From: an uncultured Acidilobus sp. JCHS
GTDB lineage: Archaea; Thermoproteota; Thermoprotei_A; Sulfolobales; Acidilobaceae
Length of the DNA: 64,000 nt
Direction: 5' to 3'
NCBI GenBank assembly: GCA_000495735.1
Contig: AYMD01000001.1
Location: 62,001 to 126,000 of the forward strand
Positions 1-64,000 of the stretch are shown piece by piece. Position numbers and translations under genes: made by a program. Below the pieces are notes generated by a model. That model was not told the DNA's origin and made no database searches. It was given only the letters and a program-made list of their open reading frames with translations. Each line of letters opens with the position of its first letter. Within the stretch, counting starts at the first letter, position 1.

Positions 1-425
1 CTAAGGCTATGGCGTGGGACATCCCCGTTCACCCTAAGGTGATGACGGAGGTGGCGAGGGCCATAAAGGGCATGAGACTGCTTGACGCTGAGAAGTACCT
101 AAGGACCGTCATAGAGCTGAAGGAGCCGGTCCCGTTCAGGAGCGCCAGCAAGAAGGTGCCCCACAGGAGGGGACTCGCGGACAGGTGGGGGTGGCCTATC
201 GGCAAGTACCCAGTCAAGGCCGCCAGTTACATGTTAAAGCTGCTCGAGAACGCCGCCAACAACGCTGAGACCAAGAACCTAGACGTTGAGAAGCTTTACA
301 TAGTCCATGTGGGGGTTCACAAGGGCTTGACCCTTAAGAGGCTCTACCCAAGGGCCTTTGGGAGGGCTGACATAATTAGGAAGACCAGGTCGCACGTGGA
401 GGTCGTGGTGGAGGAGAGGGGTTAG
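1..425 (+). CDS. rpl22: Ribosomal protein uL22 (5' truncated by window edge)
   Basis: Large-subunit protein uL22, which binds 23S rRNA and lines the polypeptide exit tunnel. The reading frame stays open to the window edge: codons AAG GCT precede the ATG at 9, and archaeal uL22 normally has about 15-20 more N-terminal residues, so the true start is probably outside the window. The visible part has the conserved RAIKGM segment, the PVKAA helix and the basic tip loop ending in HVEVVVEERG. It is followed two bases later by uS3, the usual archaeal order. Confidence 0.93.
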   Translation, partial: KAMAWDIPVHPKVMTEVARAIKGMRLLDAEKYLRTVIELKEPVPFRSASKKVPHRRGLADRWGWPIGKYPVKAASYMLKLLENAANNAETKNLDVEKLYIVHVGVHKGLTLKRLYPRAFGRADIIRKTRSHVEVVVEERG

Positions 426-427
426 CC

Positions 428-1126
428 TTGTCGAGGATAAAGAATTACTTCCTCAGGCAGGGGCTCGTCAGGGTCAAGCTTGACGAGTATTTAGCGCAGA
501 ACTTCTACACAGCTGGCTACGCGGGCCTCCAGATAGTCCAGAGCGGCCTAGGCACAAGGGTTCACATATTTGCTGAGAGGCCTGCCCTCATCATAGGCAG
601 AAGGGGCGCCACGATAAGGAAGTTGCAGGCGGTGTTCCAGAAGGTCTTCGGGCTTGAGAACGTTCAGATAAGCGTCAGCCAGCCTGACAACATGGAGCTG
701 AATGCGAGGGTCCAGGCCTTCAGGATAGCGAGAGCGCTGGAGATGGGCTACCATTTCAGGAGGGTCGCCATGGCTACTATGAGGAGGATTATGGAGGCGG
801 GGGCCGCAGGGGTAGAGGTGGTTATAAGCGGTAAGCTGACGAGGGAGAGGGCCAGGTTTGAGAAGTATCACATGGGTAAGGTCATAAAGACCGGTCACAC
901 GGTTGACCTTTACACGGATAGAGCTATAGCCCATGCCAGGCTGCCTCTCGGAATAATAGGTGTTGAGGTACTCATAGTAGAGCCCGAGGCCGCAGAGCCT
1001 CACATTAAGGTAAGGCCCAAGGAGGAGGCCGAAGCCGCTGTAAAGGAGCTCGAGGAGATCACCTCCAGCGCCCAGGTAGCGGGTGCCGTGGAGGAGCCAG
1101 TAGGAGGTGAGGCTAAGGGTGCCTAA
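428..1126 (+). CDS. rps3: Ribosomal protein uS3
   Basis: Small-subunit protein uS3, located at the mRNA entry channel. TTG start at 428, two bases after uL22 stops. The N-terminal half is a type II KH domain with the motif ALIIGRRGATIRKL (about residues 53-66). The C-terminal domain contains the conserved GVEVVISGKL segment, followed by an acidic, alanine-rich tail of about 40 residues. The 232-residue length is normal for archaea. The 3' end overlaps the start of uL29, suggesting translational coupling. Confidence 0.95.
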   Translation: MSRIKNYFLRQGLVRVKLDEYLAQNFYTAGYAGLQIVQSGLGTRVHIFAERPALIIGRRGATIRKLQAVFQKVFGLENVQISVSQPDNMELNARVQAFRIARALEMGYHFRRVAMATMRRIMEAGAAGVEVVISGKLTRERARFEKYHMGKVIKTGHTVDLYTDRAIAHARLPLGIIGVEVLIVEPEAAEPHIKVRPKEEAEAAVKELEEITSSAQVAGAVEEPVGGEAKGA

Positions 1127-1355
1127 GCATAAGCTGCGCGCTGACGAGCTCAGGGGTAAGGAAGTAGCTGAGCTCAGGAAGTTATTAGAAGATCAGAGGG
1201 CGGAGCTGGTGACGCTGAGACAGAAGGCAGCGGCAGGAGCTCTTGAGTCGCCCGCGAGGGTAAGGGAGGTTAGAAAGAACATAGCGAGGATATTGACAAT
1301 AATGCGTGAGAAGACAGCTTCTTCTCAGCAGGCCGCTAAGAGTGAAGCCAGTTGA
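1119..1355 (+). CDS. rpl29: Ribosomal protein uL29
   Basis: Small helical large-subunit protein near the exit tunnel. Two in-frame GTG starts exist, at 1107 and 1119. I prefer 1119 because a strong ribosome binding site GGAGGTGA lies at 1103-1110, eight bases upstream. That start gives an 8-base overlap with uS3. The sequence shows the two-helix family pattern (ELRKLLEDQ, then VREVRKNIARILTI). The C-terminus overlaps the TTG start of the RNase P subunit by 4 bases. Confidence 0.9.
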   Translation: MPKHKLRADELRGKEVAELRKLLEDQRAELVTLRQKAAAGALESPARVREVRKNIARILTIMREKTASSQQAAKSEAS

Positions 1356-1633
1356 AGATAGATGAAAGAAATATTGACAGAAGGGTTCTCATAGGGCTTA
1401 GGGCTAGAGTTGTAAGGCACCCTGACCCAACGGTAGAAGGCCTAGAAGGCGTAATCACCTGGGAGACCTCCCGCACAATAACGCTGAGAACGGTTAAGAA
1501 CGGAAGACCAAGGGAGGTCAAGGTCCTCAAGGAGGGCGCACTACTAGCCCTAGAGCTTGATAACGGAAGGAGAGTCTTGCTAGAGGGCTTCAGGGTAATC
1601 AATAGGCCTGAGAGCAGGGCCAGGCGCTCTTGA
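1352..1633 (+). CDS. rnp1: RNase P protein component 1 (Rpp29/Pop4 homologue)
   Basis: Protein subunit of archaeal RNase P, the ribonucleoprotein that matures tRNA 5' ends. The 93-residue product has the Sm-like barrel pattern of Rpp29: LIGLRARVVRHPDP near residues 14-27, GLEGVITWET, and the C-terminal RVLLEGFRVINRPESR. Insertion between uL29 and uS17 is the standard archaeal position of this gene. It starts with TTG inside the uL29 stop codon region. Identification rests on both sequence and context. Confidence 0.92.
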   Translation: MKIDERNIDRRVLIGLRARVVRHPDPTVEGLEGVITWETSRTITLRTVKNGRPREVKVLKEGALLALELDNGRRVLLEGFRVINRPESRARRS

Positions 1634-1649
1634 ACCCTGTTCCGACAGC

Positions 1650-1657
1650 CTTATAAC
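1650..1657 (+). promoter_or_regulatory. TATA box for the uS17-uS8 segment
   Basis: The 64-base gap before uS17 is the only sizeable gap within the ribosomal operon. It holds CTTATAAC about 45 bases before the ATG, suitable for a start of transcription near 1680. This suggests that the distal genes have an internal promoter in addition to read-through. Confidence 0.55.
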
Positions 1658-1697
1658 TCCTTTGGCTAACGAGGGCTGAGGACGCGAGGGGCACTAA

Positions 1698-2042
1698 ATG
1701 CCAGCGCCTAGTAAGGTTAAGGCGCTTCAGATACCTGGCGTGAAGCCGCCTACGACTACTTGTGATGATCCTAACTGTCCTTGGCACGGGAGCCTCAGGG
1801 TCAGGGGGGTTCTGCTGGAGGGAGTGGTTGAGAAGCTGAAGGCGAACAAGACCGCTGTTGTGAGGCATGACTACCTTCACTACGACAGTAAGTACAAGAG
1901 GTATGAGTGGAGGAGGACGCGTAAGCACGTTCACGTCCCGCCTTGCATAAGCGTAAAGGTAGGAGATAAGGTCGTAATCGGCGAGACCAGGCCGCTGTCA
2001 AAGACCGTGAAGTTTGTCCTGCTTGGCAAGGTGGAGGTGTGA
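1698..2042 (+). CDS. rps17: Ribosomal protein uS17
   Basis: Small-subunit primary rRNA-binding protein of the OB-fold class. The archaeal N-terminal extension contains CDDPNCPWHG (about residues 22-31), as in other archaeal uS17. The core follows with RGVLLEGVVEKLKANKTAVV and the KHVHVP and GDKVVIGETRPLS segments. Length 114 is typical. ATG start; it follows the internal promoter. Confidence 0.94.
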   Translation: MPAPSKVKALQIPGVKPPTTTCDDPNCPWHGSLRVRGVLLEGVVEKLKANKTAVVRHDYLHYDSKYKRYEWRRTRKHVHVPPCISVKVGDKVVIGETRPLSKTVKFVLLGKVEV

Positions 2043-2046
2043 AGGA

Positions 2047-2469
2047 ATGGTCAAGAGGCAGAAGTTCTCCGCGGTGTTGTCTCGCTTCGGGGTCAGCACA
2101 GGCGTTCAGGTAGGCAGCTATGTAGACGTTGCGGACAACAGTGGGGCTAAGGAGGCCATGATCGTTGACGTACCTGGCGTCAAGACCAGGGTGAGAAGGC
2201 TTGCCGCAGCGGGCCCAGGGGACCTCGTGATAGTTACCGTCAAGAAGGGCACGCCGCAGATAAGGAAGCAGATAAGCTATGCCGTTGTTATAAGGCAGAA
2301 GAGACCTTACCGCAGGCCTGACGGCAGCTGGGTCTCGTTTGATGACAACGCTGTGGTCCTCATAAACCAGGACGGCACGCCTAAGGGAACTGAAGTAAGG
2401 GGACCCGTGGCAAGGGAGGCTGCCGAGAGGTGGCCGTCTATAGCGAAGTTAGCGACCATAATAATATGA
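2047..2469 (+). CDS. rpl14: Ribosomal protein uL14
   Basis: Large-subunit interface protein. I place the start at ATG 2047, not at the upstream in-frame ATG 2014, which lies inside uS17. GGAGGTG at 2033-2039 is a well-spaced ribosome binding site for 2047. The protein shows VGSYVDVADNSGAKEAMIVDV and the C-terminal GPVAREAAERWPSIAKLA typical of uL14. Length is 140 residues. Confidence 0.94.
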   Translation: MVKRQKFSAVLSRFGVSTGVQVGSYVDVADNSGAKEAMIVDVPGVKTRVRRLAAAGPGDLVIVTVKKGTPQIRKQISYAVVIRQKRPYRRPDGSWVSFDDNAVVLINQDGTPKGTEVRGPVAREAAERWPSIAKLATIII

Positions 2470-2479
2470 GGTGAAGGCC

Positions 2480-2893
2480 TTGGCGAGCCCTAAGCCTAAG
2501 GTCCAGCGGAAGGCCTTTTACAACGCGCCCCTACACCTAAGACATAAGCTGGCCTCAGCGCACTTGAGCAGGGAGCTCAGGGACAAGCTAGGAATTAGGT
2601 CGCTACCGGTCGTGGTCGGGGACAGAGTCATGATAATGAAGGGGGACCATAAGGGTAAGACCGGCAAGGTGGCAGAGGTTGATCTAAAGGGGCTCTGGGT
2701 TAAGGTCGAAGGCATAACTAGGAAGAAGGCCGATGGCACCGAGGTCCTTGTGAAGTTCAGGCCCTGGAATCTCCTAATTCTCGACCTTAACCTGAAGGAC
2801 AAGTGGCGGAGAAGAATAATAGAGCGCCGTGGGGGTAGGGTAGAGGCCCTACAGACCCAGCAACAGGGCGCTCAGCAGGATGGTGGTAAGTAA
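2480..2893 (+). CDS. rpl24: Ribosomal protein uL24
   Basis: Assembly-initiator protein of the large subunit, with a KOW domain. In-frame candidates are GTG 2471 and TTG 2480. The sequence GAGGTGA at 2468-2474 fits as ribosome binding site for TTG 2480, giving the N-terminus MASPKPKVQRK. The KOW motif is VVVGDRVMIMKGDHKGKTGK. A Gln/Gly-rich tail ends the protein. The stop codon overlaps the next ATG by one base. Confidence 0.92.
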   Translation: MASPKPKVQRKAFYNAPLHLRHKLASAHLSRELRDKLGIRSLPVVVGDRVMIMKGDHKGKTGKVAEVDLKGLWVKVEGITRKKADGTEVLVKFRPWNLLILDLNLKDKWRRRIIERRGGRVEALQTQQQGAQQDGGK

Positions 2894-3642
2894 TGGCTAG
2901 GATGGGCGGCTCGAGGCATATGAAGGCCCTTGCAGCGCCTTCGGTTCAGAGGATCCCGAGGAAGGAGAGGCCATGGACGGTCAAACCAAGTCCAGGCCCG
3001 CACCCGTCAGATCGCAGCCTTCCGCTCCTGCTAGTTGTTAGGGACCTCCTAAAGCTCGCTGAGAGCAACAGGGAGGCCAGGAAGATCATAGCACAGGGTG
3101 AGGTGAAGGTTGACGGTAAGTATGTCAGGAATTATAAGTGGCCCGTTGGAATAATGGACGTTGTTGAGGTACCGAAGATAGGGACCTACTACAGGGTTCT
3201 CCCAGATCCCAGAGGGACCCTACGCCTAGTAGAGATACCTAAGGAGGAGGCTAGCTTGAAGTTGGTGAGGGTAGAGGGGGTCACAACGGTCAAGGGCGGT
3301 CACTTCGAGCTTCACCTCAGCGACGGCAGAAACGTCCTGATAAGGGTCGAGGATCCTAAGAAGGGCGGTCAGTTGCCTTACAGACCCCTTGACAGCCTTC
3401 TGCTCTCGATACCAGGCTCACAGGTCAAGGACCATGTGGAGTTCAAGGTAGGCAACCTGGCCTTGGTCGTGTGGGGAAGGAACATGGGAAGGTATGGAAA
3501 GATAGTCTCAGTGACAAGGGGATGGGGTTGGGAGAGGAGCATCGTAGCCTTAGAGGACCCAGCTGGCAATAAGTTCGAGACGTCGCTGAGCTACGTCTAC
3601 GTGGTCGGCAGGAACAGGCCTCTCATAACTGTAACGGGGTGA
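2893..3642 (+). CDS. rps4e: Ribosomal protein eS4
   Basis: Archaeal/eukaryotic small-subunit protein. Domains in order are a basic N-terminus (GGSRHMKALAAP), an S4-type RNA-binding domain around residues 45-95 (AQGEVKVDGKYVRNYKWPVG), a central S4e domain, and a C-terminal KOW-like segment containing GRYGKIVSV. At 249 residues it is slightly longer than many archaeal homologues. Its position between uL24 and uL5 is canonical for archaea. Confidence 0.94.
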   Translation: MARMGGSRHMKALAAPSVQRIPRKERPWTVKPSPGPHPSDRSLPLLLVVRDLLKLAESNREARKIIAQGEVKVDGKYVRNYKWPVGIMDVVEVPKIGTYYRVLPDPRGTLRLVEIPKEEASLKLVRVEGVTTVKGGHFELHLSDGRNVLIRVEDPKKGGQLPYRPLDSLLLSIPGSQVKDHVEFKVGNLALVVWGRNMGRYGKIVSVTRGWGWERSIVALEDPAGNKFETSLSYVYVVGRNRPLITVTG

Positions 3643-3646
3643 GACC

Positions 3647-4207
3647 TTGTCCGTCAGCCTGAGCGAGGAGGTAATCAACAGGGTGTTGAAGGAGTGGGAT
3701 GAGAACCCGATCAGGAGGCCAAGGATAACCAAGGTCACCGTTAACATAGCCCTCGGGCAGGGCGGGGAGAAGCTGGCCAAGGTGCAGGCCCTGCTAGAGC
3801 AGCTGACGGGGCAGAGGCCTGTCATGAGGAAGGCCAAGAAGACCATAAGGGCCTTCGGAATTCACAAAGGGGATAACATAGCTGTGATGGCGACCTTAAG
3901 GAAGGAGAGGGCTATGGAATTCCTAAAGAGGGCCCTTGAGGCGGTAGGCCGCAGGGTAAAGGCCTCCAGCATAGATCGTCACGGTAACGTCTGCTTTGGC
4001 GTACCTGAGTACATTCTGTTGCCAGGCGCCAAGTACGACCCAGAGATAGGCATAGTGGGGATGGACGTGTGTTTGACCGTGGAAAGGCCCGGCTTCAGGG
4101 TCGAGAGGCGTAGGCGTGCCCGCTCAAGAATACCTTTAAGGCACAGGGTCCGCCCGGAGGAAACCATGGTGCTGCTCAACAAGGAGTTCGGGGTCACGAT
4201 AGTGTGA
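3647..4207 (+). CDS. rpl5: Ribosomal protein uL5
   Basis: Large-subunit protein that contacts 5S rRNA in the central protuberance. TTG start four bases after eS4. Family features are [19 protein letters not shown] near residues 25-43, the [13 protein letters not shown] loop, and the C-terminal [20 protein letters not shown]. The length of 186 residues is normal for archaea. Confidence 0.95.
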
Positions 4208-4217
4208 GGTGAGCGAT

Positions 4218-4382
4218 ATGGGTAAGATAAGGCCACCTAAGCCCAAGACTATGGGCCGCGGGGCCCAGAGGTGCCAGAGGTGCGGCACAAGGGACGCAGT
4301 CATACAGAAGTACGGGCTCTACCTCTGTCGCCAGTGCTTCAGGGAGATAGCGGCCGAGCTGGGGTTCACGAAGTACTCGTGA
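4218..4382 (+). CDS. rps14: Ribosomal protein uS14 (zinc-binding, 54 aa)
   Basis: Read directly from the sequence: an ATG at 4218 opens a 54-codon frame ending at TGA 4380-4382. The product begins [19 protein letters not shown] and has two CxxC pairs (CQRC and CRQC), the zinc-ribbon form of uS14 found in archaea. The ribosome binding site GAGGTGAG precedes it at 4207-4214. Its place between uL5 and uS8 is the conserved one. Confidence 0.93.
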
Positions 4383-4392
4383 GGTGATTGGC

Positions 4393-4791
4393 ATGGTTCA
4401 TGACCTGTTGGCGGCGCACCTCTCCGCGATATACAACGCTGAGGTCAGGGGGCATAAGGAGGTCATCCTGATGCCGGCCTCTAAGCTGACCGCTGCAGTT
4501 CTGAGGGTACTTCAGCGCGAGGGCTACATAGGGGACTTTGAATACATAGATGACGGAAGGTGGGGAAAGCTCAGGGTCACCCTGCTGGGCCACATAAACA
4601 AGGTGGGGGCCGTTAAGCCTAGGACGCCAGTGACCTACAGGGAGCTGCTCAAGCTACCTGAGCACCTGAGGGGCTACCTAGCTAGCAGGGACCTGGGCTT
4701 CCTGATACTGTCGACCAGCCAGGGCGTCATGACCCACAAGGAGGCCATTCAGAAGCACCTGGGAGGCGTAGTGATAGCTTACGTCTACTAA
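4393..4791 (+). CDS. rps8: Ribosomal protein uS8
   Basis: Small-subunit protein that binds the central domain of 16S rRNA. Start chosen at ATG 4393 because GAGGTGAT at 4381-4388 is a good ribosome binding site for it; the frame also has an ATG at 4384 that overlaps this site. The C-terminal STSQGVMTHKEAIQKHLGG is the family signature. It is the last ribosomal gene here: the usual next genes (uL6, eL32 and so on) are absent. Confidence 0.94.
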   Translation: MVHDLLAAHLSAIYNAEVRGHKEVILMPASKLTAAVLRVLQREGYIGDFEYIDDGRWGKLRVTLLGHINKVGAVKPRTPVTYRELLKLPEHLRGYLASRDLGFLILSTSQGVMTHKEAIQKHLGGVVIAYVY

Positions 4792-4803
4792 CTCTCACCC
4801 GCA

Positions 4804-4811
4804 TTTTAAAC
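4804..4811 (+). promoter_or_regulatory. TATA box of the PCNA gene
   Basis: TTTTAAAC lies about 35-40 bases before the TTG start of PCNA, at the expected archaeal distance for a short leader. It shows that PCNA can be transcribed independently of the ribosomal operon upstream. Confidence 0.5.
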
Positions 4812-4844
4812 CTCCTCAGATATAAGAGGGCCTGGGGAGCCCGA

Positions 4845-5606
4845 TTGGTATCATTTAGGGCGCTCTACCCTCAGGGCACTAACCTCAAGAGGGTCGCCCA
4901 GGCCATAGCGAAGATAAGCGATGAGGCCACGTTAAAGGCCTCGCAGGAGGGCGCGGTTCTGTGGGCCTTCAGCCCTGACAAGACCGTGCTCGGCTTGTTT
5001 AAGTTCGAGCCCAGCGCCTTTGACGAATACACGGTTGACGGTGATGTAGGCCTTAACTTCAGCGCAAGCGAGCTGTACAAGGTTGCGAGGAGGGCCACGA
5101 GGAACGACGCTGTGATATTACATTATGAGAGCGGCTTCACGGGCCTCTCCGTAGAACTTCAGGACAAGAAGACTTCATTCGGCAGGTCGTTCACGGTGAC
5201 AGCCATGGAGACCTCGGAGGCTGAGATAAGGGAGATCGACCTAAGGCCTACGGCCAGGATAGTTATGACTGCTGACGACCTGGCCGTGCTGATAGCTGAC
5301 GTCAAGACGGTCGGCGACATAGTTGAGCTGATAGCGAGGGAGGACTCCCTCATAGTCAGGTCTTCTGCCGAGGAAAAGGAGTACACGTGGATCATGAAGG
5401 CCGGCTCACCGCTTCAGGAGATAAGCGTTGAGAGCGAGACCAAGGCCTCTTACAGCGCGAAGTCTCTCTTCTCATCACTGAAGCCCATAGTGGGCCTTGC
5501 TGAGAGCATTACAATAGAGTACGCGACGGACTACCCGCTCAAGATCAGTGTTAGCTCATCAGGGCCTGAGCAGATACTTATCTACATAGCTCCTGTGCAG
5601 GGCTAA
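4845..5606 (+). CDS. pcn: DNA polymerase sliding clamp, PCNA paralogue 1
   Basis: Ring-shaped processivity factor for DNA polymerase, FEN1, ligase and others. The 253-residue protein has the two-domain PCNA architecture. Visible features include VLGLFKFEPSAFDEYTVDG in the first domain, an interdomain connector near residues 118-135, and the C-terminal strand EQILIYIAPVQG. TTG start with GGGGAG upstream. A second PCNA lies at 39457-40194; crenarchaea commonly build heterotrimeric clamps from three different subunits, so this is probably one of three. Convergent with top6A. Confidence 0.92.
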   Translation: MVSFRALYPQGTNLKRVAQAIAKISDEATLKASQEGAVLWAFSPDKTVLGLFKFEPSAFDEYTVDGDVGLNFSASELYKVARRATRNDAVILHYESGFTGLSVELQDKKTSFGRSFTVTAMETSEAEIREIDLRPTARIVMTADDLAVLIADVKTVGDIVELIAREDSLIVRSSAEEKEYTWIMKAGSPLQEISVESETKASYSAKSLFSSLKPIVGLAESITIEYATDYPLKISVSSSGPEQILIYIAPVQG

Positions 5607-5610
5607 GAGC

Positions 5611-6774
5611 TCACTCTATCCAGTCGTGCGTCTGAATTTTCTCAGGGAGGTACTGGAACGCCAGGAACCTGAGCCCCTTACTGGCCAGGGCCTCTATCTC
5701 AAGCTTCGCCTTCTTGTCCAGGAACATGTCGATCTCCCTCTTCCAGAGGTTGGTCTGGAACCATGAGTATTTCATGAGCTCCTTTGCCCTCCTTATGTCA
5801 AGCTCCTTCGCCTTAATTATGTAGTTCCTCCTCTCCTCATCAGTCAGGTAGGGCTTCTTACGGCCATGGCCGAAGATGTCGCTCATCGAGACCCCGAGGA
5901 ACTTGGCCTTCGGCGTCGCTAGCCTCTCGCTCTCGTAGCTGAGCTGTATGCTTCCCACCTTGAACACGCTGTATATATACCACCCGTAGGGGTCACTGTC
6001 GGTAAGCACGTACACTGGGAGCCCCAGCTCCTCGTTGAGTCTCCTCACGAACCTCCTCGTGGCCCTGTCAGGCTGCCCTGCGCCTGTGACGAGTATAGAC
6101 TTGTACTTCTGCCAGAAGCCGACCCTGTGGAGCTGCTGGAAGACCGCGTCCTTCTCAACCACTAGGACGAACTCAGCGTCAACGTCCAGGAACTCTATTA
6201 GATCCGGCGTCGACTCTATTGCGTAGGCTCCATGGCCAAGCTTTGACAGGTCTATAACGTCGTTGCCGCTCCTTATCCTCATGTTGCCAACTACCTTGCC
6301 CTTCTCCTTGCTTAGTATCATGAGGTCCTCCCTGAGGAGCCCAAGCATGACCTCAAGGTCCCTCAGGACCGCGTCGCTCTCAGCCTGCTCGTCCCAGGTG
6401 TTCTCCTCGCGATGTCTTCCTTCAAGGTCCCTGTAGACTATTGTATGCTTGCCCCTGTAGTAGAGGTCCCTTATCGTGGGGTACTCGTTTTCGATCAGGG
6501 CCCTGTAGATTATGGAGGCCATGACAAGCGTCTGCATGAACCTCCTGGCTTCGTTCATGTCAAGAAACCTGCGCTCTAGCTTGGAGACGCCAAGCTTCAA
6601 TATGCCCTTTTCAGGGTCAAAGATGGTGTTTGTAAGCGTCCTCTTAGGTATCACAAGCTTCAGCTCCTTGCCGCTTTCAAGGCTCTCTAACAGCTTACTG
6701 AAGGTGCCGTTCATTACATTTATTCCGCGCTTCCTCGCCTCTAGGTCTATCTTGTCCTGGTAGGCCTCAGGCAC
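5611..6774 (-). CDS. top6A: DNA topoisomerase VI subunit A (Spo11-like)
   Basis: Catalytic, DNA-cleaving subunit of type IIB topoisomerase VI (A2B2). Order of features: a CAP-like winged-helix region with the Tyr pair in RDLYYRGKH (Tyr105-Tyr106), one of which forms the covalent bond to DNA; then a Toprim fold with VVEKDAVF (Glu207) and LTDSDPYGWY (Asp259, Asp261), which bind magnesium. GTG start with GAGGTGA just upstream, one base after top6B ends, so the two form an operon. Length 387 is normal. Confidence 0.95.
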   Translation of the reverse strand: MPEAYQDKIDLEARKRGINVMNGTFSKLLESLESGKELKLVIPKRTLTNTIFDPEKGILKLGVSKLERRFLDMNEARRFMQTLVMASIIYRALIENEYPTIRDLYYRGKHTIVYRDLEGRHREENTWDEQAESDAVLRDLEVMLGLLREDLMILSKEKGKVVGNMRIRSGNDVIDLSKLGHGAYAIESTPDLIEFLDVDAEFVLVVEKDAVFQQLHRVGFWQKYKSILVTGAGQPDRATRRFVRRLNEELGLPVYVLTDSDPYGWYIYSVFKVGSIQLSYESERLATPKAKFLGVSMSDIFGHGRKKPYLTDEERRNYIIKAKELDIRRAKELMKYSWFQTNLWKREIDMFLDKKAKLEIEALASKGLRFLAFQYLPEKIQTHDWIE

Positions 6775-6775
6775 C

Positions 6776-8446
6776 TCACCTCACCTCCTCAATTTCGACG
6801 CCCTTGATTATGGCCTCCACGAGGGCCCTAGGGTCTGCCCTCCGGCCGTCTATCTTAGGCATCTCAACCGACGATGAGACGCTGCTTATAAGTAGCTCAC
6901 GGGCCCTGGCCTCCAGCTCCCTGTACTGCTTGTCAAGCTTCTCCGGCGGCAGCGAGAGGATAGCGAGGCTCCTGGCGACCTCAGGTATATACTTCGCTAT
7001 GGTGACAAGCTTCTCCTTGACCATCTCCTCCCTCTGCTTCCTTGATATGTAAAGCCTGAGGCTCCTAGCGACCTCAAGGACAGCGTTCCTTATCTCGGAC
7101 TCGAGCTCAGGTACGTCGCTTATGCTCTCCTTGCCGACCCCCTTGTAGGGCACCTTGGTGCTGGCCACGTGAACAAGCACCGCTAACTGGTAGGGCTCCT
7201 GGACGCCGTATCTAGACCAGTCCACAGAGGTCACTACCTTGTATGAAACGTCCTCCCTCTCCTCATAGAGCAGGGGTATCTTGTTCGCGAACCTCAGAAG
7301 TATGGGCTCCTCCTGGGGCTCTATGGAGCCGCCAAAGGCTATCCCAGCCTCCACTATGAAGGGGTGCCCCTGATAGGCCCTGGCCGGCCTCGTGACGGCC
7401 TTAACCCACTCAGGCTTGAACATCCTTGTCAGGCCTAGCTCTATCAGCTCCTCGCCTATGGGGCTTAGGTAGTCGCTCCTGGGGCCCCTGAAGCCCTTGA
7501 AGGTCCTGAGCTTAGTTACGAACTCCTCGAGCTCTTTAGCCCTGTCCTTGCGGAGGAGGGTCTTTGGGCTCATGTCTGACCTGATGCCAACAGACCTGAG
7601 GAACTCAGTAGCGGTCTTGTCGCCTATGCCCTGGAACTCCTCCTTCAGGAAGTCAAGGAGGTTCTCAGCCTTGGTGCTCTCGAGCATAACCTTCACCTGC
7701 TCCAGGTCAACTCCATGGGGGTGGGGCTTCGCCTCCCTCGGCGGTTTGGGCATCTTCTTGGTGGCTCTCGGGAAGAAGTAGATCTCGTTTTCAGGGGTTA
7801 CGAGCCATATCTCTGCGTAGGGCGCAACGACAGCGGTCCTCCTTATGTACTCTATAATCTTGGGCTTAGCCCTCTGCCAATCGCCCTCAACAAGGGCGCT
7901 GACTACAGTGCCGTGCCATGAGCTCCTCTTGAGAAATTGTCCGTCCTCTGCCACCAGGGGCTCGTTCCTCTTGACGTCGATCCTCACCTTCTGGTAATAG
8001 ACGTACTCGCTGTTCTCCTGGGAGCTCACGACGAACACGGGCCTGCCCGTCGTGGTCTGGGCGTACAAGGTGACGGCCTTCACGCCTAGGCCGTACATGC
8101 CTCTGGTCTGCCTGATGACGTACTTGCTGCTGAAGAGGACCTTGCCGAAGGCCTGAGCCATCACGGTCTTAGGCACGCCTATGCCATTGTCTTCAACCGT
8201 TACCTCGTACCGAGCAGGCCTGTCCTCTGTCTCTGGCTCCACCTCCCTTATGTGTACCTTGATGTCAGGGAGTATCCCGTGGGAGTCCGTGGCGTCAAGT
8301 GCGTTCTCAACAAGCTCCCTCACGGTCTGGTAGAGCGCCCTAGTGGGGTTTGAGAAGCCTGCCAGCTCCTTGTTCTTGGAGAAGAACTCAGCGACGCTGA
8401 TCTCAGTGAATCTCTCCCTGGGCTTGCTCTCCTGCTCCTGCGCCAA
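6776..8446 (-). CDS. top6B: DNA topoisomerase VI subunit B
   Basis: ATPase subunit of topoisomerase VI. The N-terminal GHKL fold shows [11 protein letters not shown] (N box), VEDNGIGVP (G1 box) and [16 protein letters not shown] (G2 box). An H2TH-type segment (about residues 255-310) and a transducer domain follow. TTG start. The 556-residue length is typical of crenarchaeal Top6B. It is transcribed ahead of top6A from the promoter near 8518-8525. Confidence 0.95.
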
Positions 8447-8517
8447 TGGCCCTCCCCTTTCACCTTACCTCTAGGCCCATAAGAGACCTCAGGCTCTGGT
8501 TAAGAGGAACTGATAAA

Positions 8518-8525
8518 CTTATAAG
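8518..8525 (-). promoter_or_regulatory. TATA box of the top6B-top6A operon
   Basis: CTTATAAG (self-complementary) in the AT-rich gap 8447-8585, about 70 bases before the top6B TTG, would give a leader of roughly 45 bases. An alternative is the adjacent CTTAAAAA on the same strand. The rest of this gap holds no gene that I can see. Confidence 0.45.
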
Positions 8526-8585
8526 CATTTTTAAGGAGTTATGAAGACGGACGCTAACCTATCAACTCTAATATAAATATTAACC

Positions 8586-9518
8586 TTAGTGCTTTAAGAG
8601 GTAAGCTGCAAGAAGCGGCAAGATAATGGTAGCGTCCCCGTACACTGTGACGTGCTTAGCCGTGGGCTTTACCTTGCCCCAAGTTATCGCCTCTCTAGTC
8701 ATGGCTCCGCTGAGCGAGCCGTCCCACTCCACGGCTGTAGTTACGTAAACGACGTAGTCTAGGCCCCCTCTGAATTGGCTCCACCAGATGGCGTGATGCT
8801 TGCTTATACCTCCTCCAATTATCAGCGCTGTCGCCTTTCCCTTAGTTCCAAAGAAGAGGTCAGCCAGCCTCTTCATGTCCTTAAAGTAGTTAATCTTCAC
8901 TCCAAGGCCCCTCTGGCTCTCGAAGAACAGGTCAGTCCCAAAGGCGCCGTCCGCCCAGCCTGGGACGAAGACGTCGGCGTCAGCCTCATAGGCGGCCCTC
9001 AGGAAGCTGTCCTTGTCCTCTATCATCTGCCCAGCGAGCTTCAGCAGCTCGTAAAGTCCCCACTCCTCCCTCTCGGAAACGGCCCTAGCTACTAGGTCCC
9101 TGACGAACCTCTCAACCCTTGGCCCATAGTCCTCAACCCTTATGAAGACGTTGCCCAGCCTGTGTATATCATGTCTCGCTAGGTCTACGTCGTCGGCCTC
9201 AAAGAAGCCCTTAAGGTACTTGCCGCCTGTCGCTCTTGCTATATCGTGGTCTAGGGCCCCGCAGGTCGTTATGACTACGTTGAACAGCCTCTCTCTGATC
9301 AGCTGAGTTATGACACCCCTGAGCCCAGTTGAAATTAGGTTGCCCGTGAACGAGAGGACCCTCAGCTCTGAGTCCTTAAGCCCCTCGCCCAGTACCTGGG
9401 CCGCCCTCCACAGGTGACCCGCCATGAACCCGTACTCCTTACCGTAAAGCTCTATCAGGTCGCTCAAGGGGGCATCGGGCGAGACCTTCACGTCCTCAAC
9501 GGGCTCGTACTTAGCCAT
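8586..9518 (-). CDS. dys: Deoxyhypusine synthase
   Basis: Transfers an aminobutyl group from spermidine, with NAD, to a lysine of translation factor aIF5A. The 310-residue protein contains GGGISKHH (Lys240), the active-site lysine motif, plus SFTGNLISTG and GADVFVPGW-like segments. The frame stays open 91 codons further upstream, but that part overlaps the divergent pilin-like gene and has no family similarity that I recognise. I start at ATG 9518 (MAKYEPVEDV), which has a purine-rich GGGGGG upstream. Confidence 0.93.
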   Translation of the reverse strand: MAKYEPVEDVKVSPDAPLSDLIELYGKEYGFMAGHLWRAAQVLGEGLKDSELRVLSFTGNLISTGLRGVITQLIRERLFNVVITTCGALDHDIARATGGKYLKGFFEADDVDLARHDIHRLGNVFIRVEDYGPRVERFVRDLVARAVSEREEWGLYELLKLAGQMIEDKDSFLRAAYEADADVFVPGWADGAFGTDLFFESQRGLGVKINYFKDMKRLADLFFGTKGKATALIIGGGISKHHAIWWSQFRGGLDYVVYVTTAVEWDGSLSGAMTREAITWGKVKPTAKHVTVYGDATIILPLLAAYLLKH

Positions 9519-9615
9519 GAAGACCCCCCTCTTGACGTCATGTTCGGGCTTATTAGCATTTCTGCCTTGAAATCGAAAAGCACGCCGCGGGCCCTTACTG
9601 AGTTGGTGAGAGGAG

Positions 9616-10029
9616 GTGAGGGCCAGGGGTAGGAGGTCCCTGTCCAACCTGGTGGGCGCGGTCATCCTGATCGCCGCTACCGTAGTTGGAGGCCTCTTCG
9701 TGTACTCGTACTTCCAGAGGAGCGTCGGGGCCTTCATGAGCCTGGGCTCAACGGTCAGCGTGGTGGGGACGGACGAGCCCATAAACTCCACCTCATCAAT
9801 ACTTTACCTGAAGATAGTAAACAATGAGCAAACAGCCATTCAGGTCACAGGCATCTTCCTGGTCAACTCTACGGGCAGGTACAACATCAACCTCACTCAG
9901 CCGTTGGTGATACAGCCAGGCTCTGAGGCCTCCATGGTCAGGGTAGTCCCAGGCACGTACTCCGAGGTCTACGTGGCGTACAACGCCGGCGGCGCTACCT
10001 ACTACACCCAGCCGACGTCCCTTGGCTGA
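9616..10029 (+). CDS. Type IV pilin-like secreted/membrane protein
   Basis: The 137-residue product starts with a short basic leader (MRARGRRS) followed directly by the hydrophobic stretch LSNLVGAVILIAATVVGGLF. This is the arrangement of archaeal type III signal peptides cut by a prepilin peptidase. The rest is a beta-rich, Thr/Asn/Gly-rich exported domain with possible N-glycosylation sequons (NSTSS, NSTG, NLTQ). GTG start at 9616. It heads a three-gene set with a secretion ATPase and a TadC-like membrane protein, so a structural pilin or pseudopilin role is likely. Exact family not identified. Confidence 0.7.
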   Translation: MRARGRRSLSNLVGAVILIAATVVGGLFVYSYFQRSVGAFMSLGSTVSVVGTDEPINSTSSILYLKIVNNEQTAIQVTGIFLVNSTGRYNINLTQPLVIQPGSEASMVRVVPGTYSEVYVAYNAGGATYYTQPTSLG

Positions 10030-10041
10030 GGGGAAACCCCT
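10029..10041 (+). promoter_or_regulatory. Intercistronic hairpin before the secretion ATPase
   Basis: AGGGG-AAA-CCCCT forms a 5-bp hairpin between the pilin-like stop codon and the TTG of the ATPase gene. It includes the purine run that would serve as ribosome binding site, so it could lower ATPase translation relative to pilin. Small, and could be chance. Confidence 0.3.
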
Positions 10042-11439
10042 TTGCCCCTGAGGTTTTTTCTTAGGGGCAGGCCTGAGGGAAGGCCTGCCCGTTCTGAGGG
10101 CTCAGCAGGACCTGATGAGGGCAGGGCGGCGCCTCCTACCTGGTCAATAGTGACCCAGTACAGCATAGGGCCTGTTAGGTACATCATCTACAGGGGAGGG
10201 GACGGCCTCCCAAGGCTCTCGGTCGAGGAGCCCGAGCCCGTAGGGGAGGACAGGCTTCTCGAGATAGCTACAGGCCTCTCGAGACCAAAGGACGAGGCCG
10301 AGGAGTACCTGGTGAGGAAGCACAGGAGCGGCTACGGTAAGCTCTACCCGCTCATAATAGACCCGCACATAGAGGAGATCTCGTACTCGGGCTTCTCAAG
10401 TAACGTGGCCGTCATACATAAGCTGTACCCGTCGAGGTGGATGTTGACCAGCGTCTCGCTGACCCCTGAGGAGGCCGATGGTCTTGCTATCGAGCTGGCC
10501 AGGAGGGCCAACAAGGCCGTCAGCATAGCCTCCCCCTACGCCGAGGGCCTGACGGCCGAAGGCCACAGGGTCTCGGTCTCATTTATGGCAGAGGTCAGCA
10601 GGTTCGGCAGCACGTTTGTTATAAGGAAGTACCCCCAGAAGCCCTTCACGATAGCTGACCTGCTCGCCAGCAAGACCATAGACGTCGTGGCGGCGGCGTA
10701 CTTGTGGGTCATAGAGGAGGCCCAGGGCTTCATAGTGGTGAGCGGCTCCATGGGCTCAGGCAAGACCACGGTCTTGCAGAGCCTCCTGAGCCTCCTGCCT
10801 CCGTACGTGAAGGTCGTGACTATTGAGGACACTCCCGAGCTCGTTGTCGTGGGCCCCCTCTGGGACTCCCTCGTGACGAGGCCCAGGGTGCCGGGCCAGG
10901 AGGTCCAGGAGGTGACCCTTGAGGACCTGCTCAGGTTCGCCCTGAGGAGGAGGGCCGACTATGTTGTGGTGGGCGAGGTGAGGGGGAGGGAGGGCAGGCT
11001 CCTAGCTCAGGCGGCGGCCAGCGGCTATGGCGCCCTAACGACAATCCATTCGGACTCTCCCAGCGGAGTCCTGGTGAGGCTCTCCATGGAGCCCATCAAG
11101 CTCCCCAGGCTCTTCCTCGAGTCGGTGAAGGCCATAGTTCAGCTGGGCAGGACGCCCGGCCTCGGCGGCAAGGCCGTCAGGAGGGTCCGCGAGATAGCCG
11201 AGGTTATAGAGTACGAGGCGGTGCCGGTGTTCAAGGAGGGCTCATCGAGCTCGCCCAACGACATAGCAGAGAGGAGCCACCAGCTCTCCTGGGCGGCGGA
11301 CAAGCTGGGCATAGCTGACGTGAAGACAGAGCTTAAGGAGAGGGCCAAGTTCCTGGAGTCCCTTGCGGGCAGGTCTGTTGAGGAGCTGAGGGCTGAACTA
11401 ACCAAGTTCTACATGTCGAGATACGGTGACGTTATATGA
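10042..11439 (+). CDS. Type II/IV secretion system ATPase (GspE/TadA/ArlI-like)
   Basis: Hexameric ATPase expected to power assembly of the pilus or pseudopilus whose subunit is encoded just upstream. It has an N-terminal helical domain, Walker A GSMGSGKT (residues 235-242), an Asp box region KVVTIEDTPELV, Walker B YVVVGEVRG (307-315) and a His box with GALTTIHSDSP. The first 35 residues are Gly/Pro/Arg-rich and may be poorly ordered; the TTG start is therefore uncertain. The stop overlaps the next ATG by 4 bases. Confidence 0.9.
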   Translation: MPLRFFLRGRPEGRPARSEGSAGPDEGRAAPPTWSIVTQYSIGPVRYIIYRGGDGLPRLSVEEPEPVGEDRLLEIATGLSRPKDEAEEYLVRKHRSGYGKLYPLIIDPHIEEISYSGFSSNVAVIHKLYPSRWMLTSVSLTPEEADGLAIELARRANKAVSIASPYAEGLTAEGHRVSVSFMAEVSRFGSTFVIRKYPQKPFTIADLLASKTIDVVAAAYLWVIEEAQGFIVVSGSMGSGKTTVLQSLLSLLPPYVKVVTIEDTPELVVVGPLWDSLVTRPRVPGQEVQEVTLEDLLRFALRRRADYVVVGEVRGREGRLLAQAAASGYGALTTIHSDSPSGVLVRLSMEPIKLPRLFLESVKAIVQLGRTPGLGGKAVRRVREIAEVIEYEAVPVFKEGSSSSPNDIAERSHQLSWAADKLGIADVKTELKERAKFLESLAGRSVEELRAELTKFYMSRYGDVI

Positions 11440-12821
11440 GCTGGCGTAAGGCTTTCTACGACCCTAGGCTTTACGGAAGAGCCGCCAGGTGGCTAAGGGC
11501 CGCGGACAGGGCCTCACTGCCGGTCTCCGCGTCCCTCGCCCTGGCGTCCGCTGTCGTCCTCTTAATACTGAGGGACCCCCTCTGGGCAGTCGTCCTGGCC
11601 GCCAGCGCGGCGTTCTCAGCGGCTGCCCCATATATAGCCGCAAGGACGTACTCATACGTGGTGGCGTCCGGGACAGAGGGCGAGCTGCCGGCTGCCCTTG
11701 CCTTCCTGATACCTTATGCGGCTTCCTCAAGGGACCTGGCCAACCTGCTCGTCTACGCGGCGAGGGAGCTCAAGCTCAGGTTCCTGGGCCGCGAGGCCTG
11801 GAGGCTTGAGGCCCTCATGGCCTCTGGGAACGACGAGAGGGCTGCCCTCAGGTTCCTGGCTGACACAAGCCCTAGCCAGAGGCTGAGGCTGATCATAATG
11901 GAGCTGCTCAACGCGGAGGAGCTGGGGCTCCCCAGGTCAAGGCTTATGGCGACCCTTTACTCCAGGACGCTTGACCTCGTAAGGACCTCCTGGTCAAACT
12001 ACGTTAAGGTAGGGGAGGTGGTCGTAGAGGGCGTTATAACGCTAGTGGCCTCAGCGGCCATACTGGTCCCAATAGCTGTAATAGGGAGCGCCTCGCTCCT
12101 TGCCCCCCTGGCAGCCATCTCAGCAGCCATATCCGTAGGCAGCGCTCTGCTGCTCGCTGTTGAGAGGCCGAGGCTTGGCGACCTTGAAGGCGGCTGGTCA
12201 ATAGGAGGCCTGACGCTCACCGCTGCTGTCCTGACCTCGGCGTTCACGGCGTGGGGTCGTATTGCTATTGCGGTAGCAGTTCTGGCCATTGCGGCAGTCT
12301 ATTCAGAGTCTTTGAACGTGGTGGCTGAAAGGAAGGCGTCGCTGGCCGCGGCCAAGCTTCGCGAGGCGGCGGCTAGGGCGAGGCTGGGCATGACATTTGA
12401 TGAGCAGCTGAGGCTGGCAGCGCCGGCAGGAGGAAGGGTAGTAGAGGCCGTCGCTAAGGCCTTCAGGGTGGCTGGCAGGGTAGGTCTTGGGGGAGCCATA
12501 GAGAGCTTCGCCGACGTTATAAATGACGCCATGAGGGCTGTGAGCTCCGTGAGGGTCGAGGGAATCCTTCTCGAGTCGCTTTCAGCGGTGGTCCCCGCGG
12601 TGTCAGCTGTAGCCATAAGGGTAATGGCGTCCTACGTGGCTTCATCTACAGCCTTTGCTTTCCTCGGCCTCGGCTCACTTGCAGGGTCTTTAAACGTGCT
12701 CCTGTTCATGGCCCCGCTGGCCCCCTTACCTGCAGCAGCCCTTCAGAGGGGCAGGAGGATGTCAGCCGCGCCGAGCCTTGCGTCGCTGGTCGCAACGCTC
12801 CTGGCTATGAGACTACTCTAA
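11436..12821 (+). CDS. TadC/ArlJ-like pilus assembly membrane protein
   Basis: Polytopic membrane protein of the type II secretion F-domain class, the platform that partners the secretion ATPase. The 461-residue sequence is Ala/Leu-rich, with predicted membrane helices near residues 30-70, 195-240, 255-290 and 385-440. Two cytoplasmic helical F-domain segments lie between them (ASSRDLANLLVYAARELKL and RVAGRVGLGGAIESFADVI). ATG overlaps the ATPase stop (ATGA). The operon ends here; no prepilin peptidase gene is adjacent. Confidence 0.82.
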   Translation: MSWRKAFYDPRLYGRAARWLRAADRASLPVSASLALASAVVLLILRDPLWAVVLAASAAFSAAAPYIAARTYSYVVASGTEGELPAALAFLIPYAASSRDLANLLVYAARELKLRFLGREAWRLEALMASGNDERAALRFLADTSPSQRLRLIIMELLNAEELGLPRSRLMATLYSRTLDLVRTSWSNYVKVGEVVVEGVITLVASAAILVPIAVIGSASLLAPLAAISAAISVGSALLLAVERPRLGDLEGGWSIGGLTLTAAVLTSAFTAWGRIAIAVAVLAIAAVYSESLNVVAERKASLAAAKLREAAARARLGMTFDEQLRLAAPAGGRVVEAVAKAFRVAGRVGLGGAIESFADVINDAMRAVSSVRVEGILLESLSAVVPAVSAVAIRVMASYVASSTAFAFLGLGSLAGSLNVLLFMAPLAPLPAAALQRGRRMSAAPSLASLVATLLAMRLL

Positions 12822-12833
12822 CTGGTCAAGCCA

Positions 12834-13208
12834 TCAGGTTAGCTCCTTAACCGTTCGGGCTTCGTAATAGGTGACCCCGCCGCTCTCATCAACTACTGCG
12901 ACGACAGGGTCATGTGAGTCTGAAACGGCGAGCCTGCTCCACTCAGCTATCTCCAAGGGTCTCACCGTCGTCCCCTCGCTTAAAACAAGTATCTCGGCGA
13001 TCTTCCCAGGCCTCTCCTCAAGGAGGAGGGTCCCCGGCCTAGGGCCCGGCCTGACACTCTTGCCCCTCCTCTTTAGGTCATAGTAGACTAAGAACAGCAC
13101 GAAGTCGGCTTGTCTCTTCTCAAGCGCGTTGAGGGCCCCGAGCCAGTCCCCCTTCTCCTTAATCAGCGCGTAGGCCTCCTCGTAGGGGTCATAGGGACTT
13201 TCAGGCAC
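12834..13208 (-). CDS. tRNA-splicing endonuclease-like protein, probable non-catalytic subunit
   Basis: A 124-residue protein resembling the C-terminal domain of archaeal EndA: FLVYYDLKRRGKSVRPG, AEILVLSEG, then PVVAVVDESGGVTYYEA. The usual catalytic Tyr-His-Lys triad is not evident; the stretch where the Tyr and His should lie reads RPGTLLLEERPGKIAEILV. In crenarchaea the enzyme is typically an alpha2-beta2 heterotetramer with one subunit lacking the triad, and this could be that subunit. The catalytic subunit is not in the window. The start overlaps the DUF373 gene by 8 bases. Function inferred from motif similarity only. Confidence 0.55.
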   Translation of the reverse strand: MPESPYDPYEEAYALIKEKGDWLGALNALEKRQADFVLFLVYYDLKRRGKSVRPGPRPGTLLLEERPGKIAEILVLSEGTTVRPLEIAEWSRLAVSDSHDPVVAVVDESGGVTYYEARTVKELT

Positions 13209-14316
13209 GCTCCCTCACCCTGCGAAGTATCTCGAGGAGGGCTGCTGACGCTGCGCCCACTACGGCGTAAAGCAGGAAGCCGCTCCCTATCACAAGCTGG
13301 TACACGTAGGAGCTTGTGAGTACCAGGGGGGCGCTTAGGGAGCTCATAGCGTTTCCTAGGGCGTAAAGGCTCACGGCCATGAATATCAGGGCAAGCACGG
13401 CCTCCGTCTCCCTCCAGAGGCTGAAGTCTCTACGAGACAGCTTAAAGAAGACCTCAGACACCATTACGTACATTACGACGCCTATGATTATCAGCGTGAG
13501 GTCAAAGGACACTATGTTTCCCGCCTTAACTGATAACTCCATTGGTGACCTCAGCGTGAAGTACATGCCGTAAAGGGCTATGATAAGCGTCACGGCCAAT
13601 ATTCCAATGCCGACCAGCTGCAGAGGGCTGCTCTCCTTGATCCTCAGGGCTGCTGACCTTGCAGCCCTCCAGGCAACGTCCTCAACGTTGAAGCCTTTCA
13701 GGACCAGGAAGAGGCCAAGCAGCGCAGCCATGATCTTCAGTGACAGGATCAAGTAGCCGAATATGGTGAGAACGCCAAAGACCAGCAGAAGCACCCCAGG
13801 CACGCCAAGGAAGTACCTCGAGTACCTGGGATCGTTCAGGGCCTTCCTGATGTACCTGGCCAGCAGGACGTAGCCCCCTTCGACCCCAAGGCTCTGCTCC
13901 ACTATGACCCTCTTCACGCCAGCTATCGGGCCCACGTCCCTCAGGACCTCAGCCATCAAGATCTCGTCAAGTCCGTCGCTGACCAGGTACAGCTCGTAGT
14001 CGTTGCCGTCCGCGGCCTCCTTGACTCGCCTTTTGACAAGGTCCTGAGCGATCAGGCCGCCGCGCGGGTGGCCGCCAACTATCATGATCTCAGGGCTCCT
14101 GCCCTCCCTTTCAAGCTGCCTGTAGAGGTTAAGACCGGCGAAGATGGCGTTAGTATCAGCGTCCTCTGGTCTCTCAACGGCAAAAAGCATGGCGGCCCTC
14201 TCAACATTTTCATAGCCCTTAACGACAGAGGTCCCTATAGTGGAGCCTATATCGTCGTCTTCATCTATTACGACTATTAACGGCCTTCTGCCATAGGTCC
14301 CAGGGCCCGTGGGCAT
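13201..14316 (-). CDS. DUF373 family membrane protein
   Basis: Archaeal membrane protein family of unknown function. The N-terminal soluble part (residues 1-165) starts with PLIVVIDEDDDIG and contains IMIVGGHPRGG and the YLVSDGLDEI segment, all typical of DUF373. The C-terminal half has about six predicted membrane helices between residues 168 and 365. ATG start. It forms an operon with the endonuclease-like gene downstream. Paired repeats flank its predicted TATA box (see separate entry). Confidence 0.82.
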   Translation of the reverse strand: MPTGPGTYGRRPLIVVIDEDDDIGSTIGTSVVKGYENVERAAMLFAVERPEDADTNAIFAGLNLYRQLEREGRSPEIMIVGGHPRGGLIAQDLVKRRVKEAADGNDYELYLVSDGLDEILMAEVLRDVGPIAGVKRVIVEQSLGVEGGYVLLARYIRKALNDPRYSRYFLGVPGVLLLVFGVLTIFGYLILSLKIMAALLGLFLVLKGFNVEDVAWRAARSAALRIKESSPLQLVGIGILAVTLIIALYGMYFTLRSPMELSVKAGNIVSFDLTLIIIGVVMYVMVSEVFFKLSRRDFSLWRETEAVLALIFMAVSLYALGNAMSSLSAPLVLTSSYVYQLVIGSGFLLYAVVGAASAALLEILRRVRERA

Positions 14317-14329
14317 TAACCCCTTCTTA

Positions 14330-14389
14330 CCTTGTTGGGTTACCTTTTGCGAACTTAAAATTGATTGATGCCTTGTTGGGCAACCTTTT
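14330..14389 (-). promoter_or_regulatory. Promoter of the DUF373 operon flanked by two 19-bp repeats
   Basis: CCTTGTTGGGTTACCTTTT at 14330-14348 and CCTTGTTGGGCAACCTTTT at 14371-14389 match at 17 of 19 positions and are 41 bp apart, about four helical turns. Between them, on the minus strand, is the TATA-like AATTTTAAG (14354-14362), about 40 bases before the ATG. One copy therefore covers the start-of-transcription side and the other the upstream side, which is the geometry expected of operator sites. The rest of 14390-14525 shows no gene. Confidence 0.5.
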
Positions 14390-14525
14390 AGCTGAACAGG
14401 CCTTTGAGGACTTCAGGCTTTAGGACGAAAGCGGCTCAGTTAACGCGGGGCATCAGCCCTTCTAATTGTCATATTGCTATGATCTCAGGCCCTGTGGTAA
14501 GGAGGTTTAAAGGCGTTAAGGCCGT

Positions 14526-15704
14526 CTAGCCTCGTCCTGGCCCTGCAACAGACAGTGCCTCGCCGCAGATGCGCGATAAGACCTCAGGCGGCGCATCGGT
14601 ACGGAATCCCACGTCAGAGAGATGAGTCCTGGAAAACGAGAAGCCTAGGTCCGTTAACAACTTCTTCACGCTTTCAAGGCTAGGTATGTTACGCCTTTGG
14701 GCTGAGCACAGGTAGTCGAGCCTCTGGTGGAAGTAGTTCTGCAGGCTCAGCTCTTGTCTAACGACCCCCAGCACCCTCCTGAGCCTCTCCAAGCTTTCAA
14801 GTGTTTGCACCTTGTCTAGGAGCTTAAGGGCCCTGTCCACGAGCTCTTGGTCATAGAGAGGCCCTCTCCAGAGGGGGCCATAGCAGTTGTCATGAAGCTC
14901 TGTCAGCCTAACCACTCCACCCTCCATTAAGTCAAGGCAGCCAAGATCCCTTTCAAGGACCTCATCGGACTTCCTTGCGCCCCTATCGAACGAGACGAAG
15001 AGCCTTACGTAGTGGTCTACGCTGAACGAGGCGAGGGGCTTCAACGCCCTATCCATTGACGCGGCGACCCTGGCCATGTAACCAAGCAGCGACCTAATTG
15101 CCACCTCCCTGTAGTGTCTAAGCGGCAACGGCATATTCACCCAGTACCTCCTTTTCGCCGCCAAGGGCTTGGAGCCGCCCAGCACCGCGAGGTCCGTCGC
15201 TGTAACCCCTAGCAGACCTCCCCTGCCAAGGGCCGAGATCGCTGAGGCTAGGTAGGGCGCGGGGCTCCCGAAGGGGTCCACGTCAACTAGGTTAAACGTC
15301 ATGCCTAGCTCCCTCCTCAAAGACAATAACAGGACGTTTGCGTCCCTGTTAGCTGGCCTAAGGACGCCGTTGAGCGCGTTTATCTTCACGTTCATATTTA
15401 TCAGGCGGAAGGCCGAGAGGTCTATGTCATTTACTATCCCCTCTTGTACCCTGCTCAGCTCTAGCGCGTACCTAACCCCCCTTACTCCAGTGCCTGCGAG
15501 CGCGTCAACGAAGAAGGCGCTAAGGCCTATCGAGCTGAGAAAGGCCTCAGCCATCAGTACTGAGAGGTCCCTATTAAATGTCATAACTGGGTTGTAGAAG
15601 ACCTCAAGCCAGGCGGGCTCCAGGCCTCCGTGCTCTGTTACAGCGCGCCTGGTGTCAGGTATGTAAAGCAGGGCCCTGCCCTCCCTTATCACTGCAAGCC
15701 TCAT
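14526..15704 (-). CDS. trm1: tRNA (guanine26-N2)-dimethyltransferase Trm1
   Basis: SAM-dependent enzyme that makes m2,2G26 in tRNA. Diagnostic motifs are EVFYNPVMTFNRDLSV (about residues 35-50), the SAM-binding VDALAGTGVRGVRYA and the catalytic VDVDPFGSPAPY. Length of 392 is close to the family norm. Start taken at ATG 15704; a TTG at 15707 directly before it is also possible. Either start lies within the 3' end of the THEP1 gene (about 50 bases overlap), so the two are probably translationally coupled. Confidence 0.93.
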   Translation of the reverse strand: MRLAVIREGRALLYIPDTRRAVTEHGGLEPAWLEVFYNPVMTFNRDLSVLMAEAFLSSIGLSAFFVDALAGTGVRGVRYALELSRVQEGIVNDIDLSAFRLINMNVKINALNGVLRPANRDANVLLLSLRRELGMTFNLVDVDPFGSPAPYLASAISALGRGGLLGVTATDLAVLGGSKPLAAKRRYWVNMPLPLRHYREVAIRSLLGYMARVAASMDRALKPLASFSVDHYVRLFVSFDRGARKSDEVLERDLGCLDLMEGGVVRLTELHDNCYGPLWRGPLYDQELVDRALKLLDKVQTLESLERLRRVLGVVRQELSLQNYFHQRLDYLCSAQRRNIPSLESVKKLLTDLGFSFSRTHLSDVGFRTDAPPEVLSRICGEALSVAGPGRG

Positions 15705-16245
15705 CAACTAGCCACCGCACGAGCTCGTCCAGCCTCGCCTTGATCAGGTCCCTATTATGCTCCGTCAATTCTATTACTTTATCCCTGCTGATGAGGTAAT
15801 AGATCTGGGGGTCAGACTGTCGAAGCCTGTAATGGAAGGTTATAGCTGTAGGCAAGGGCCTCCTGGTTAATAGGTCCCTTATGGCCTCCCTGAACCCCTT
15901 GAGCGAGAGCTCCATAGGGCCCACTTCATCAATTATGACAAGGTCTGCAAGGCTCAAGGCCTTTGTAATTACTGACAACAGAAAGTCCTCGGCGTCTGGG
16001 TCAAGCCTATACTTGCCAATCCTGACCCCCGTGGAGTCAACGGAGGCCAGCAGGTGCTCATCGCCGTCGTAGAGATCCTTTAGTTTAAATCCCCACCTAG
16101 GACCCGCTGCGGTCCTTATCTCAGGGGTCACGAACCCCCCTACCCTACAGCCGATCCCCTTGGCTTTGTCTGCGAGAGCGAGGGCCAGGGTTGTCTTTCC
16201 GACGCCAGGCCTACCAGTTATTGCGAGAAGCCTTGCCGCTCTCAT
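15655..16245 (-). CDS. THEP1-family nucleoside-triphosphatase
   Basis: P-loop NTPase of the archaeal THEP1 family, which hydrolyses NTPs to NDPs in vitro; the cellular role is not settled. Seen here are Walker A GRPGVGKT (residues 11-18), VGGFVTPEIR, WGFKLKDL and Walker B LVIIDEVGPMEL. Length of 196 is slightly above the usual 170-190. It overlaps the HTH regulator gene upstream by 35 bases and Trm1 downstream, forming a tight three-gene unit. Confidence 0.88.
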   Translation of the reverse strand: MRAARLLAITGRPGVGKTTLALALADKAKGIGCRVGGFVTPEIRTAAGPRWGFKLKDLYDGDEHLLASVDSTGVRIGKYRLDPDAEDFLLSVITKALSLADLVIIDEVGPMELSLKGFREAIRDLLTRRPLPTAITFHYRLRQSDPQIYYLISRDKVIELTEHNRDLIKARLDELVRWLVDEACSDKGGQGPALHT

Positions 16246-17200
16246 GGAGCTCGCCTAGGGCTTCTAGCAACTCATCAACAGTAAGTACAAGCCCGCTATC
16301 GTCAATTATACTCTTCAGCTCAGACGACCTCTCTCTTTCAGCTACAAGGTAGGCGTAGCCCCTTACTATCCTAGCGAGCTTACTCATGTTACTGAACCTG
16401 TCGCTGAGCTGCTGGACGTCGTCGCGGACATGGGGGACCGTGAGGAGCACACTAACGGACTCCTTTGCGACAACTATGTCAAGGGGCGCCCTTCTCGCGT
16501 GATACAGCTTCCACCCATTTCTCTTCAGCCTCTCAAATATTATCTCCTCTACCCTGCTGTCAAGCGGAGGCCCCTGAGAGCTGGCCTTGCTTGCCACAAC
16601 CTCTTCGGAGGAGTCAAAGATGTTAACAGGCATCACAACGTCCTCACCAAACTCCCTGATTATCCTTTCAGCTATCTCAAGCGTGGGCTTTACGGCTTCA
16701 CGCTCATAGTCGTAGATAGTCCTTCTCGAAACGCCGAGCCTTTCAGCAAGGGCTCCACGGCTGTAGCCCTTCCCTATTCTGAGGCTCCTGAGGACCTCAC
16801 CGCTTATCTTTATCTTAAAGCCGTCCCTATCCTCAAATATGGCCGGTTGCTCGTAGTCCCTTGCCGCGTCCACTATGGTCTCGGGGGTCAACACCTTTAG
16901 GCCCTCAAGGTCGTATATGACGCCCTTTATCAGCTCCTGCCCATCCCTGCTGTTTGCCACAACGAAGGCGTTAACCTTCATGGTCGCCGAGAGCCTCTTA
17001 AGCTCTTCCCTCTCGGCCCGCCCGACCTCAGAGGTGTCACGCGATAGCTTCACGATTATAGAGCCCTTGCCTGAGACCCTTAGAGCGGCATCAACGCTAC
17101 GCGCCCTCTGGTCGCTTGGGTACCTTAGAATCTCAACGTCCCCCACCGAGCTCAATAGCTCTATGGACTTCTCTACGAAGTCCCTTAACTTCGCGTCCAT
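16211..17200 (-). CDS. HTH-type transcriptional regulator (COG1395-like)
   Basis: Archaeal DNA-binding protein. The N-terminal 130 residues resemble a nuclease-like or sensing fold of unknown role. A Cro/XRE helix-turn-helix follows near residues 150-195 (LRIGKGYSRGALAERLGVSR, then RTIYDYERE). A C-terminal domain of about 110 residues follows. The gene heads the operon with THEP1 and Trm1. The targets cannot be told from sequence. Confidence 0.8.
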   Translation of the reverse strand: MDAKLRDFVEKSIELLSSVGDVEILRYPSDQRARSVDAALRVSGKGSIIVKLSRDTSEVGRAEREELKRLSATMKVNAFVVANSRDGQELIKGVIYDLEGLKVLTPETIVDAARDYEQPAIFEDRDGFKIKISGEVLRSLRIGKGYSRGALAERLGVSRRTIYDYEREAVKPTLEIAERIIREFGEDVVMPVNIFDSSEEVVASKASSQGPPLDSRVEEIIFERLKRNGWKLYHARRAPLDIVVAKESVSVLLTVPHVRDDVQQLSDRFSNMSKLARIVRGYAYLVAERERSSELKSIIDDSGLVLTVDELLEALGELHESGKASRNNW

Positions 17201-17249
17201 GCAGCCAGCTCCTCACAGCTCCTGTTGTAGGTTTAGGCCCTAAGGTTTT

Positions 17250-17651
17250 TTAATGCTTAAGACCTTCAGCTGGGCCAAGCGATCTCAGGAAGTGGCATCC
17301 ATATCTTTTGGCGGCCTCGTTAATGCTACTACATATAGCGCACGTTATGTACTGAAATTGCTGCGAAGCCCTCTCGTCGAACCATGCCGCCAGGACAAGG
17401 CCGGCGGCCTCCTTGACCATGGCCATGCTCCTTGGGTCCTTAACTATTTGGTCAAAGTATTTATCACCTCGTTTTCTTTCAAGGTAATTTGATATGGCTG
17501 CTGGTGTAAGCCCAAGCAGCCTAGCTGCCTCATACTTGGAAAGCCTCATCTCGGTCGTGAGTACATAGGCTATAGAGGCCCTTATCGATGGCATTACCTC
17601 TCTCGCTGCAACCTCGCAGGGCGACTGCAGCGGTTTCCTCGCGTTGTTCAC
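17250..17651 (-). CDS. Predicted transcriptional regulator with HTH (COG2522-like)
   Basis: Small 133-residue archaeal regulator. The N-terminal half contains a helix-turn-helix: KYEAARLLGLTPAAISNYLE (residues about 39-58). The C-terminal half carries Cys residues in CAICSSINEAAKRYGC, a possible metal or redox site. GTG start, with TATA GTTTTATAAG 40 bases upstream. It is divergent from the disulfide oxidoreductase gene, so it may regulate that gene or itself; this is inference. Confidence 0.75.
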   Translation of the reverse strand: MNNARKPLQSPCEVAAREVMPSIRASIAYVLTTEMRLSKYEAARLLGLTPAAISNYLERKRGDKYFDQIVKDPRSMAMVKEAAGLVLAAWFDERASQQFQYITCAICSSINEAAKRYGCHFLRSLGPAEGLKH

Positions 17652-17690
17652 AGCCTTTACACTTCCAGCTGAGCATCAATGGCATTAGCC

Positions 17691-17753
17691 CTTATAAAAC
17701 CATGTTTATATAAGGATCACAAGCTCTCGTCTCTTTAACGCGCGTTTAAAAAC
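17691..17753. promoter_or_regulatory. Divergent promoters for the COG2522 regulator and the disulfide oxidoreductase
   Basis: On the minus strand GTTTTATAAG (17691-17700) sits 40 bases before the regulator GTG. On the plus strand GTTTAAAAAC (17744-17753) sits about 35 bases before the oxidoreductase ATG. A further AT-rich element TTTATATAAGG (17705-17715) lies between them and could serve either direction. Confidence 0.55.
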
Positions 17754-17787
17754 TCTGTTACGCCGTTTAGGCGTCAGGGATAAGGCT

Positions 17788-18528
17788 ATGGGAAGGTACT
17801 TTGACGTGGAGTTCGACGAGGACTTCATAAGGGAGCTGAAGGACACGCTGGCCTACATGGTCAACCCTGTGACCATAGAAGTCTTTATAGATGACCCCTC
17901 GAGGTGCGAGACCTGCGAAGACGCCTATAAGCTGATGAAGACCATAGCGGACGCCTCGCCCGTGCGCCAGGGCAAGAAGATGATAGAGCTTAGGGTGTTC
18001 AGTAAGTCGAGGCCTGAGGACCTTGAGGAGTTCAAGAGGCAGAACGTTGAGAGGGTTCCCACCGTTGCCATGTTGGGTGGCGTTATAAGGTATACAGGTA
18101 CGCCAGCGGGCGAGGAGGTGAGAGGCCTGATAGAGACAATCATGAGGATCAGCGAGAATGAGAGCGGCCTAGAGCCGGGGACCAAGAAGTCGCTGGCAAG
18201 TCTAAAGGGGGCAGTGCACATAGAGGTTGTCGTAACTCCTTCCTGTCCCTACTGCCCTTACGCAGCCCTTTTGGCAAATATGTTCGCCTATGAGGCGTGG
18301 AAGCAGGGCAACCCAAAGGTCATGGCTGACACCGTTGAGGCGTATGAGAACATGGACATCGCCGAGAAGTACGGCGTCATGAGCGTGCCCGCCATAGCGC
18401 TCAACGGCGTCATGTCGTTCATAGGGGTCCCCTACGAGGAGGACTTCATAAACTACGTGGCTGCAGCGGCTGAGGGCAAGATAGAGGAGCTCGTGTTGAA
18501 GACAGAGGGCGAGGCCTCAGGGCTTTGA
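17788..18528 (+). CDS. pdo: Protein disulfide oxidoreductase (tandem thioredoxin folds)
   Basis: Glutaredoxin-like PDO of hyperthermophilic archaea, which forms, reduces or isomerises protein disulfides in the cytosol. Two thioredoxin folds are seen: the first with CETC (Cys40, Cys43) and the cis-Pro in RVPTVAML, the second with CPYC (Cys153, Cys156) and cis-Pro in SVPAIALNG. Length of 246 is normal. Single gene with its own promoter; its 3' end overlaps the convergent unknown gene by 12 bases. Confidence 0.93.
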   Translation: MGRYFDVEFDEDFIRELKDTLAYMVNPVTIEVFIDDPSRCETCEDAYKLMKTIADASPVRQGKKMIELRVFSKSRPEDLEEFKRQNVERVPTVAMLGGVIRYTGTPAGEEVRGLIETIMRISENESGLEPGTKKSLASLKGAVHIEVVVTPSCPYCPYAALLANMFAYEAWKQGNPKVMADTVEAYENMDIAEKYGVMSVPAIALNGVMSFIGVPYEEDFINYVAAAAEGKIEELVLKTEGEASGL

Positions 18529-19695
18529 GGCCCTCTTAATTTTAAGCTTTGTAAAACAGTAACACCCGCTAGGGGCTGGAACCCTCAAGATCCCCCTCTT
18601 GTCGCCCGGAACCTCAAGACATCCTAGGTGTGAACAAACTTCAGCCCTTTCGACAGGCAGGTTTAGCCTGATTTCAGGCTCACCGTCATAACCTGTAGGG
18701 TTCAGGACCAGTAAGTTCAGGTTGGCTGTTCCTGCGCTTTCAGACCTCACGGAGTCTGCCAGGACTGCAGCGGGCCCTGGCATCACGGAGCCGAGCCTCA
18801 TCTTAGACCTGCCGCCCCATCTTACAATGGCCTCTAGGAGCGTCCTGAAGGCCTGGACTTCGCCTCCCTCAACGACATACAATAACGAGCCCCTAGGGGC
18901 CTCGATAGTCAGGGATCCATCCTTTATCAGGGCCTTGAAGGGGTTAGGAGATACGATGGAGACCGCTGTGGGCCCCTTAAGGGTCAATACGTTTGTTGTC
19001 AGCGAGCTTCCTGGCCTAAGCCTAAAGCTAACGAACCTCAGGGGGTAGAGAACAGAGACCATCACATCGAATAGCCCCGTTCGCATGTTCACAACATCCT
19101 CTTTCAGGATTAGGGTGGCCCCGGCCTCCGAGACCGCTGCTGAGACCTCCTTGCCCACCCACGCCCTCAGGCCACGGCCAAGCGATTCAAGGGTGCCGTT
19201 ATGGTCCAATTCAAGGAATCCAACCTTAAGCTTCTCCTGACCGAGCGGCTTGGGCTCCAGGCGGGAAGCCTGTTGGGCAGACGACCAAGGGAGGGCCTTA
19301 GGGAGGCACAGGCTACGGTTCTCCAATGTAAAGCAGAGCCCAGCTTCGCTGTGGTCCACGAAGACCTGGGGCTCCCACGCAAGCAGGTTAAATGGGAGTC
19401 CGTCCTCAAGTAGGGCCTCAGCGCCGCGGCCCGCCGTATAGCTCTCATAATTTACGGCGAAGTCCAGCGCGGGTTCCCTGGGCACCTCAGCCACGTTGCC
19501 TCCGCCGTTTACTAGGACTTCGTAGAGGCCGCAGCACGTCCACCTGAGCTTGTAAGGACCCCTCACCTCTCTTACGCCAGCCAGGTTAAGAAGTCCTGGC
19601 ATAGTAGGGATGGCAAGGTCTTCCTCGGAAAGCCTGCCGTCCTTGGCTTTCTCCTGGCCTAGCCTGATCCATCTTAAGGGATCTGGAAAGTCCAA
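18517..19695 (-). CDS. Unknown protein, 392 aa
   Basis: I do not recognise this protein. It lacks clear membrane segments or nucleotide-binding motifs. It has a Cys pair (WTCCGLYEV near residue 54), an aromatic-rich first third, and a beta-rich C-terminal part ending in VCSHLGCLEVPG and SGCYCFTKLK, which give several conserved-looking cysteines. The composition suggests an all-beta, possibly carbohydrate-related fold, but that is weak. TTG start at 19695 is uncertain; ATG at MPGLLNLAG (residue 32) is an alternative. It is single, next to tRNA-Leu. Confidence 0.55.
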   Translation of the reverse strand: MDFPDPLRWIRLGQEKAKDGRLSEEDLAIPTMPGLLNLAGVREVRGPYKLRWTCCGLYEVLVNGGGNVAEVPREPALDFAVNYESYTAGRGAEALLEDGLPFNLLAWEPQVFVDHSEAGLCFTLENRSLCLPKALPWSSAQQASRLEPKPLGQEKLKVGFLELDHNGTLESLGRGLRAWVGKEVSAAVSEAGATLILKEDVVNMRTGLFDVMVSVLYPLRFVSFRLRPGSSLTTNVLTLKGPTAVSIVSPNPFKALIKDGSLTIEAPRGSLLYVVEGGEVQAFRTLLEAIVRWGGRSKMRLGSVMPGPAAVLADSVRSESAGTANLNLLVLNPTGYDGEPEIRLNLPVERAEVCSHLGCLEVPGDKRGILRVPAPSGCYCFTKLKIKRASKP

Positions 19696-19729
19696 AAGGC
19701 TACACCACCGGTTAGAAGTTCACAGGGGA

Positions 19730-19817
19730 TGGTGCGGGGGGTGGGCTTTGAACCCACGCAGGCCTACGCCATCGGGTCCTGAGCCCGACCCCTTTGACCA
19801 GGCTCGGGCACCCCCGC
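19730..19817 (-). tRNA. tRNA-Leu(CAG), 3' CCA encoded
   Basis: Cloverleaf on the minus strand: acceptor GCGGGGG/CCCCCGC, anticodon stem TCGGG/CCCGA with loop CTCAGGA (anticodon CAG), long variable arm, T arm GTGGG-TTCAAAG-CCCAC, discriminator A, and an encoded CCA at 19730-19732. No intron. Confidence 0.95.
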
Positions 19818-19880
19818 ACCGCGTTGTAAGCCTAAGGCCCTAATCTTATAAGGTTTCTCACGAGCTTTCAGGCTCATGTA

Positions 19881-19921
19881 ACCTTTTAAGTAGTGTAAGT
19901 CGTCGACCCCTTGAAGGGGTC
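19881..19921 (+). promoter_or_regulatory. secY promoter with perfect dyad at the transcription start region
   Basis: TATA-like CCTTTTAAGT at 19882-19891, then GACCCC-TTGAA-GGGGTC at 19905-19921, immediately before the TTG of secY. The dyad could be an operator overlapping the start site or a hairpin at the very 5' end of the mRNA. Confidence 0.45.
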
Positions 19922-19926
19922 CCTAA

Positions 19927-21917
<1,991 letters not shown>

Positions 21918-21931
21918 ACCTTTAATACTTG

Positions 21932-22714
21932 TTATATGGATTTACGACTTCTTATCGCTGCAGGCTTGTACTTACCTTCCTTGAAAAGTCTCATCCTTTC
22001 CTTGGCCTCAGGCTTTACTACCAGCTTTGCCAGCTCGTCAATGGAGGTCTGAGCTAACTCGTAGTCAAGGTCGCTGAGCGAGAGCTTCTTTATCAGGGTC
22101 AAGGACTCTTTAGGGAATGAGGCCAAGGTCTTTATAAGATCATCCACAACGTTATCTATCTCTAGCCTTGGGACTACCTCATCAATGAGCCCTAGGTTAG
22201 CTGCCTCGTGGGCTGAGAGGCGGGACCCTGTCAGCGCAAGATATCTCACCTTCCTGTGGCCGAGCGCCTTAACGCCTATGGTGATAAGCAGCGGGGGGAG
22301 CAGGCCAAGGGCGACCTCTGGAAAGCTTATCCATACGTCATCAGAGGCTACCACTATGTCGCAGGCTAGGAGCATCTCGGCCCCGCCGCCAGCTGCAAGG
22401 CCCTTCACTTCGCAGACGACGGGTTTTGGGCATTCTATTATGGCCTTAATAACTTCAAGTATCTTGTTGAAGAACTCCTTGGATTCGTCAGGAGACCCAA
22501 GCCTATACATGGCATCTATGTCGTCACCGGAGCTGAACACCTGGTCGGTCCCAGTTATTAGAACTACAGGGGCGGGCGAAGCGCAGGCGTTCTCAAGCTC
22601 GCCCTTGATAGAGGCCCACATGGCCTTGTTAATGGCGTTAAGCTTGTCAGGCCTGTTTACCTGAATCCTGTAGGCGAGCCCCTTGTATAACCCGCCCAAG
22701 ACCTCTTTATTCAT
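21932..22714 (-). CDS. Enoyl-CoA hydratase/isomerase family protein
   Basis: Crotonase-fold enzyme acting on an acyl-CoA. Conserved parts are GTDQVFSSGDDIDAMY (oxyanion hole loop), VCEVKGLAAGGGAEMLLACD and SFPEVALGLLPP, the last two carrying the Glu residues expected for hydratases. Length of 260 is normal. Start taken at ATG 22714; GTG 22723 is also open. No other beta-oxidation gene is adjacent, so the substrate cannot be assigned; it could be a 3-hydroxyacyl-CoA dehydratase in central carbon metabolism. Confidence 0.85.
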   Translation of the reverse strand: MNKEVLGGLYKGLAYRIQVNRPDKLNAINKAMWASIKGELENACASPAPVVLITGTDQVFSSGDDIDAMYRLGSPDESKEFFNKILEVIKAIIECPKPVVCEVKGLAAGGGAEMLLACDIVVASDDVWISFPEVALGLLPPLLITIGVKALGHRKVRYLALTGSRLSAHEAANLGLIDEVVPRLEIDNVVDDLIKTLASFPKESLTLIKKLSLSDLDYELAQTSIDELAKLVVKPEAKERMRLFKEGKYKPAAIRSRKSI

Positions 22715-22798
22715 AATATCCACCGCGTTCGTAGTGCGTCAACGATATAAGAGCGGTAAAGTAAGAGCTGTAGCTAATGCGCCACCACACTAAGGCAG

Positions 22799-22884
22799 CG
22801 CCGGGGGTGGGATTCGAACCCACGCGCCCCTTGCGGAGCAACGGGTCTCCAGCCCGTCCCCTTGGGCCGCTCGGGCACCCCGGC
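22799..22884 (-). tRNA. tRNA-Ser(GGA)
   Basis: Cloverleaf on the minus strand: acceptor GCCGGGG/CCCCGGC, anticodon stem ACGGG/CCCGT with loop CTGGAGA (anticodon GGA), long variable arm, T arm GTGGG-TTCGAAT-CCCAC, discriminator G. CCA is not encoded (CTG follows). No intron. Confidence 0.95.
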
Positions 22885-22977
22885 GCTCAATGAAAAGGGG
22901 ACCTTCAGATCTTATTTATGTTTGCTGCCCTACAATTTCATAGACTACGGCTTACTTCACATCCCATTTCAGTTTTG

Positions 22978-24066
22978 CTAAGAACCTCCTGGACCCTTAG
23001 CCGCTGAGCCCTTCCAGGCCCTGGGATATACGCCGTGAGGCATGACAATCCTTGTGGGCTTTGCGACGATCCCTCTCTCAGACTTCTCCACCTCGGCTGC
23101 GTCCATAAGCGCCTCGCCGAGCCCTACCAGCTCGCCTTTGAGGGTGAACATAGCGACCGTTGAGCCTCTCTTTAAGTCCTCTGAGAACATGGCCACGCCA
23201 GGCACGGCAAGGTAAGCGCCGTTGACGACGCTTTCAACTGCCGTGTCCCTAAGCACAAGCTTCGGCAGCTCACACGCGGAGACCTCGCCAGGCAGTATTA
23301 CCTTCCTTAGGAGGTCGTCCTTACCCTCCTCGTGCAGCCTGTATATGGCCTCAGAGAGCTGGTGAAGGGTGACGAGACCTTTCTCCTCAGTGAAGGGGCC
23401 GCTTCTAACCCTCCTGAGCTCCCTCATGTGGGCGCCGACGCCGAGGACCAGGCCCATGTCCCAGCAGAGCTTCCTCATGTAGGTGCCGGGGTCTGACTCC
23501 ACCTTCATGAGGACAAGCCTGTCCCTGACCTCAAGGACGTCTATTGAATTGACGTTTCTAATCCTCAGCGCCCTCCTCACGTTGCTCCTCACAGGCGGCC
23601 TCTGGTAGATGGGGCCTATGAACTCCGAGGCGACAGCCTTCAGCTCGTCAGCGCTCACGTCACCATGCAGCTGCATGACGCAGACGTAAGCCTTCCTGGA
23701 GTGTACGACTACGCCTATGATCTTCGTTACATTCTCAAGGGCTATGGGAAGTACTCCGCTTACCTTGGGGTCTCCCCGCCTGGGCCTTCAGGCGCCAGGC
23801 TCTAGGGTGCCCCCATGGCCGGCCTTTTTGACGCCCAGCATCCTCTTGACCCACGCGACCACTTCATGGCTCGTGGGGCCAGGGGGCTTGTCAAGGTTTA
23901 TGACACCATTTGCTATGTATTTGCTTAGGGGCCTTTCAGTTGGTATAGTGCCGTAGGAATCACTTGTGTCCTCCATGTACTTCTCCTTTAACTTAACCTT
24001 GTTATCGCAGAACTCGTTGACGGAGTTCAGAAACGAAAGGCCCCTCCTGGTCAGCTCAGAGCTCAA
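22978..24066 (-). CDS. cbf5: tRNA/rRNA pseudouridine synthase Cbf5 (interrupted by a 30-nt mRNA intron)
   Basis: Catalytic subunit of H/ACA RNPs; also able to make pseudouridine 55 in tRNA. Coding is best read as join(24066..23802, 23771..22978), 352 residues. Exon 1 (TTG start) ends in AGHGGTL; exon 2 starts at the Asp codon and reads [17 protein letters not shown], then [11 protein letters not shown] and a C-terminal PUA domain ([12 protein letters not shown]). Without splicing, exon 1 stops at EPGA. Splicing rebuilds GHGGTLDPKVSG, the catalytic motif with its Asp. Both exons match Cbf5 along their full length. Nop10 is at 38439-38615. Confidence 0.92.
23772..23801 (-). other. Archaeal pre-mRNA intron in cbf5 (30 nt, BHB-like)
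   Basis: Minus-strand fold: exon 1 CCCT pairs with intron-end GGGG (last pair U-G), with a 3-nt bulge AGA on each side. The intron interior forms GCCTGG/CCAGGC plus GCC/GGC with a TGAA loop. Cutting each bulge as AG/A removes exactly 30 nt including the in-frame TGA and joins CTAG to ACCCC, giving CTA-GAC-CCC (Leu-Asp-Pro). Outside the core, exon GGGG can pair with CCCC, though GCA remains unpaired there. Introns in cbf5 are known from other crenarchaea. Confidence 0.88.
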
Positions 24067-24081
24067 GCACTCACCCTTAAA

Positions 24082-24372
24082 CTAAGCTAAGGCCTTCTCC
24101 ATCTTAACTTTCTCTCTCATGAAGTCCAGGAGGCCCGCCTCCTGAAGGGCCTTAAGCACCTCCTCGTCGCTAGCGCCTTTACTTATGCTGATGACGCGGT
24201 CAAGAGGCGCTATATGCTTTATGTTGACCCTCCTCCTCTTGACGCCTGTGAGCTGCTTAGGCCCAGTCACTAGGACCAAGTTTTCGTCGATTATGTCAAC
24301 TATGACGCACTTCCTCCCGGCCTCATGCCCCCTTACCTTATAGCAGAGCCTCCCAACCTCTATGGCCGGCAC
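24082..24372 (-). CDS. rpl14e: Ribosomal protein eL14
   Basis: Archaeal/eukaryotic large-subunit protein with a KOW-type SH3 barrel. The 96-residue sequence has [41 protein letters not shown] and the [13 protein letters not shown] segment that define eL14. GTG start at 24372. Together with Cbf5 just downstream it forms the eL14-Cbf5 pair seen in many archaea. A TATA-like ACTTTTTAAG lies at 24405-24414 on the minus strand. Confidence 0.93.
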
Positions 24373-24415
24373 AGGTCAACACCTAGGCTCCTCAAAGGGG
24401 CGCTCACTTAAAAAG

Positions 24416-25126
24416 TTAAGTCGGCGACAGCTCGTCAGCCTTGACTTCCTTGTCGCCAACTAAGAAGTACCTGCCGCTCTCCCTCACCTCTTCCTTCCAT
24501 ACGGGTGCCTCGTGCTTGACCTTATCAACGATCCACTGCAGCGCGGGGAAAGCCTCAGCCCTTCCCTCTGCCGAGACCCCGACCACCATTGTTAGCTCCC
24601 CAGGCCTCCTGGTCCCGACGTAGTGGGCGATGAAGACCTTCGACAGCTTGAACTCCTTAATGGCTTCCTCGCCTATCTCCCTGAGCTTGGCCTCAAGGAG
24701 TTCCTCCGAGTGCTCATACCTGAGCTCCTCGACCCTCTCGCCCCTGTTAAGCCCCCTCACTACTCCTATGAACAGGGCCAGGGCGCCCACACTGTCATCG
24801 CCCTGCAGGAGCTTGACTACGTCAGCTAGGTCAACTGGCTCTTCACTCAGCACCCTGACAATGACCCTCTCGGAGCCCCCAGAGGAGGGGGGCAGGACGT
24901 GGACTACGGCAGCGTCGTCCGGTATCTGATCATGGGGCCTCAGGGTCCTCCCGTCGGCTATCAGGTACACACCTATGCCTAAGGCCCTCAGGGACCTAGG
25001 CAACCTGGCTTCGAGCAGGGACAGTAGGTCGGCAGCCCTGCAGTTGTCGGGCACCTCCAGCTCTATCTCATTTGAGCCTGCCTCCTCGCGCAGCACAGAG
25101 TAAAGCCTGACCTTTACCTTCCTCAC
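24416..25126 (-). CDS. MoaD-MoaE fusion (molybdopterin synthase)
   Basis: Molybdenum/tungsten cofactor biosynthesis: molybdopterin synthase adds two sulfurs to cyclic pyranopterin. Residues 1-84 form a MoaD ubiquitin-like domain (VRLYSVLREEAG, ending in HVLPPSSGG); residues 86-236 form MoaE (ALFIGVVRGLNRGERVEEL, KVFIAHYVGTRRPGE, PVWKEE). The MoaD double glycine (Gly83-Gly84), which must be a free C-terminus to carry sulfur, is internal here and followed by Ser85. This is like the mycobacterial MoaX fusion, which is cleaved after the double glycine. Downstream of a small zinc-binding protein gene (4-nt overlap). Confidence 0.9.
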   Translation of the reverse strand: MRKVKVRLYSVLREEAGSNEIELEVPDNCRAADLLSLLEARLPRSLRALGIGVYLIADGRTLRPHDQIPDDAAVVHVLPPSSGGSERVIVRVLSEEPVDLADVVKLLQGDDSVGALALFIGVVRGLNRGERVEELRYEHSEELLEAKLREIGEEAIKEFKLSKVFIAHYVGTRRPGELTMVVGVSAEGRAEAFPALQWIVDKVKHEAPVWKEEVRESGRYFLVGDKEVKADELSPT

Positions 25127-25371
25127 GCTATCACCTTCTTCTTGGCCTCCAGCCTCTTGCTTAGCGCCTCCTCAAGCTCTTTAGAGACGCGTATGGAAGA
25201 GCTCTTGACGCAGTCGCTTTCAGCCCTCTCTACTAAAAGCCTCAGGAACTTGGCCGCGCACCTAGCGCTGTGGAAGGCCAGCTCCAGGTCACCTCTCCTT
25301 ATTACTATTCCCTGGCCCTCATAGAAGGTCCTACCGCATACGAGACACTTGTACTTGGCGCCCTTGACCAA
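25123..25371 (-). CDS. Small Cys-rich (putative zinc-binding) protein, unknown
   Basis: An 82-residue protein with CLVCGRTFYEGQGIVI and HSARCAAKFL: a CxxC pair followed by His and Cys, the layout of a treble-clef or TRASH-like zinc site. The C-terminal half is helical and basic. I do not recognise a named family. It is the first gene of an operon with the MoaD-MoaE fusion. Its TATA box CCTTAAATAG (25403-25412, minus) is shared back to back with the helicase gene. Confidence 0.65.
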   Translation of the reverse strand: MVKGAKYKCLVCGRTFYEGQGIVIRRGDLELAFHSARCAAKFLRLLVERAESDCVKSSSIRVSKELEEALSKRLEAKKKVIA

Positions 25372-25475
25372 GCCCTTCCCTGGGGGGTTAGGGCGCAGAG
25401 CTATTTAAGGCAGGGAGTGCAGAGGAGAACGGTTTGCGTGAGGGAAACCGACTGTAGAGGCGCGCGGTGCCGTAA

Positions 25476-28283
25476 ATGGAAAGGCCAAGACTACATCCAG
25501 TCATAGAGAGCCTGATACGGGAGCGGGGCTGGGCAGGGCTAACTCTAATGCAGGTCAGCGGAGCCAGGGCCATACTCGAGGGCAAGAACGTCCTTATAAC
25601 GGCCCCCACAGGCGAGGGCAAGACAGAGGCTGCGCTCCTGCCGCTCCTCAGCCAGCTCGCCTATACAGGGTCGGCTCAGCCCGTCGCCATAATTTACGTG
25701 ACGCCCATGAGGGCGCTGATAAATGACCTGTACAGGAGGATAAGCTACTGGAGCAGACCCCTAGGCTTCAGGGTCGCCAAGAAGCACGGCGATGTGCCGT
25801 CCCATGAGAGGTTCGCAAGGCTGCGTAACCCCCCTCATATATTGCTGATAACTCCCGAAAGCCTTGAGATAGACCTTGACTGGGCGCCGCGATTTAGAGA
25901 GTACTACAGGAACGTAAAGGCGGTCATCGTTGACGAGCTTCACGAGCTGCTTTCTTCGAAGAGGGGAGCGCAGCTGCTGCTTCTCCTTGAGAGGATAAAG
26001 GAGCTTGCCGGCGACTTTCAGAGGATAGGTCTCTCCGCAACTTTGGGGGACCCGGCAAGGGCGCTGGAGGTGCTGTCCGGCAGCAGCAGGAGGCCGAAGG
26101 CCGTTGTTGAAGGGCGCGGCTTCAGGCGATTCGAGTTCTCCATAGAATATGTCCCCGACGAAGACGACCCATGGCCTGCGGTCGTTAAGGGCGCAGTCGC
26201 TAGCGTCTCAGGCCCGACGCTTATCTTCGTCAATAGCAGGTACGTGGCTGAGAAGATAGGGCACGAGCTTCAGGCGGTCGGCCTAAAGGAAGTCTATGTG
26301 CATCACTCAAGCGTCTCAGCAGACGTCAGGGAGGCTATCGAGCAGAAGCTTCGCGCAGGGGCTGACGTAGCCGTAGTGTGCACTAAGACCCTGGAGCTGG
26401 GCATAGACATAGGTGACATCAGAGGGGTTGTCCAGATAAGGTCACCAGGCTCTTCGTCAACCCTTCTTCAGAGGGCTGGCAGAAGCAACCACTCGCTCGG
26501 AGGCGTGTCGAGAGGCACAATAATAGCGGTGGGGCCTGTCGACTTCGCTGAGGCGGTAGCCGAGGCCAACATGGCCAGCCTCGGCCAAGTCGATGATCAC
26601 ATGCTCGAGACGACTCCCATCGATGTGATAGCAAAGGAGGTCATTGGCTACACGCTTGCGAAGGGGTCAACAACGCCAGACGAGATGTACAAGGTTTTCA
26701 GGGGCGCAAAGGCGTTCAACACATCGTATGAGGGCTTCCTAGGGCTAATTGATTACATGAAGAGGAACGGCGTCCTGGAGGAGTCAGGGGGCCGTCTCAG
26801 GGTTGGGAGGGCTTTCTATAAGATATGGAGGCTAAGGGATAAGGAGGGAGGGGGCTGGGCGGTCAGGGACTTTGCGGACTTCTTCTCCACCATACCGAAG
26901 AGGGACTTCTTCACAGTCAGGTCTGGAGACCTAACGGTAGGCTACATGGACTCCTACTTCGTTTACAGGAACATACGTCCTGGCGATATAATTAGGCTGG
27001 CAGGCATGACGTGGCAGGTCATAAGGATCGATGAGGTTAATGAAAGGCTTGAGGTCGCTCCGGCCTCTGGAGCAGCTGAGATACCGCTTTGGCGCGGCGA
27101 AGGCGTTGAGAGGTCAAGAGCCGTAGCGCTGGAATTTTACAAGGTGATATTTGGTGATGAAAACTGCAAGGTGAGCTGCAGCCACGACGGCCTATCGGAA
27201 CTTGCACGGATAAGACAATGGTACGTGAACAGAGGCCTAAAGGTCGACAACGATACAGCGCTTCTAGAGGTCGTTGATGATGAGCAGGTACTGCTCGCGC
27301 CGCTCGGCTCAAGGGTGTCGGAGACTTTGGCCTTAGTGGTCTCTTATCTTCTTATGAAGAACAGGGGGCTGGACGTCAGGTACAGGTCGTCGTTCTATGG
27401 TTTTAGTGTGACAACTGGTGACGTTGATCTGCTGGACCTCCTCGTATCTATAGAGCCCAGCGATCTAAAGCGGCTGGTCAGCGAGGCCCTGGAGTTCGCG
27501 CCCTCCTTCTATGAGGAGATATCGCAGGCTAGGTACGATGTCGGTAAGCTGGGAGACCTTGACAAGGAGGCTGACGAGCTTTTCATAAGGTGGGTAAAGG
27601 AGTATATAATTAGCGCGAAGCTTGACATCAGCGGCGCGGCGGAATTTCTATCGCGCCTGAGGGCAGGCAGGATTAGGGTAACACGGGTAGAGGATCCGCC
27701 GTCACCATTGGCAAAGGACCTGCTGTCGATGCCGTCTGCTAGGCCCTGGGTTCAGGACCTATCCAAGAGCATAGCGAAGGCCCTAAGGGACTGGGCCTTC
27801 ACCGCGATCGAACTGGCTGAGGAGTTAAACCTGCCCCTGAAGACCGTCATCTCAAAGCTAAAGGACATGAGGAGGCCTGAGTACAACTCGAGAAGGGTCG
27901 TGGCCTTCCTTGATGTGGAGTCCCGTGAGTGGAGGTGGACCCTCGCCACAACGCTAGAGCTACTGTCATCCCTTGAGGAGTTCAGGGAGAGCTTCAGCCC
28001 GACAGGGCTTGGCAACGAGTTCAGGCTCTCCATAAGGCGCGCCCATGACAGTGAGGCAAGGGAGAGGCTAGTAAGGCCAAGAGACGTAGTAGAGAGATGG
28101 GACGAGATCTCTCACCTAATAGGGGCTGACGAAATCTTTGAGCTCCGCGTCGCCTCTGCGCTAGGCGAAGGGCCCACTGTTGTCTATCACCACGTCGATG
28201 GCAGTCTGGCAAGGCTGTTGATCCTAAACGCTATAGCGTTTATTCAGAGAAACCCCAGGCTGGGAGGTAGGGTTTCACCCTGA
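25476..28283 (+). CDS. lhr: Lhr-type superfamily 2 helicase
   Basis: Large ATP-dependent helicase implicated in archaeal DNA repair. RecA1: Walker A APTGEGKT (residues 43-50), TPMRAL (Ia), Walker B VDELHE (152-157), motif III SATLG (187-191). RecA2: LIFVNSR, TKTLELGIDIGDI and motif VI QRAGRSNHS. A winged helix and a beta-sheet domain follow, then a C-terminal region (about 650-935) as in Lhr-core proteins. ATG start. Length of 935 fits the Lhr-core group. Confidence 0.9.
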   Translation: MERPRLHPVIESLIRERGWAGLTLMQVSGARAILEGKNVLITAPTGEGKTEAALLPLLSQLAYTGSAQPVAIIYVTPMRALINDLYRRISYWSRPLGFRVAKKHGDVPSHERFARLRNPPHILLITPESLEIDLDWAPRFREYYRNVKAVIVDELHELLSSKRGAQLLLLLERIKELAGDFQRIGLSATLGDPARALEVLSGSSRRPKAVVEGRGFRRFEFSIEYVPDEDDPWPAVVKGAVASVSGPTLIFVNSRYVAEKIGHELQAVGLKEVYVHHSSVSADVREAIEQKLRAGADVAVVCTKTLELGIDIGDIRGVVQIRSPGSSSTLLQRAGRSNHSLGGVSRGTIIAVGPVDFAEAVAEANMASLGQVDDHMLETTPIDVIAKEVIGYTLAKGSTTPDEMYKVFRGAKAFNTSYEGFLGLIDYMKRNGVLEESGGRLRVGRAFYKIWRLRDKEGGGWAVRDFADFFSTIPKRDFFTVRSGDLTVGYMDSYFVYRNIRPGDIIRLAGMTWQVIRIDEVNERLEVAPASGAAEIPLWRGEGVERSRAVALEFYKVIFGDENCKVSCSHDGLSELARIRQWYVNRGLKVDNDTALLEVVDDEQVLLAPLGSRVSETLALVVSYLLMKNRGLDVRYRSSFYGFSVTTGDVDLLDLLVSIEPSDLKRLVSEALEFAPSFYEEISQARYDVGKLGDLDKEADELFIRWVKEYIISAKLDISGAAEFLSRLRAGRIRVTRVEDPPSPLAKDLLSMPSARPWVQDLSKSIAKALRDWAFTAIELAEELNLPLKTVISKLKDMRRPEYNSRRVVAFLDVESREWRWTLATTLELLSSLEEFRESFSPTGLGNEFRLSIRRAHDSEARERLVRPRDVVERWDEISHLIGADEIFELRVASALGEGPTVVYHHVDGSLARLLILNAIAFIQRNPRLGGRVSP

Positions 28284-28360
28284 CCGCGTGTGAAGTTGTT
28301 AGCGAGCTGAGGCTGGCGGCCTCTAGGGCGTCAGCCAGCAAGCTTCCCGACCTGGTTGAG

Positions 28361-28885
28361 ATGTCTAAGGATATAACCGCGGGGGCTGACGCGCTGGCCA
28401 AGGTCTGTGAGTACCTAAGCGACGACTTGGGGTCTTTAGCAGGCAGGCTTCACAAGTGTGTGGAGTCCGAGGAATTGCCGTGTGTTACAACATCGCTAGA
28501 TCGCCTGAGGCAGGCCATCAGGGTCTCCGCGCGGACTATACAGGTAGCGGCAGGGCTTCAGGTAACGAGGGCAGTGTCAGGCCTCGTCTTGTTAACCATT
28601 GCCTTATTCTTAATGCTAACTCCCCTCTCGGAGCTTGACCTGGAGGTAGCCCCTGTTGTGGCGGGGCTGTCCATAGCTTCCCTGGCCCTTTACGCCAACA
28701 TTTGGTCAAGCCCCATTTCATTAGTAGGGGCCATGATTTTACTCCCCCTTGAAGTAGTTGAGGCTGAGGGGTCGCTCCTTGCGGCTCTGGCAATAATATC
28801 TGCCGTTAACGTGTTAGTGCTACTATTAGAACTTCACCTCAGAAGGATTACAAGGCGGGCCTTACAGAACCTGGTTGCGATTTAG
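28361..28885 (+). CDS. Small membrane protein, unknown (start uncertain)
   Basis: Four predicted membrane helices in the C-terminal 110 residues (AVSGLVLLTIALFLML, VVAGLSIASLALYANIW, LVGAMILLPLEVV, ALAIISAVNVLVLLLEL) after a soluble helical N-terminus with two Cys. The ATG at 28361 has a weak ribosome binding site. The frame stays open upstream to 28271 with coding-like content (CEVVSELRLAASRASASK) but no ATG, GTG or TTG. A CTG at 28280 overlaps the helicase stop (CTGA) and is preceded by GGGAGGTAG. No family recognised. Confidence 0.55.
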   Translation: MSKDITAGADALAKVCEYLSDDLGSLAGRLHKCVESEELPCVTTSLDRLRQAIRVSARTIQVAAGLQVTRAVSGLVLLTIALFLMLTPLSELDLEVAPVVAGLSIASLALYANIWSSPISLVGAMILLPLEVVEAEGSLLAALAIISAVNVLVLLLELHLRRITRRALQNLVAI

Positions 28886-28933
28886 CTCTCGAGGCCGTTA
28901 AGCAATGGGCTTCCAAGCGTTGATTTCAGCCGC

Positions 28934-29027
28934 TGGAGCCGCCGGCGGGATTCGAACCCGCGACCACCGGCTTACAAGGCCGGCGCTCTCGGCCCGCGCA
29001 GGGTCTACCGGGCTGAGCTACGGCGGC
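28934..29027 (-). tRNA. tRNA-Thr(TGT) with a D-loop intron, 3' CCA encoded
   Basis: Acceptor GCCGCCG/CGGCGGC, anticodon stem CCGGC/GCCGG with loop CTTGTAA (anticodon TGT), T arm GCGGG-TTCGAAT-CCCGC, discriminator T and encoded CCA. The D region is 17 nt too long. Removing 28988-29004 restores GCTC-AGCCCGGTA-GAGC and a 77-nt mature tRNA including CCA. Confidence 0.93.
28988..29004 (-). other. 17-nt non-canonical tRNA intron (D loop)
   Basis: Minus strand: CGGT of the D loop can pair with GCCG at the intron end (one U-G pair), with 3-nt bulges AGA on both sides, cut as AG/A. The excised piece is ACCCTGCGCGGGCCGAG. The bulges have the same sequence as those of the cbf5 intron. The exact cut could shift by one or two bases because the flanks repeat AGA. 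Confidence 0.82.
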
Positions 29028-29076
29028 CCTTGTTAGGGTGGCTGGGAGGGCGTTAAAGGTGCAGCGGTGAAGGGAG

Positions 29077-30105
29077 TTGACGCTAGTGTTCGCCCACCTA
29101 AGGGGAGATCACCCAATACTGCCTGAGGAGGAGCTGAAGGGCTGCCTGGAAGCCGAGGAGGTCGTGTATTCCAAGGTCCTAGGCCTTGAACAGGTGGTAG
29201 TTATCGAGGTGAACGATCCAGAGGCCTTTAGGAGAGCCGTTGAAAGGTCGTCTTATACTAAAGAGGGCGGCCTAGTGCTTACCGTGGCAGAGTACGGTGA
29301 CGAAGGCGCTCTCGCCGAAGGCCTGAGGGCCCTCAGGTCCATCGGGCTTGAGGAGGTTCAGGTCAGGGTCGAGAGGATAAAGGGGTCCCTGACCCCACGG
29401 GAGGCCGTAGACCTTGAGGCTTCATTGATAAAGGGCTCCCTGAGGGCTGGGCTTAAGGTCAACCAGTTGTCAACAAACCTGGTCAAGGCTTACGTGAGCG
29501 AGGGAGCGGTGCTCCTGGGCCTAGTGGAGGCCAGGAGGGCCTTAGGCGACGTAAGGGCTAGGTCGCCGCCTAACAGGCCGTTCTGGAGGTCTGGCGAGCT
29601 TGACGTTATGCTCTCCAGGGCCCTTGTCAACATGTCAAGGCTTAGGAAAGGGGGTCTCTTTCTTGACCCCTTCTGCGGCACGGGCACGCTAGCGTTTGAG
29701 GCGAGCCTGCTAGGGGCCTCAAAGGTCTTCTGTTTTGACATAGATCCCGCTATGTTAAAGGGCGCTTCAGCCAACGCCTCCTACCTAGGCCTGACCATGG
29801 GGGTCGTCCAGGAGAACTCAATAGCGCTTCCGCTGACGGGCGAGAGCTTCTACTCAATAGCGACAGACCCGCCCTACGGGCGCTCCACTAAGACGAGTGA
29901 AAGGTATGATGAGCTCATGTCCAGCTTTCTGGAGGAGGCCCTAAGGGTCCTAAGGCCAGGGGGCTACTTGGCCTATGCTGGCCCCCTGGAGACAAGGCCG
30001 TACAAGCTTGCCAGGGGAAGGGGCTTCAGCATAGTAGCCCGCATAGACCAGTTCGTCCATTCTGCGCTGAGCAGGCAAATAGTGGTAGCTAAAAAGGTCA
30101 TATAA
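29077..30105 (+). CDS. tRNA guanine-N2 methyltransferase (TrmG10/Trm11 family)
   Basis: SAM-dependent methyltransferase expected to modify G10 of tRNA. The N-terminal half (residues 1-155) is the ferredoxin-like plus THUMP region. The catalytic half has motif I LDPFCGTGT (196-204) and motif IV TDPPYG (263-268), the signature of exocyclic-amino methyltransferases. Length of 342 matches archaeal TrmG10. TTG start at 29077. The gene stands between tRNA-Thr and RNase Z, both tRNA-related. Confidence 0.9.
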   Translation: MTLVFAHLRGDHPILPEEELKGCLEAEEVVYSKVLGLEQVVVIEVNDPEAFRRAVERSSYTKEGGLVLTVAEYGDEGALAEGLRALRSIGLEEVQVRVERIKGSLTPREAVDLEASLIKGSLRAGLKVNQLSTNLVKAYVSEGAVLLGLVEARRALGDVRARSPPNRPFWRSGELDVMLSRALVNMSRLRKGGLFLDPFCGTGTLAFEASLLGASKVFCFDIDPAMLKGASANASYLGLTMGVVQENSIALPLTGESFYSIATDPPYGRSTKTSERYDELMSSFLEEALRVLRPGGYLAYAGPLETRPYKLARGRGFSIVARIDQFVHSALSRQIVVAKKVI

Positions 30106-30137
30106 AGGCCATAGGGCGTCCTTAGCTGGGGAGCCCT

Positions 30138-31019
30138 GTGGCCAGGCTCATTGAGCTGATGACGCTGGGGACGGGCGCTGCACTGCCAAGCCTTGAGAGG
30201 TTCACGGCAGCCCACCTGCTAAGGGACTGGCTAGGTAACGTGATCCTCCTTGACGCAGGGGAAGGGGTTCAGCACAGGTTGAGACAAGCCGGCATTTCCC
30301 CGACCAAGGTGGAATTCATAGCCATAACTCACGGTCATGGAGACCACATAAATGGCCTTCCTGGCCTGCTTCAGACCATGTACCTAAGCGGAAGAACGTC
30401 AAAGCTGACGGTAATCGCGCCTAGGTACCTTGAGGACTACTTGAAGAGTGTCATAGAGGTAGAGGGCTCCGAGAAAGCCTTTCAGGTGGACTTAGTGCCA
30501 ATAGCTGGTGACGAGGGCAGCTACGTGATTTCAGTGAAAGGGAGGGACAGGCTTGAGTTAAGGTGGTTCAGGACCTGTCATTCGGTGGAGTCCTACGGCT
30601 TTGTCCTGGAGTGGGTCCTAGGGCCTCGCCTGGCAAGGCCTGTCTCCAGCGCAGAGGAGGCCAAGAGGCTCATGGAGACGGGGGAGGACGTCGTAGTCCC
30701 TGCGCCACTAAGGGTCGCATATACGGGGGACACGTCGCCGTGCGAGAACGTGATCGCGTCTGTGAGGGGGGTCGACGTGCTGATACACGAGGCCACCTTC
30801 GACTCAACTATGGAGGCGGAGGCAGCGAAGTTCGGCCACAGCACAAGCGTCGGCGCTGCCAGGGTGGCCAAGGAGGCCAGCGTTAGGAAGCTCATATTGA
30901 CCCACGTTAGCACGAGGTACGAGGGCTATGAGGCCAAGGCACTAGAGGAGGAGGCCCGCCAGGTGTTCCCGGACACAGTTCTTGCCTGGGACCTAGCGCG
31001 GTTCGCCTTGAAGGCCTAG
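30138..31019 (+). CDS. rnz: Ribonuclease Z
   Basis: Endonuclease that trims tRNA 3' trailers. Metallo-beta-lactamase fold with THGHGDH (residues 64-70), FRTCHSVESYGF, the metal-binding Asp in YTGDTSP, HEATF and FGHSTS, and the late His in LTHVSTRY. Length of 293 matches the short ElaC-type form. Because some tRNA genes in this window encode CCA (Leu, Thr, Asn) and one does not (Ser), discrimination against CCA may matter. GTG start. Confidence 0.94.
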   Translation: MARLIELMTLGTGAALPSLERFTAAHLLRDWLGNVILLDAGEGVQHRLRQAGISPTKVEFIAITHGHGDHINGLPGLLQTMYLSGRTSKLTVIAPRYLEDYLKSVIEVEGSEKAFQVDLVPIAGDEGSYVISVKGRDRLELRWFRTCHSVESYGFVLEWVLGPRLARPVSSAEEAKRLMETGEDVVVPAPLRVAYTGDTSPCENVIASVRGVDVLIHEATFDSTMEAEAAKFGHSTSVGAARVAKEASVRKLILTHVSTRYEGYEAKALEEEARQVFPDTVLAWDLARFALKA

Positions 31020-31459
31020 GGGTCAGGCTCCCCTCTCTCCCATAGGGGCCTGCCCTTGGCTGTAGGCGGGGCGAGCCAGTCTATGACGTCCTTTATGTCT
31101 CCGCTGAACTCTATCGTGATCTTTATCGGGCCCAGGGGTGACTCGTCATCCCATGTGAGAAGGCTTACCTTGCCACGCAGGGCCGCCTGCTTGTGAAGCA
31201 GTATGGTGAGCCTGTCCCCCTTGACGTTCTTAAGCATGTACGCCCTGGCGGCCTCCAGTATCTCCTGTACTCTCAGCAGCCTGTGAAGCTTTGACAGGGA
31301 TGAGAGCCTTGACGATGAAGCCCTTATCAACGTGTAGTCACCCATGTCGATTTTCTCCATTTCATCAGGGTCAAAGACGTTAAGTATAGCCTGCATCACC
31401 TTGGCTTCGTCCTCAGTGGGCCTCAGCTGAGCCTCCACAACGACCCTTCCACTCCCCAC
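31016..31459 (-). CDS. UPF0201 family protein
   Basis: A 147-residue archaeal protein of unknown biochemical role, related to RNA-binding exosome-associated folds. Seen: VVVEAQLRPTEDEAKVMQAI, LLRVQEILEAARAYML, and LLHKQAALRGKVSLL with DDESPLGPI. GTG start, overlapping the kinase-like UPF0200 gene by 47 bases. In some Sulfolobales these two are fused in one protein, so a joint function is likely. Its 3' end overlaps the convergent rnz gene by 4 bases. Confidence 0.85.
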   Translation of the reverse strand: MGSGRVVVEAQLRPTEDEAKVMQAILNVFDPDEMEKIDMGDYTLIRASSSRLSSLSKLHRLLRVQEILEAARAYMLKNVKGDRLTILLHKQAALRGKVSLLTWDDESPLGPIKITIEFSGDIKDVIDWLAPPTAKGRPLWERGEPDP

Positions 31460-31994
31460 TCCTGATCACCTCAACAACTCTCTTCACGGATGTCATTAAC
31501 TCCCCTATACCTCCCTCATTAACTATAACAAAGTCAGCCGTGGCTATAACGTCGCCGATGCCGTACTCGAGGTTCTTCCGCTCCCTGAGCCAGAACGTGT
31601 CAAGGCCCTTCTCGCCCTCCCTTGAGCGCGAGAGGTACCTCCTGAGCCTTATCAGGGGGGCTGCGTGAACAGCTATTACACAGGTCGGCGCCAGGGACCT
31701 AAGAGCCTCAACCTCCTCCGGGCTCCTCAGGCCGTCAACTACGATATAGTCAGCCTTAATGCCCTTCAGCCTCCCCAACAGAAGGATGCCAACGGCCCCG
31801 CGCCCGTGCCTGGACCTGAGCTCTGTCGCCACCTGCTCTATGTTCTCGGCGGTGAGGGGTAGCCCTCTGCGAACCACCTCATCCCTTACAAGGTCACCCA
31901 TGACAAAGAGCGGCGCCGAGAGCTCCTGGGAAAGGGCCCTCGAGACCGTGCTCTTACCGCTGCCAGGCATGCCGGTGACCGCTATTATCAACAT
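31413..31994 (-). CDS. UPF0200 family P-loop kinase-like protein
   Basis: Nucleotide kinase-like protein of the dephospho-CoA kinase superfamily; substrate unknown. Start taken at the ATG giving MLIIAVTGMPGSGKSTVSRA; the frame is open to a TTG at 32018 but that overlaps the previous gene. Walker A is GMPGSGKS. Further conserved pieces are GDLVRDEVVRRGL, YIVVDGLRSPEEVE and the lid region SREGEKGLDTF. Operon with UPF0201 and the adenosine-specific kinase. Confidence 0.85.
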   Translation of the reverse strand: MLIIAVTGMPGSGKSTVSRALSQELSAPLFVMGDLVRDEVVRRGLPLTAENIEQVATELRSRHGRGAVGILLLGRLKGIKADYIVVDGLRSPEEVEALRSLAPTCVIAVHAAPLIRLRRYLSRSREGEKGLDTFWLRERKNLEYGIGDVIATADFVIVNEGGIGELMTSVKRVVEVIRSGEWKGRCGGSAEAH

Positions 31995-32001
31995 AGGCTT
32001 C

Positions 32002-32496
32002 TCACTGCTTGTAGCCAATCCTCCTCAGGAACTCCTTCCTCTCCTTTACGTCGTCCTCGCTCTCCACTCCCAGGGGCTTATAGCCGTCGCTTACGCCTAT
32101 TAACGCCCTGCTCTCCCCCAGGTCAGCCACGAGAACTTTCACTGGGTTCGCCGTAGCTACCTCTACGGAGACGACTTCCTGGACGTGCTTAATGGCGTTA
32201 AGCACGTTAATAGGGTACGCGTCCCTTATGTACACGACGAACACGTGGCCGGCCCCTATCCTTAGGCAGGTGTCAGTGGCTGTCTTCATAAGCTCAGGGT
32301 CGTTTCCATCCCTCCTGACAAGCCTCTTGCCTGAGGCCTCGCAAAACGCTATGCCGAACTTTATGTTAGGTACTGAGGTAACTAAGGCCTCGCGGAGGTC
32401 CTCGACAGTCTTTATGAAGTGGCTTTTGCCTATGATTACGTTAGAGCCCTCCGGTATAGGAACGTCTATAACCTCTATCTCTACCAAGGGCTGCAC
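32002..32496 (-). CDS. Adenosine-specific kinase family protein (DUF355)
   Basis: Archaeal/bacterial family PF04008, described as adenosine-specific kinase from structural and binding studies; it has no P-loop. Conserved parts here: [49 protein letters not shown] and the C-terminal [15 protein letters not shown]. Length of 164 is normal. GTG start at 32496, but TTG 32487 has a good GGGGTG upstream and may be the true start. Confidence 0.85.
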
Positions 32497-32529
32497 CCCA
32501 TTAAGTCACAGCCGGTTCCCTTTATTAGC

Positions 32530-33066
32530 TCAGCCCTCGGAGGCCAGCTGTCTGATCCTCTCCTCAAAGTCAAACCTCTTCAGCTCAGGCAGCAGGTAAG
32601 GGGGGATGCAGCTCTTCCACGAGTCGGAGCCGCTGAGCACGAGCTGCCTTATCTTGGTGCCGCTGCACTCCTCCCTGTTAAACATCGGCTGCCTTATGGC
32701 AGCAAGGCCCATATCAGAGAACAGCCTTAGGACTAAGGGGTTCCCTGACACCACGCCGTCGAAGTCGCCAAGAAGCATCCTGAGGTACTGGACCCAGACC
32801 TTATTCATTTCTATATCCATGACAGGGACCACGTAGACCCTGCGGCAGTAGTCGGAGCCCAGCTCATTGGCCAGCACCTTATTAAGGAGGTACAACCTCT
32901 CACCAGCGGTCAATGGGTTCTTGAAGGAGAAGCTGTCCTGCGCCGACCCTATTACTATGACTAGCTCTTCCGCGAGCTCGAGGGCGTACTTAATGGCGGC
33001 GACGTGTCCCATGTGAGGCGGCTGAAACCTGCCTGGGAATAGCAGTCTCCTATACTTAGCTGACAC
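32530..33066 (-). CDS. Nicotinamide-nucleotide adenylyltransferase
   Basis: Joins NMN and ATP to make NAD. Archaeal NMNAT signature: LFPGRFQPPHMGH at the N-terminus (HxGH-type site), VIGSAQDSF, VVSGNPLVLRLF and CSGTKIRQLV (ISGTxxR-type). The frame is open to 33126, which would overlap the divergent methyltransferase gene. A minus-strand TATA-like AAATAAATTC at 33098-33107 places transcription start near 33075, so GTG 33066 (MSAKYRRLLF) is the best start; GTG 33081 is also possible. Confidence 0.9.
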   Translation of the reverse strand: MSAKYRRLLFPGRFQPPHMGHVAAIKYALELAEELVIVIGSAQDSFSFKNPLTAGERLYLLNKVLANELGSDYCRRVYVVPVMDIEMNKVWVQYLRMLLGDFDGVVSGNPLVLRLFSDMGLAAIRQPMFNREECSGTKIRQLVLSGSDSWKSCIPPYLLPELKRFDFEERIRQLASEG

Positions 33067-33107
33067 GGCCTTCGATCCCACACAGCTTAACCCTAGCAGG
33101 AATTTAT

Positions 33108-34121
33108 TTGGCGCATTGGCCCTCATACTTGACCTTGACCGACCCTGACGACGTGATCTTTGCGGAGAGGGTCACGAAGGAGGCTGAGAGGCTGGCCGAG
33201 AGGTACGGTTACCTGCCCTATATCGTTGAAAGATACCTTGAGCTTCTGGGTAACGAGGCTGAGGACCTGCTTGAGTCCAATGAGCTCCCTATGCCGGACG
33301 TTCTCAGGTGCAACGACTATAAGATCTCATGTAGTGAGCTCGCGTCAAGGCTAGGCGAAATGGGCTTCGCGATCGCAAAGGTGCCCTTCCTGCCTCATGG
33401 CTACGAGATAGCGGAGTCCCCCATAAGTCCTGGGGCTACCCATGAGTACCTCAAGGGCTACTACTACCTGCAGGACCCTGGTTCCATGCTGGTGGGCTAT
33501 CTCCTTGGGGCCAGACCAGGCGAGCTGGTGCTTGATATGGCGGCGGCCCCTGGAGGTAAGGCGAGCCAGGTCCTTCAGCTGACCAGGGACTCGGCGACGC
33601 TTCTGGCCGTGGAGCCTAAGAGGGAGAGGGTCAAGGCCCTTCGCTCTAACCTACAGAGGCTGGGCTTCAGCAACTTCGTAATAATCAAGGGTGACGCCAT
33701 GAACGTCAGCGTGCCTGCAAGTCCTGACAGGGTTCTGCTCGACGCTCCCTCAAGCGGCGAGGGCATAATACGAAAGGACCCTTCCAGGAAGAGAAAGACT
33801 ACTCTCAGGGACCTGAGGGAGATACACAAAAGGCAGGTGAACCTGCTGAGGAGAGCGCTTAGCCTGGTGAGGCCCGGTGGGGTTGTCCTATACGCGGCCT
33901 GCTCAACAGCAGTCGAGGAGGGCGAGTACGTTGTCCATAAGTCGCTCACAGGACTAGACGACGTTAAGGCGGAGCCTATAGTGGAGTTCCCCTTTAGGAG
34001 GGCCTTTGAGGAGTATAGAGGGCTACGATTCGACGACAGGGTCTCGGCATGCGGGAGGCTGTTCCCTCACGTTCACGGCACGGAGGGCTTCTTCGTATGC
34101 AGGTTAAGGCGCCTAGGCTGA
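33108..34121 (+). CDS. RNA m5C methyltransferase family protein (NSUN/RsmB-like) with altered motif IV
   Basis: SAM-dependent RNA cytosine-5 methyltransferase fold. Motif I is VLDMAAAPGGKASQV (141-155). Motif IV reads LLDAPSSGEG (211-220): Ser215 stands where the family has Cys (PC). Motif VI ACSTAVEEGE keeps Cys265, the usual nucleophile. N-terminal region of about 110 residues resembles the N1/PUA-less archaeal type. TTG 33108 overlaps a promoter-like AT stretch; TTG 33129 (MTLTDPDDV) is an alternative. It overlaps the next gene, a PUA protein, by 25 bases. Confidence 0.85.
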   Translation: MAHWPSYLTLTDPDDVIFAERVTKEAERLAERYGYLPYIVERYLELLGNEAEDLLESNELPMPDVLRCNDYKISCSELASRLGEMGFAIAKVPFLPHGYEIAESPISPGATHEYLKGYYYLQDPGSMLVGYLLGARPGELVLDMAAAPGGKASQVLQLTRDSATLLAVEPKRERVKALRSNLQRLGFSNFVIIKGDAMNVSVPASPDRVLLDAPSSGEGIIRKDPSRKRKTTLRDLREIHKRQVNLLRRALSLVRPGGVVLYAACSTAVEEGEYVVHKSLTGLDDVKAEPIVEFPFRRAFEEYRGLRFDDRVSACGRLFPHVHGTEGFFVCRLRRLG

Positions 34122-34621
34122 GGGCCTTAAGTGACGCTGAGCTGAGACTCATCGAGGAGTTCGCAAGGTCGATAGGGGTTAAGCCGAGGGCCGTGGCCTT
34201 GAACCCTCATGCCCTTGAGGTCCCAGGCGGCGCATACCTTGATGTCTTTGACTTGCCAACGGCGTTGATCAGGGTTATTGAGGACCTTAGGTTCGTTTAC
34301 GCTGGAGGATATTATGTAGGGTCCTTGACCAAGTCTAAGTTCGTTCCAGGACTTCCCCTGGCCCAGAGGCTGTCAAGGCTCTGCGGCCTTGGCCTGAGGT
34401 GCATACTACTTGACCTGTACGGGGCTAAGAGGTTCCTCTACGGAGAGCGTGTCACCAATGAGCACGTGGTAAGGTTCTCAGAGGGGCTGGCAGTAGTTGT
34501 GGACTCTCAGGGCGAGGCCATAGGGTGGGGGATAGGTAGGAGGGTCAGGCTTAAAACCAGGGTTGAAGTCCGGGTTGAACCTGTGAAGGACCTAGGCTGG
34601 TACCTGAGAAGGGGTGGTTAA
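34097..34621 (+). CDS. Nip7-like PUA-domain protein
   Basis: RNA-binding protein related to the ribosome biogenesis factor Nip7. The N-terminal region begins LRALSDAELRLIEEFARS and the C-terminal PUA-like part has GAKRFLYGERVTNEHVV and LAVVVDSQGEAIGWGIG, matching the Nip7 PUA pattern. Start at ATG 34097 rather than the upstream 34049, which lies deep in the methyltransferase gene. The pairing with an RNA methyltransferase supports a role in rRNA or tRNA maturation. Confidence 0.75.
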   Translation: MQVKAPRLRALSDAELRLIEEFARSIGVKPRAVALNPHALEVPGGAYLDVFDLPTALIRVIEDLRFVYAGGYYVGSLTKSKFVPGLPLAQRLSRLCGLGLRCILLDLYGAKRFLYGERVTNEHVVRFSEGLAVVVDSQGEAIGWGIGRRVRLKTRVEVRVEPVKDLGWYLRRGG

Positions 34622-34623
34622 CG

Positions 34624-35370
34624 GTGCCCATTCAGGAAGGTGATTTCGTGCTGGTGAATTACGTAATAAGGGTCGTGGAGGGCGGCAAGGAGTTAGTTCA
34701 TGACACAAACGTCGAGGACGTGGCTAAGAGCGCTGGGATCTATGAGGCCAACAGGAGATACGAGCCCTACCTTATCGTGGTGGGCCGCAGTCAGGTCCTG
34801 CCAGCGATAGACGAAGAGCTTAGGTCTATGGAGGTGGGCCAGAAGAAGGAGTTCACCGCGCCCCCCGAGAAGGCCTACGGCCCCTACCGTGACGACCTTG
34901 TGATAAGGGTGCCGATAAAGCAGCTCATGAAGTACGGCATAACGCCCAGGGTCGGCAGACAGGTGGAGGTAGGTGGAAGGATAGGGGTCATAAAGAGCGT
35001 CACAGAGAGGTTCGCGTATATTGACTTCAACCACCCGCTGGCTGGGAAGGAGTTAAAGATAGAACTCACGGCCGTCAGGAAGCTGGAGAGCCCTGAGGAG
35101 AAGGTCAAGTACCTTGTCATGAGGTACATGCCCCTTAAGGAGGGCGACCTACAGGTCGCAGTTAACGACGGCGAGGCGGAGGTGAGGCTAGCCCGTGAGG
35201 TACTGAGGTTAAGTGACCTCGAGTCTAGGCTTCAGCTGCTAAGCAACGATATCAAGCAGCTCTTGGGCCTCAAAGCGCTTAGGATAGTAATCGAGCTGCC
35301 GCTGGCCGAGGGAGCTCAGGCCCCCAAGCAGGCCGAGGGGGCGGCCCAAGCTAGCCCTCAGGGGAGTTAA
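34624..35370 (+). CDS. FKBP-type peptidyl-prolyl isomerase (SlyD-like)
   Basis: Folding catalyst and chaperone. FKBP domain pieces are EGDFVLVNYVIRV, an ELVHDT strand, GRSQVLPAIDEELRSMEVGQKKEF and DFNHPLAGKEL. An insert-in-flap domain lies near residues 85-135. The C-terminal 110 residues form an extra domain common in crenarchaeal long FKBPs, ending in an Ala/Gln-rich tail. GTG start two bases after the Nip7-like gene. Its 3' end overlaps the convergent gene by 20 bases. Confidence 0.9.
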   Translation: MPIQEGDFVLVNYVIRVVEGGKELVHDTNVEDVAKSAGIYEANRRYEPYLIVVGRSQVLPAIDEELRSMEVGQKKEFTAPPEKAYGPYRDDLVIRVPIKQLMKYGITPRVGRQVEVGGRIGVIKSVTERFAYIDFNHPLAGKELKIELTAVRKLESPEEKVKYLVMRYMPLKEGDLQVAVNDGEAEVRLAREVLRLSDLESRLQLLSNDIKQLLGLKALRIVIELPLAEGAQAPKQAEGAAQASPQGS

Positions 35371-36292
35371 CCTCAGCCCCCCTATTGCGGGGAGGGGACA
35401 CTATAACCTTCCCTTTCAGCCCTACCTCCCTCATCGTCTCCAGCAGAAGGTCTGCGTCACCCCTTGCTGACATCTCATCCTCTGCCAGCGTGTACATGGC
35501 GGGCCCCCAGCTTGACTGGGCCAGGAAAACCCTGTGCCTCCACGCCTCAGCTGCCAGCGCTGCCAAGGGTCCCCTATAGAGGCCTCCCTGAACTCGGGAG
35601 AAGAACGCGCCCGTGGCCCGTTGCAGTCCCCTTAGGCCCTCAAGGGCGTCCTCTATGTCCTCCCTTGCTATGCCAGAGGCGAGCCTCAGCGCGCCGGCCG
35701 CCATCATTGACAGAAGGCTTTCATGGGCTCCCCATTTGAGGCTCTCCATCACGCCCTCCTCCTCGCGTTCGTTGAGTCCCCTCTCCACCTCTGGTATAAC
35801 TATGACGAAGCGCCACCTCTCAGGGACTTGAAGCCTTAGCAGAGGCCTTGGCCTGCCTGGCATGCCGGCATCCATCATGAAGCCCCCTTCCTCAAAGAGC
35901 AGAGTCCCAACCCCGCTGACCTTAGCTCTGCCAAGCTTCTCTGCCGCTACGGGGGCCGGGTCAGGACGCAGGCCTAGGAGCAGCTGAAACGCGCGGTACG
36001 AGGAGAGCGAGACCTGCGTCCCGGCTCCAAACCCGCTGTGCAGAGGGGGCGCCCTCAAGACCCTGAAGCAGTAACCGTTGACACCAGTTGCCTTGGCGGC
36101 CTCCTCGACGTACTGCCTGAGCTCGATGGGACCCTCGTAGCAGGGCCTCTCCGACGGCGTAAGCTCGGCCTCGAGCGGCGGCTCCTCGACATAGAACCCC
36201 GCGGAGCCCCACCTTACAGACCACTCTCCGGCGGCGTAGTAGAAGCCAGCGTGAAGCCTTGAGCCGGCCCTGACCCTGACAACTTTAGCTAT
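35351..36292 (-). CDS. Beta-RFAP synthase-like GHMP protein, non-canonical start
   Basis: Resembles beta-ribofuranosylaminobenzene 5'-phosphate synthase (methanopterin-type pterin biosynthesis). The GHMP-like motif is PPLHSGFGAGTQVSLSS; also GGFMMDAGMPG and FVIVIPEVERGL. The first canonical start, TTG 36058, would delete about 78 residues including VVRVRAGSRLHAGFYYA, the family N-terminus. The frame is open upstream to a TAA with no ATG/GTG/TTG. ATA at 36290-36292 has GGGGGG five bases upstream and a TATA box (TTTTTAAC, 36324-36331) at a suitable distance, so I start there, giving 313 residues. Confidence 0.78.
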   Translation of the reverse strand: MAKVVRVRAGSRLHAGFYYAAGEWSVRWGSAGFYVEEPPLEAELTPSERPCYEGPIELRQYVEEAAKATGVNGYCFRVLRAPPLHSGFGAGTQVSLSSYRAFQLLLGLRPDPAPVAAEKLGRAKVSGVGTLLFEEGGFMMDAGMPGRPRPLLRLQVPERWRFVIVIPEVERGLNEREEEGVMESLKWGAHESLLSMMAAGALRLASGIAREDIEDALEGLRGLQRATGAFFSRVQGGLYRGPLAALAAEAWRHRVFLAQSSWGPAMYTLAEDEMSARGDADLLLETMREVGLKGKVIVSPPRNRGAEVNSPEG

Positions 36293-36443
36293 GTCGACCC
36301 CCCGGCTTTGAGGTTACTGCGGGTTAAAAACAGCAGGCGCGGCGCCATCGTGAAGCCCCTCCAGGATTGCGACAATAAAACGACGGCAGAGGTTTTCACC
36401 CTTATTAGCCAGGGGTTATAAACTTTGCGCAGGGGTGACGTTA

Positions 36444-36641
36444 GTGAAGCTGGTCACGGTCAAGATGCCTGATCTCTATGTGAGAGCCATAGATGAGCTG
36501 GTTAAGGAGGAGAGGTACTCGAGCAGGAGTGAGGTGATAAGGGTCGCGGTAAGGGAACTGCTTAAGAGGGAGCTCTGGAGGGAGACCTTAGTCGCCGACG
36601 AAGTGGAGGTAGGCGAGCTTGAGGCGGTAGAGGTCAGTTAA
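36444..36641 (+). CDS. Ribbon-helix-helix regulator (CopG/Arc type)
   Basis: A 65-residue DNA-binding protein: N-terminal strand KLVTVKMPDLYVRAIDEL, then SSRSEVIRVAVRELLKREL, the classic ribbon-helix-helix pattern, with an acidic tail. GTG 36444 is preferred over GTG 36435 because AGGGGTGA at 36431-36438 fits as its ribosome binding site. TATA-like GTTATAAAC at 36415-36423. No toxin gene follows, so it is probably a stand-alone regulator. Confidence 0.8.
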   Translation: MKLVTVKMPDLYVRAIDELVKEERYSSRSEVIRVAVRELLKRELWRETLVADEVEVGELEAVEVS

Positions 36642-36727
36642 TGCCTTCAAAGGGCGCCTATTTCTAGAGCATGTCTTAAATGCAAAGGAACTCTTATTTG
36701 ACGTCGTTAATGTGATAGTTGTGACAG

Positions 36728-36961
36728 TTATATATCATAGTCAATGAACGACTCTAGCGCTTCCACAAAGGCCTCAAAGGCGTCATCAAGTCTTGCGGTC
36801 TTCACATAGGTTTCGTAGGCTATTCCAAAGGCCTCTGCTATTACACTGCGGCCCTCCCTGCTTCTGGAGAGCTCCTCCACGACGGCGTTAAGGTCAGGCC
36901 TTCTGCGTTTAATCATCTCAAAGATCTTGTTTGCCAAGGCCGAAGGCGGTATCGGGGGCAT
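36728..36961 (-). CDS. Small helical protein, unknown
   Basis: A 77-residue, fully helical, acidic C-terminal protein (MPPIPPSALANKIFEMIKRR, ending in ESFIDYDI). No motif recognised. ATG start, with a promoter-like CTCTAAAAAAGC about 30-40 bases upstream, shared with the divergent gene at 37036. Real-gene status is supported by its promoter and ATG context, not by homology. Confidence 0.5.
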   Translation of the reverse strand: MPPIPPSALANKIFEMIKRRRPDLNAVVEELSRSREGRSVIAEAFGIAYETYVKTARLDDAFEAFVEALESFIDYDI

Positions 36962-37035
36962 CGCTAGTCCTACGGCTCCCTTGAAGCGGGAGCTTTTTTA
37001 GAGTTAAGGCGAGGGAGCCCTATGAGGTAGCGACC

Positions 37036-37407
37036 ATGAAGAGGGCAGTGACGATCTCTGTGGCTCCAGGAGGGCTGCTGGTTCAAGGCCTCGGCAGACC
37101 AAAGGAGGTCCAGCTTCCTGAAGAGGTGTTAAAGTGGGCCTCGGACCCAGCGGTCCTAACGATGTTGGAGGACATACTTGAGGACCCGGGCTTTAGGGCG
37201 CACGTGACAACGACAGGCGCGCTGCAAAGCCTCGTCATGCTCCTCTACGCCATATATATTGGAGTGCCGCCATACAAGGCCGCTAAGTCCTTGGGCACTT
37301 CGCATGAGAGGCTCTACAGGCTAGAGAGGGGGCTGAAGAAGGAGGGTCTTTATTACATGATACGCTCTAGGCTTGAGATCCTGAGGGCCTTGAAGGGCAA
37401 ATATTGA
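37036..37407 (+). CDS. Unknown protein with HTH-like C-terminus
   Basis: A 123-residue protein. The N-terminus is a short beta-rich segment (AVTISVAPGGLLVQGLG). The C-terminal half reads GVPPYKAAKSLGTSHERLYRLERGLKKEG, which fits a helix-turn-helix, so it may bind DNA. No named family recognised. ATG start; shares a bidirectional promoter region (GCTTTTTTAGAG, 36992-37003) with the small helical protein gene. Confidence 0.6.
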   Translation: MKRAVTISVAPGGLLVQGLGRPKEVQLPEEVLKWASDPAVLTMLEDILEDPGFRAHVTTTGALQSLVMLLYAIYIGVPPYKAAKSLGTSHERLYRLERGLKKEGLYYMIRSRLEILRALKGKY

Positions 37408-37614
37408 CGTCAGTCGCTGGTAGCCATGCGCTCACGACGTGGTCATAGGACGCGCTCCGCTGACTAGGCATTTTCACTTCGCTCAGCCATGAGGGACCTC
37501 CGTGGAGACAATCCTCAAGGTCCTGACAGGCTCAGCGGCAAGGGCTAGACGTCGTCTCTAGTAAGGCGCATAGGCATTTATTTAGATAAGGAAGCCTGAG
37601 CAGGGGAACTCCCA

Positions 37615-38415
37615 ATGCCCCTGCTGAGCAGGAAACCCCTGCCCGACGTAGGCGAGGTCGTCGTTGGGACAGTTAAGGAGATCTACGACTACGGCGCTTA
37701 CCTCGACGTTGACGAGTACGGTGGGCTGAGGGCCTTCCTGCCCTGGAGCGAGGTCTCCAGCAGGTCCTTCAGGAGCATAGACGAGGTGATAAAGGCCAAC
37801 GAGAGAGTGGCTGTCAAGGTGATAAGGGTAAATAAGATCAAGGGACAAATCGACGTGAGCCTTAAGAGGGTAACTGATGACGAGCGCAGGAGAAAGATGA
37901 CGTGGTGGAAGCGGACTCAGAAGGCCGTTAACGTAATCCTCATGATAGCTAAGGACCTTAGGAAGAGCGAGAGGCAGGCCTATGAGGAGGTTATCTGGAG
38001 GCTTGAGGACAAGTATGGTGACGTTATGACAGGCCTTGAGCTAGCCGCCATGGAGGGTGAGAACCCCTTGATCGTAGCCGGCGTCCCTCAGGAGTGGGTC
38101 AAGCCGCTCGTAGAGGCCTCCAAGAAGTACGTTGAGATTAAGAGGGCCAAGGTCAGCGCGGTGGTCACCTTGAGAACGCTGGACCCTGACGGTATCGACA
38201 AGATACGCTCTGTGCTGGAGTTCATAGAGGGCTCTGCAGGAGGGGCCGGCATAGGCGTCAAAGTCTACGCCATAGGTGCGCCTAGGTATAGGATCGAATT
38301 AGTGGGCGCTGATTACAAGGCCCTTGAGGAGAAGTTAGAGGAGCTGTCAAGGGCGCTTACTGAAAAGGCTAAGGGGCTTGGCCTCGAGTTCTCCATGGAG
38401 AGGCTCAAGGAGTAG
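37615..38415 (+). CDS. eif2a: Translation initiation factor 2 subunit alpha
   Basis: Alpha subunit of aIF2, which brings initiator tRNA to the small subunit. The N-terminal S1 domain contains VGTVKEIYDYGAYLDVDEYGG and SEVSSRSFRSID (the loop that in eukaryotes carries the regulated Ser), followed by a helical domain and the C-terminal alpha-beta domain that binds aIF2-gamma. 266 residues, normal. TATA-like GCATTTATTTAG at 37572-37583. It is followed by nop10, a conserved archaeal pair. Confidence 0.95.
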   Translation: MPLLSRKPLPDVGEVVVGTVKEIYDYGAYLDVDEYGGLRAFLPWSEVSSRSFRSIDEVIKANERVAVKVIRVNKIKGQIDVSLKRVTDDERRRKMTWWKRTQKAVNVILMIAKDLRKSERQAYEEVIWRLEDKYGDVMTGLELAAMEGENPLIVAGVPQEWVKPLVEASKKYVEIKRAKVSAVVTLRTLDPDGIDKIRSVLEFIEGSAGGAGIGVKVYAIGAPRYRIELVGADYKALEEKLEELSRALTEKAKGLGLEFSMERLKE

Positions 38416-38438
38416 CCTTAAGGGGCCGGTGCTAAACC

Positions 38439-38615
38439 TTGCAGTGGCTCCTAAGGAAGTGCGTAGCGTGTGGCAGATACACTTTAGCAAGAGATAGGTG
38501 CCCATACTGTGGAGGCGCCCTGAGGGTCCCTCATCCGCCTAGGTTCTCGCCTGACGACAAATACGTCAAGTACAGGTACGAGTTAAAGTACAGGGGAGGG
38601 CTTAACCGAGTATAG
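38439..38615 (+). CDS. nop10: H/ACA RNP protein Nop10 (58 aa)
   Basis: Read directly from the sequence: TTG 38439 opens a 58-codon frame, [16 protein letters not shown], with a zinc ribbon made of CVAC and CPYC and the linker [15 protein letters not shown], all diagnostic of archaeal Nop10. It binds Cbf5 in H/ACA pseudouridylation RNPs. Its last 14 bases overlap the convergent eS27 gene. Confidence 0.94.
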
Positions 38616-38826
38616 CCTCGACCTTGCCCAGTATCTGGGCCTTTCCCCCTCTTGGCTTCACGAGAAGGGCGCCGCAGGAGAGGCACCTGACTGGGAACGT
38701 GGCGTGACTGAAGACTACCTGCCTGTGGCCGCAGTTGGGGCATACGACCAGCAGGAACCTGCTCTTTGGCTCGGGGACCAGGACCTTCCTCTTAGGGGCC
38801 CCTGGCCTCACGGACAAGGCGATCAC
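38602..38826 (-). CDS. rps27e: Ribosomal protein eS27
   Basis: Small-subunit zinc-ribbon protein. The 74-residue sequence contains [20 protein letters not shown] and [16 protein letters not shown], which hold the four zinc ligands. GTG start overlapping the eL42 stop by 4 bases. At about 10 residues longer at the N-terminus than some archaeal homologues, an internal start is conceivable. The eL42-eS27 pair next to aIF2-alpha/Nop10 is a common archaeal arrangement. Confidence 0.93.
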
Positions 38827-39110
38827 CTAGTGGCCTCGACAAGCTCTAACTTCTTCAGCCTGATGCCCAGAGTTAACCTCTTGTAGCCGCACTTGGTACA
38901 GGTTAAGAGGAGCACTTGCTTCTTCGTGGTCTTGGCGAACCTCTTCTGCTCAGGCTTCCTCTTGCTGCCATAGCCCTCGTTCTTCCTCAGGTACCTCCTC
39001 TGGCCCTCAGCCAGGGTCCTCCTCTTGCCGGCCTTGTACAGGGATACCGTGTGCTCAGTGTGCGTCTTACACCGAGGGCAGTAGGTCCTGATTGTCTTCG
39101 GGAACTTCAA
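38823..39110 (-). CDS. rpl44e: Ribosomal protein eL42
   Basis: Large-subunit protein at the E site (formerly L44e). Begins [20 protein letters not shown] and contains the basic core [17 protein letters not shown] and a second Cys pair CTKC, together forming a zinc site. TTG start at 39110. Length of 95 is normal. First gene of the eL42-eS27 operon. Confidence 0.95.
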
Positions 39111-39190
39111 GCGCAGGCCCTAGGCCTACTAAATGAGGCGGGCTTTTAAGTTATTCATGGGGGTGGCCTGCTAGATGCGAAGGGGAAAGG

Positions 39191-39266
39191 TGGCGCCGGG
39201 GGTGGGATTCGAACCCACGACCGCCCGGTTAACAGCCGGGCGCTCTACCAGCTGAGCTACCCCGGC
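39191..39266 (-). tRNA. tRNA-Asn(GTT), 3' CCA encoded
   Basis: Minus-strand cloverleaf: acceptor GCCGGGG/CCCCGGC, D arm GCTC-AGCTGGTA-GAGC, anticodon stem CCCGG/CCGGG with loop CTGTTAA (anticodon GTT), T arm GTGGG-TTCGAAT-CCCAC, discriminator G and encoded CCA. No intron. Confidence 0.96.
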
Positions 39267-39456
39267 ATTTGCCATTAAGGTTACAATAGCTCTGGGTCAT
39301 TTTAGCCTTTCGCTCAGGGACTTTCTCCGTCGCTACAGCCTCGTGGCTAGGACCTAAGCCCTCCTTGACAGTGAAGACCCTGGCCGCGAAGAGGCCTTCA
39401 GCGCTTTTAGGCCCTAAAAGGGTCTGGCAAAAACCTGGTTAAGTGAGGGAGAGGAG

Positions 39457-40194
39457 TTGAAGCTGAAGTTCAGGAACGCCAAGACTTGGACCTATATAGT
39501 GGGCTCGATAAAGGAAATACTTGACGAGGGCGTCTTCATAGCGAACGACGAAGGCCTGTCGCTGAGGGCCCTTGACACGAGCAGGGTGGTAATGGTCGAC
39601 CTCTTCTATCCCAGGGAGGCCTTTGACGAATTCACGGTAAGCGGCGAGGAGAGCTTCGGCGCTTCCTTTGACGCCTTAGGCAAGGTACTTGCCAGGGGGC
39701 TTAAGGACGAGGCCCTTGGAATCGAGACCCAGGGCAGCTCGCTGGTTATCTCCTTTGAAGGGCACGGCGTGAGGCAGTTCAAGATACCGCAGATCTCGTT
39801 GACTGTCGAGAGGCTGCCAGAGCCTAAGATATCCTTTACAGTCTTCGCTAAGCTTCCAAACGCTGTCTTCATAGACGCCGTTAGGGCTGTTGAGGAGGTG
39901 GCCGACTCGATAACGCTCTCAGCTGAGGAGAACAAGCTGCACTTCATAGGCCCCGGGGACGTTGAGAAGGTCCTTATAGAGCTCAGCGTTGAGCATCAGA
40001 ACCTCCTGGACCTGAAGGTCGACTCGCCTGACAAGGCCACGTACAGCGTGGAGTACTTTGACGATATGTTAAAGGCCGCAAGGGGCGCGGACCAAGTCAC
40101 GCTTCAGTACGCCCAGGACGCGCCTGCTCGGGTGCAGTTCGACTTTGAGGGGGGCGGCAGGCTGACGTTCTATGTATCGCCAAGGGTCGAGTGA
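39457..40194 (+). CDS. pcn: DNA polymerase sliding clamp, PCNA paralogue 2
   Basis: Second PCNA in the window, 245 residues, clearly diverged from the one at 4845. Features: LDTSRVVMVDLFYPREAFDEF in domain 1, the interdomain connector near 115-130 (IPQISLTVERLPEPKI) and the C-terminal GRLTFYVSP. TTG start. It is the first gene of PCNA-PriS-GINS, so its synthesis is tied to primase and CMG components. Crenarchaeal clamps are usually heterotrimers, so this is probably a distinct subunit type. Confidence 0.93.
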   Translation: MKLKFRNAKTWTYIVGSIKEILDEGVFIANDEGLSLRALDTSRVVMVDLFYPREAFDEFTVSGEESFGASFDALGKVLARGLKDEALGIETQGSSLVISFEGHGVRQFKIPQISLTVERLPEPKISFTVFAKLPNAVFIDAVRAVEEVADSITLSAEENKLHFIGPGDVEKVLIELSVEHQNLLDLKVDSPDKATYSVEYFDDMLKAARGADQVTLQYAQDAPARVQFDFEGGGRLTFYVSPRVE

Positions 40195-41260
40195 GGGTGG
40201 CAGGGAGGCCCATGTTGAGGTCAGGGGCTGGCGCGGCGAGGAGAGCCTGAGGGAGCTCTTCAAGGTATACTATGCTTTAGATCCGCCATTAGTGCTTCCA
40301 GGGGACATTATTAGGAGAGAGTTCGCGTTCCAGCCCTTTGGACTTGAAAGCTACGTCAGGCACGTCTCCTTCAAGGACGAGGCCTCGCTGAGGACGTATA
40401 TTAAGTCAAAGACGCCTAAGCACGCCTACCACTCGGTCGCCATCTATGAGCTTCCTGAGGCGCCCTCGATGGAGGAGAAGGGCTGGCTGGGCTCAGACCT
40501 CCTCTTTGACCTCGACCTGGATCACCCAGGCCTCTGCGGCTCGCAGGTAATTGATGACCACTGTCTCGTTGAGGGCTTTAAGAAGGCGCAGCTCATAGCA
40601 AAGGTCGTGACTAAGGTTCTGGGCGGCAGGGCCTCAGTTTACTTCACGGGCCACAGGGGCTTCCACGTGAGGGGGAAGTGCGAGGAGTGCATGACCCTTG
40701 GCAGGGACGAGAGGAGGGAGATCGCTAAGTTCGTGAGGGCTGAAGGACTCGACCTCTCTTACTTGTTGCCTGTTAAGGTCAGGGGCGGCGTCAGCCCTGC
40801 CCCGCCTTCACCTGAGGACCCAGGATGGAGAGGGCTAATAGCGGAGGCCCTGGGCAGTAGCCCTAAGCTCAGGGCGAGGGACCTCAAGGAGCTTCCTGCG
40901 AGCCTAGGTGTTGACATAGACTTGATGGTAACTGAGGACCCCACGAGGCTCACCAGGATACCGGGCACCCTGAACGCCAAGGGGACGCTCATGGTTACGC
41001 CCCTCTGCGAATCCTTCTCGCCAGGTCCCCAGCTCTCGCCCTTCAGGGGCGAGCTCGAGGCGCGAGCGCTGAAGCCGCTTGAGCAGACTAAGGTGCTCGG
41101 CTTCAGCATAGGCCTCGCTGAAGGGGAGGAGCTATCGTTGCCAGCGTCCGTCGCCCTTTATCTCTGGTCGGCGGGACTAATTGAGCTGGAGGGAGGTGAA
41201 GTGGTTGTCCGCAGGAATACCGGGTGGTGGCCCGTACAAGGCTGCAATTGGGAGCCATGA
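40172..41260 (+). CDS. priS: DNA primase small (catalytic) subunit
   Basis: Archaeal-eukaryotic primase catalytic subunit. Catalytic Asp residues in LLFDLDLDHP (Asp113, Asp115), FTGHRGFHVRG (nucleotide binding), and IDLMVTEDPTRLTRIPGTLN with the late metal ligand and a conserved Arg region. CEEC near residue 170 may belong to the family zinc knuckle. The only canonical start is ATG 40172, inside the PCNA gene by 23 bases, which is somewhat long; the first 20 residues are not family-conserved. Length of 362 is normal. Confidence 0.92.
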   Translation: MYRQGSSEGGREAHVEVRGWRGEESLRELFKVYYALDPPLVLPGDIIRREFAFQPFGLESYVRHVSFKDEASLRTYIKSKTPKHAYHSVAIYELPEAPSMEEKGWLGSDLLFDLDLDHPGLCGSQVIDDHCLVEGFKKAQLIAKVVTKVLGGRASVYFTGHRGFHVRGKCEECMTLGRDERREIAKFVRAEGLDLSYLLPVKVRGGVSPAPPSPEDPGWRGLIAEALGSSPKLRARDLKELPASLGVDIDLMVTEDPTRLTRIPGTLNAKGTLMVTPLCESFSPGPQLSPFRGELEARALKPLEQTKVLGFSIGLAEGEELSLPASVALYLWSAGLIELEGGEVVVRRNTGWWPVQGCNWEP

Positions 41261-41708
41261 AGCGGTGACCACGGAGGGACTCAGGGCCCTGAGAAGGCTC
41301 AGGGCCGCCTACTGCTCAGACGACCCAGAGGTCTGTAAGACCTTCCTAAGCTTGATCAACGAGACCGGCAGGCTCATAGCTAAGGCCAGGCTTGAGGACC
41401 TCAGCTCTAAGGACTATACTGGTGTCGACAGCGGCTTCCTGAAGGCGTTCGAGCGGCTCAGGGACCTCTACGCGGCCTACCTCTCGGCCTCCCTGATATC
41501 AAGGGGCGAGAAGGTGCTCCTAGTAGCCACAGCCGACCTTCTGACTCCTGACGGCTACCTAGTAAGGGCTGGTGAGGCGTGGATGGCTGACGTGGGGGTT
41601 GCGGCCCCTCTCTACGCTCTAGGGCTCGTGAGGCCTGTCCTGACCTGGCCAGAGGAGCTCAACGCTGCCCTTAAGGTATTCAACGACGTCGACCAAAAAC
41701 GCTTATAA
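41205..41708 (+). CDS. GINS subunit-like protein (probable Gins15)
   Basis: Likely GINS component of the CMG replicative helicase. A helical A domain (ALRRLRAAYCSD, LINETGRLIAKARLEDL) is followed by a small beta B domain: LLVATADLLTPDGYLVRAGE and PLYALGLVRPV. Context is strong, since gins15 neighbours priS in other archaea. Start at TTG 41205, which has GGGAGGTGA six bases upstream but overlaps priS by 56 bases; GTG 41265 is a non-overlapping alternative. Family assignment rests on weak sequence pattern plus position. Confidence 0.65.
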   Translation: MSAGIPGGGPYKAAIGSHEAVTTEGLRALRRLRAAYCSDDPEVCKTFLSLINETGRLIAKARLEDLSSKDYTGVDSGFLKAFERLRDLYAAYLSASLISRGEKVLLVATADLLTPDGYLVRAGEAWMADVGVAAPLYALGLVRPVLTWPEELNAALKVFNDVDQKRL

Positions 41709-41755
41709 TTTTAGCCCTTTGGCTTTTTAAGGGATTTAAAAGGGGCGTGTAAGTT

Positions 41756-42385
41756 TTGCCAGTAGACGAGGGAAGGCCTGAAGAGGAAGAGGAGCTAACG
41801 CCCGCTGAGGCTGGGGCCGAAGGCGGAAGGCCTGTCGTGAGGATAGAGAACATAGTGGCCACTGTAATACTTGAGAACGCCCTTGACCTCAACCTGATAG
41901 AGGCCAGGATACCAGACGTTGACTATAACCCTGACCAGTTCCCGGGGCTCGTCTACAGGCTCCAGAGCCCAAGGATAACTGCCCTCGTGTTCAAGTCCGG
42001 CAAGATGGTGGTGACAGGCGCCAAGAGCGTCAAGCAGCTGGTGTGGGCCGTCAAGACTATACTGAAGAAGTTCATGACGAAAGGTATCGTGATCCAGGGG
42101 AGGCCGCAGATACAGATACAGAACATTGTGGCGTCAGCCAACCTAAACGTCCTAGTGGATCTTGAGAAGGCGGCCTTCGTGTTGCCTCACAGCATGTACG
42201 AGCCCGAGCAGTTCCCAGGCCTCATATACAGGATGGAGAAGCCGCGCGTCGTACTCCTGATATTCAGCAGCGGGAAGATGGTCATAACTGGCGCGAAGAG
42301 GGAGAACGAGGTCTTTGATGCTGTCAATAACATTTACAATATCCTTAAGGAGAACGGCTGCATCAGGGGCAGTTTAGCCCTCTGA
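41756..42385 (+). CDS. tbp: TATA-box binding protein
   Basis: General transcription factor TBP. Two imperfect repeats of about 90 residues are plain: [20 protein letters not shown]...[13 protein letters not shown]...[14 protein letters not shown] and [20 protein letters not shown]...[13 protein letters not shown]...[14 protein letters not shown]. An N-terminal extension of about 25 residues is acidic ([20 protein letters not shown]); the C-terminal acidic tail of many archaeal TBPs is absent. TTG start. TATA-like elements at 41702-41709 and 41724-41731 precede it, so it may control its own promoter. Confidence 0.95.
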
Positions 42386-42659
42386 AGATCTTTAGATAGA
42401 GAATCTTTGTAAGCTGGGCTTTGAGGTTCTCTGTTTGCCTATAAGGTCTATCCGCCTTTGTTTGCTCACAGGGATTGTCGAACCAAACTATGCGTGGCCC
42501 TTAACATCGGTAAGGCCCTCTGAGGTCTGGATCTATTCTTAGGAATGACGTAATCTCCTACCTTATCTAGTTCCTATCCGCCTTTCGTCTCGCTCGGCGC
42601 GTTGAAGAAGTCCATTTTATGGGAACTAACGCTGATGACTAGCCGACGGTGGTCACGGC
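42386..42659. other. 274-bp noncoding gap between TBP and a phosphoesterase gene
   Basis: No gene seen. It is more AT-rich than its surroundings and contains CTATCCGCCTTT twice (42448-42459 and 42574-42585) and a TATA-like CCTATAAGG at 42439-42447 just ahead of the first copy. It could hold a small RNA; see findings. Confidence 0.35.
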
Positions 42660-43415
42660 CTAAAGTGACCAGCTACTGAAGAGCTCCTTCAGGGGTGGAA
42701 GCTCCACCACTCCTATTTCCCTGTCAACTATAACAGGTACAGCCTCCTCCAGCACAGCCAGCTCCTTAGTTATAGGGGACAGGTACGTGTCAGGGCTTGG
42801 CGTGACCGAGGTCCCGGTCTGGTAGAGGCTGACCGCTGGCAGCACTACAAGCTCTCCTCCGCTCTTCAGCGGCGCTCTGAGGAGGACCTGGAGCTTCACC
42901 TTGGCTCCGGCCATGTTAATCTCAAGGCTAGGGTGCTCATGGCCTATTACGACGGTCGCGCCGCTTCTGATCCCCTCAACGACCTTATGGCCATGAGTTA
43001 GCAAGACCCCGTTGCCTAGGTCAAGGTAGTCCTCAACGACCTCCACGCCGAAGTCCCTCAGGATCTGCGAGACAAAGGTGTCGTGGTTCCCCCTGACTAG
43101 AACGATGTCCTTAAAGCCCTTAGAGATGGCGTACCTTACGAACTCCGCTATCTCAACCTTCTCCCCCTTGGTCAGCTTCTCGAAGACGTGCTTTAGGTCG
43201 CCGTTCACTACGATTCTACTGAGGCCTAGCTTAGAGGCCTCATCAATTATGAGCTTAGCCCTCCTCAGCTGAAGCCTTGGCAGGTACACGCCCTGGGAGG
43301 CCATGGAGTCCTCGTAGCCCAGGTGGACATCACTTATTACGAGGGATGAGGAGAGCTCGTGGACCAGCGCCGGGCTCCTACCTAGCAGCCTCAGGTCCCT
43401 CAGCTGTACTGACAT
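42660..43415 (-). CDS. Metallophosphoesterase (COG1407-like)
   Basis: Calcineurin-like phosphoesterase of unknown substrate. Metal-binding motifs: VISDVHLGYED (Asp, His), VVNGDLKH (Asp), VRGNHD (Asn, His), THGHKV and VIGHEHPS. Length of 251 matches the archaeal COG1407 group, which in several archaea sits next to Lhr helicase, though here Lhr is elsewhere. ATG start. Cytosolic; no signal peptide. Confidence 0.88.
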   Translation of the reverse strand: MSVQLRDLRLLGRSPALVHELSSSLVISDVHLGYEDSMASQGVYLPRLQLRRAKLIIDEASKLGLSRIVVNGDLKHVFEKLTKGEKVEIAEFVRYAISKGFKDIVLVRGNHDTFVSQILRDFGVEVVEDYLDLGNGVLLTHGHKVVEGIRSGATVVIGHEHPSLEINMAGAKVKLQVLLRAPLKSGGELVVLPAVSLYQTGTSVTPSPDTYLSPITKELAVLEEAVPVIVDREIGVVELPPLKELFSSWSL

Positions 43416-43521
43416 CCCGCGCTGGGGGCGCCCCCAAGGCTATTGAAGCTATGTTAATAAAAGATAACCCTCAAGGAGCCCGTTAAAAGCCTCAGGCGGA
43501 CCCCATAGGAGGGCTGGGCTC

Positions 43522-44592
43522 GTGGACGAGAGGCCGCGGCTGACGGTAGTGGTGCCTACCTATAACGAGGCTGATAACGTCCGCCCCCTCTACGAAAGGC
43601 TAGCAAAGGCCCTTAACGGGGTTAACTATGAGGTCCTGTTCGTAGACGATAACAGCCCTGACGGTACGGCTGACGTAATCAGGGAACTGGCCAAGGGGGA
43701 CAAGAGGGTGAGGCTTATGGTCAGGGTGGGCAGGAGGGGGCTGGGCACAGCCATAGTTGATGGCCTAAGGGCCGCGAGGGGGGTGTACGCGGTCGTTATG
43801 GACGCTGACCTCCAGCACCCCCCTGAGGTGCTCCCCTCCATGTTGAAGGCGGCGGAGGAGACGGGGGCCGACATAGTTGTAGCGAGCAGGTACATGAAGG
43901 GGGGAGGCACGGAGGGCTGGAGCGCCGTAAGGAGGCTGATAAGCTGGGGGGCCACGGCGATAGCCCGGCTCCTGGTGCCCGAGGTAAGGAGGACCAGCGA
44001 CCCGATGTCAGGTCTCTTCCTGATAAGGAAGGACAGGGTGAGCCTTGAGGGGGCTAACCCAACTGGCTACAAGGCCCTGCTGGAGATCCTCTACAGGAAC
44101 CCGCAGGCCAAGGTTGTTGACATACCTTACGTGTTCAGGAGGAGGGAGAGGGGGAAGAGCAAGCTGGGCCTCGGGACGATGGTCGAGTACCTCTGGCATG
44201 TGATAACGGTCTCCAGGCCCGTGAAGTTCGCCGTGGTCGGCGCCATAGGCACCGGGGTGAACGAGGGCGTGGCGGCGCTCATTATGTATCTCCTGGGTAA
44301 CTACACGGCGGCCTTCGTGGGGGGCATAGAGGTCAGCATACTGAGCAACTTCGTCCTGAACGACCTCTGGACCTTCAGGGACAGGAGGTCAGGCAGGTGG
44401 TACCACAGGCTCCTCAGGTACCACGTTATGGTGGCCCCCGCTGGGCTCACGATATTCTTCGTGGCTGAGATTCTGGCCAGGATGTTCAAGGTCTACGCGC
44501 TGCTGGCGCTCTTCATAGGCATATTGGCGGGCTTCATAGTCAACTACACCCTCTCCTCAAGGAACGTCTGGAAGGTCCTCAAGCAGTCATGA
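43522..44592 (+). CDS. Dolichol-phosphate mannosyltransferase-like glycosyltransferase with GtrA domain
   Basis: GT2 enzyme predicted to load a sugar onto a polyprenyl phosphate. Residues 1-235 carry the GT-A fold: TVVVPTYNEADNV, FVDDNSPDGTADV, the DxD-type MDADLQHPPE (93-102) and FRRRERGKSKL. Residues 236-356 form a GtrA-like domain with four membrane helices (KFAVVGAIGTGVNEGVAAL onward) that may flip or anchor the lipid-linked sugar. GTG start. Likely used for N-glycosylation or S-layer/lipid sugars. Confidence 0.9.
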   Translation: MDERPRLTVVVPTYNEADNVRPLYERLAKALNGVNYEVLFVDDNSPDGTADVIRELAKGDKRVRLMVRVGRRGLGTAIVDGLRAARGVYAVVMDADLQHPPEVLPSMLKAAEETGADIVVASRYMKGGGTEGWSAVRRLISWGATAIARLLVPEVRRTSDPMSGLFLIRKDRVSLEGANPTGYKALLEILYRNPQAKVVDIPYVFRRRERGKSKLGLGTMVEYLWHVITVSRPVKFAVVGAIGTGVNEGVAALIMYLLGNYTAAFVGGIEVSILSNFVLNDLWTFRDRRSGRWYHRLLRYHVMVAPAGLTIFFVAEILARMFKVYALLALFIGILAGFIVNYTLSSRNVWKVLKQS

Positions 44593-44727
44593 TGATAGGT
44601 GAGACGTCAAAAGGTGGTCACCCTTCACAGGGTCAGCGCTACGGGGCCTGCGTGGCATAAGGGCGCTTCTGCACCGCTCAGGGCCGCGCTGTAAGCGAGG
44701 GCGTAGGGTCATATGCAGGGGCAGGCG

Positions 44728-45987
44728 TCAGTGAAGGATCAGCGACAGCGGGACCATGTAGGCCAGGTATATGGCGATGTTTATCAGGGTCACAAGGGCG
44801 CCCACCTTCATGAACCTCCAGTAGCTGACGGTGACGCCGTGCCTCGACTCTATGGACTCCAGGATTATCACGTTTGAGGCGGCCCCGAGGATCGTCAGGT
44901 TACCAGCTATGGTGGTGGCCATGGCAAGCGTGGTCCAGGCCAGGGCGTTGCTGCCCGTGAACCCCAGGCGCTGCATGTAGGGCACGAAGAGGGCCGTGAA
45001 GGGCACGTTGCTCAGGACCTGGCTGTAGGCCAGCGAGGCCGCCGTTATCCTAAGCGCTGACCAGACGCCCTCGGAGAGGCGTGGCAGCAGGGCCTGAAAG
45101 AGGGGCATCAGGATGCCTGAGTACCAGACGGCGGCCATGGCCACGAACATCACTATGAAGAAGAGTATGGTGCTCCAGTCGACCCTCCTTATGACCTCCC
45201 TTGGGTTGCTCGAGGCTATGTAAGTGGCTGCCGCCACCGTGAAGGGGATCACGCCTATATCCCTGACCAGCGGCCTGCCCCTGAGCTCGAGGTAGTCGTT
45301 CACCGCCAGAAGGGCTATGACCGTGACCAGCGCTACACCCGAAATGTAGGCGTCCCTCCTGTTCCTTATGACCTCCTCAGGCATCCTGTAGGGGGCCTTG
45401 AGGGGCTCCGGCCTGACGCCGTAAAGTCTGTCCAGCAGGTACGCGGTCACCACGAGGTTAACGATGGTTGGGGGCGCGAGATACAACAGGAACGTTGTGA
45501 GGGGCTCCCTGACCCCCGACTGGACCGCTATGAGCATGTTCTGCGGGTTTCCAATAGGCGTCATGGTTGAGCCTATGGTGACTGAGAAGGCCAGGACTAG
45601 AACTACAAGCTCCGGGTCAAGGCTGAGCGCTTTGGCGACAGGGACGGCTATGATGGACCCCATAGCCGCGACAGCATCGTTCACAGCTATCGCAGCGAGG
45701 AGCCCGAAGGTCATGGTAAGCAGGTACAGGGCAGCCCTTTTGGTGCGGGCCCTATAGATGACCGAGGAGAAGAGGTACTCGAGCAGCCCGGACTCCTCGG
45801 CCATGGCAGCTATGCTGAACATGCCTATGAGGAAAAGTATCACGTCCCAGTCGACGTACGTCTTTATCTCATTGGTGTTAGCTACGCTTGCTGCTATGCC
45901 CATGAACGCCGCAAAGGCCATGATTGCCCATATCGGGACGTTCTTAAATCTGGCCCGAGCTATGAGGCCTGCTAGGATAACACTCAC
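44728..45987 (-). CDS. ArsB/NhaD-like ion transporter permease
   Basis: Polytopic permease of the ion transporter superfamily with about eleven membrane helices. Two pseudo-symmetric halves show the reentrant motifs AVNDAVAAMGSI ... SVTIGSTMTPIGNPQNMLI and LSNVPFTALFVPYM ... TIAGNLTILGAASNVI. Homologues transport Na+, arsenite or dicarboxylates; the substrate is not deducible here. GTG start at 45987; the frame is open 13 more codons with hydrophobic content (AVGALIVS) but no canonical start. TATA-like CCTTAAAAGA at 46058-46067. Confidence 0.85.
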   Translation of the reverse strand: MSVILAGLIARARFKNVPIWAIMAFAAFMGIAASVANTNEIKTYVDWDVILFLIGMFSIAAMAEESGLLEYLFSSVIYRARTKRAALYLLTMTFGLLAAIAVNDAVAAMGSIIAVPVAKALSLDPELVVLVLAFSVTIGSTMTPIGNPQNMLIAVQSGVREPLTTFLLYLAPPTIVNLVVTAYLLDRLYGVRPEPLKAPYRMPEEVIRNRRDAYISGVALVTVIALLAVNDYLELRGRPLVRDIGVIPFTVAAATYIASSNPREVIRRVDWSTILFFIVMFVAMAAVWYSGILMPLFQALLPRLSEGVWSALRITAASLAYSQVLSNVPFTALFVPYMQRLGFTGSNALAWTTLAMATTIAGNLTILGAASNVIILESIESRHGVTVSYWRFMKVGALVTLINIAIYLAYMVPLSLILH

Positions 45988-46175
45988 TATAAGGGCCCCT
46001 ACGGCCTCCTTGACAGGGGTCGTCTAGATCACCGCTCCTCCCCCCGAGGACGCTTTGGTCTTTTAAGGCTGTCCAATATCTACGAAGGGGCTTCGTTCAG
46101 TCACGTCCTTCGCTGGGTCAGCAACGCTGAAAACTAATTCTTGATGACACGAATAGCTAATAGCGCCAACTATTG

Positions 46176-47384
46176 TCAACGTGACGCTATGACTCCAAGG
46201 AGGTCAAACTCTAAGCAGTCCAGCCTGGAGCCTAAAGCCTCCGCTAGGCTCGGCGAAGTCCCCTCGCCCGTCACTAGCTCACGTACGTAAAGCCTCTCGT
46301 CAGCCGCCACGAGGCACTCAGCCACATGATCGGCCACAAGACGACACGAGACGCCCCTAACTGACGCGGTAGCCTCATGGGGTCCTACGCGCTGGCTGAC
46401 CTGCTTCCCCGTCAGCGACGATGATGCGAGGGAGAGCGCAGCCTCGGAGAGGGGCGACTCGGACATTATGACGCACCTGTACAGCCTGACCCTCCTCGAG
46501 AGCGACTCCTGGCCTGGGGGCTCGACATCGAGGTCGTTCACCTCAAGCTCTGACCCTATTACCTGGACCCTGTCGCCGCGGCTCAGCGCTCCCCTTGTCT
46601 TCGGCTTGCTGACCTCAACTACCAGTGGGACGCCGAGGCCAAGGACCCTCACCCCTGTCTCGTCCCTCACCAGGCCGTAAATGGAGGCCGAAGACCCCTC
46701 GAAGGCCTTCACGAGACCCTGCACGAGCGGGTGCTCCTCATAGGGCCTGATAGGGGACCACCTGTCCCACCTCCTGTACGTGGCGCTAACCCCAAGGCGT
46801 CTGATTGAAACCTCTACGAGGCCCTCTGGGAACTCGATCGTGGCCACACCCTCTGGCCTCGAGAACTCCGGCTCAAGGCCATAGCGGGCCTGGATTAGCT
46901 TACCTATCTCTCTCTTCAGCTCTGACTTCAGGGACTCCCCATACTTCAGCTGATACTTTGCCTTGAGCTCCTCCTCCCCGTTTATGTACTTAGGGGCCAC
47001 CCTGACCCCGATGAGGAACTTCCTCACGTTATACTCCTTGAGGACCTCGAAGGCCTTCCTTGCAGCCTCCTCGATGAATGCGTCCAGAACGCCGTCGCAC
47101 AGGTAGCATTGACGAACCTCGAGCCTTGACCCGAACAGCTCTTCATAGAGCCTTGAAGCAGGCTGGCCTATGTTAGGCGCAATAGCCCTGAACCTCTCAA
47201 GGGCCTCCTTATCGCCCTCCCTTATCCTGGCGTGAAGCCTCATCATGACGGCGAGCTTAAGCGCCCTCCCCCTCTCGGCATTGCTTAGGCCGCGGCCCAG
47301 CATGGCGAAGAGCCTGCCGAGGCATCTGTCGCACAAAGGCACGTCAGCCAGCAGCTTCTCAGCCTGCTCAACGGGGTCCTCCAA
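46176..47384 (-). CDS. pus10: Pus10-like tRNA pseudouridine synthase with altered active-site motif
   Basis: Archaeal Pus10 makes pseudouridine 54/55 in tRNA. N-terminal THUMP-like region with a zinc site CDRCLGR (18-24) and CYLCDG (93-98). The catalytic domain begins near residue 200. Where the family reads GREDxDxRxLGxGRPF, this protein reads VRDETGVRVLGLGVPLVVEV (239-258): the Arg is kept but the catalytic Asp position is Glu242, preceded by Asp241, and the GRPF is GVPL. The length of 402 and the rest of the protein fit the family. TTG start; TATA-like CATAAATATG at 47413-47423. Confidence 0.82.
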   Translation of the reverse strand: MEDPVEQAEKLLADVPLCDRCLGRLFAMLGRGLSNAERGRALKLAVMMRLHARIREGDKEALERFRAIAPNIGQPASRLYEELFGSRLEVRQCYLCDGVLDAFIEEAARKAFEVLKEYNVRKFLIGVRVAPKYINGEEELKAKYQLKYGESLKSELKREIGKLIQARYGLEPEFSRPEGVATIEFPEGLVEVSIRRLGVSATYRRWDRWSPIRPYEEHPLVQGLVKAFEGSSASIYGLVRDETGVRVLGLGVPLVVEVSKPKTRGALSRGDRVQVIGSELEVNDLDVEPPGQESLSRRVRLYRCVIMSESPLSEAALSLASSSLTGKQVSQRVGPHEATASVRGVSCRLVADHVAECLVAADERLYVRELVTGEGTSPSLAEALGSRLDCLEFDLLGVIASR

Positions 47385-47426
47385 GGCAGCTCCTAGGCTT
47401 AAGAGGGGCTCTGCATATTTATGGAC

Positions 47427-47485
47427 GGCCCTCAGAAGTCGTTAAGTCCTCACTGGTCAGGCTGCCCATCGCCAATCATCGGGCC
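47427..47485 (-). ncRNA. Candidate C/D box small RNA
   Basis: Minus strand reads terminal stem GGCCC, C-like box CGATGA, a 14-15-nt spacer, CTGA (D'), CCAG, C'-like TGAGGA, 11-nt spacer CTTAACGACTT, CTGA (D), terminal stem GGGCC. Order and spacing match archaeal C/D sRNAs, but the C box has C for the first U of UGAUGA and no exact rRNA target was found by eye. Confidence 0.33.
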
Positions 47486-47581
47486 GGTTAAGCGCCGCCG
47501 TCAGGGCTAATCAGCGTTTTCCGCTACCTTTCTTAGGACAAATGTTAAATAACGTCCCTTAAGACAGCTAAAGACGAGGAA

Positions 47582-48301
47582 ATGTTGGGGGACCCCAGAC
47601 TGCTAGCGACCTCAGATGTCCACTCGCCTGAGTACCTGCAGGACTTCGTTGGCTCGCTGTCAAAGGTGAAGGGAAGGCCTTGCCTCTTCCTCTTCGCTGG
47701 GGACGTCATAGACCGAGGGAGGGCTGAGGCCGCCAGGCCCGTCTTTGAGGCCGCAGAACGCCTAGGGGGCAGGCTGGTGGCGACCTTTGGCAATGAGGAG
47801 TACCAGGAGGTCTGGGGCAGGATGAGGACGCTCTACCCCCAGGTTGACTGGCTAGTCGATGAGTACAGGGTCTACGACTGCGGGGGCGTCTCCGTCGCGG
47901 TCGTCGGGACCCCAGGGTCCCTTGATAGGCCCACCAAGTGGCAGGCCAAGAACTTACCAGGAGTTGAGAAGATCTACGAGGAGAGGGTGGAGCGGGTCAG
48001 GGAGCTCCTGCTGAGGGCCAGGTCCGAGGCTCAGTTCGTCGTCCTGCTCTCCCACTATGCCGCGGCTAAGGCCAACCTTAAGGGCGAGGACCCCCGCGCC
48101 TACCCTTACCTATACAGCTCAAAGATGGAAAAGGTGGTCAGGGAGCTGAGACCCACCATAGTCATACACGGCCACGCCCACAACGGACAGACGTACTCCG
48201 TGGTCAACGGGGTGCCAGTCTACAACGTCGCGTTCCCCCTTAACAGGGCCCCCGTGTGGGTCAGGAGAGCCGTTGTAGGCCTCGAGCAGTTCCTGACCTG
48301 A
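47582..48301 (+). CDS. Metallophosphoesterase (calcineurin-like)
   Basis: A 239-residue phosphoesterase. Metal motifs: ATSDVHSPEY (Asp, His), FAGDVIDRG (Asp), FGNEEYQEVW (Asn, with Glu-Glu where His-Asp is common in GNHD), LLSHYAA and VIHGHAHNG. The GNEE variant is typical of one archaeal subfamily. Substrate unknown. ATG start; TATA-like TGTTAAATAAC about 35-45 bases upstream. Not similar enough to the 42660 gene to suggest recent duplication. Confidence 0.87.
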   Translation: MLGDPRLLATSDVHSPEYLQDFVGSLSKVKGRPCLFLFAGDVIDRGRAEAARPVFEAAERLGGRLVATFGNEEYQEVWGRMRTLYPQVDWLVDEYRVYDCGGVSVAVVGTPGSLDRPTKWQAKNLPGVEKIYEERVERVRELLLRARSEAQFVVLLSHYAAAKANLKGEDPRAYPYLYSSKMEKVVRELRPTIVIHGHAHNGQTYSVVNGVPVYNVAFPLNRAPVWVRRAVVGLEQFLT

Positions 48302-48373
48302 ATCCGCTCTGGGCAGGCCAGAGGCGAAGCGACTCTCCTTAATAGGTCTCCCTGGAACCTCTAGACCAGGGCT

Positions 48374-48805
48374 ATGAAGTCACCCGCGACGTGGCGACCT
48401 GAGGGGGATGAGCGAGAAAAGCCGAGCGAGCCCCAGTGCGCTGTTAGAGTGAGGGGCGGCTACAGCGCCATAAGGGAGGTCCTTGACAGGATCAAGGAGG
48501 AGATATACCTATACAACAGCGAGGCCTCGAAGAGGGGCTACTACCTTAAGCCTGTCCACAAGGTCTACAGGACGACGGGAGGCCTGAGGAGAATCTACGA
48601 GTACTACGGCCGCTACTGGTGGAGGAAGGGCGACGGGAAACTGATATACGCTGGCGCGAAGAAGCCCAGGGGGCTCCCCCAGCCCCCCTTGAACCCCCTT
48701 GAGGGGCTCTCGGTGATCAGGGAGGGCGATGACGTGATAATTCGTTGCGACGTTTACGAGAGGTTCAAGTGGGTCTTCGAGGGCCTCGCCGTGGAGAGGG
48801 CGTGA
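48374..48805 (+). CDS. Unknown protein, 143 aa
   Basis: I do not recognise this protein. The first 30 residues are charged and likely unstructured. The core is aromatic and basic: VLDRIKEEIYLYNSEASKRG, RIYEYYGRYWWRKGD, GLSVIREGDDVIIRCDVYERF. High Tyr/Trp/Arg content suggests nucleic-acid or protein binding. ATG start. It ends in a 4-base overlap (GTGA) with the NEMF/Rqc2 gene, so a link to ribosome quality control is possible but is inference. Confidence 0.6.
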   Translation: MKSPATWRPEGDEREKPSEPQCAVRVRGGYSAIREVLDRIKEEIYLYNSEASKRGYYLKPVHKVYRTTGGLRRIYEYYGRYWWRKGDGKLIYAGAKKPRGLPQPPLNPLEGLSVIREGDDVIIRCDVYERFKWVFEGLAVERA

Positions 48806-50778
48806 GCCAGTTGGCCAGGAGGTCCATGAGCGCCCTTGACGTTTTCGCCTGGGTGAGCGCGGCCAGGGGCTACCTCGTGGGGGAGAGGGTGGATAACGTC
48901 TACCAGGAGGGGAACCTGCTGGCGCTGAGGGTCAGGGGCAGGTACGGCGACCACCTCTTAGCAGAGCCTTCCGTGAGGGTCCACATGAGCTCACGCTTCA
49001 GGCCACAAGGCCCTCCAGAGGGAGGGCTGGGAAGAGCCCTGAGGGGCACCGTGAGGGGACAGAGGATAACTGACATAAAGCAGGTGGGCTTCGACAGGGT
49101 CGTTGAGGTTGTCTTTGAGAGCGGCCACAGGCTCATAGTTGAGCTCCTGCCGAGGGGGGTCGCGGCGCTAGTTACGCCAAGCGGTTTGCTGCAGGCCTCC
49201 ACGTCCTACTTTGAGGCTAAGGACAGGGTCCTTAGGAGGGGGCAGCAGTACCTGTACCCGCCGCTCAGACTTGACGACCCCTTCTCTTTACCTCCTGACA
49301 GGCTTCTCTCGAACATAGTTAGCTCAAGGGCTTCAGACCTGGTCAGGTCACTTGTGCTCTCCCTGGGCATCCCAGGCGAAGCGGCCGAGGAGGCCATCAG
49401 GAGGGCCCAGCTAAGCCCAACTATGAAGCCCCAGGACTTAACTGCCCAACAGGCTGAGCTGCTCTCCCAGTCCCTAAGGTCGATCAGGGAGGAGACCTCG
49501 GCCGGCAGAGGCTACCTAGTGATAGCTGGAGGTCGTCCGGTGGAGGCAGACCCCTTCAGGCCCACGGTGTCAGAGGCCGAGGTGAGGGAGTTCGAGACGC
49601 TTGACGAGGCCCTTGACGAGCTCTTCTCGGCCCACGCCCGTGAGGTCTCTGCGCCCTCAAGGCTCGAGGCGGAGAGGCAGAGGCTCCTGAGGAGCCTTGA
49701 GGCTGCCAAGAGGGAGTCGCTGGAGTACGCGCGGAGGGCTGAGGAGCTCGAGGCGCAGGCCAACGCTCTTGCCTCCCATTACGAGGCGGCACAGAGCGCT
49801 ATAGAGTGCATAAGGCGCAAGGCTGGCGAGTGCAGCCCTATTGTCAAGTCCTTCAACAGGTCCTCAGGGGACCTAGTCCTAGACCTGGAAGGCGTTGAGG
49901 TCAGGGTCAAGGTGTATGAGGACGTTGATGAAGCCGTCAAGAGGCTCTACAGGGAGGCTGGCGAGCTGAGGGCCAAGTCCCAGAGGGCTGCCTCAGCCGA
50001 GGCTGAGGTCAAGGAGAGGCTGGCGAGGCTCGAGGAGGAGCTCAGGCTCCAGGAGCTCAGGGAGAGGGCCAGGAGGAGGAAGAGGGAGTGGTACGAGAGG
50101 TACCACTGGCTCGTTACGTCATCAGGGTTCCTGGCCATAGGCGGGAGGGACGCTGACCAGAACGAGAGCATAGTCAGGAAGTACCTGAGGGATGACGACA
50201 TATTCCTTCACGCTGATATACACGGGGCGCCGGCGGTGGTCGTCTTCGCCTCTGGGTGCAGCGTGCCCGAGGGCGACATAGAGGAGGCGGCCGTCCTAAC
50301 GGCGGCCTACAGCAGGGCGTGGAAGGGAGGCATGGGCTACGTTAACGTCTACTGGGTCATGGGGTCGCAGGTCTCCAAGTCGCCCCCGGCGGGCGAGTAC
50401 TTGACTAAGGGGGCCTTCATGGTCTACGGCAAGAAGAACTACGTTCAGCCCGTTAGGCTAGAGCTGTACCTCGGCGTGGCCCTTGATGAGGAGGGGCTGC
50501 CAGTGGTTGCAGTTGGGCCTGAGAGCGTCGTCGCGCCTCAGTCTCTCTCATACGTCAGGCTGGTCCCTGGCGACGAGAAGGTGGAGGAGCTAGCGCTGGA
50601 GGCCCTGGAGGCGATGGCGAAGCAGGCCCCCAGCCCTGACCTGGTGAGGTCCCTTGACCCGTCCGAGGTGGCGGCTCGCCTTCCCGGCAGGGGCCGCATA
50701 GCTGGGGCCTGGAGAGGGGAGGGGAGAGGGGTGAGGAGGCCATCAGCTCCCCCCTGCAGGACCTCCTCGGCAGGCTAA
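48802..50778 (+). CDS. NEMF/Rqc2/NFACT family ribosome quality-control protein
   Basis: Homologue of Rqc2/NEMF/FbpA, which binds 50S subunits carrying stalled peptidyl-tRNA. NFACT-N domain from SALDVFAWVSAARGYLVGERVDNVYQEG; HhH region around residues 165-225; two coiled-coil segments (about 270-330 and 375-430, very rich in Glu/Arg/Ala); NFACT-R domain with IFLHADIHGAPAVVVF. GTG start 48802 couples to the upstream stop; ATG 48826 is the alternative. The C-terminal 30 residues are Gly/Arg-rich. Length of 658 is typical. Confidence 0.88.
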   Translation: MSQLARRSMSALDVFAWVSAARGYLVGERVDNVYQEGNLLALRVRGRYGDHLLAEPSVRVHMSSRFRPQGPPEGGLGRALRGTVRGQRITDIKQVGFDRVVEVVFESGHRLIVELLPRGVAALVTPSGLLQASTSYFEAKDRVLRRGQQYLYPPLRLDDPFSLPPDRLLSNIVSSRASDLVRSLVLSLGIPGEAAEEAIRRAQLSPTMKPQDLTAQQAELLSQSLRSIREETSAGRGYLVIAGGRPVEADPFRPTVSEAEVREFETLDEALDELFSAHAREVSAPSRLEAERQRLLRSLEAAKRESLEYARRAEELEAQANALASHYEAAQSAIECIRRKAGECSPIVKSFNRSSGDLVLDLEGVEVRVKVYEDVDEAVKRLYREAGELRAKSQRAASAEAEVKERLARLEEELRLQELRERARRRKREWYERYHWLVTSSGFLAIGGRDADQNESIVRKYLRDDDIFLHADIHGAPAVVVFASGCSVPEGDIEEAAVLTAAYSRAWKGGMGYVNVYWVMGSQVSKSPPAGEYLTKGAFMVYGKKNYVQPVRLELYLGVALDEEGLPVVAVGPESVVAPQSLSYVRLVPGDEKVEELALEALEAMAKQAPSPDLVRSLDPSEVAARLPGRGRIAGAWRGEGRGVRRPSAPPCRTSSAG

Positions 50779-50817
50779 ACTTAAAAGCCGCCTAACGGTC
50801 CTTCCGCAGGGAGAACA

Positions 50818-51027
50818 ATGTCAGCGGTGCTGGTCAGGAAGATCGACATGCTTGACCCCGTTCAGCCGCCCATATGTACTAGCTGTGGAAGGCTGATACA
50901 CCCTAAGGAGAGGGCCGTGGCCTTCTACTGCCCCAACTGCGGCAAGGCGCTGATATGGCGCTGCGAGAAGTGCAGGAAGCAGGGCGCCCCCTACAGGTGC
51001 CCCAACTGCGGCTTCGTGGGGCCGTAA
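50818..51027 (+). CDS. Zinc-ribbon protein (COG2888-like, translation-associated)
   Basis: A 69-residue protein with four Cys pairs: CTSC, CPNC, CEKC and CPNC, making two zinc ribbons. This is the archaeal COG2888 pattern, described as a zinc-ribbon RNA-binding protein linked to translation. ATG start. It directly precedes EF-1-beta, a very conserved archaeal pairing, which supports a translational role. Confidence 0.87.
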
Positions 51028-51038
51028 GGTGAGGGCCT

Positions 51039-51314
51039 ATGGCCAGGGTAGCTGTCCTCCTGACGGTGATCCCGTCATCGATAGACGTCAACCTCTCGGA
51101 GCTCCTGAGGGGGATTGAGAGGGCCCTCCCCGTGGACTTCAAGGTCTTGAGCTCAGGGGAGGAGCCCCTGGCCTTTGGAATCAAGGCCCTGAAGATATTG
51201 GTGTCGATGCCTGAGGACTACGAGGGGGGCACGGACGCGCTCGAGGAGGCGGTAAGGTCAGTGCAGGGGGTTGAGGACGTTCAGGTAGAGGCGGTGACGA
51301 GGTTAGGCGCTTGA
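51039..51314 (+). CDS. ef1b: Elongation factor 1-beta
   Basis: Guanine-nucleotide exchange factor for aEF1A. The 91-residue ferredoxin-like domain: VAVLLTVIPSSIDVNLSEL at the start, EEPLAFGIKALKILVSMPED in the middle (the conserved AFG-I-L motif) and EAVRSVQGVEDVQVEAV at the end. ATG start 11 bases after the zinc-ribbon gene. Stop overlaps the DedA-like gene by 4 bases. Confidence 0.94.
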   Translation: MARVAVLLTVIPSSIDVNLSELLRGIERALPVDFKVLSSGEEPLAFGIKALKILVSMPEDYEGGTDALEEAVRSVQGVEDVQVEAVTRLGA

Positions 51315-51889
51315 GCCTCCTCGAGGCCCTTGAAGCCCTGTGGCCGAGCTTCTTCTCGGCGTTCATCCTTAACATGATACCATTTGGCGCGCCGCCCTAT
51401 GTAGTAATAGTGGCCTATGAGGCCAGGCACGGCCTCGGCCTCTGGCCGCCTGTCCTCTCGGCCGCCCTAGGCGCTGCCCTAGCTAAGATGATAATGTACT
51501 ACCTGGGGGTCGGCCTCAGGAGGCCCCTGAGCAGGAACAGGAACGTCAGGCTCTTGGCTAGGTACTCGACGTCAGGCTGGGTCTACCTGTTGGCGTTCAT
51601 AGCTGCCGTCATCCCTGTGGTCCCGCTTGATGACTTCATTTACCTGGCCGGAGGGGCGTCAGGCCTGAGGGCCTTAGCCATGGCGGCCGCAGCTGTAGCA
51701 GGGAAGTTCGTGAAGACGATAGCCGAGACCCTGGCCATAATTTACGTTAGTGACCTCTTCGCGGGCGCCCTTCACGTCCCTCAGCTCTACGTGCTCCTGT
51801 TCTTCACGGTGGGCGGCGCTGTGGCCGGCGTCATAACCTTCGTGCTTGACTGGGAGTCCTTGGCGAGAAGGCTCGGCATTAAGGTCTAA
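51311..51889 (+). CDS. DedA/VTT-like membrane protein
   Basis: A 192-residue membrane protein with about five hydrophobic segments. It has the SNARE-associated/VTT-like pattern: FFSAFILNMIPFGAPPYVVIVAY, GAALAKMIMYYLG, VIPVVPLDDFIYLAGGASGL and GKFVKTIAETLAIIY. DedA proteins affect membrane homeostasis and lipid flipping in bacteria; the archaeal role is unknown. TTG start overlapping EF-1-beta by 4 bases. Confidence 0.72.
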   Translation: MSLLEALEALWPSFFSAFILNMIPFGAPPYVVIVAYEARHGLGLWPPVLSAALGAALAKMIMYYLGVGLRRPLSRNRNVRLLARYSTSGWVYLLAFIAAVIPVVPLDDFIYLAGGASGLRALAMAAAAVAGKFVKTIAETLAIIYVSDLFAGALHVPQLYVLLFFTVGGAVAGVITFVLDWESLARRLGIKV

Positions 51890-51904
51890 AGCCCTCGCCG
51901 TTCA

Positions 51905-52030
51905 CATTATCAGCGCCCCGCGGCCAACGCCCGGCGGCGCTGGGCTGACGGGGAGTCGTAGCTCCCGGAGTGAAGCCCGGTCTCTGGCTGCGGGGACACC
52001 TTCGGCCATGGTGCAGAGTATTACCTTTCA
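51905..52030 (+). ncRNA. Candidate structured RNA upstream of the rRNA promoter
   Basis: GC-rich and foldable, unlike other gaps here. Possible elements: CAGCGCC/GGCGCTG; GGGCT/AGCCC enclosing GGGAG/CTCCC with GA-containing asymmetric loops; CTCTG/CAGAG enclosing CACC/GGTG. It lies before the predicted rRNA start site and has no clear promoter of its own. Strand and limits uncertain. Confidence 0.25.
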
Positions 52031-52056
52031 GGCGGGGCCCTGACTACCAGCAAGCG

Positions 52057-52064
52057 TTATAAAC
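52057..52064 (+). promoter_or_regulatory. TATA box of the rRNA operon
   Basis: TTATAAAC within GCGTTATAAACCC, about 175 bases before the 16S 5' end, predicts a start of transcription near 52088 and a leader that contains the 16S processing stem. Confidence 0.65.
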
Positions 52065-52173
52065 CCTGGACCTGTAAAGTGATATAGCGCGGTCCCGCAA
52101 GGGACCTGAAGCTTAACACATGGGGGCCTAAGCAAACCCTGGGGACGTTACCCTAGGGACGCTTGGGCCTGAC

Positions 52174-52213
52174 GGGGGCCCGTGGGCCACGCAACGGCAG
52201 CGTCGAGTCCGCC
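52174..52213 (+). other. Pre-16S processing stem, left arm with BHB
   Basis: Pairs with 53733-53772. From the outside in: GGGGGCCCGTGGGC pairs fully; CACGC pairs GCGTG, with bulge AAA on the right arm (53756-53758) and AAC on the left arm (52193-52195); then GGCAGCGTCGAG pairs on with U-G and one mismatch. Two 3-nt bulges around a 5-bp helix make a BHB-like site, the substrate used by the splicing endonuclease to release pre-16S rRNA. Confidence 0.85.
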
Positions 52214-52232
52214 TCAGCCGCCTTGCGGCTGA

Positions 52233-53728
<1,496 letters not shown>

Positions 53729-53732
53729 CGCC

Positions 53733-53772
53733 GGCGGGCTCGACGCTGTCGCGTGAAAGCCCACGGGCCCCC
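53733..53772 (+). other. Pre-16S processing stem, right arm with BHB
   Basis: Right arm of the stem that begins at 52174, with bulge AAA at 53756-53758. See the left-arm entry. Confidence 0.85.
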
Positions 53773-53875
53773 ACCGCCGATGCAGTCCACAAGCCCCAGG
53801 GCTTGTGGGCGAAGGGCGCTAAGGGCCTCCTTAGGCCCTGATGAGCGCCGTCCGCCCGTGGGGCTGTGCCCAGAT

Positions 53876-53891
53876 CTGGGCCGGCCTCACC
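53876..53891 (+). other. Pre-23S processing stem, left arm
   Basis: CTGGGCCGGCCTCACC pairs perfectly with 57021-57036. Inside it, GG/CC, TGC/GCA and CCCCTGG (53909-53915)/CCAGGGG (56992-56998) continue the stem with unpaired bases between, including TTT at 57018-57020, consistent with a BHB-type cleavage site, although less regular than that of 16S. No tRNA gene is in the 16S-23S spacer; it holds only hairpins such as GGGCCT/AGGCCC near 53823-53838. Confidence 0.75.
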
Positions 53892-53916
53892 AGGGGCACC
53901 TGCTTAATCCCCTGGC

Positions 53917-56990
<3,074 letters not shown>

Positions 56991-57020
56991 CCCAGGGGCT
57001 AGGGGCTTAGGCAGACCTTT

Positions 57021-57036
57021 GGTGAGGCCGGCCCAG
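57021..57036 (+). other. Pre-23S processing stem, right arm
   Basis: GGTGAGGCCGGCCCAG pairs with 53876-53891. A pyrimidine-rich run at 57083-57110 (TCCTCTTGGCCTCCTCCTC and on) follows and may serve in termination of the rRNA transcript. Confidence 0.7.
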
Positions 57037-57117
57037 AGGGTATACGGCCTCACGGGCGGGCGGCGCGAAGGGCTACGCTTTAGTTCCTCTTGGCCTCCTC
57101 CTCTCCCAGGTGCTGAT

Positions 57118-58281
57118 ATGAGGGCCCTGGGCATAGACCCAGGCACTGGCACCTTCGACCTAGCTGTTGTGGACGGCGAGAGGGTGGTCTATGAGGACAG
57201 CCTCCCCGCAGCTGAGGTGGCTGAGGACCCGGAGAGGCTCGTAAGGGCCATAGAGGCCTCCAGGGCTGACGTCATAGCCGCCCCCTCAGGTTACGGCGTC
57301 CCCTTCACCTGGGCAAGCGACGTCAGGGACCCCCTCAGGTTCACCTACGAGGTCCTCCTGCTCAGCACGCGGGAGCAGATAGCCAAGGCCTCAGGAGAGC
57401 TGGGGGTCAAGGTCTACGAGGCGCTGGCGCTCGTGGTGAGCCAGCTGGTCAAGGCCGACGTAAGGGCGGTCTTCGTGCCCTCCGTCATACTCCTCAGGAC
57501 TGTGCCAGCCTACAGGAAGTACAACAAGGTCGACATGGGGACAGCTGACAAGCTGGCCTCAGCCCTCATAGCTGTTCACGGCCTGGCCAGGAGGAAAGGG
57601 GTAAGGCCAAGCGAGGTCAGCGCGGTGGTGCTGGAGCTCGGCTTCGGCTACAACTCTGCCATAAGCGTGCTCAGGGGGAGGGTGGTCGACGGCATAGGGG
57701 GCACCTACGCCTCCTTCGGCCCGCTGACCGCTGGCTCGCTGGACCTGGAGGTGGTCGTAGGGGCGCCGTCCTGGAGCAGGTTTGACGTATACAAGGGGGG
57801 CCTCGCCGAGGTCTGTGGCACGTACGACCTGAGGGAGGCCGAGCGCAGGTATGAGGCTGGGGAGGAGCCCTGCGCCTCCGCCTACAGGGCCTGGCTTGAG
57901 GGCGTGCTAAAGGACGTGGCCAGGGCCTCGGTGCCTATAGGCAGGGAGGCCGGCACTGTTGTGCTCAATGGGAGGTACTCAGGCCTGAGGAGCCTGAGGG
58001 AGGCCCTTAGGGAGGCGATGCCCGACGTTGAGGTCGTGGAGGGCAGCAGGCTCCCCGGCTCCTCAGTAACTAAGGAGGCCTCTCAGGGCTACGCAGCCAT
58101 GGCTGCCCACGCGGCCGGCGGGGGAGAGGGGCTGCTCGAGGAGGTCATGAGGGTTGCTGACATAGACTCGGCCTGCGGCACGGTAGCTGACTACGTAGTC
58201 CACCCTGCGGCAGCCCCCCTGAAGGAGAGGGTCAGGAGGGCCTACGTGGAGAGCGTGGCCAGGCCTAAGCTCTGCCCTTAG
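57118..58281 (+). CDS. DUF1464 family protein (acetate/butyrate kinase-like fold)
   Basis: Archaeal family annotated as predicted butyrate kinase, biochemically uncharacterised. Starts MRALGIDPGTGTFDLAVVDGE, the phosphate-1 motif of the ASKHA fold. Later parts are VVLELGFGYNSAISVLRGRVVDGIGG (phosphate-2-like) and GTVVLNGRYSGL (adenosine region). The frame is open into the rRNA trailer from 56917, but the family N-terminus starts at ATG 57118. Length of 387 is normal. First gene after the rRNA operon. Confidence 0.85.
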   Translation: MRALGIDPGTGTFDLAVVDGERVVYEDSLPAAEVAEDPERLVRAIEASRADVIAAPSGYGVPFTWASDVRDPLRFTYEVLLLSTREQIAKASGELGVKVYEALALVVSQLVKADVRAVFVPSVILLRTVPAYRKYNKVDMGTADKLASALIAVHGLARRKGVRPSEVSAVVLELGFGYNSAISVLRGRVVDGIGGTYASFGPLTAGSLDLEVVVGAPSWSRFDVYKGGLAEVCGTYDLREAERRYEAGEEPCASAYRAWLEGVLKDVARASVPIGREAGTVVLNGRYSGLRSLREALREAMPDVEVVEGSRLPGSSVTKEASQGYAAMAAHAAGGGEGLLEEVMRVADIDSACGTVADYVVHPAAAPLKERVRRAYVESVARPKLCP

Positions 58282-58574
58282 CCCGTGCCCAGGGTCCTGA
58301 GGACAGCCTCAACTCCCCTCTCGGCTATGAGCCTCCTAAGGGGCTCAGGCACGTTAAAGCAGTCCCTCCCCCTCTCGAGCAGGCCCACCTCTATGAGCTC
58401 CTCAATGACGCCCGCGGGGTCCCTGATGCCCTTCTTGCTCAGGTCACGGATGGCCCTCAGGTCGCCAACGCTCACGTTATCAAGGAAGTACAGGAAGGCG
58501 TCCCTGGCCTCGCCCTTCAGGCCCCTGGCAAGCTCCAGCAGCCTTGACGCCTCAGCTCGCCACCCCTCACTCAA
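58278..58574 (-). CDS. Small winged-helix-like protein, unknown
   Basis: A 98-residue helical protein. The pattern FLDNVSVGDLRAIRDLSKKG followed by PAGVIEELIEVGLLERGRDCF looks like a winged helix with a recognition helix, so DNA or RNA binding is possible. No named family recognised. ATG start. It converges on DUF1464 with a 4-base overlap and is divergent from the HhH-GPD-like gene. Confidence 0.6.
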   Translation of the reverse strand: MSEGWRAEASRLLELARGLKGEARDAFLYFLDNVSVGDLRAIRDLSKKGIRDPAGVIEELIEVGLLERGRDCFNVPEPLRRLIAERGVEAVLRTLGTG

Positions 58575-58626
58575 GGCTGATTATCCTCCTCCAGGGACAC
58601 CTAGGAGGACTTAAGGGTGCGCCTCG

Positions 58627-59640
58627 TTGAGGGTTGAGGTTAACGAGGAGAGGGCCAGGGCCGTAGGCGCGCTGATAGGAAGGGCCGTTAAGGACGTCAG
58701 GCCTGACCCCTTTGACGACCCCAGGTATTACCCGCCGCCCGGGGCGCCGAGGAGGCAGGTCATGTCGTACTTCCTCGTTATGGTGGCCATGGACCACAGG
58801 CTCAGCAGGGGAAGGAGGCAGTACGAGGCAGTGATAAGTGGAGAGCTGTACCACGGTGCTGACCTCCTTTACAGGCTCGGGGCCCAGAGGCTCAGTGACG
58901 ACCCAGGGTTCTTCGAGGCAGAGAGGCTTGCCAAGGTCACCGAGAAGGACGTTGAGGAGTGGCTGACGATCAAGGACGAGAGGGGAGGTGCCGCTAGGCC
59001 CCCTGACCCCTCAGTCAGGGCCGAGCTCCTCAGGGACCTCGGGGTGAAGCTGTTGAGGCTCTTCGACGGGGACCCGATGAATATAGTCCTCGAGTCCAAG
59101 GGCTACCTCAGGACTGGGGTCTCGGGGGGCTTCATAGACCTCCTGAAGGCCTTCAAGGCCTACCAGGACCCAGTTGAGAAGAAGGCCTTCCTCCTGGCCA
59201 AGTTCATAGAGAGGAGGGGGGTTATCAGGTTCCAGGACCCCCAGAACAAGGACGTCCCTGTGGACAACCACCTGACAAGGATAGCCCTGAGGACGGGCAT
59301 AGTAGAGGTTGACAGGGGGACGCTGGCGAGGATAGCGAGGTGGCTGCCCTTTGAGCCTGAGGAGGACGTGCTCCTGAGGCTCGCGGTGAGGAGAGCCTAC
59401 AGGGTGGTTGCCCAGGAGGCAGGCCTTGACCCATTCGTCATGGACGACTTCCTCTGGCTCTTCGGGAGGAGGTGCTGCACCTTCGAGTCGCCTTCGTGCG
59501 CGGCGGGCTGCTCGCCCCGCTGCAGCTCAATGGAGGGCTGTTCGGAGGGCGCGTGCGTACTGGCTAAGGCATGTAAGGCCTTTGAGGACAGGACCTACCT
59601 GGTGCCTGAGCACAGCTTTCAGGAGACGTGGTGGTACTGA
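58627..59640 (+). CDS. HhH-GPD-like protein with Cys-rich C-terminus
   Basis: A 337-residue protein. The middle reads GDPMNIVLESKG ... FKAYQDPVEKKAFLLAKFI ... VPVDNHLTRIALRTGIVEV, which aligns by eye with the endonuclease III HhH-GPD core (PGVGRKTA ... VDTHI), keeping a Lys in the hairpin and the Asp of VDNH. After LDPFVMDDFLWLFGRRC come ten further cysteines (FESPSCAAGCSPRCSSMEGC and on), a possible iron-sulfur or zinc site. A DNA glycosylase or lyase role is a hypothesis. GTG/TTG-type start at 58627. Adjacent to AcnX. Confidence 0.6.
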   Translation: MRVEVNEERARAVGALIGRAVKDVRPDPFDDPRYYPPPGAPRRQVMSYFLVMVAMDHRLSRGRRQYEAVISGELYHGADLLYRLGAQRLSDDPGFFEAERLAKVTEKDVEEWLTIKDERGGAARPPDPSVRAELLRDLGVKLLRLFDGDPMNIVLESKGYLRTGVSGGFIDLLKAFKAYQDPVEKKAFLLAKFIERRGVIRFQDPQNKDVPVDNHLTRIALRTGIVEVDRGTLARIARWLPFEPEEDVLLRLAVRRAYRVVAQEAGLDPFVMDDFLWLFGRRCCTFESPSCAAGCSPRCSSMEGCSEGACVLAKACKAFEDRTYLVPEHSFQETWWY

Positions 59641-59641
59641 C

Positions 59642-60841
59642 TTGTACCTGACTAGGGAGGAGGAGAGGGTACTGGCCGGCGAGGAGGGGTGGGCCAAGGC
59701 CAAGGCCCTTGAGGTCGTTGTGAAGGTAGGTGAGGCGCTGGGCGCTGAGAGGCTTCAGCCCATAGTGCACGCGCACGTCTCGGGGGTCTCTTACTATAAC
59801 ATAGGGGAGCCGGGGAGGAGGCTCCTGGAGGACCTGGCGTCCTCAGGGGCTAGGTTCTCGGTACCAACCACTGTTAACCCCATAGGCTTTGACCTTGACG
59901 CCCCGAGCTCTTTGAGCGTAGCCGAGATAGACGATAGGCTCGTGGAGGGTCAGAGGGCCATAGTGAGGGCCCTGGCCTTCATGGGCGCCAGGCCGACCTT
60001 CACGTGCACGCCCTACTACATTCCTGACGTCAGCGGGCTGAGCAGGGGATCCAGCGTGGCGTGGGGGGAGTCCAGCGCTGTAGTCTACGCTAACAGCGTC
60101 CTCGGCCTGAGGACCAACAGGGAGGGAGGTCCTCTGGCCCTCATGGCCGCCATAGCTGGGAGGACCTATTACTATTATATGCACGTGGACTCGGAGCGGG
60201 TACCGAGGTCGTCCTACAGGCTTGAGGCCCCCAAGGGCTACGTAATAGACTCGGCGAGGGCTGGCGTCCTGGGCGAGCTGCTCGTGACAAGGCACAGGGA
60301 TCGCAACCCTCCAATGCTCATGGCGAGGCTTGGCGTCGAGGAGTTCAAGGAGCTGGCCGCAGCGGTGGGGGCTGCAGGGGACCTGCCAATGGTATTCGTC
60401 CCAGGGCTCACCCCTGAGAGGCCGCCTGAGAGCGTTGAGCTGGAGGAGGTCATAGACTACAGGGAGGTCGAGAGGAGGCTTGAGGAGCTGTCGCTGCCGG
60501 GTGACGTAGACATGGTGTATCTTGGATGCCCGCATGCGAGCTCCACCCAAGTAGAAAGGCTGGCCTCAGAGCTCTCGAAGAGGACCCCGAGGCCCGGGAG
60601 GCCGACCCTCCTCATAACAATGTCTAGGCATGAGGAGGCGAAGCTCTCAGCAGAGGCCAGGAGGACGCTAAGACGGTACGGGGCCCTGCTGGTCAGGGAC
60701 ACTTGCCTCGTGGTTAGCCCCGTCAGGGGAGGCCTAAAGGTGGTCACGGAGAGCTACAAGGCGTACTTCTACCTGAGCCGCAAGGGCCTTAAGGTAGGCC
60801 TCGAGCCCCTCGAGGAGATAGTGAGGAGGCTGGCGGCTTGA
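59642..60841 (+). CDS. Phosphomevalonate dehydratase large subunit (AcnX/DUF521)
   Basis: Large subunit of aconitase X, an iron-sulfur dehydratase acting on mevalonate 5-phosphate in the archaeal mevalonate pathway for isoprenoid lipids. Motifs: YLTREEERVLAG at the start, SVPTTVNPIGFDL, TCTPYYIPDVSGLSRGSSVA, and GESSAVVYANSVLGLRTNRE. TTG 59642 is the start supported by homology; the frame is open upstream to 59408 but that part lies inside the HhH-GPD gene and is low-complexity. Overlaps the small-subunit gene by 4 bases. Confidence 0.9.
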   Translation: MYLTREEERVLAGEEGWAKAKALEVVVKVGEALGAERLQPIVHAHVSGVSYYNIGEPGRRLLEDLASSGARFSVPTTVNPIGFDLDAPSSLSVAEIDDRLVEGQRAIVRALAFMGARPTFTCTPYYIPDVSGLSRGSSVAWGESSAVVYANSVLGLRTNREGGPLALMAAIAGRTYYYYMHVDSERVPRSSYRLEAPKGYVIDSARAGVLGELLVTRHRDRNPPMLMARLGVEEFKELAAAVGAAGDLPMVFVPGLTPERPPESVELEEVIDYREVERRLEELSLPGDVDMVYLGCPHASSTQVERLASELSKRTPRPGRPTLLITMSRHEEAKLSAEARRTLRRYGALLVRDTCLVVSPVRGGLKVVTESYKAYFYLSRKGLKVGLEPLEEIVRRLAA

Positions 60842-61230
60842 CCCTTGAGCTGAAGGGAAGGCAGCTGGTCCCAGGCAGGGCTCTGGGCGAGGCCGTGTTC
60901 ACAGAGGCCTTATCGTTTTACGGCGACGTTGACCCCAACACAGGCCTCCTCAGGGACGGCAGGAGCGTGGCGGGCAAGGTCGTAGTGGCGCTGAGGCCTA
61001 GGGGCAGCACGGTGGGCAGCTACGTGATATATGCGCTCAGGGCCAACGGGCTGGCGCCGGCCGCCATAGTCATGTCCCGCGTGGACCCAATCATAGTGGC
61101 CGGCTGCGTCCTGGCCTCGATACCCCTGGTCTCGGAGGTGCCCGAGGATGGGCTGAGGTCAGTGAAGGACGGGGACCTGGTCGAGGTGCTGGGCGACGGC
61201 AGGGTTGTAGTTCATGGCCACAAGTACTGA
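60838..61230 (+). CDS. Phosphomevalonate dehydratase small subunit (DUF126)
   Basis: Small swivelling-domain subunit of AcnX. The 130-residue protein shows LVPGRALGEAVFTEALSFYG, DPNTGLLRDGRSVAGKVVV, RGSTVGSYVIYAL and PIIVAGCVLASIPLV, all diagnostic. TTG start overlaps the large-subunit stop (TTGA). The two subunits are co-encoded in most archaea having the modified mevalonate pathway. Confidence 0.92.
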   Translation: MTLELKGRQLVPGRALGEAVFTEALSFYGDVDPNTGLLRDGRSVAGKVVVALRPRGSTVGSYVIYALRANGLAPAAIVMSRVDPIIVAGCVLASIPLVSEVPEDGLRSVKDGDLVEVLGDGRVVVHGHKY

Positions 61231-61232
61231 GG

Positions 61233-61967
61233 CTAGTCCGGCTGCGTCACCCTCCTCAGAAGGTCCTCATCTATTTTCTTATACCTCTCGAGGCTTCCCA
61301 CGTCAACCCACGGGCCGTCGTAGATGTACGCCTTGACCTTCTTGCCAGCCCTTATCATGGCTGGCACGAGGTCCCCCATTATATCGAAGGACGTCCCGAG
61401 CTCCCCCTCGAACTCCTCTAACAGGCCTGGCCTGAGCGTGAGGACGCCTATGGAGACCTTCATGTCAAGCCATGGCTTCTCCCTAAGTTTCGTCACGTTC
61501 CCTTCGCCATCAACTTCCGCTACGCCGACGGGGACCTGGTACCTCGACGCCAGCACTATAAGGGCGTCGGCGTTGAGCTTCCTGTGGGCCTCTGCCACAT
61601 CTGACGCCCTTATGGGCGCCAAGATGTCGCCGTACCAGACCACTATGGGGTCGCTGTCAAGGAGGTGGTGCTTGTAGGCCTTGAGGAGAGAGCCTCCGGT
61701 GTTCCTGTAGGTCTCATCGTCGACGCTGTAGTCTATCTTTATCCCGAACCTGTCGCCGTAGCCAAAGTAGTTCCTGATATACCTCCACTTATAGCCTACC
61801 AGGAACACGACATGGGTTACCCCGCCCTTTATGAGCAGGTTAACTACCAGGTCGGCCACGGGCCTCTCGTCAGGGCCTAGAGGTATCATGGGCTTCGGTA
61901 TGAGGTCCGTGTAAGGCCTAAACCTTGTGCCCTCTCCTCCTGCCAGGACGGCTGCAGTGAGGGACAA
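61233..61967 (-). CDS. Sugar-1-phosphate nucleotidyltransferase
   Basis: NDP-sugar pyrophosphorylase-type enzyme; the sugar (glucose, mannose or other) is not certain. Motifs: AAVLAGGEGTRFRPYT, IPKPMIPLG, VVWYGDIL and WVDVGSLERY. The frame extends to 62021, but a TATA box (AGTTATAAAG, minus strand near 62003-62012) predicts transcription start close to 61978, so TTG 61967 (MSLTAAVLAGG) is the likely start. No left-handed beta-helix domain follows, so it is the short form. Confidence 0.87.
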   Translation of the reverse strand: MSLTAAVLAGGEGTRFRPYTDLIPKPMIPLGPDERPVADLVVNLLIKGGVTHVVFLVGYKWRYIRNYFGYGDRFGIKIDYSVDDETYRNTGGSLLKAYKHHLLDSDPIVVWYGDILAPIRASDVAEAHRKLNADALIVLASRYQVPVGVAEVDGEGNVTKLREKPWLDMKVSIGVLTLRPGLLEEFEGELGTSFDIMGDLVPAMIRAGKKVKAYIYDGPWVDVGSLERYKKIDEDLLRRVTQPD

Positions 61968-62063
61968 AGCTGCCCCCTCGCGTTTCTGTACTTGATGCAG
62001 ATCTTTATAACTTCTAGGCATCAGTCCGAGGCTTCAAGGCTTAAGGCCTTATAACTTGGCTGA

Positions 62064-62096
62064 ACCTTTTCATATTGATAGAAAACCTTTTATATT
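62064..62096 (+). promoter_or_regulatory. Tandem TATA-like promoter elements
   Basis: ACCTTTTCATATT and ACCTTTTATATT are repeated 21 bases apart. The second, TTTTATATT, predicts a start of transcription near 62117 on the plus strand, where no protein gene follows. These are among the most AT-rich promoter elements in the window. Confidence 0.5.
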
Positions 62097-62116
62097 AGTC
62101 TGTGACAGATCCCACT

Positions 62117-62315
62117 GATGACCCCTCACCTGATGGGGGCGCTGCCCCAAGGGCGAGGGCGATGAGGCCCCTCAGCCCCCTGTAGATGGGGGCCCCGTGC
62201 CGTTGGGCCCGACGGCCGCCCATGATACCCACAGGCGCCGCTGGGGCTCTGTGGGCGAGGTGGAAGCCCCTAGGCGCAACGGACAAACATGAGCTGATGA
62301 GGGCGAGCGCCTAGG
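62117..62315 (+). ncRNA. Candidate structured noncoding RNA (or decayed mobile element end)
   Basis: GC-rich segment without a convincing reading frame, in a 497-bp gap (61968-62464) between coding genes. Hairpins visible: GGGGC/GCCCC (about 62135-62148), CCCCC/GGGGG with a 7-nt loop (62176-62192), CCCACAG/CTGTGGG (62228-62234 and 62249-62255), and CCTAGGCGC/GCGCCTAGG (62269-62277 and 62307-62315). The upstream tandem TATA elements suggest it is transcribed. A remnant of an IS605-type tnpB tail with its RNA is an alternative that I could not confirm. Confidence 0.35.
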
Positions 62316-62493
62316 GACAAACGGCTCCGTAGGGGCCCTGCTGGGAGGCTTCGTACTTCAGGGCAGCGGGCTCCTAGGAATGACGCCGCTCAAGGCCACC
62401 ATGTGGACCTTCGCGGCCTTCGCAGTAATATCATCAATAATGCTTGTCATGTTGCCAAGAGGGCCTAAGGCACAACTAGCACGTCAGCCTTAG
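62293..62493 (+). pseudogene. 3' remnant of a membrane transporter gene (MFS-like)
   Basis: One frame, open from a TGA at 62290-62292 to TAG 62491-62493, reads TNGSVGALLGGFVLQGSG and then WTFAAFAVISSIMLVMLP before a short polar tail. This looks like the last two membrane helices of an MFS-type transporter. No start codon context or upstream transporter sequence exists; the 5' part is replaced by the structured segment. Its last 29 bases overlap the convergent uspA gene. Confidence 0.5.
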
Positions 62494-62893
62494 TGGACTT
62501 GCCCGCCACCTTGTGGGTCACGCTGCCCAGGACAAGCCTTTCAAGCCTTGAGAGCCTCCTCCTGCCGAGGACTATGAGGTCGCAGCCGTTGACGTCAGCG
62601 TAGCCGACTATGGTGTCGCCTGGGTCGCCGGTGAGGACGTCAAACCTGACCTTAAGCCCCTCGCCCTCAAGCCTAGAGGCGACCTCCGCGAGCTTCTTCC
62701 TTGAGGACTCTATTATCAGCGAGAGGTTAACCGCGTCAGGCACTACTATCTCGCCGAACGCCATCGAGCTGGGAGGTATCACTGTTAGGAGGCAGAGCTC
62801 GCTGCTGAACGCCTTAGCCAGCTCAACGGCCTTCCTGAGCGCCTTCTCGCCGCCCTCGCTGCCGTCATAGCCCACAAGGATCCTCTTGTACAA
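62465..62893 (-). CDS. Universal stress protein (UspA family)
   Basis: A 142-residue nucleotide-binding stress protein. KRILVGYDGSEGGEKALRKA at the start and the ATP-binding loop VLGRRRLSRLERLVLGSVTHKV (GxxGx9G type) near the end. TTG 62893 is chosen because the TATA box ATTTATAAAATC (62922-62932, minus strand) lies within the longer frame that opens at 62950. Single gene with its own promoter. Confidence 0.9.
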   Translation of the reverse strand: MYKRILVGYDGSEGGEKALRKAVELAKAFSSELCLLTVIPPSSMAFGEIVVPDAVNLSLIIESSRKKLAEVASRLEGEGLKVRFDVLTGDPGDTIVGYADVNGCDLIVLGRRRLSRLERLVLGSVTHKVAGKSTKADVLVVP

Positions 62894-63077
62894 GGAGACC
62901 CCGCTTCTAATATCACAAGGAGATTTTATAAATGTTAGCGGTAGCGTCATAAGTGGCCCGATGAAGAGCGCTGCAAGCGCGACGCAGTGAGCGAGGCCTG
63001 TGTTGCAGAGGGCATTGCCGATGAGGACGTCGATAGGCCTGAGCGCAGCTGTGAGGAAGCTGTCCCCGGCTGAGGTG

Positions 63078-63668
63078 CTAAATCGATGTCCTGATGAGGC
63101 TCACGGCGAACCCAGCCAGGATGAGGCTCATGAACTTGTCAATTAGCAGGCTCCCGTGCCTGCCCAGGACCCTCAGGAGCCTCTCGCCTAGGTAAAGTAT
63201 AACGTAGGCTATCACGGCATTGACGGCTATGCTTATCAACGCTATAGGGTACCCGTAAATGTACCTGAAGTACAGGGCAGTTGATATGCTGCCAGGCCCA
63301 GCCAAGAGGGGCGTAGCGAGCGGCACTATGGCTTGCCTCTCTACCTCCTCAGGAGCCCTTGGAGCCCCTATCTCTATATCGAAGAGGCTGGACACGGCAT
63401 AGACGAGCAGTATCACGCCAGCTGCTATCCTGAAGTCGTTGAGGGTCACGCCAAGGAGCTTAAGCATATAGTCACCTACTATAACGAAGGCCAGCAGCAT
63501 GAATACCGCCGCCTCAATAAGCGTCCTCAGGAACCCCGGCCTCCTCTCGCGAGGGAGCCGCTGAACAGTAGTCACGTAGAACGGCACCACAGCGAAGGGG
63601 TCAAGAACCACGAACAGCGTTACTATGGCTTCCCCAAGCCCCACCAGCGAGAACTGATAGGTGGTCAA
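63078..63668 (-). CDS. MarC family integral membrane protein
   Basis: Six-helix membrane protein of the MarC family, function unknown. Signature parts: TLFVVLDPFAVVPFYV in helix 1, FRIAAGVILLVYAV, and VPLATPLLAGPGSISTALYF in the second half, where the PLLAGPG motif repeats the DP motif of the first. TTG start at 63668. The gap to uspA (62951-63077... upstream of that gene) shows no gene. Confidence 0.88.
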   Translation of the reverse strand: MTTYQFSLVGLGEAIVTLFVVLDPFAVVPFYVTTVQRLPRERRPGFLRTLIEAAVFMLLAFVIVGDYMLKLLGVTLNDFRIAAGVILLVYAVSSLFDIEIGAPRAPEEVERQAIVPLATPLLAGPGSISTALYFRYIYGYPIALISIAVNAVIAYVILYLGERLLRVLGRHGSLLIDKFMSLILAGFAVSLIRTSI

Positions 63669-63674
63669 GCCCTG

Positions 63675-64000
63675 TTAGCCCTCTCCTTCCTCCCTGATGC
63701 CCTCAGGGGCCTCCTTCTCTATGGTTATGTCCTGGGCCTCAGCCTCCAGCTCCGTCTTAAGGTCCTCGTTGATATAGGGTGCAAGAAGGTAGACCTTGTA
63801 CTCTACGTACTTGTCCTCGCTCACCATCTTATTTTCGAAGCTGATGGTGTAAATGGGGAACCTCGCAATGGCCTTGTCCTTGGTTCTGCTCAGGGACCCA
63901 ATGGACCTCAGGGCGTCAACGAGCTCAGGCTTGAGGGGCAGGGGCAGCTCAAGCTCCCTTTCATCCTTCAGGACTATGAAGTCGCTGGTCTCAGGGTTCC
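63675..64000 (-). CDS. Unknown protein, partial (5' end outside window)
   Basis: Read directly from the minus strand: a frame open from the window edge ends at TAA 63675-63677. The visible 108 residues include LKDERELELPLPLKPELVDA, LSRTKDKAIARFPIYTI and a very acidic C-terminus (EAEAQDITIEKEAPEGIREE). This resembles small crenarchaeal conserved proteins such as the DUF2286 group, but I am not certain. Seven bases separate its stop from the MarC start codon, so the two are probably an operon. Confidence 0.6.
   Translation of the reverse strand, partial: NPETSDFIVLKDERELELPLPLKPELVDALRSIGSLSRTKDKAIARFPIYTISFENKMVSEDKYVEYKVYLLAPYINEDLKTELEAEAQDITIEKEAPEGIREEGEG

Follow-up and report, generated by a model that had tools for sequence, protein, structure and literature searches.

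A probable miniature IS607-family element with a TnpB ωRNA scaffold and its own promoter in an uncultured Acidilobus

In a 64,000-nucleotide stretch of DNA from an uncultured Acidilobus sp. JCHS (the window), positions 62058-62324 most probably form a non-autonomous, MITE-like element of the IS607 family, which carries the ωRNA (reRNA) scaffold of an IS607-type TnpB together with a promoter. At 267 bases, the element lacks both tnpA and tnpB. The parts of this reading differ in strength: the RNA is almost certainly a TnpB ωRNA, the element is very likely a deletion derivative of IS607, the RNA is probably transcribed from its own promoter, to judge from the sequence, and whether a TnpB would use it in trans we consider evenly balanced. 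The anatomy, homology and conservation of the element are established at the sequence level.

Results

The element is short, has no intact ORF and shares both ends with a complete element, as MITE-like elements do. The gene pair of an autonomous IS607 element, a TnpA serine recombinase and TnpB, is missing from 62058-62324 and present in L061, a locus of the same genome, and L217, from Thermocladium modestius. A preliminary description of this DNA had delimited a smaller segment (62064-62315) with two TATA-like elements, several hairpins with stems of 7-9 bp and no convincing ORF. All three observations held: there are AT-rich elements at 62070-62080 and 62088-62095, the hairpins at 62122-62159, 62190-62210, 62228-62255 and 62268-62316 are real, and the longest ORF over the region is 63 aa or less. 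A 42-aa ORF on the + strand (62186-62314) is the frameshifted remnant of a TnpB C-terminus. The features are as follows, in window coordinates and with the basis for each in brackets; solo copies are those not linked to tnpB.

62058-62059, + strand: GG dinucleotide at the left junction, IS607-type crossover site (sequence; GG/C start in solo copies of several families and in the complete T. modestius element)
62058-62097, + strand: left end (LE) with two AT-rich elements (alignment to L217; common to the solo copies of the own genome)
62070-62080: AT-rich element TCATATTGATA
62088-62095, + strand: archaeal TATA box TTTTATAT, the better of the two AT-rich elements
62122-62159, + strand: ωRNA 5' hairpin, CCCCUCACC-UGAUGGGGGC..GCCCC-AAGGGCGAGGG (UGAUGGG.GC hairpin in solo and tnpB-linked copies)
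62180-62324, + strand: ωRNA scaffold core with the 3' end ...GGGACAAACGG, including the right end of the element (model R1, 133 bits; covariation)
62190-62210, + strand: helix 1 hairpin, 62190-62195 with 62205-62210 (covariation)
62216-62263, + strand: helix 2, 62216-62220 with 62259-62263, enclosing helix 3 (covariation)
62228-62255, + strand: helix 3 hairpin, CCCACAG...CTGTGGG, 7 bp plus inner pairs (covariation)
62266-62318, + strand: helix 4, long terminal stem, 62268-62277 with 62307-62316 (covariation)
62268-62316: 10-bp stem of helix 4, CCCTAGGCGC/GCGCCTAGGG
62323-62324, + strand: GG dinucleotide at the right junction (homology to the congeners' uninterrupted MFS gene restarts here)
62325-62344, + strand: predicted guide CTCCGTAGGGGCCCTGCTGG, from the flanking MFS gene, length inferred (variable sequence after the nearly invariant ACAAACGG)
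62323-62493, + strand: MFS transporter, C-terminal 56 codons, with the 5' part (~1.1 kb) missing (intact MFS_1 gene at the equivalent place in the congener G003)

At the level of the own genome (1.48 Mb), BLAST of 62040-62330 retrieved 16 copies and the covariance model 19 matches, several of them fragments; six copies are close sisters of the window element. In six copies, tnpB lies directly upstream and the core overlaps the last 131 bases of this 434-aa gene, two of the six being identical sequences at contig ends that may represent one locus. The Cas12f1-like TNB domain (PF07282) ends about 20-60 nt before the copy in the tnpB-linked loci. Upstream of tnpB, L061:2835-3482 encodes an IS607 transposase (NF033518, 227 bits for a cut-off of 110), and intact tnpA and tnpB are found elsewhere in the genome. 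The own-genome TnpB passes the cut-off of TIGR01766, narrowly misses that of NF040570 (97 of 100 bits), and retains three RuvC-type acidic motifs (D187, E276 and the D361 region, judged by motif); phmmer of this protein against PDB sequences gave no match at 1e-3.

A search of the own genome for the Y1 transposase of IS200/IS605 elements found none, and the relatives carry an IS607 transposase, so an IS605 or PATE identity was rejected. Of the earlier proposal of a decayed IS605/TnpB end with its guide RNA, the TnpB-element end and the guide RNA stand in substance. The IS605 part is replaced by an IS607-type element, with serine recombinase, GG ends, NF033518 partners and no Y1 transposase. 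Decay of a single element is not the whole description either: the miniature form recurs, has a left end and a promoter of its own, and conserves its RNA folds.

Two further loci of the own genome were observed. At L062:3384-4801, a tnpB copy contains a single in-frame TAG and no tnpA was seen with it; a small antitoxin-like ORF lies upstream, as does a stretch that weakly resembles the solo left end. The intact IS607 copy at L061:4790-5471 directly precedes a transporter-like ORF, which it may interrupt.

For the left end, an alignment of the first 41 bases (GGCTGAACC-TTTTCATATTGATAGAAAACCTTTTATATT) with the corresponding end of the complete T. modestius element scored 23.5, against 0.5 +/- 2.7 for shuffled sequences (0 of 2000 as high). 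In that element (L217), the same TATA box lies directly upstream of tnpA (IS607 transposase, 236 bits), whose predicted start codon would give a leaderless mRNA, and tnpB and then the ωRNA follow (4106-4254, 115 bits). The right end of the window element is common to L061 and L217. The solo elements of the own genome, like those of Metallosphaera yellowstonensis (L218-L221), pass at about the tnpA start codon straight from the left end to the ωRNA 5' hairpin, and thus the tnpA promoter becomes the ωRNA promoter. An internal deletion would have joined the left end and the former tnpA promoter to the TnpB ωRNA scaffold and the right end.

Of 48 solo copies, 32 have a TATA-like 8-mer at 25-75 nt before the 5' hairpin motif, and of 30 tnpB-linked copies one does, with a background rate further upstream of 0.23 and 0.04, respectively; part of the contrast comes from linked copies lying in coding sequence. 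In the window, the predicted transcription start would be at about 62115-62119. The solo copies display several left-end types, each starting GG/C and containing a TATA-like box; the own genome's autonomous elements carry one of these types. This diversity points to guide-only elements having arisen independently more than once. These autonomous elements, L060 and L061, were discarded as the direct source of the left end at 62058-62097, since their left-end type differs.

For the RNA, the strand folds only moderately better than its dinucleotide-shuffled versions (z = -2.08; 4 of 200 did as well), and folding alone would not prove an RNA because a moderate z is expected for G+C-rich sequence. 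The decisive evidence is covariation across relatives, not folding energy. The preliminary description had proposed searching relatives for covariation, and this search retrieved a conserved fold: across 32 copies belonging to several families (plain MAFFT alignment), 90.2% of the cells of the four helices are paired and 22 of 34 pairs present double changes. The covariation score was 0.379 versus 0.152 +/- 0.009 for shuffled alignments (0 of 500 shuffles reached it), and slid partners gave at most 0.104. For solo copies alone (n = 30), it was 0.382 versus 0.143 +/- 0.011, a signal that is in part inherited, because tnpB-linked copies are both the ancestors of solo copies and their partners in sequence exchange, and some origins are probably recent.

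Helices 1 and 2 are paired in 98.4 and 98.1% of cells, each with double changes in 3 pairs; double changes are present in 8 of 11 pairs of helix 3 and 8 of 12 of helix 4. The outer end of helix 4 is weaker in the window copy than in the consensus, and its purine-rich internal loop may resemble a kink-turn. In the 5' hairpin, the stem sequence differs between copies and the UGAUGGG.GC motif is common to solo and tnpB-linked ones. Core columns 7-11 and 40-44 could pair in competition with helix 2; they hardly vary and are a possible pseudoknot. Single-sequence folding also paired CCGU (core 1-4) with ACGG at the core end, which we rejected, since the first columns show no covariation. Some solo and tnpB-linked copies (L067, L157, L060, and L057) share the helix-3 hairpin CCCACGCCGATAGCCCGTGGGGCGTGGG exactly or almost exactly although the rest of their sequence differs, which suggests gene conversion between copies.

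Searching the Rfam covariance models, as had also been proposed, matched no family at the gathering cut-off or at E <= 1, RAGATH-18 included. The initial idea of a new structured RNA is thus right in that Rfam has no matching family, and wrong in that the RNA is not an orphan, being a TnpB ωRNA scaffold. An H/ACA or C/D box guide RNA, suggested by UGAUGA motifs, was dropped given the tnpB linkage.

The segment had been described as lying where a transporter gene lost its 5' part, and the congener G003 bears this out, with an intact MFS transporter gene (PF07690) in the equivalent neighbourhood. Homology to G003 ends where the neighbouring sugar-nucleotidyltransferase gene begins (62019) and picks up again at 62323, precisely with the right-hand GG; the guide, from 62325 onward, therefore consists of MFS gene sequence. 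Around the guide match, G003 reads ...ACGGTGGGAGG/CTCCGTGGGCGCC, and TGGGAGG immediately precedes the target. This motif is G-rich, as expected of IS607 TAMs by analogy with the characterised 5'-AGGAG and GAGGG of IS607 TnpBs (PMC11061315). The copies end in an almost invariant GGGACAAACGG followed by unrelated flanks, as an IS607 ωRNA scaffold should end; in ISXfa1, crossover occurs at GG dinucleotides and the right-flanking G is part of the scaffold (PMC10711439).

The congener comparison fixes the right junction only. The window retains 56 transporter codons, ~1.1 kb upstream of them is lost, and the left flank has no MFS match; therefore, this is not a clean insertion, and the left flank is not the original partner of the right one. 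The loss could have come from a later deletion or from two element copies recombining. For the other solo copies, intergenic sequence in the congeners is too diverged for exact empty sites. Within the own genome, the guide is matched perfectly by its own flank alone, and accordingly no chromosomal target is evident at present; the search of this genome for other targets gave one 3-mismatch site without a G-rich motif, taken as chance.

Solo ωRNAs were also observed at equivalent places in different genomes. L071:4366-4509 (own genome) and L161:1575-1719 (congener G002) occupy an equivalent intergenic place and carry unrelated guides, which would reflect either independent insertions or fast guide change. 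At L066:4964-5107 and L009:1502-1645, a solo ωRNA lies at an equivalent place in two species with similar guides (few differences over ~29 bases), making it a candidate for maintained function.

Across the phylum, model R1 matched 72 of 300 genomes drawn. Among the 96 loci examined, a sample biased to high-scoring matches and copy-rich genomes, 59 were solo, 36 were linked to tnpB or a piece of it, and one had too little flank to be classed. Solo ωRNA copies are common in the phylum and outnumber enzyme-bearing copies among those examined. One genome (G053) harbors about 18 copies of one type, and another (G201) has a solo match of the model. Phage and plasmid collections gave no DNA match to the element, and a scan of viral contigs with the left-end pattern found none.

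Discussion

Altogether, we propose that the TATA box would start a transcript just before the 5' hairpin, which would read through the scaffold into the flank, the first ~20 flanking bases serving as the guide. Insertion would turn flanking sequence into a guide. TnpB from an intact element in the own genome may bind the solo ωRNA in trans and cut uninserted target copies at the G-rich TAM, helping the element to persist or be copied back, and the IS607 transposase (TnpA) would mobilise the element in trans. On a broader scale, and at slightly below an even chance in our estimate, Thermoproteota may hold a genome-wide pool of promoter-driven solo ωRNAs, each addressed to its own insertion site and all relying in trans on a single resident TnpB or a small number of them. 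These would be guide-only selfish elements parasitising the RNA-guided homing of autonomous IS607 copies.

The strongest competing explanation is that of a passive relic, or an ordinary MITE, moved by the IS607 transposase, in which the ωRNA region is kept only as the right end and the RNA is not made or not used. We regard it as quite possible, if somewhat short of even. It fits with a non-autonomous element in an already truncated host gene, with several fragmentary copies in the own genome, and with the lack of a present guide target there. However, solo copies keep covariation and the full scaffold even though the tnpB frame is broken in many of them, the window copy included. Moreover, most solo copies whose 5' hairpin can be recognised have a correctly placed TATA box, and several different left-end types all come with a promoter and a complete ωRNA.

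A domesticated regulatory guide RNA, through which a TnpB-like protein would control or silence a host gene in the manner of TldR systems, is very unlikely. Some solo copies lie just upstream of genes, and the L066/L009 copy is kept in two species with a similar guide, but the guides are plain flanking sequence, orthologous places in two species can have unrelated guides, and the own-genome TnpB keeps its nuclease motifs. A small protein gene, conserved as code for a TnpB C-terminal peptide, is more improbable still: the tnpB frame is open over most of the overlap in 31 of 52 solo copies, but it is broken in the window copy and in most own-genus solo copies, where the RNA pairs are kept.

Compared with known systems, the components of the proposed ωRNA element are known separately: IS607 TnpB ωRNAs, ends-only IS605 elements and archaeal IS607-linked MITEs. 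Guide-bearing non-autonomous IS605 elements have been reported. For IscB, ωRNAs are encoded in trans in Ktedonobacter, with many solo guide RNAs and few nuclease genes; that system is bacterial and relies on IscB, not TnpB.

The closest likeness is to IS607 TnpB reRNAs or ωRNAs (ISXfa1, PMC10711439; ISFba1 with RAGATH-18, PMC11061315), which share a structured scaffold at the 3' end of tnpB, a right end with an invariant G, a flank-derived guide and a G-rich motif before the target. Unlike them, the window element has neither tnpB nor tnpA and carries its own promoter directly before the RNA, whose sequence and fold are unmatched by the RAGATH-18 model of Rfam. In bacteria, 36% of RAGATH-18 RNAs have no TnpB neighbour (PMC11061315), a possible parallel to the solo ωRNAs. 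PATEs, or ends-only IS605 elements (e.g., in Halanaerobium, PMC7290912), likewise combine a left end, the last part of tnpB and a complete right end without transposase. In contrast, the present elements have IS607-type serine-recombinase ends instead of Y1 palindromes, many copies and a conserved promoter, and an RNA function is considered for them. In Staphylothermus marinus, a 2009 study described 14 copies of IS607-linked MITEs of ~260 nt, which it took for plain MITEs and in which it recognised no guide RNA (PMC2678158); by their description, they are alike in size, archaeal phylum and IS607 association. The literature that we searched gave no account of promoter-driven solo IS607 ωRNA elements across Thermoproteota.

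TnpB is ancestral to CRISPR-Cas12, and how multi-guide systems evolved from single-guide transposon nucleases is an open question. Where solo guide genes carry promoters of their own and outnumber nuclease genes, this would be a natural intermediate, with one enzyme and many separately encoded guides. The IS607-linked miniature elements of hyperthermophilic archaea could be re-read as possible guide RNA genes. Besides, this adds a new ωRNA family missing from Rfam, and the thermophilic TnpBs are possible tools.

Elsewhere in the window, the 16S and 23S rRNA genes form one operon (52233-57001) and tRNAs are found at other positions (Rfam matches), as is ordinary for an archaeon.
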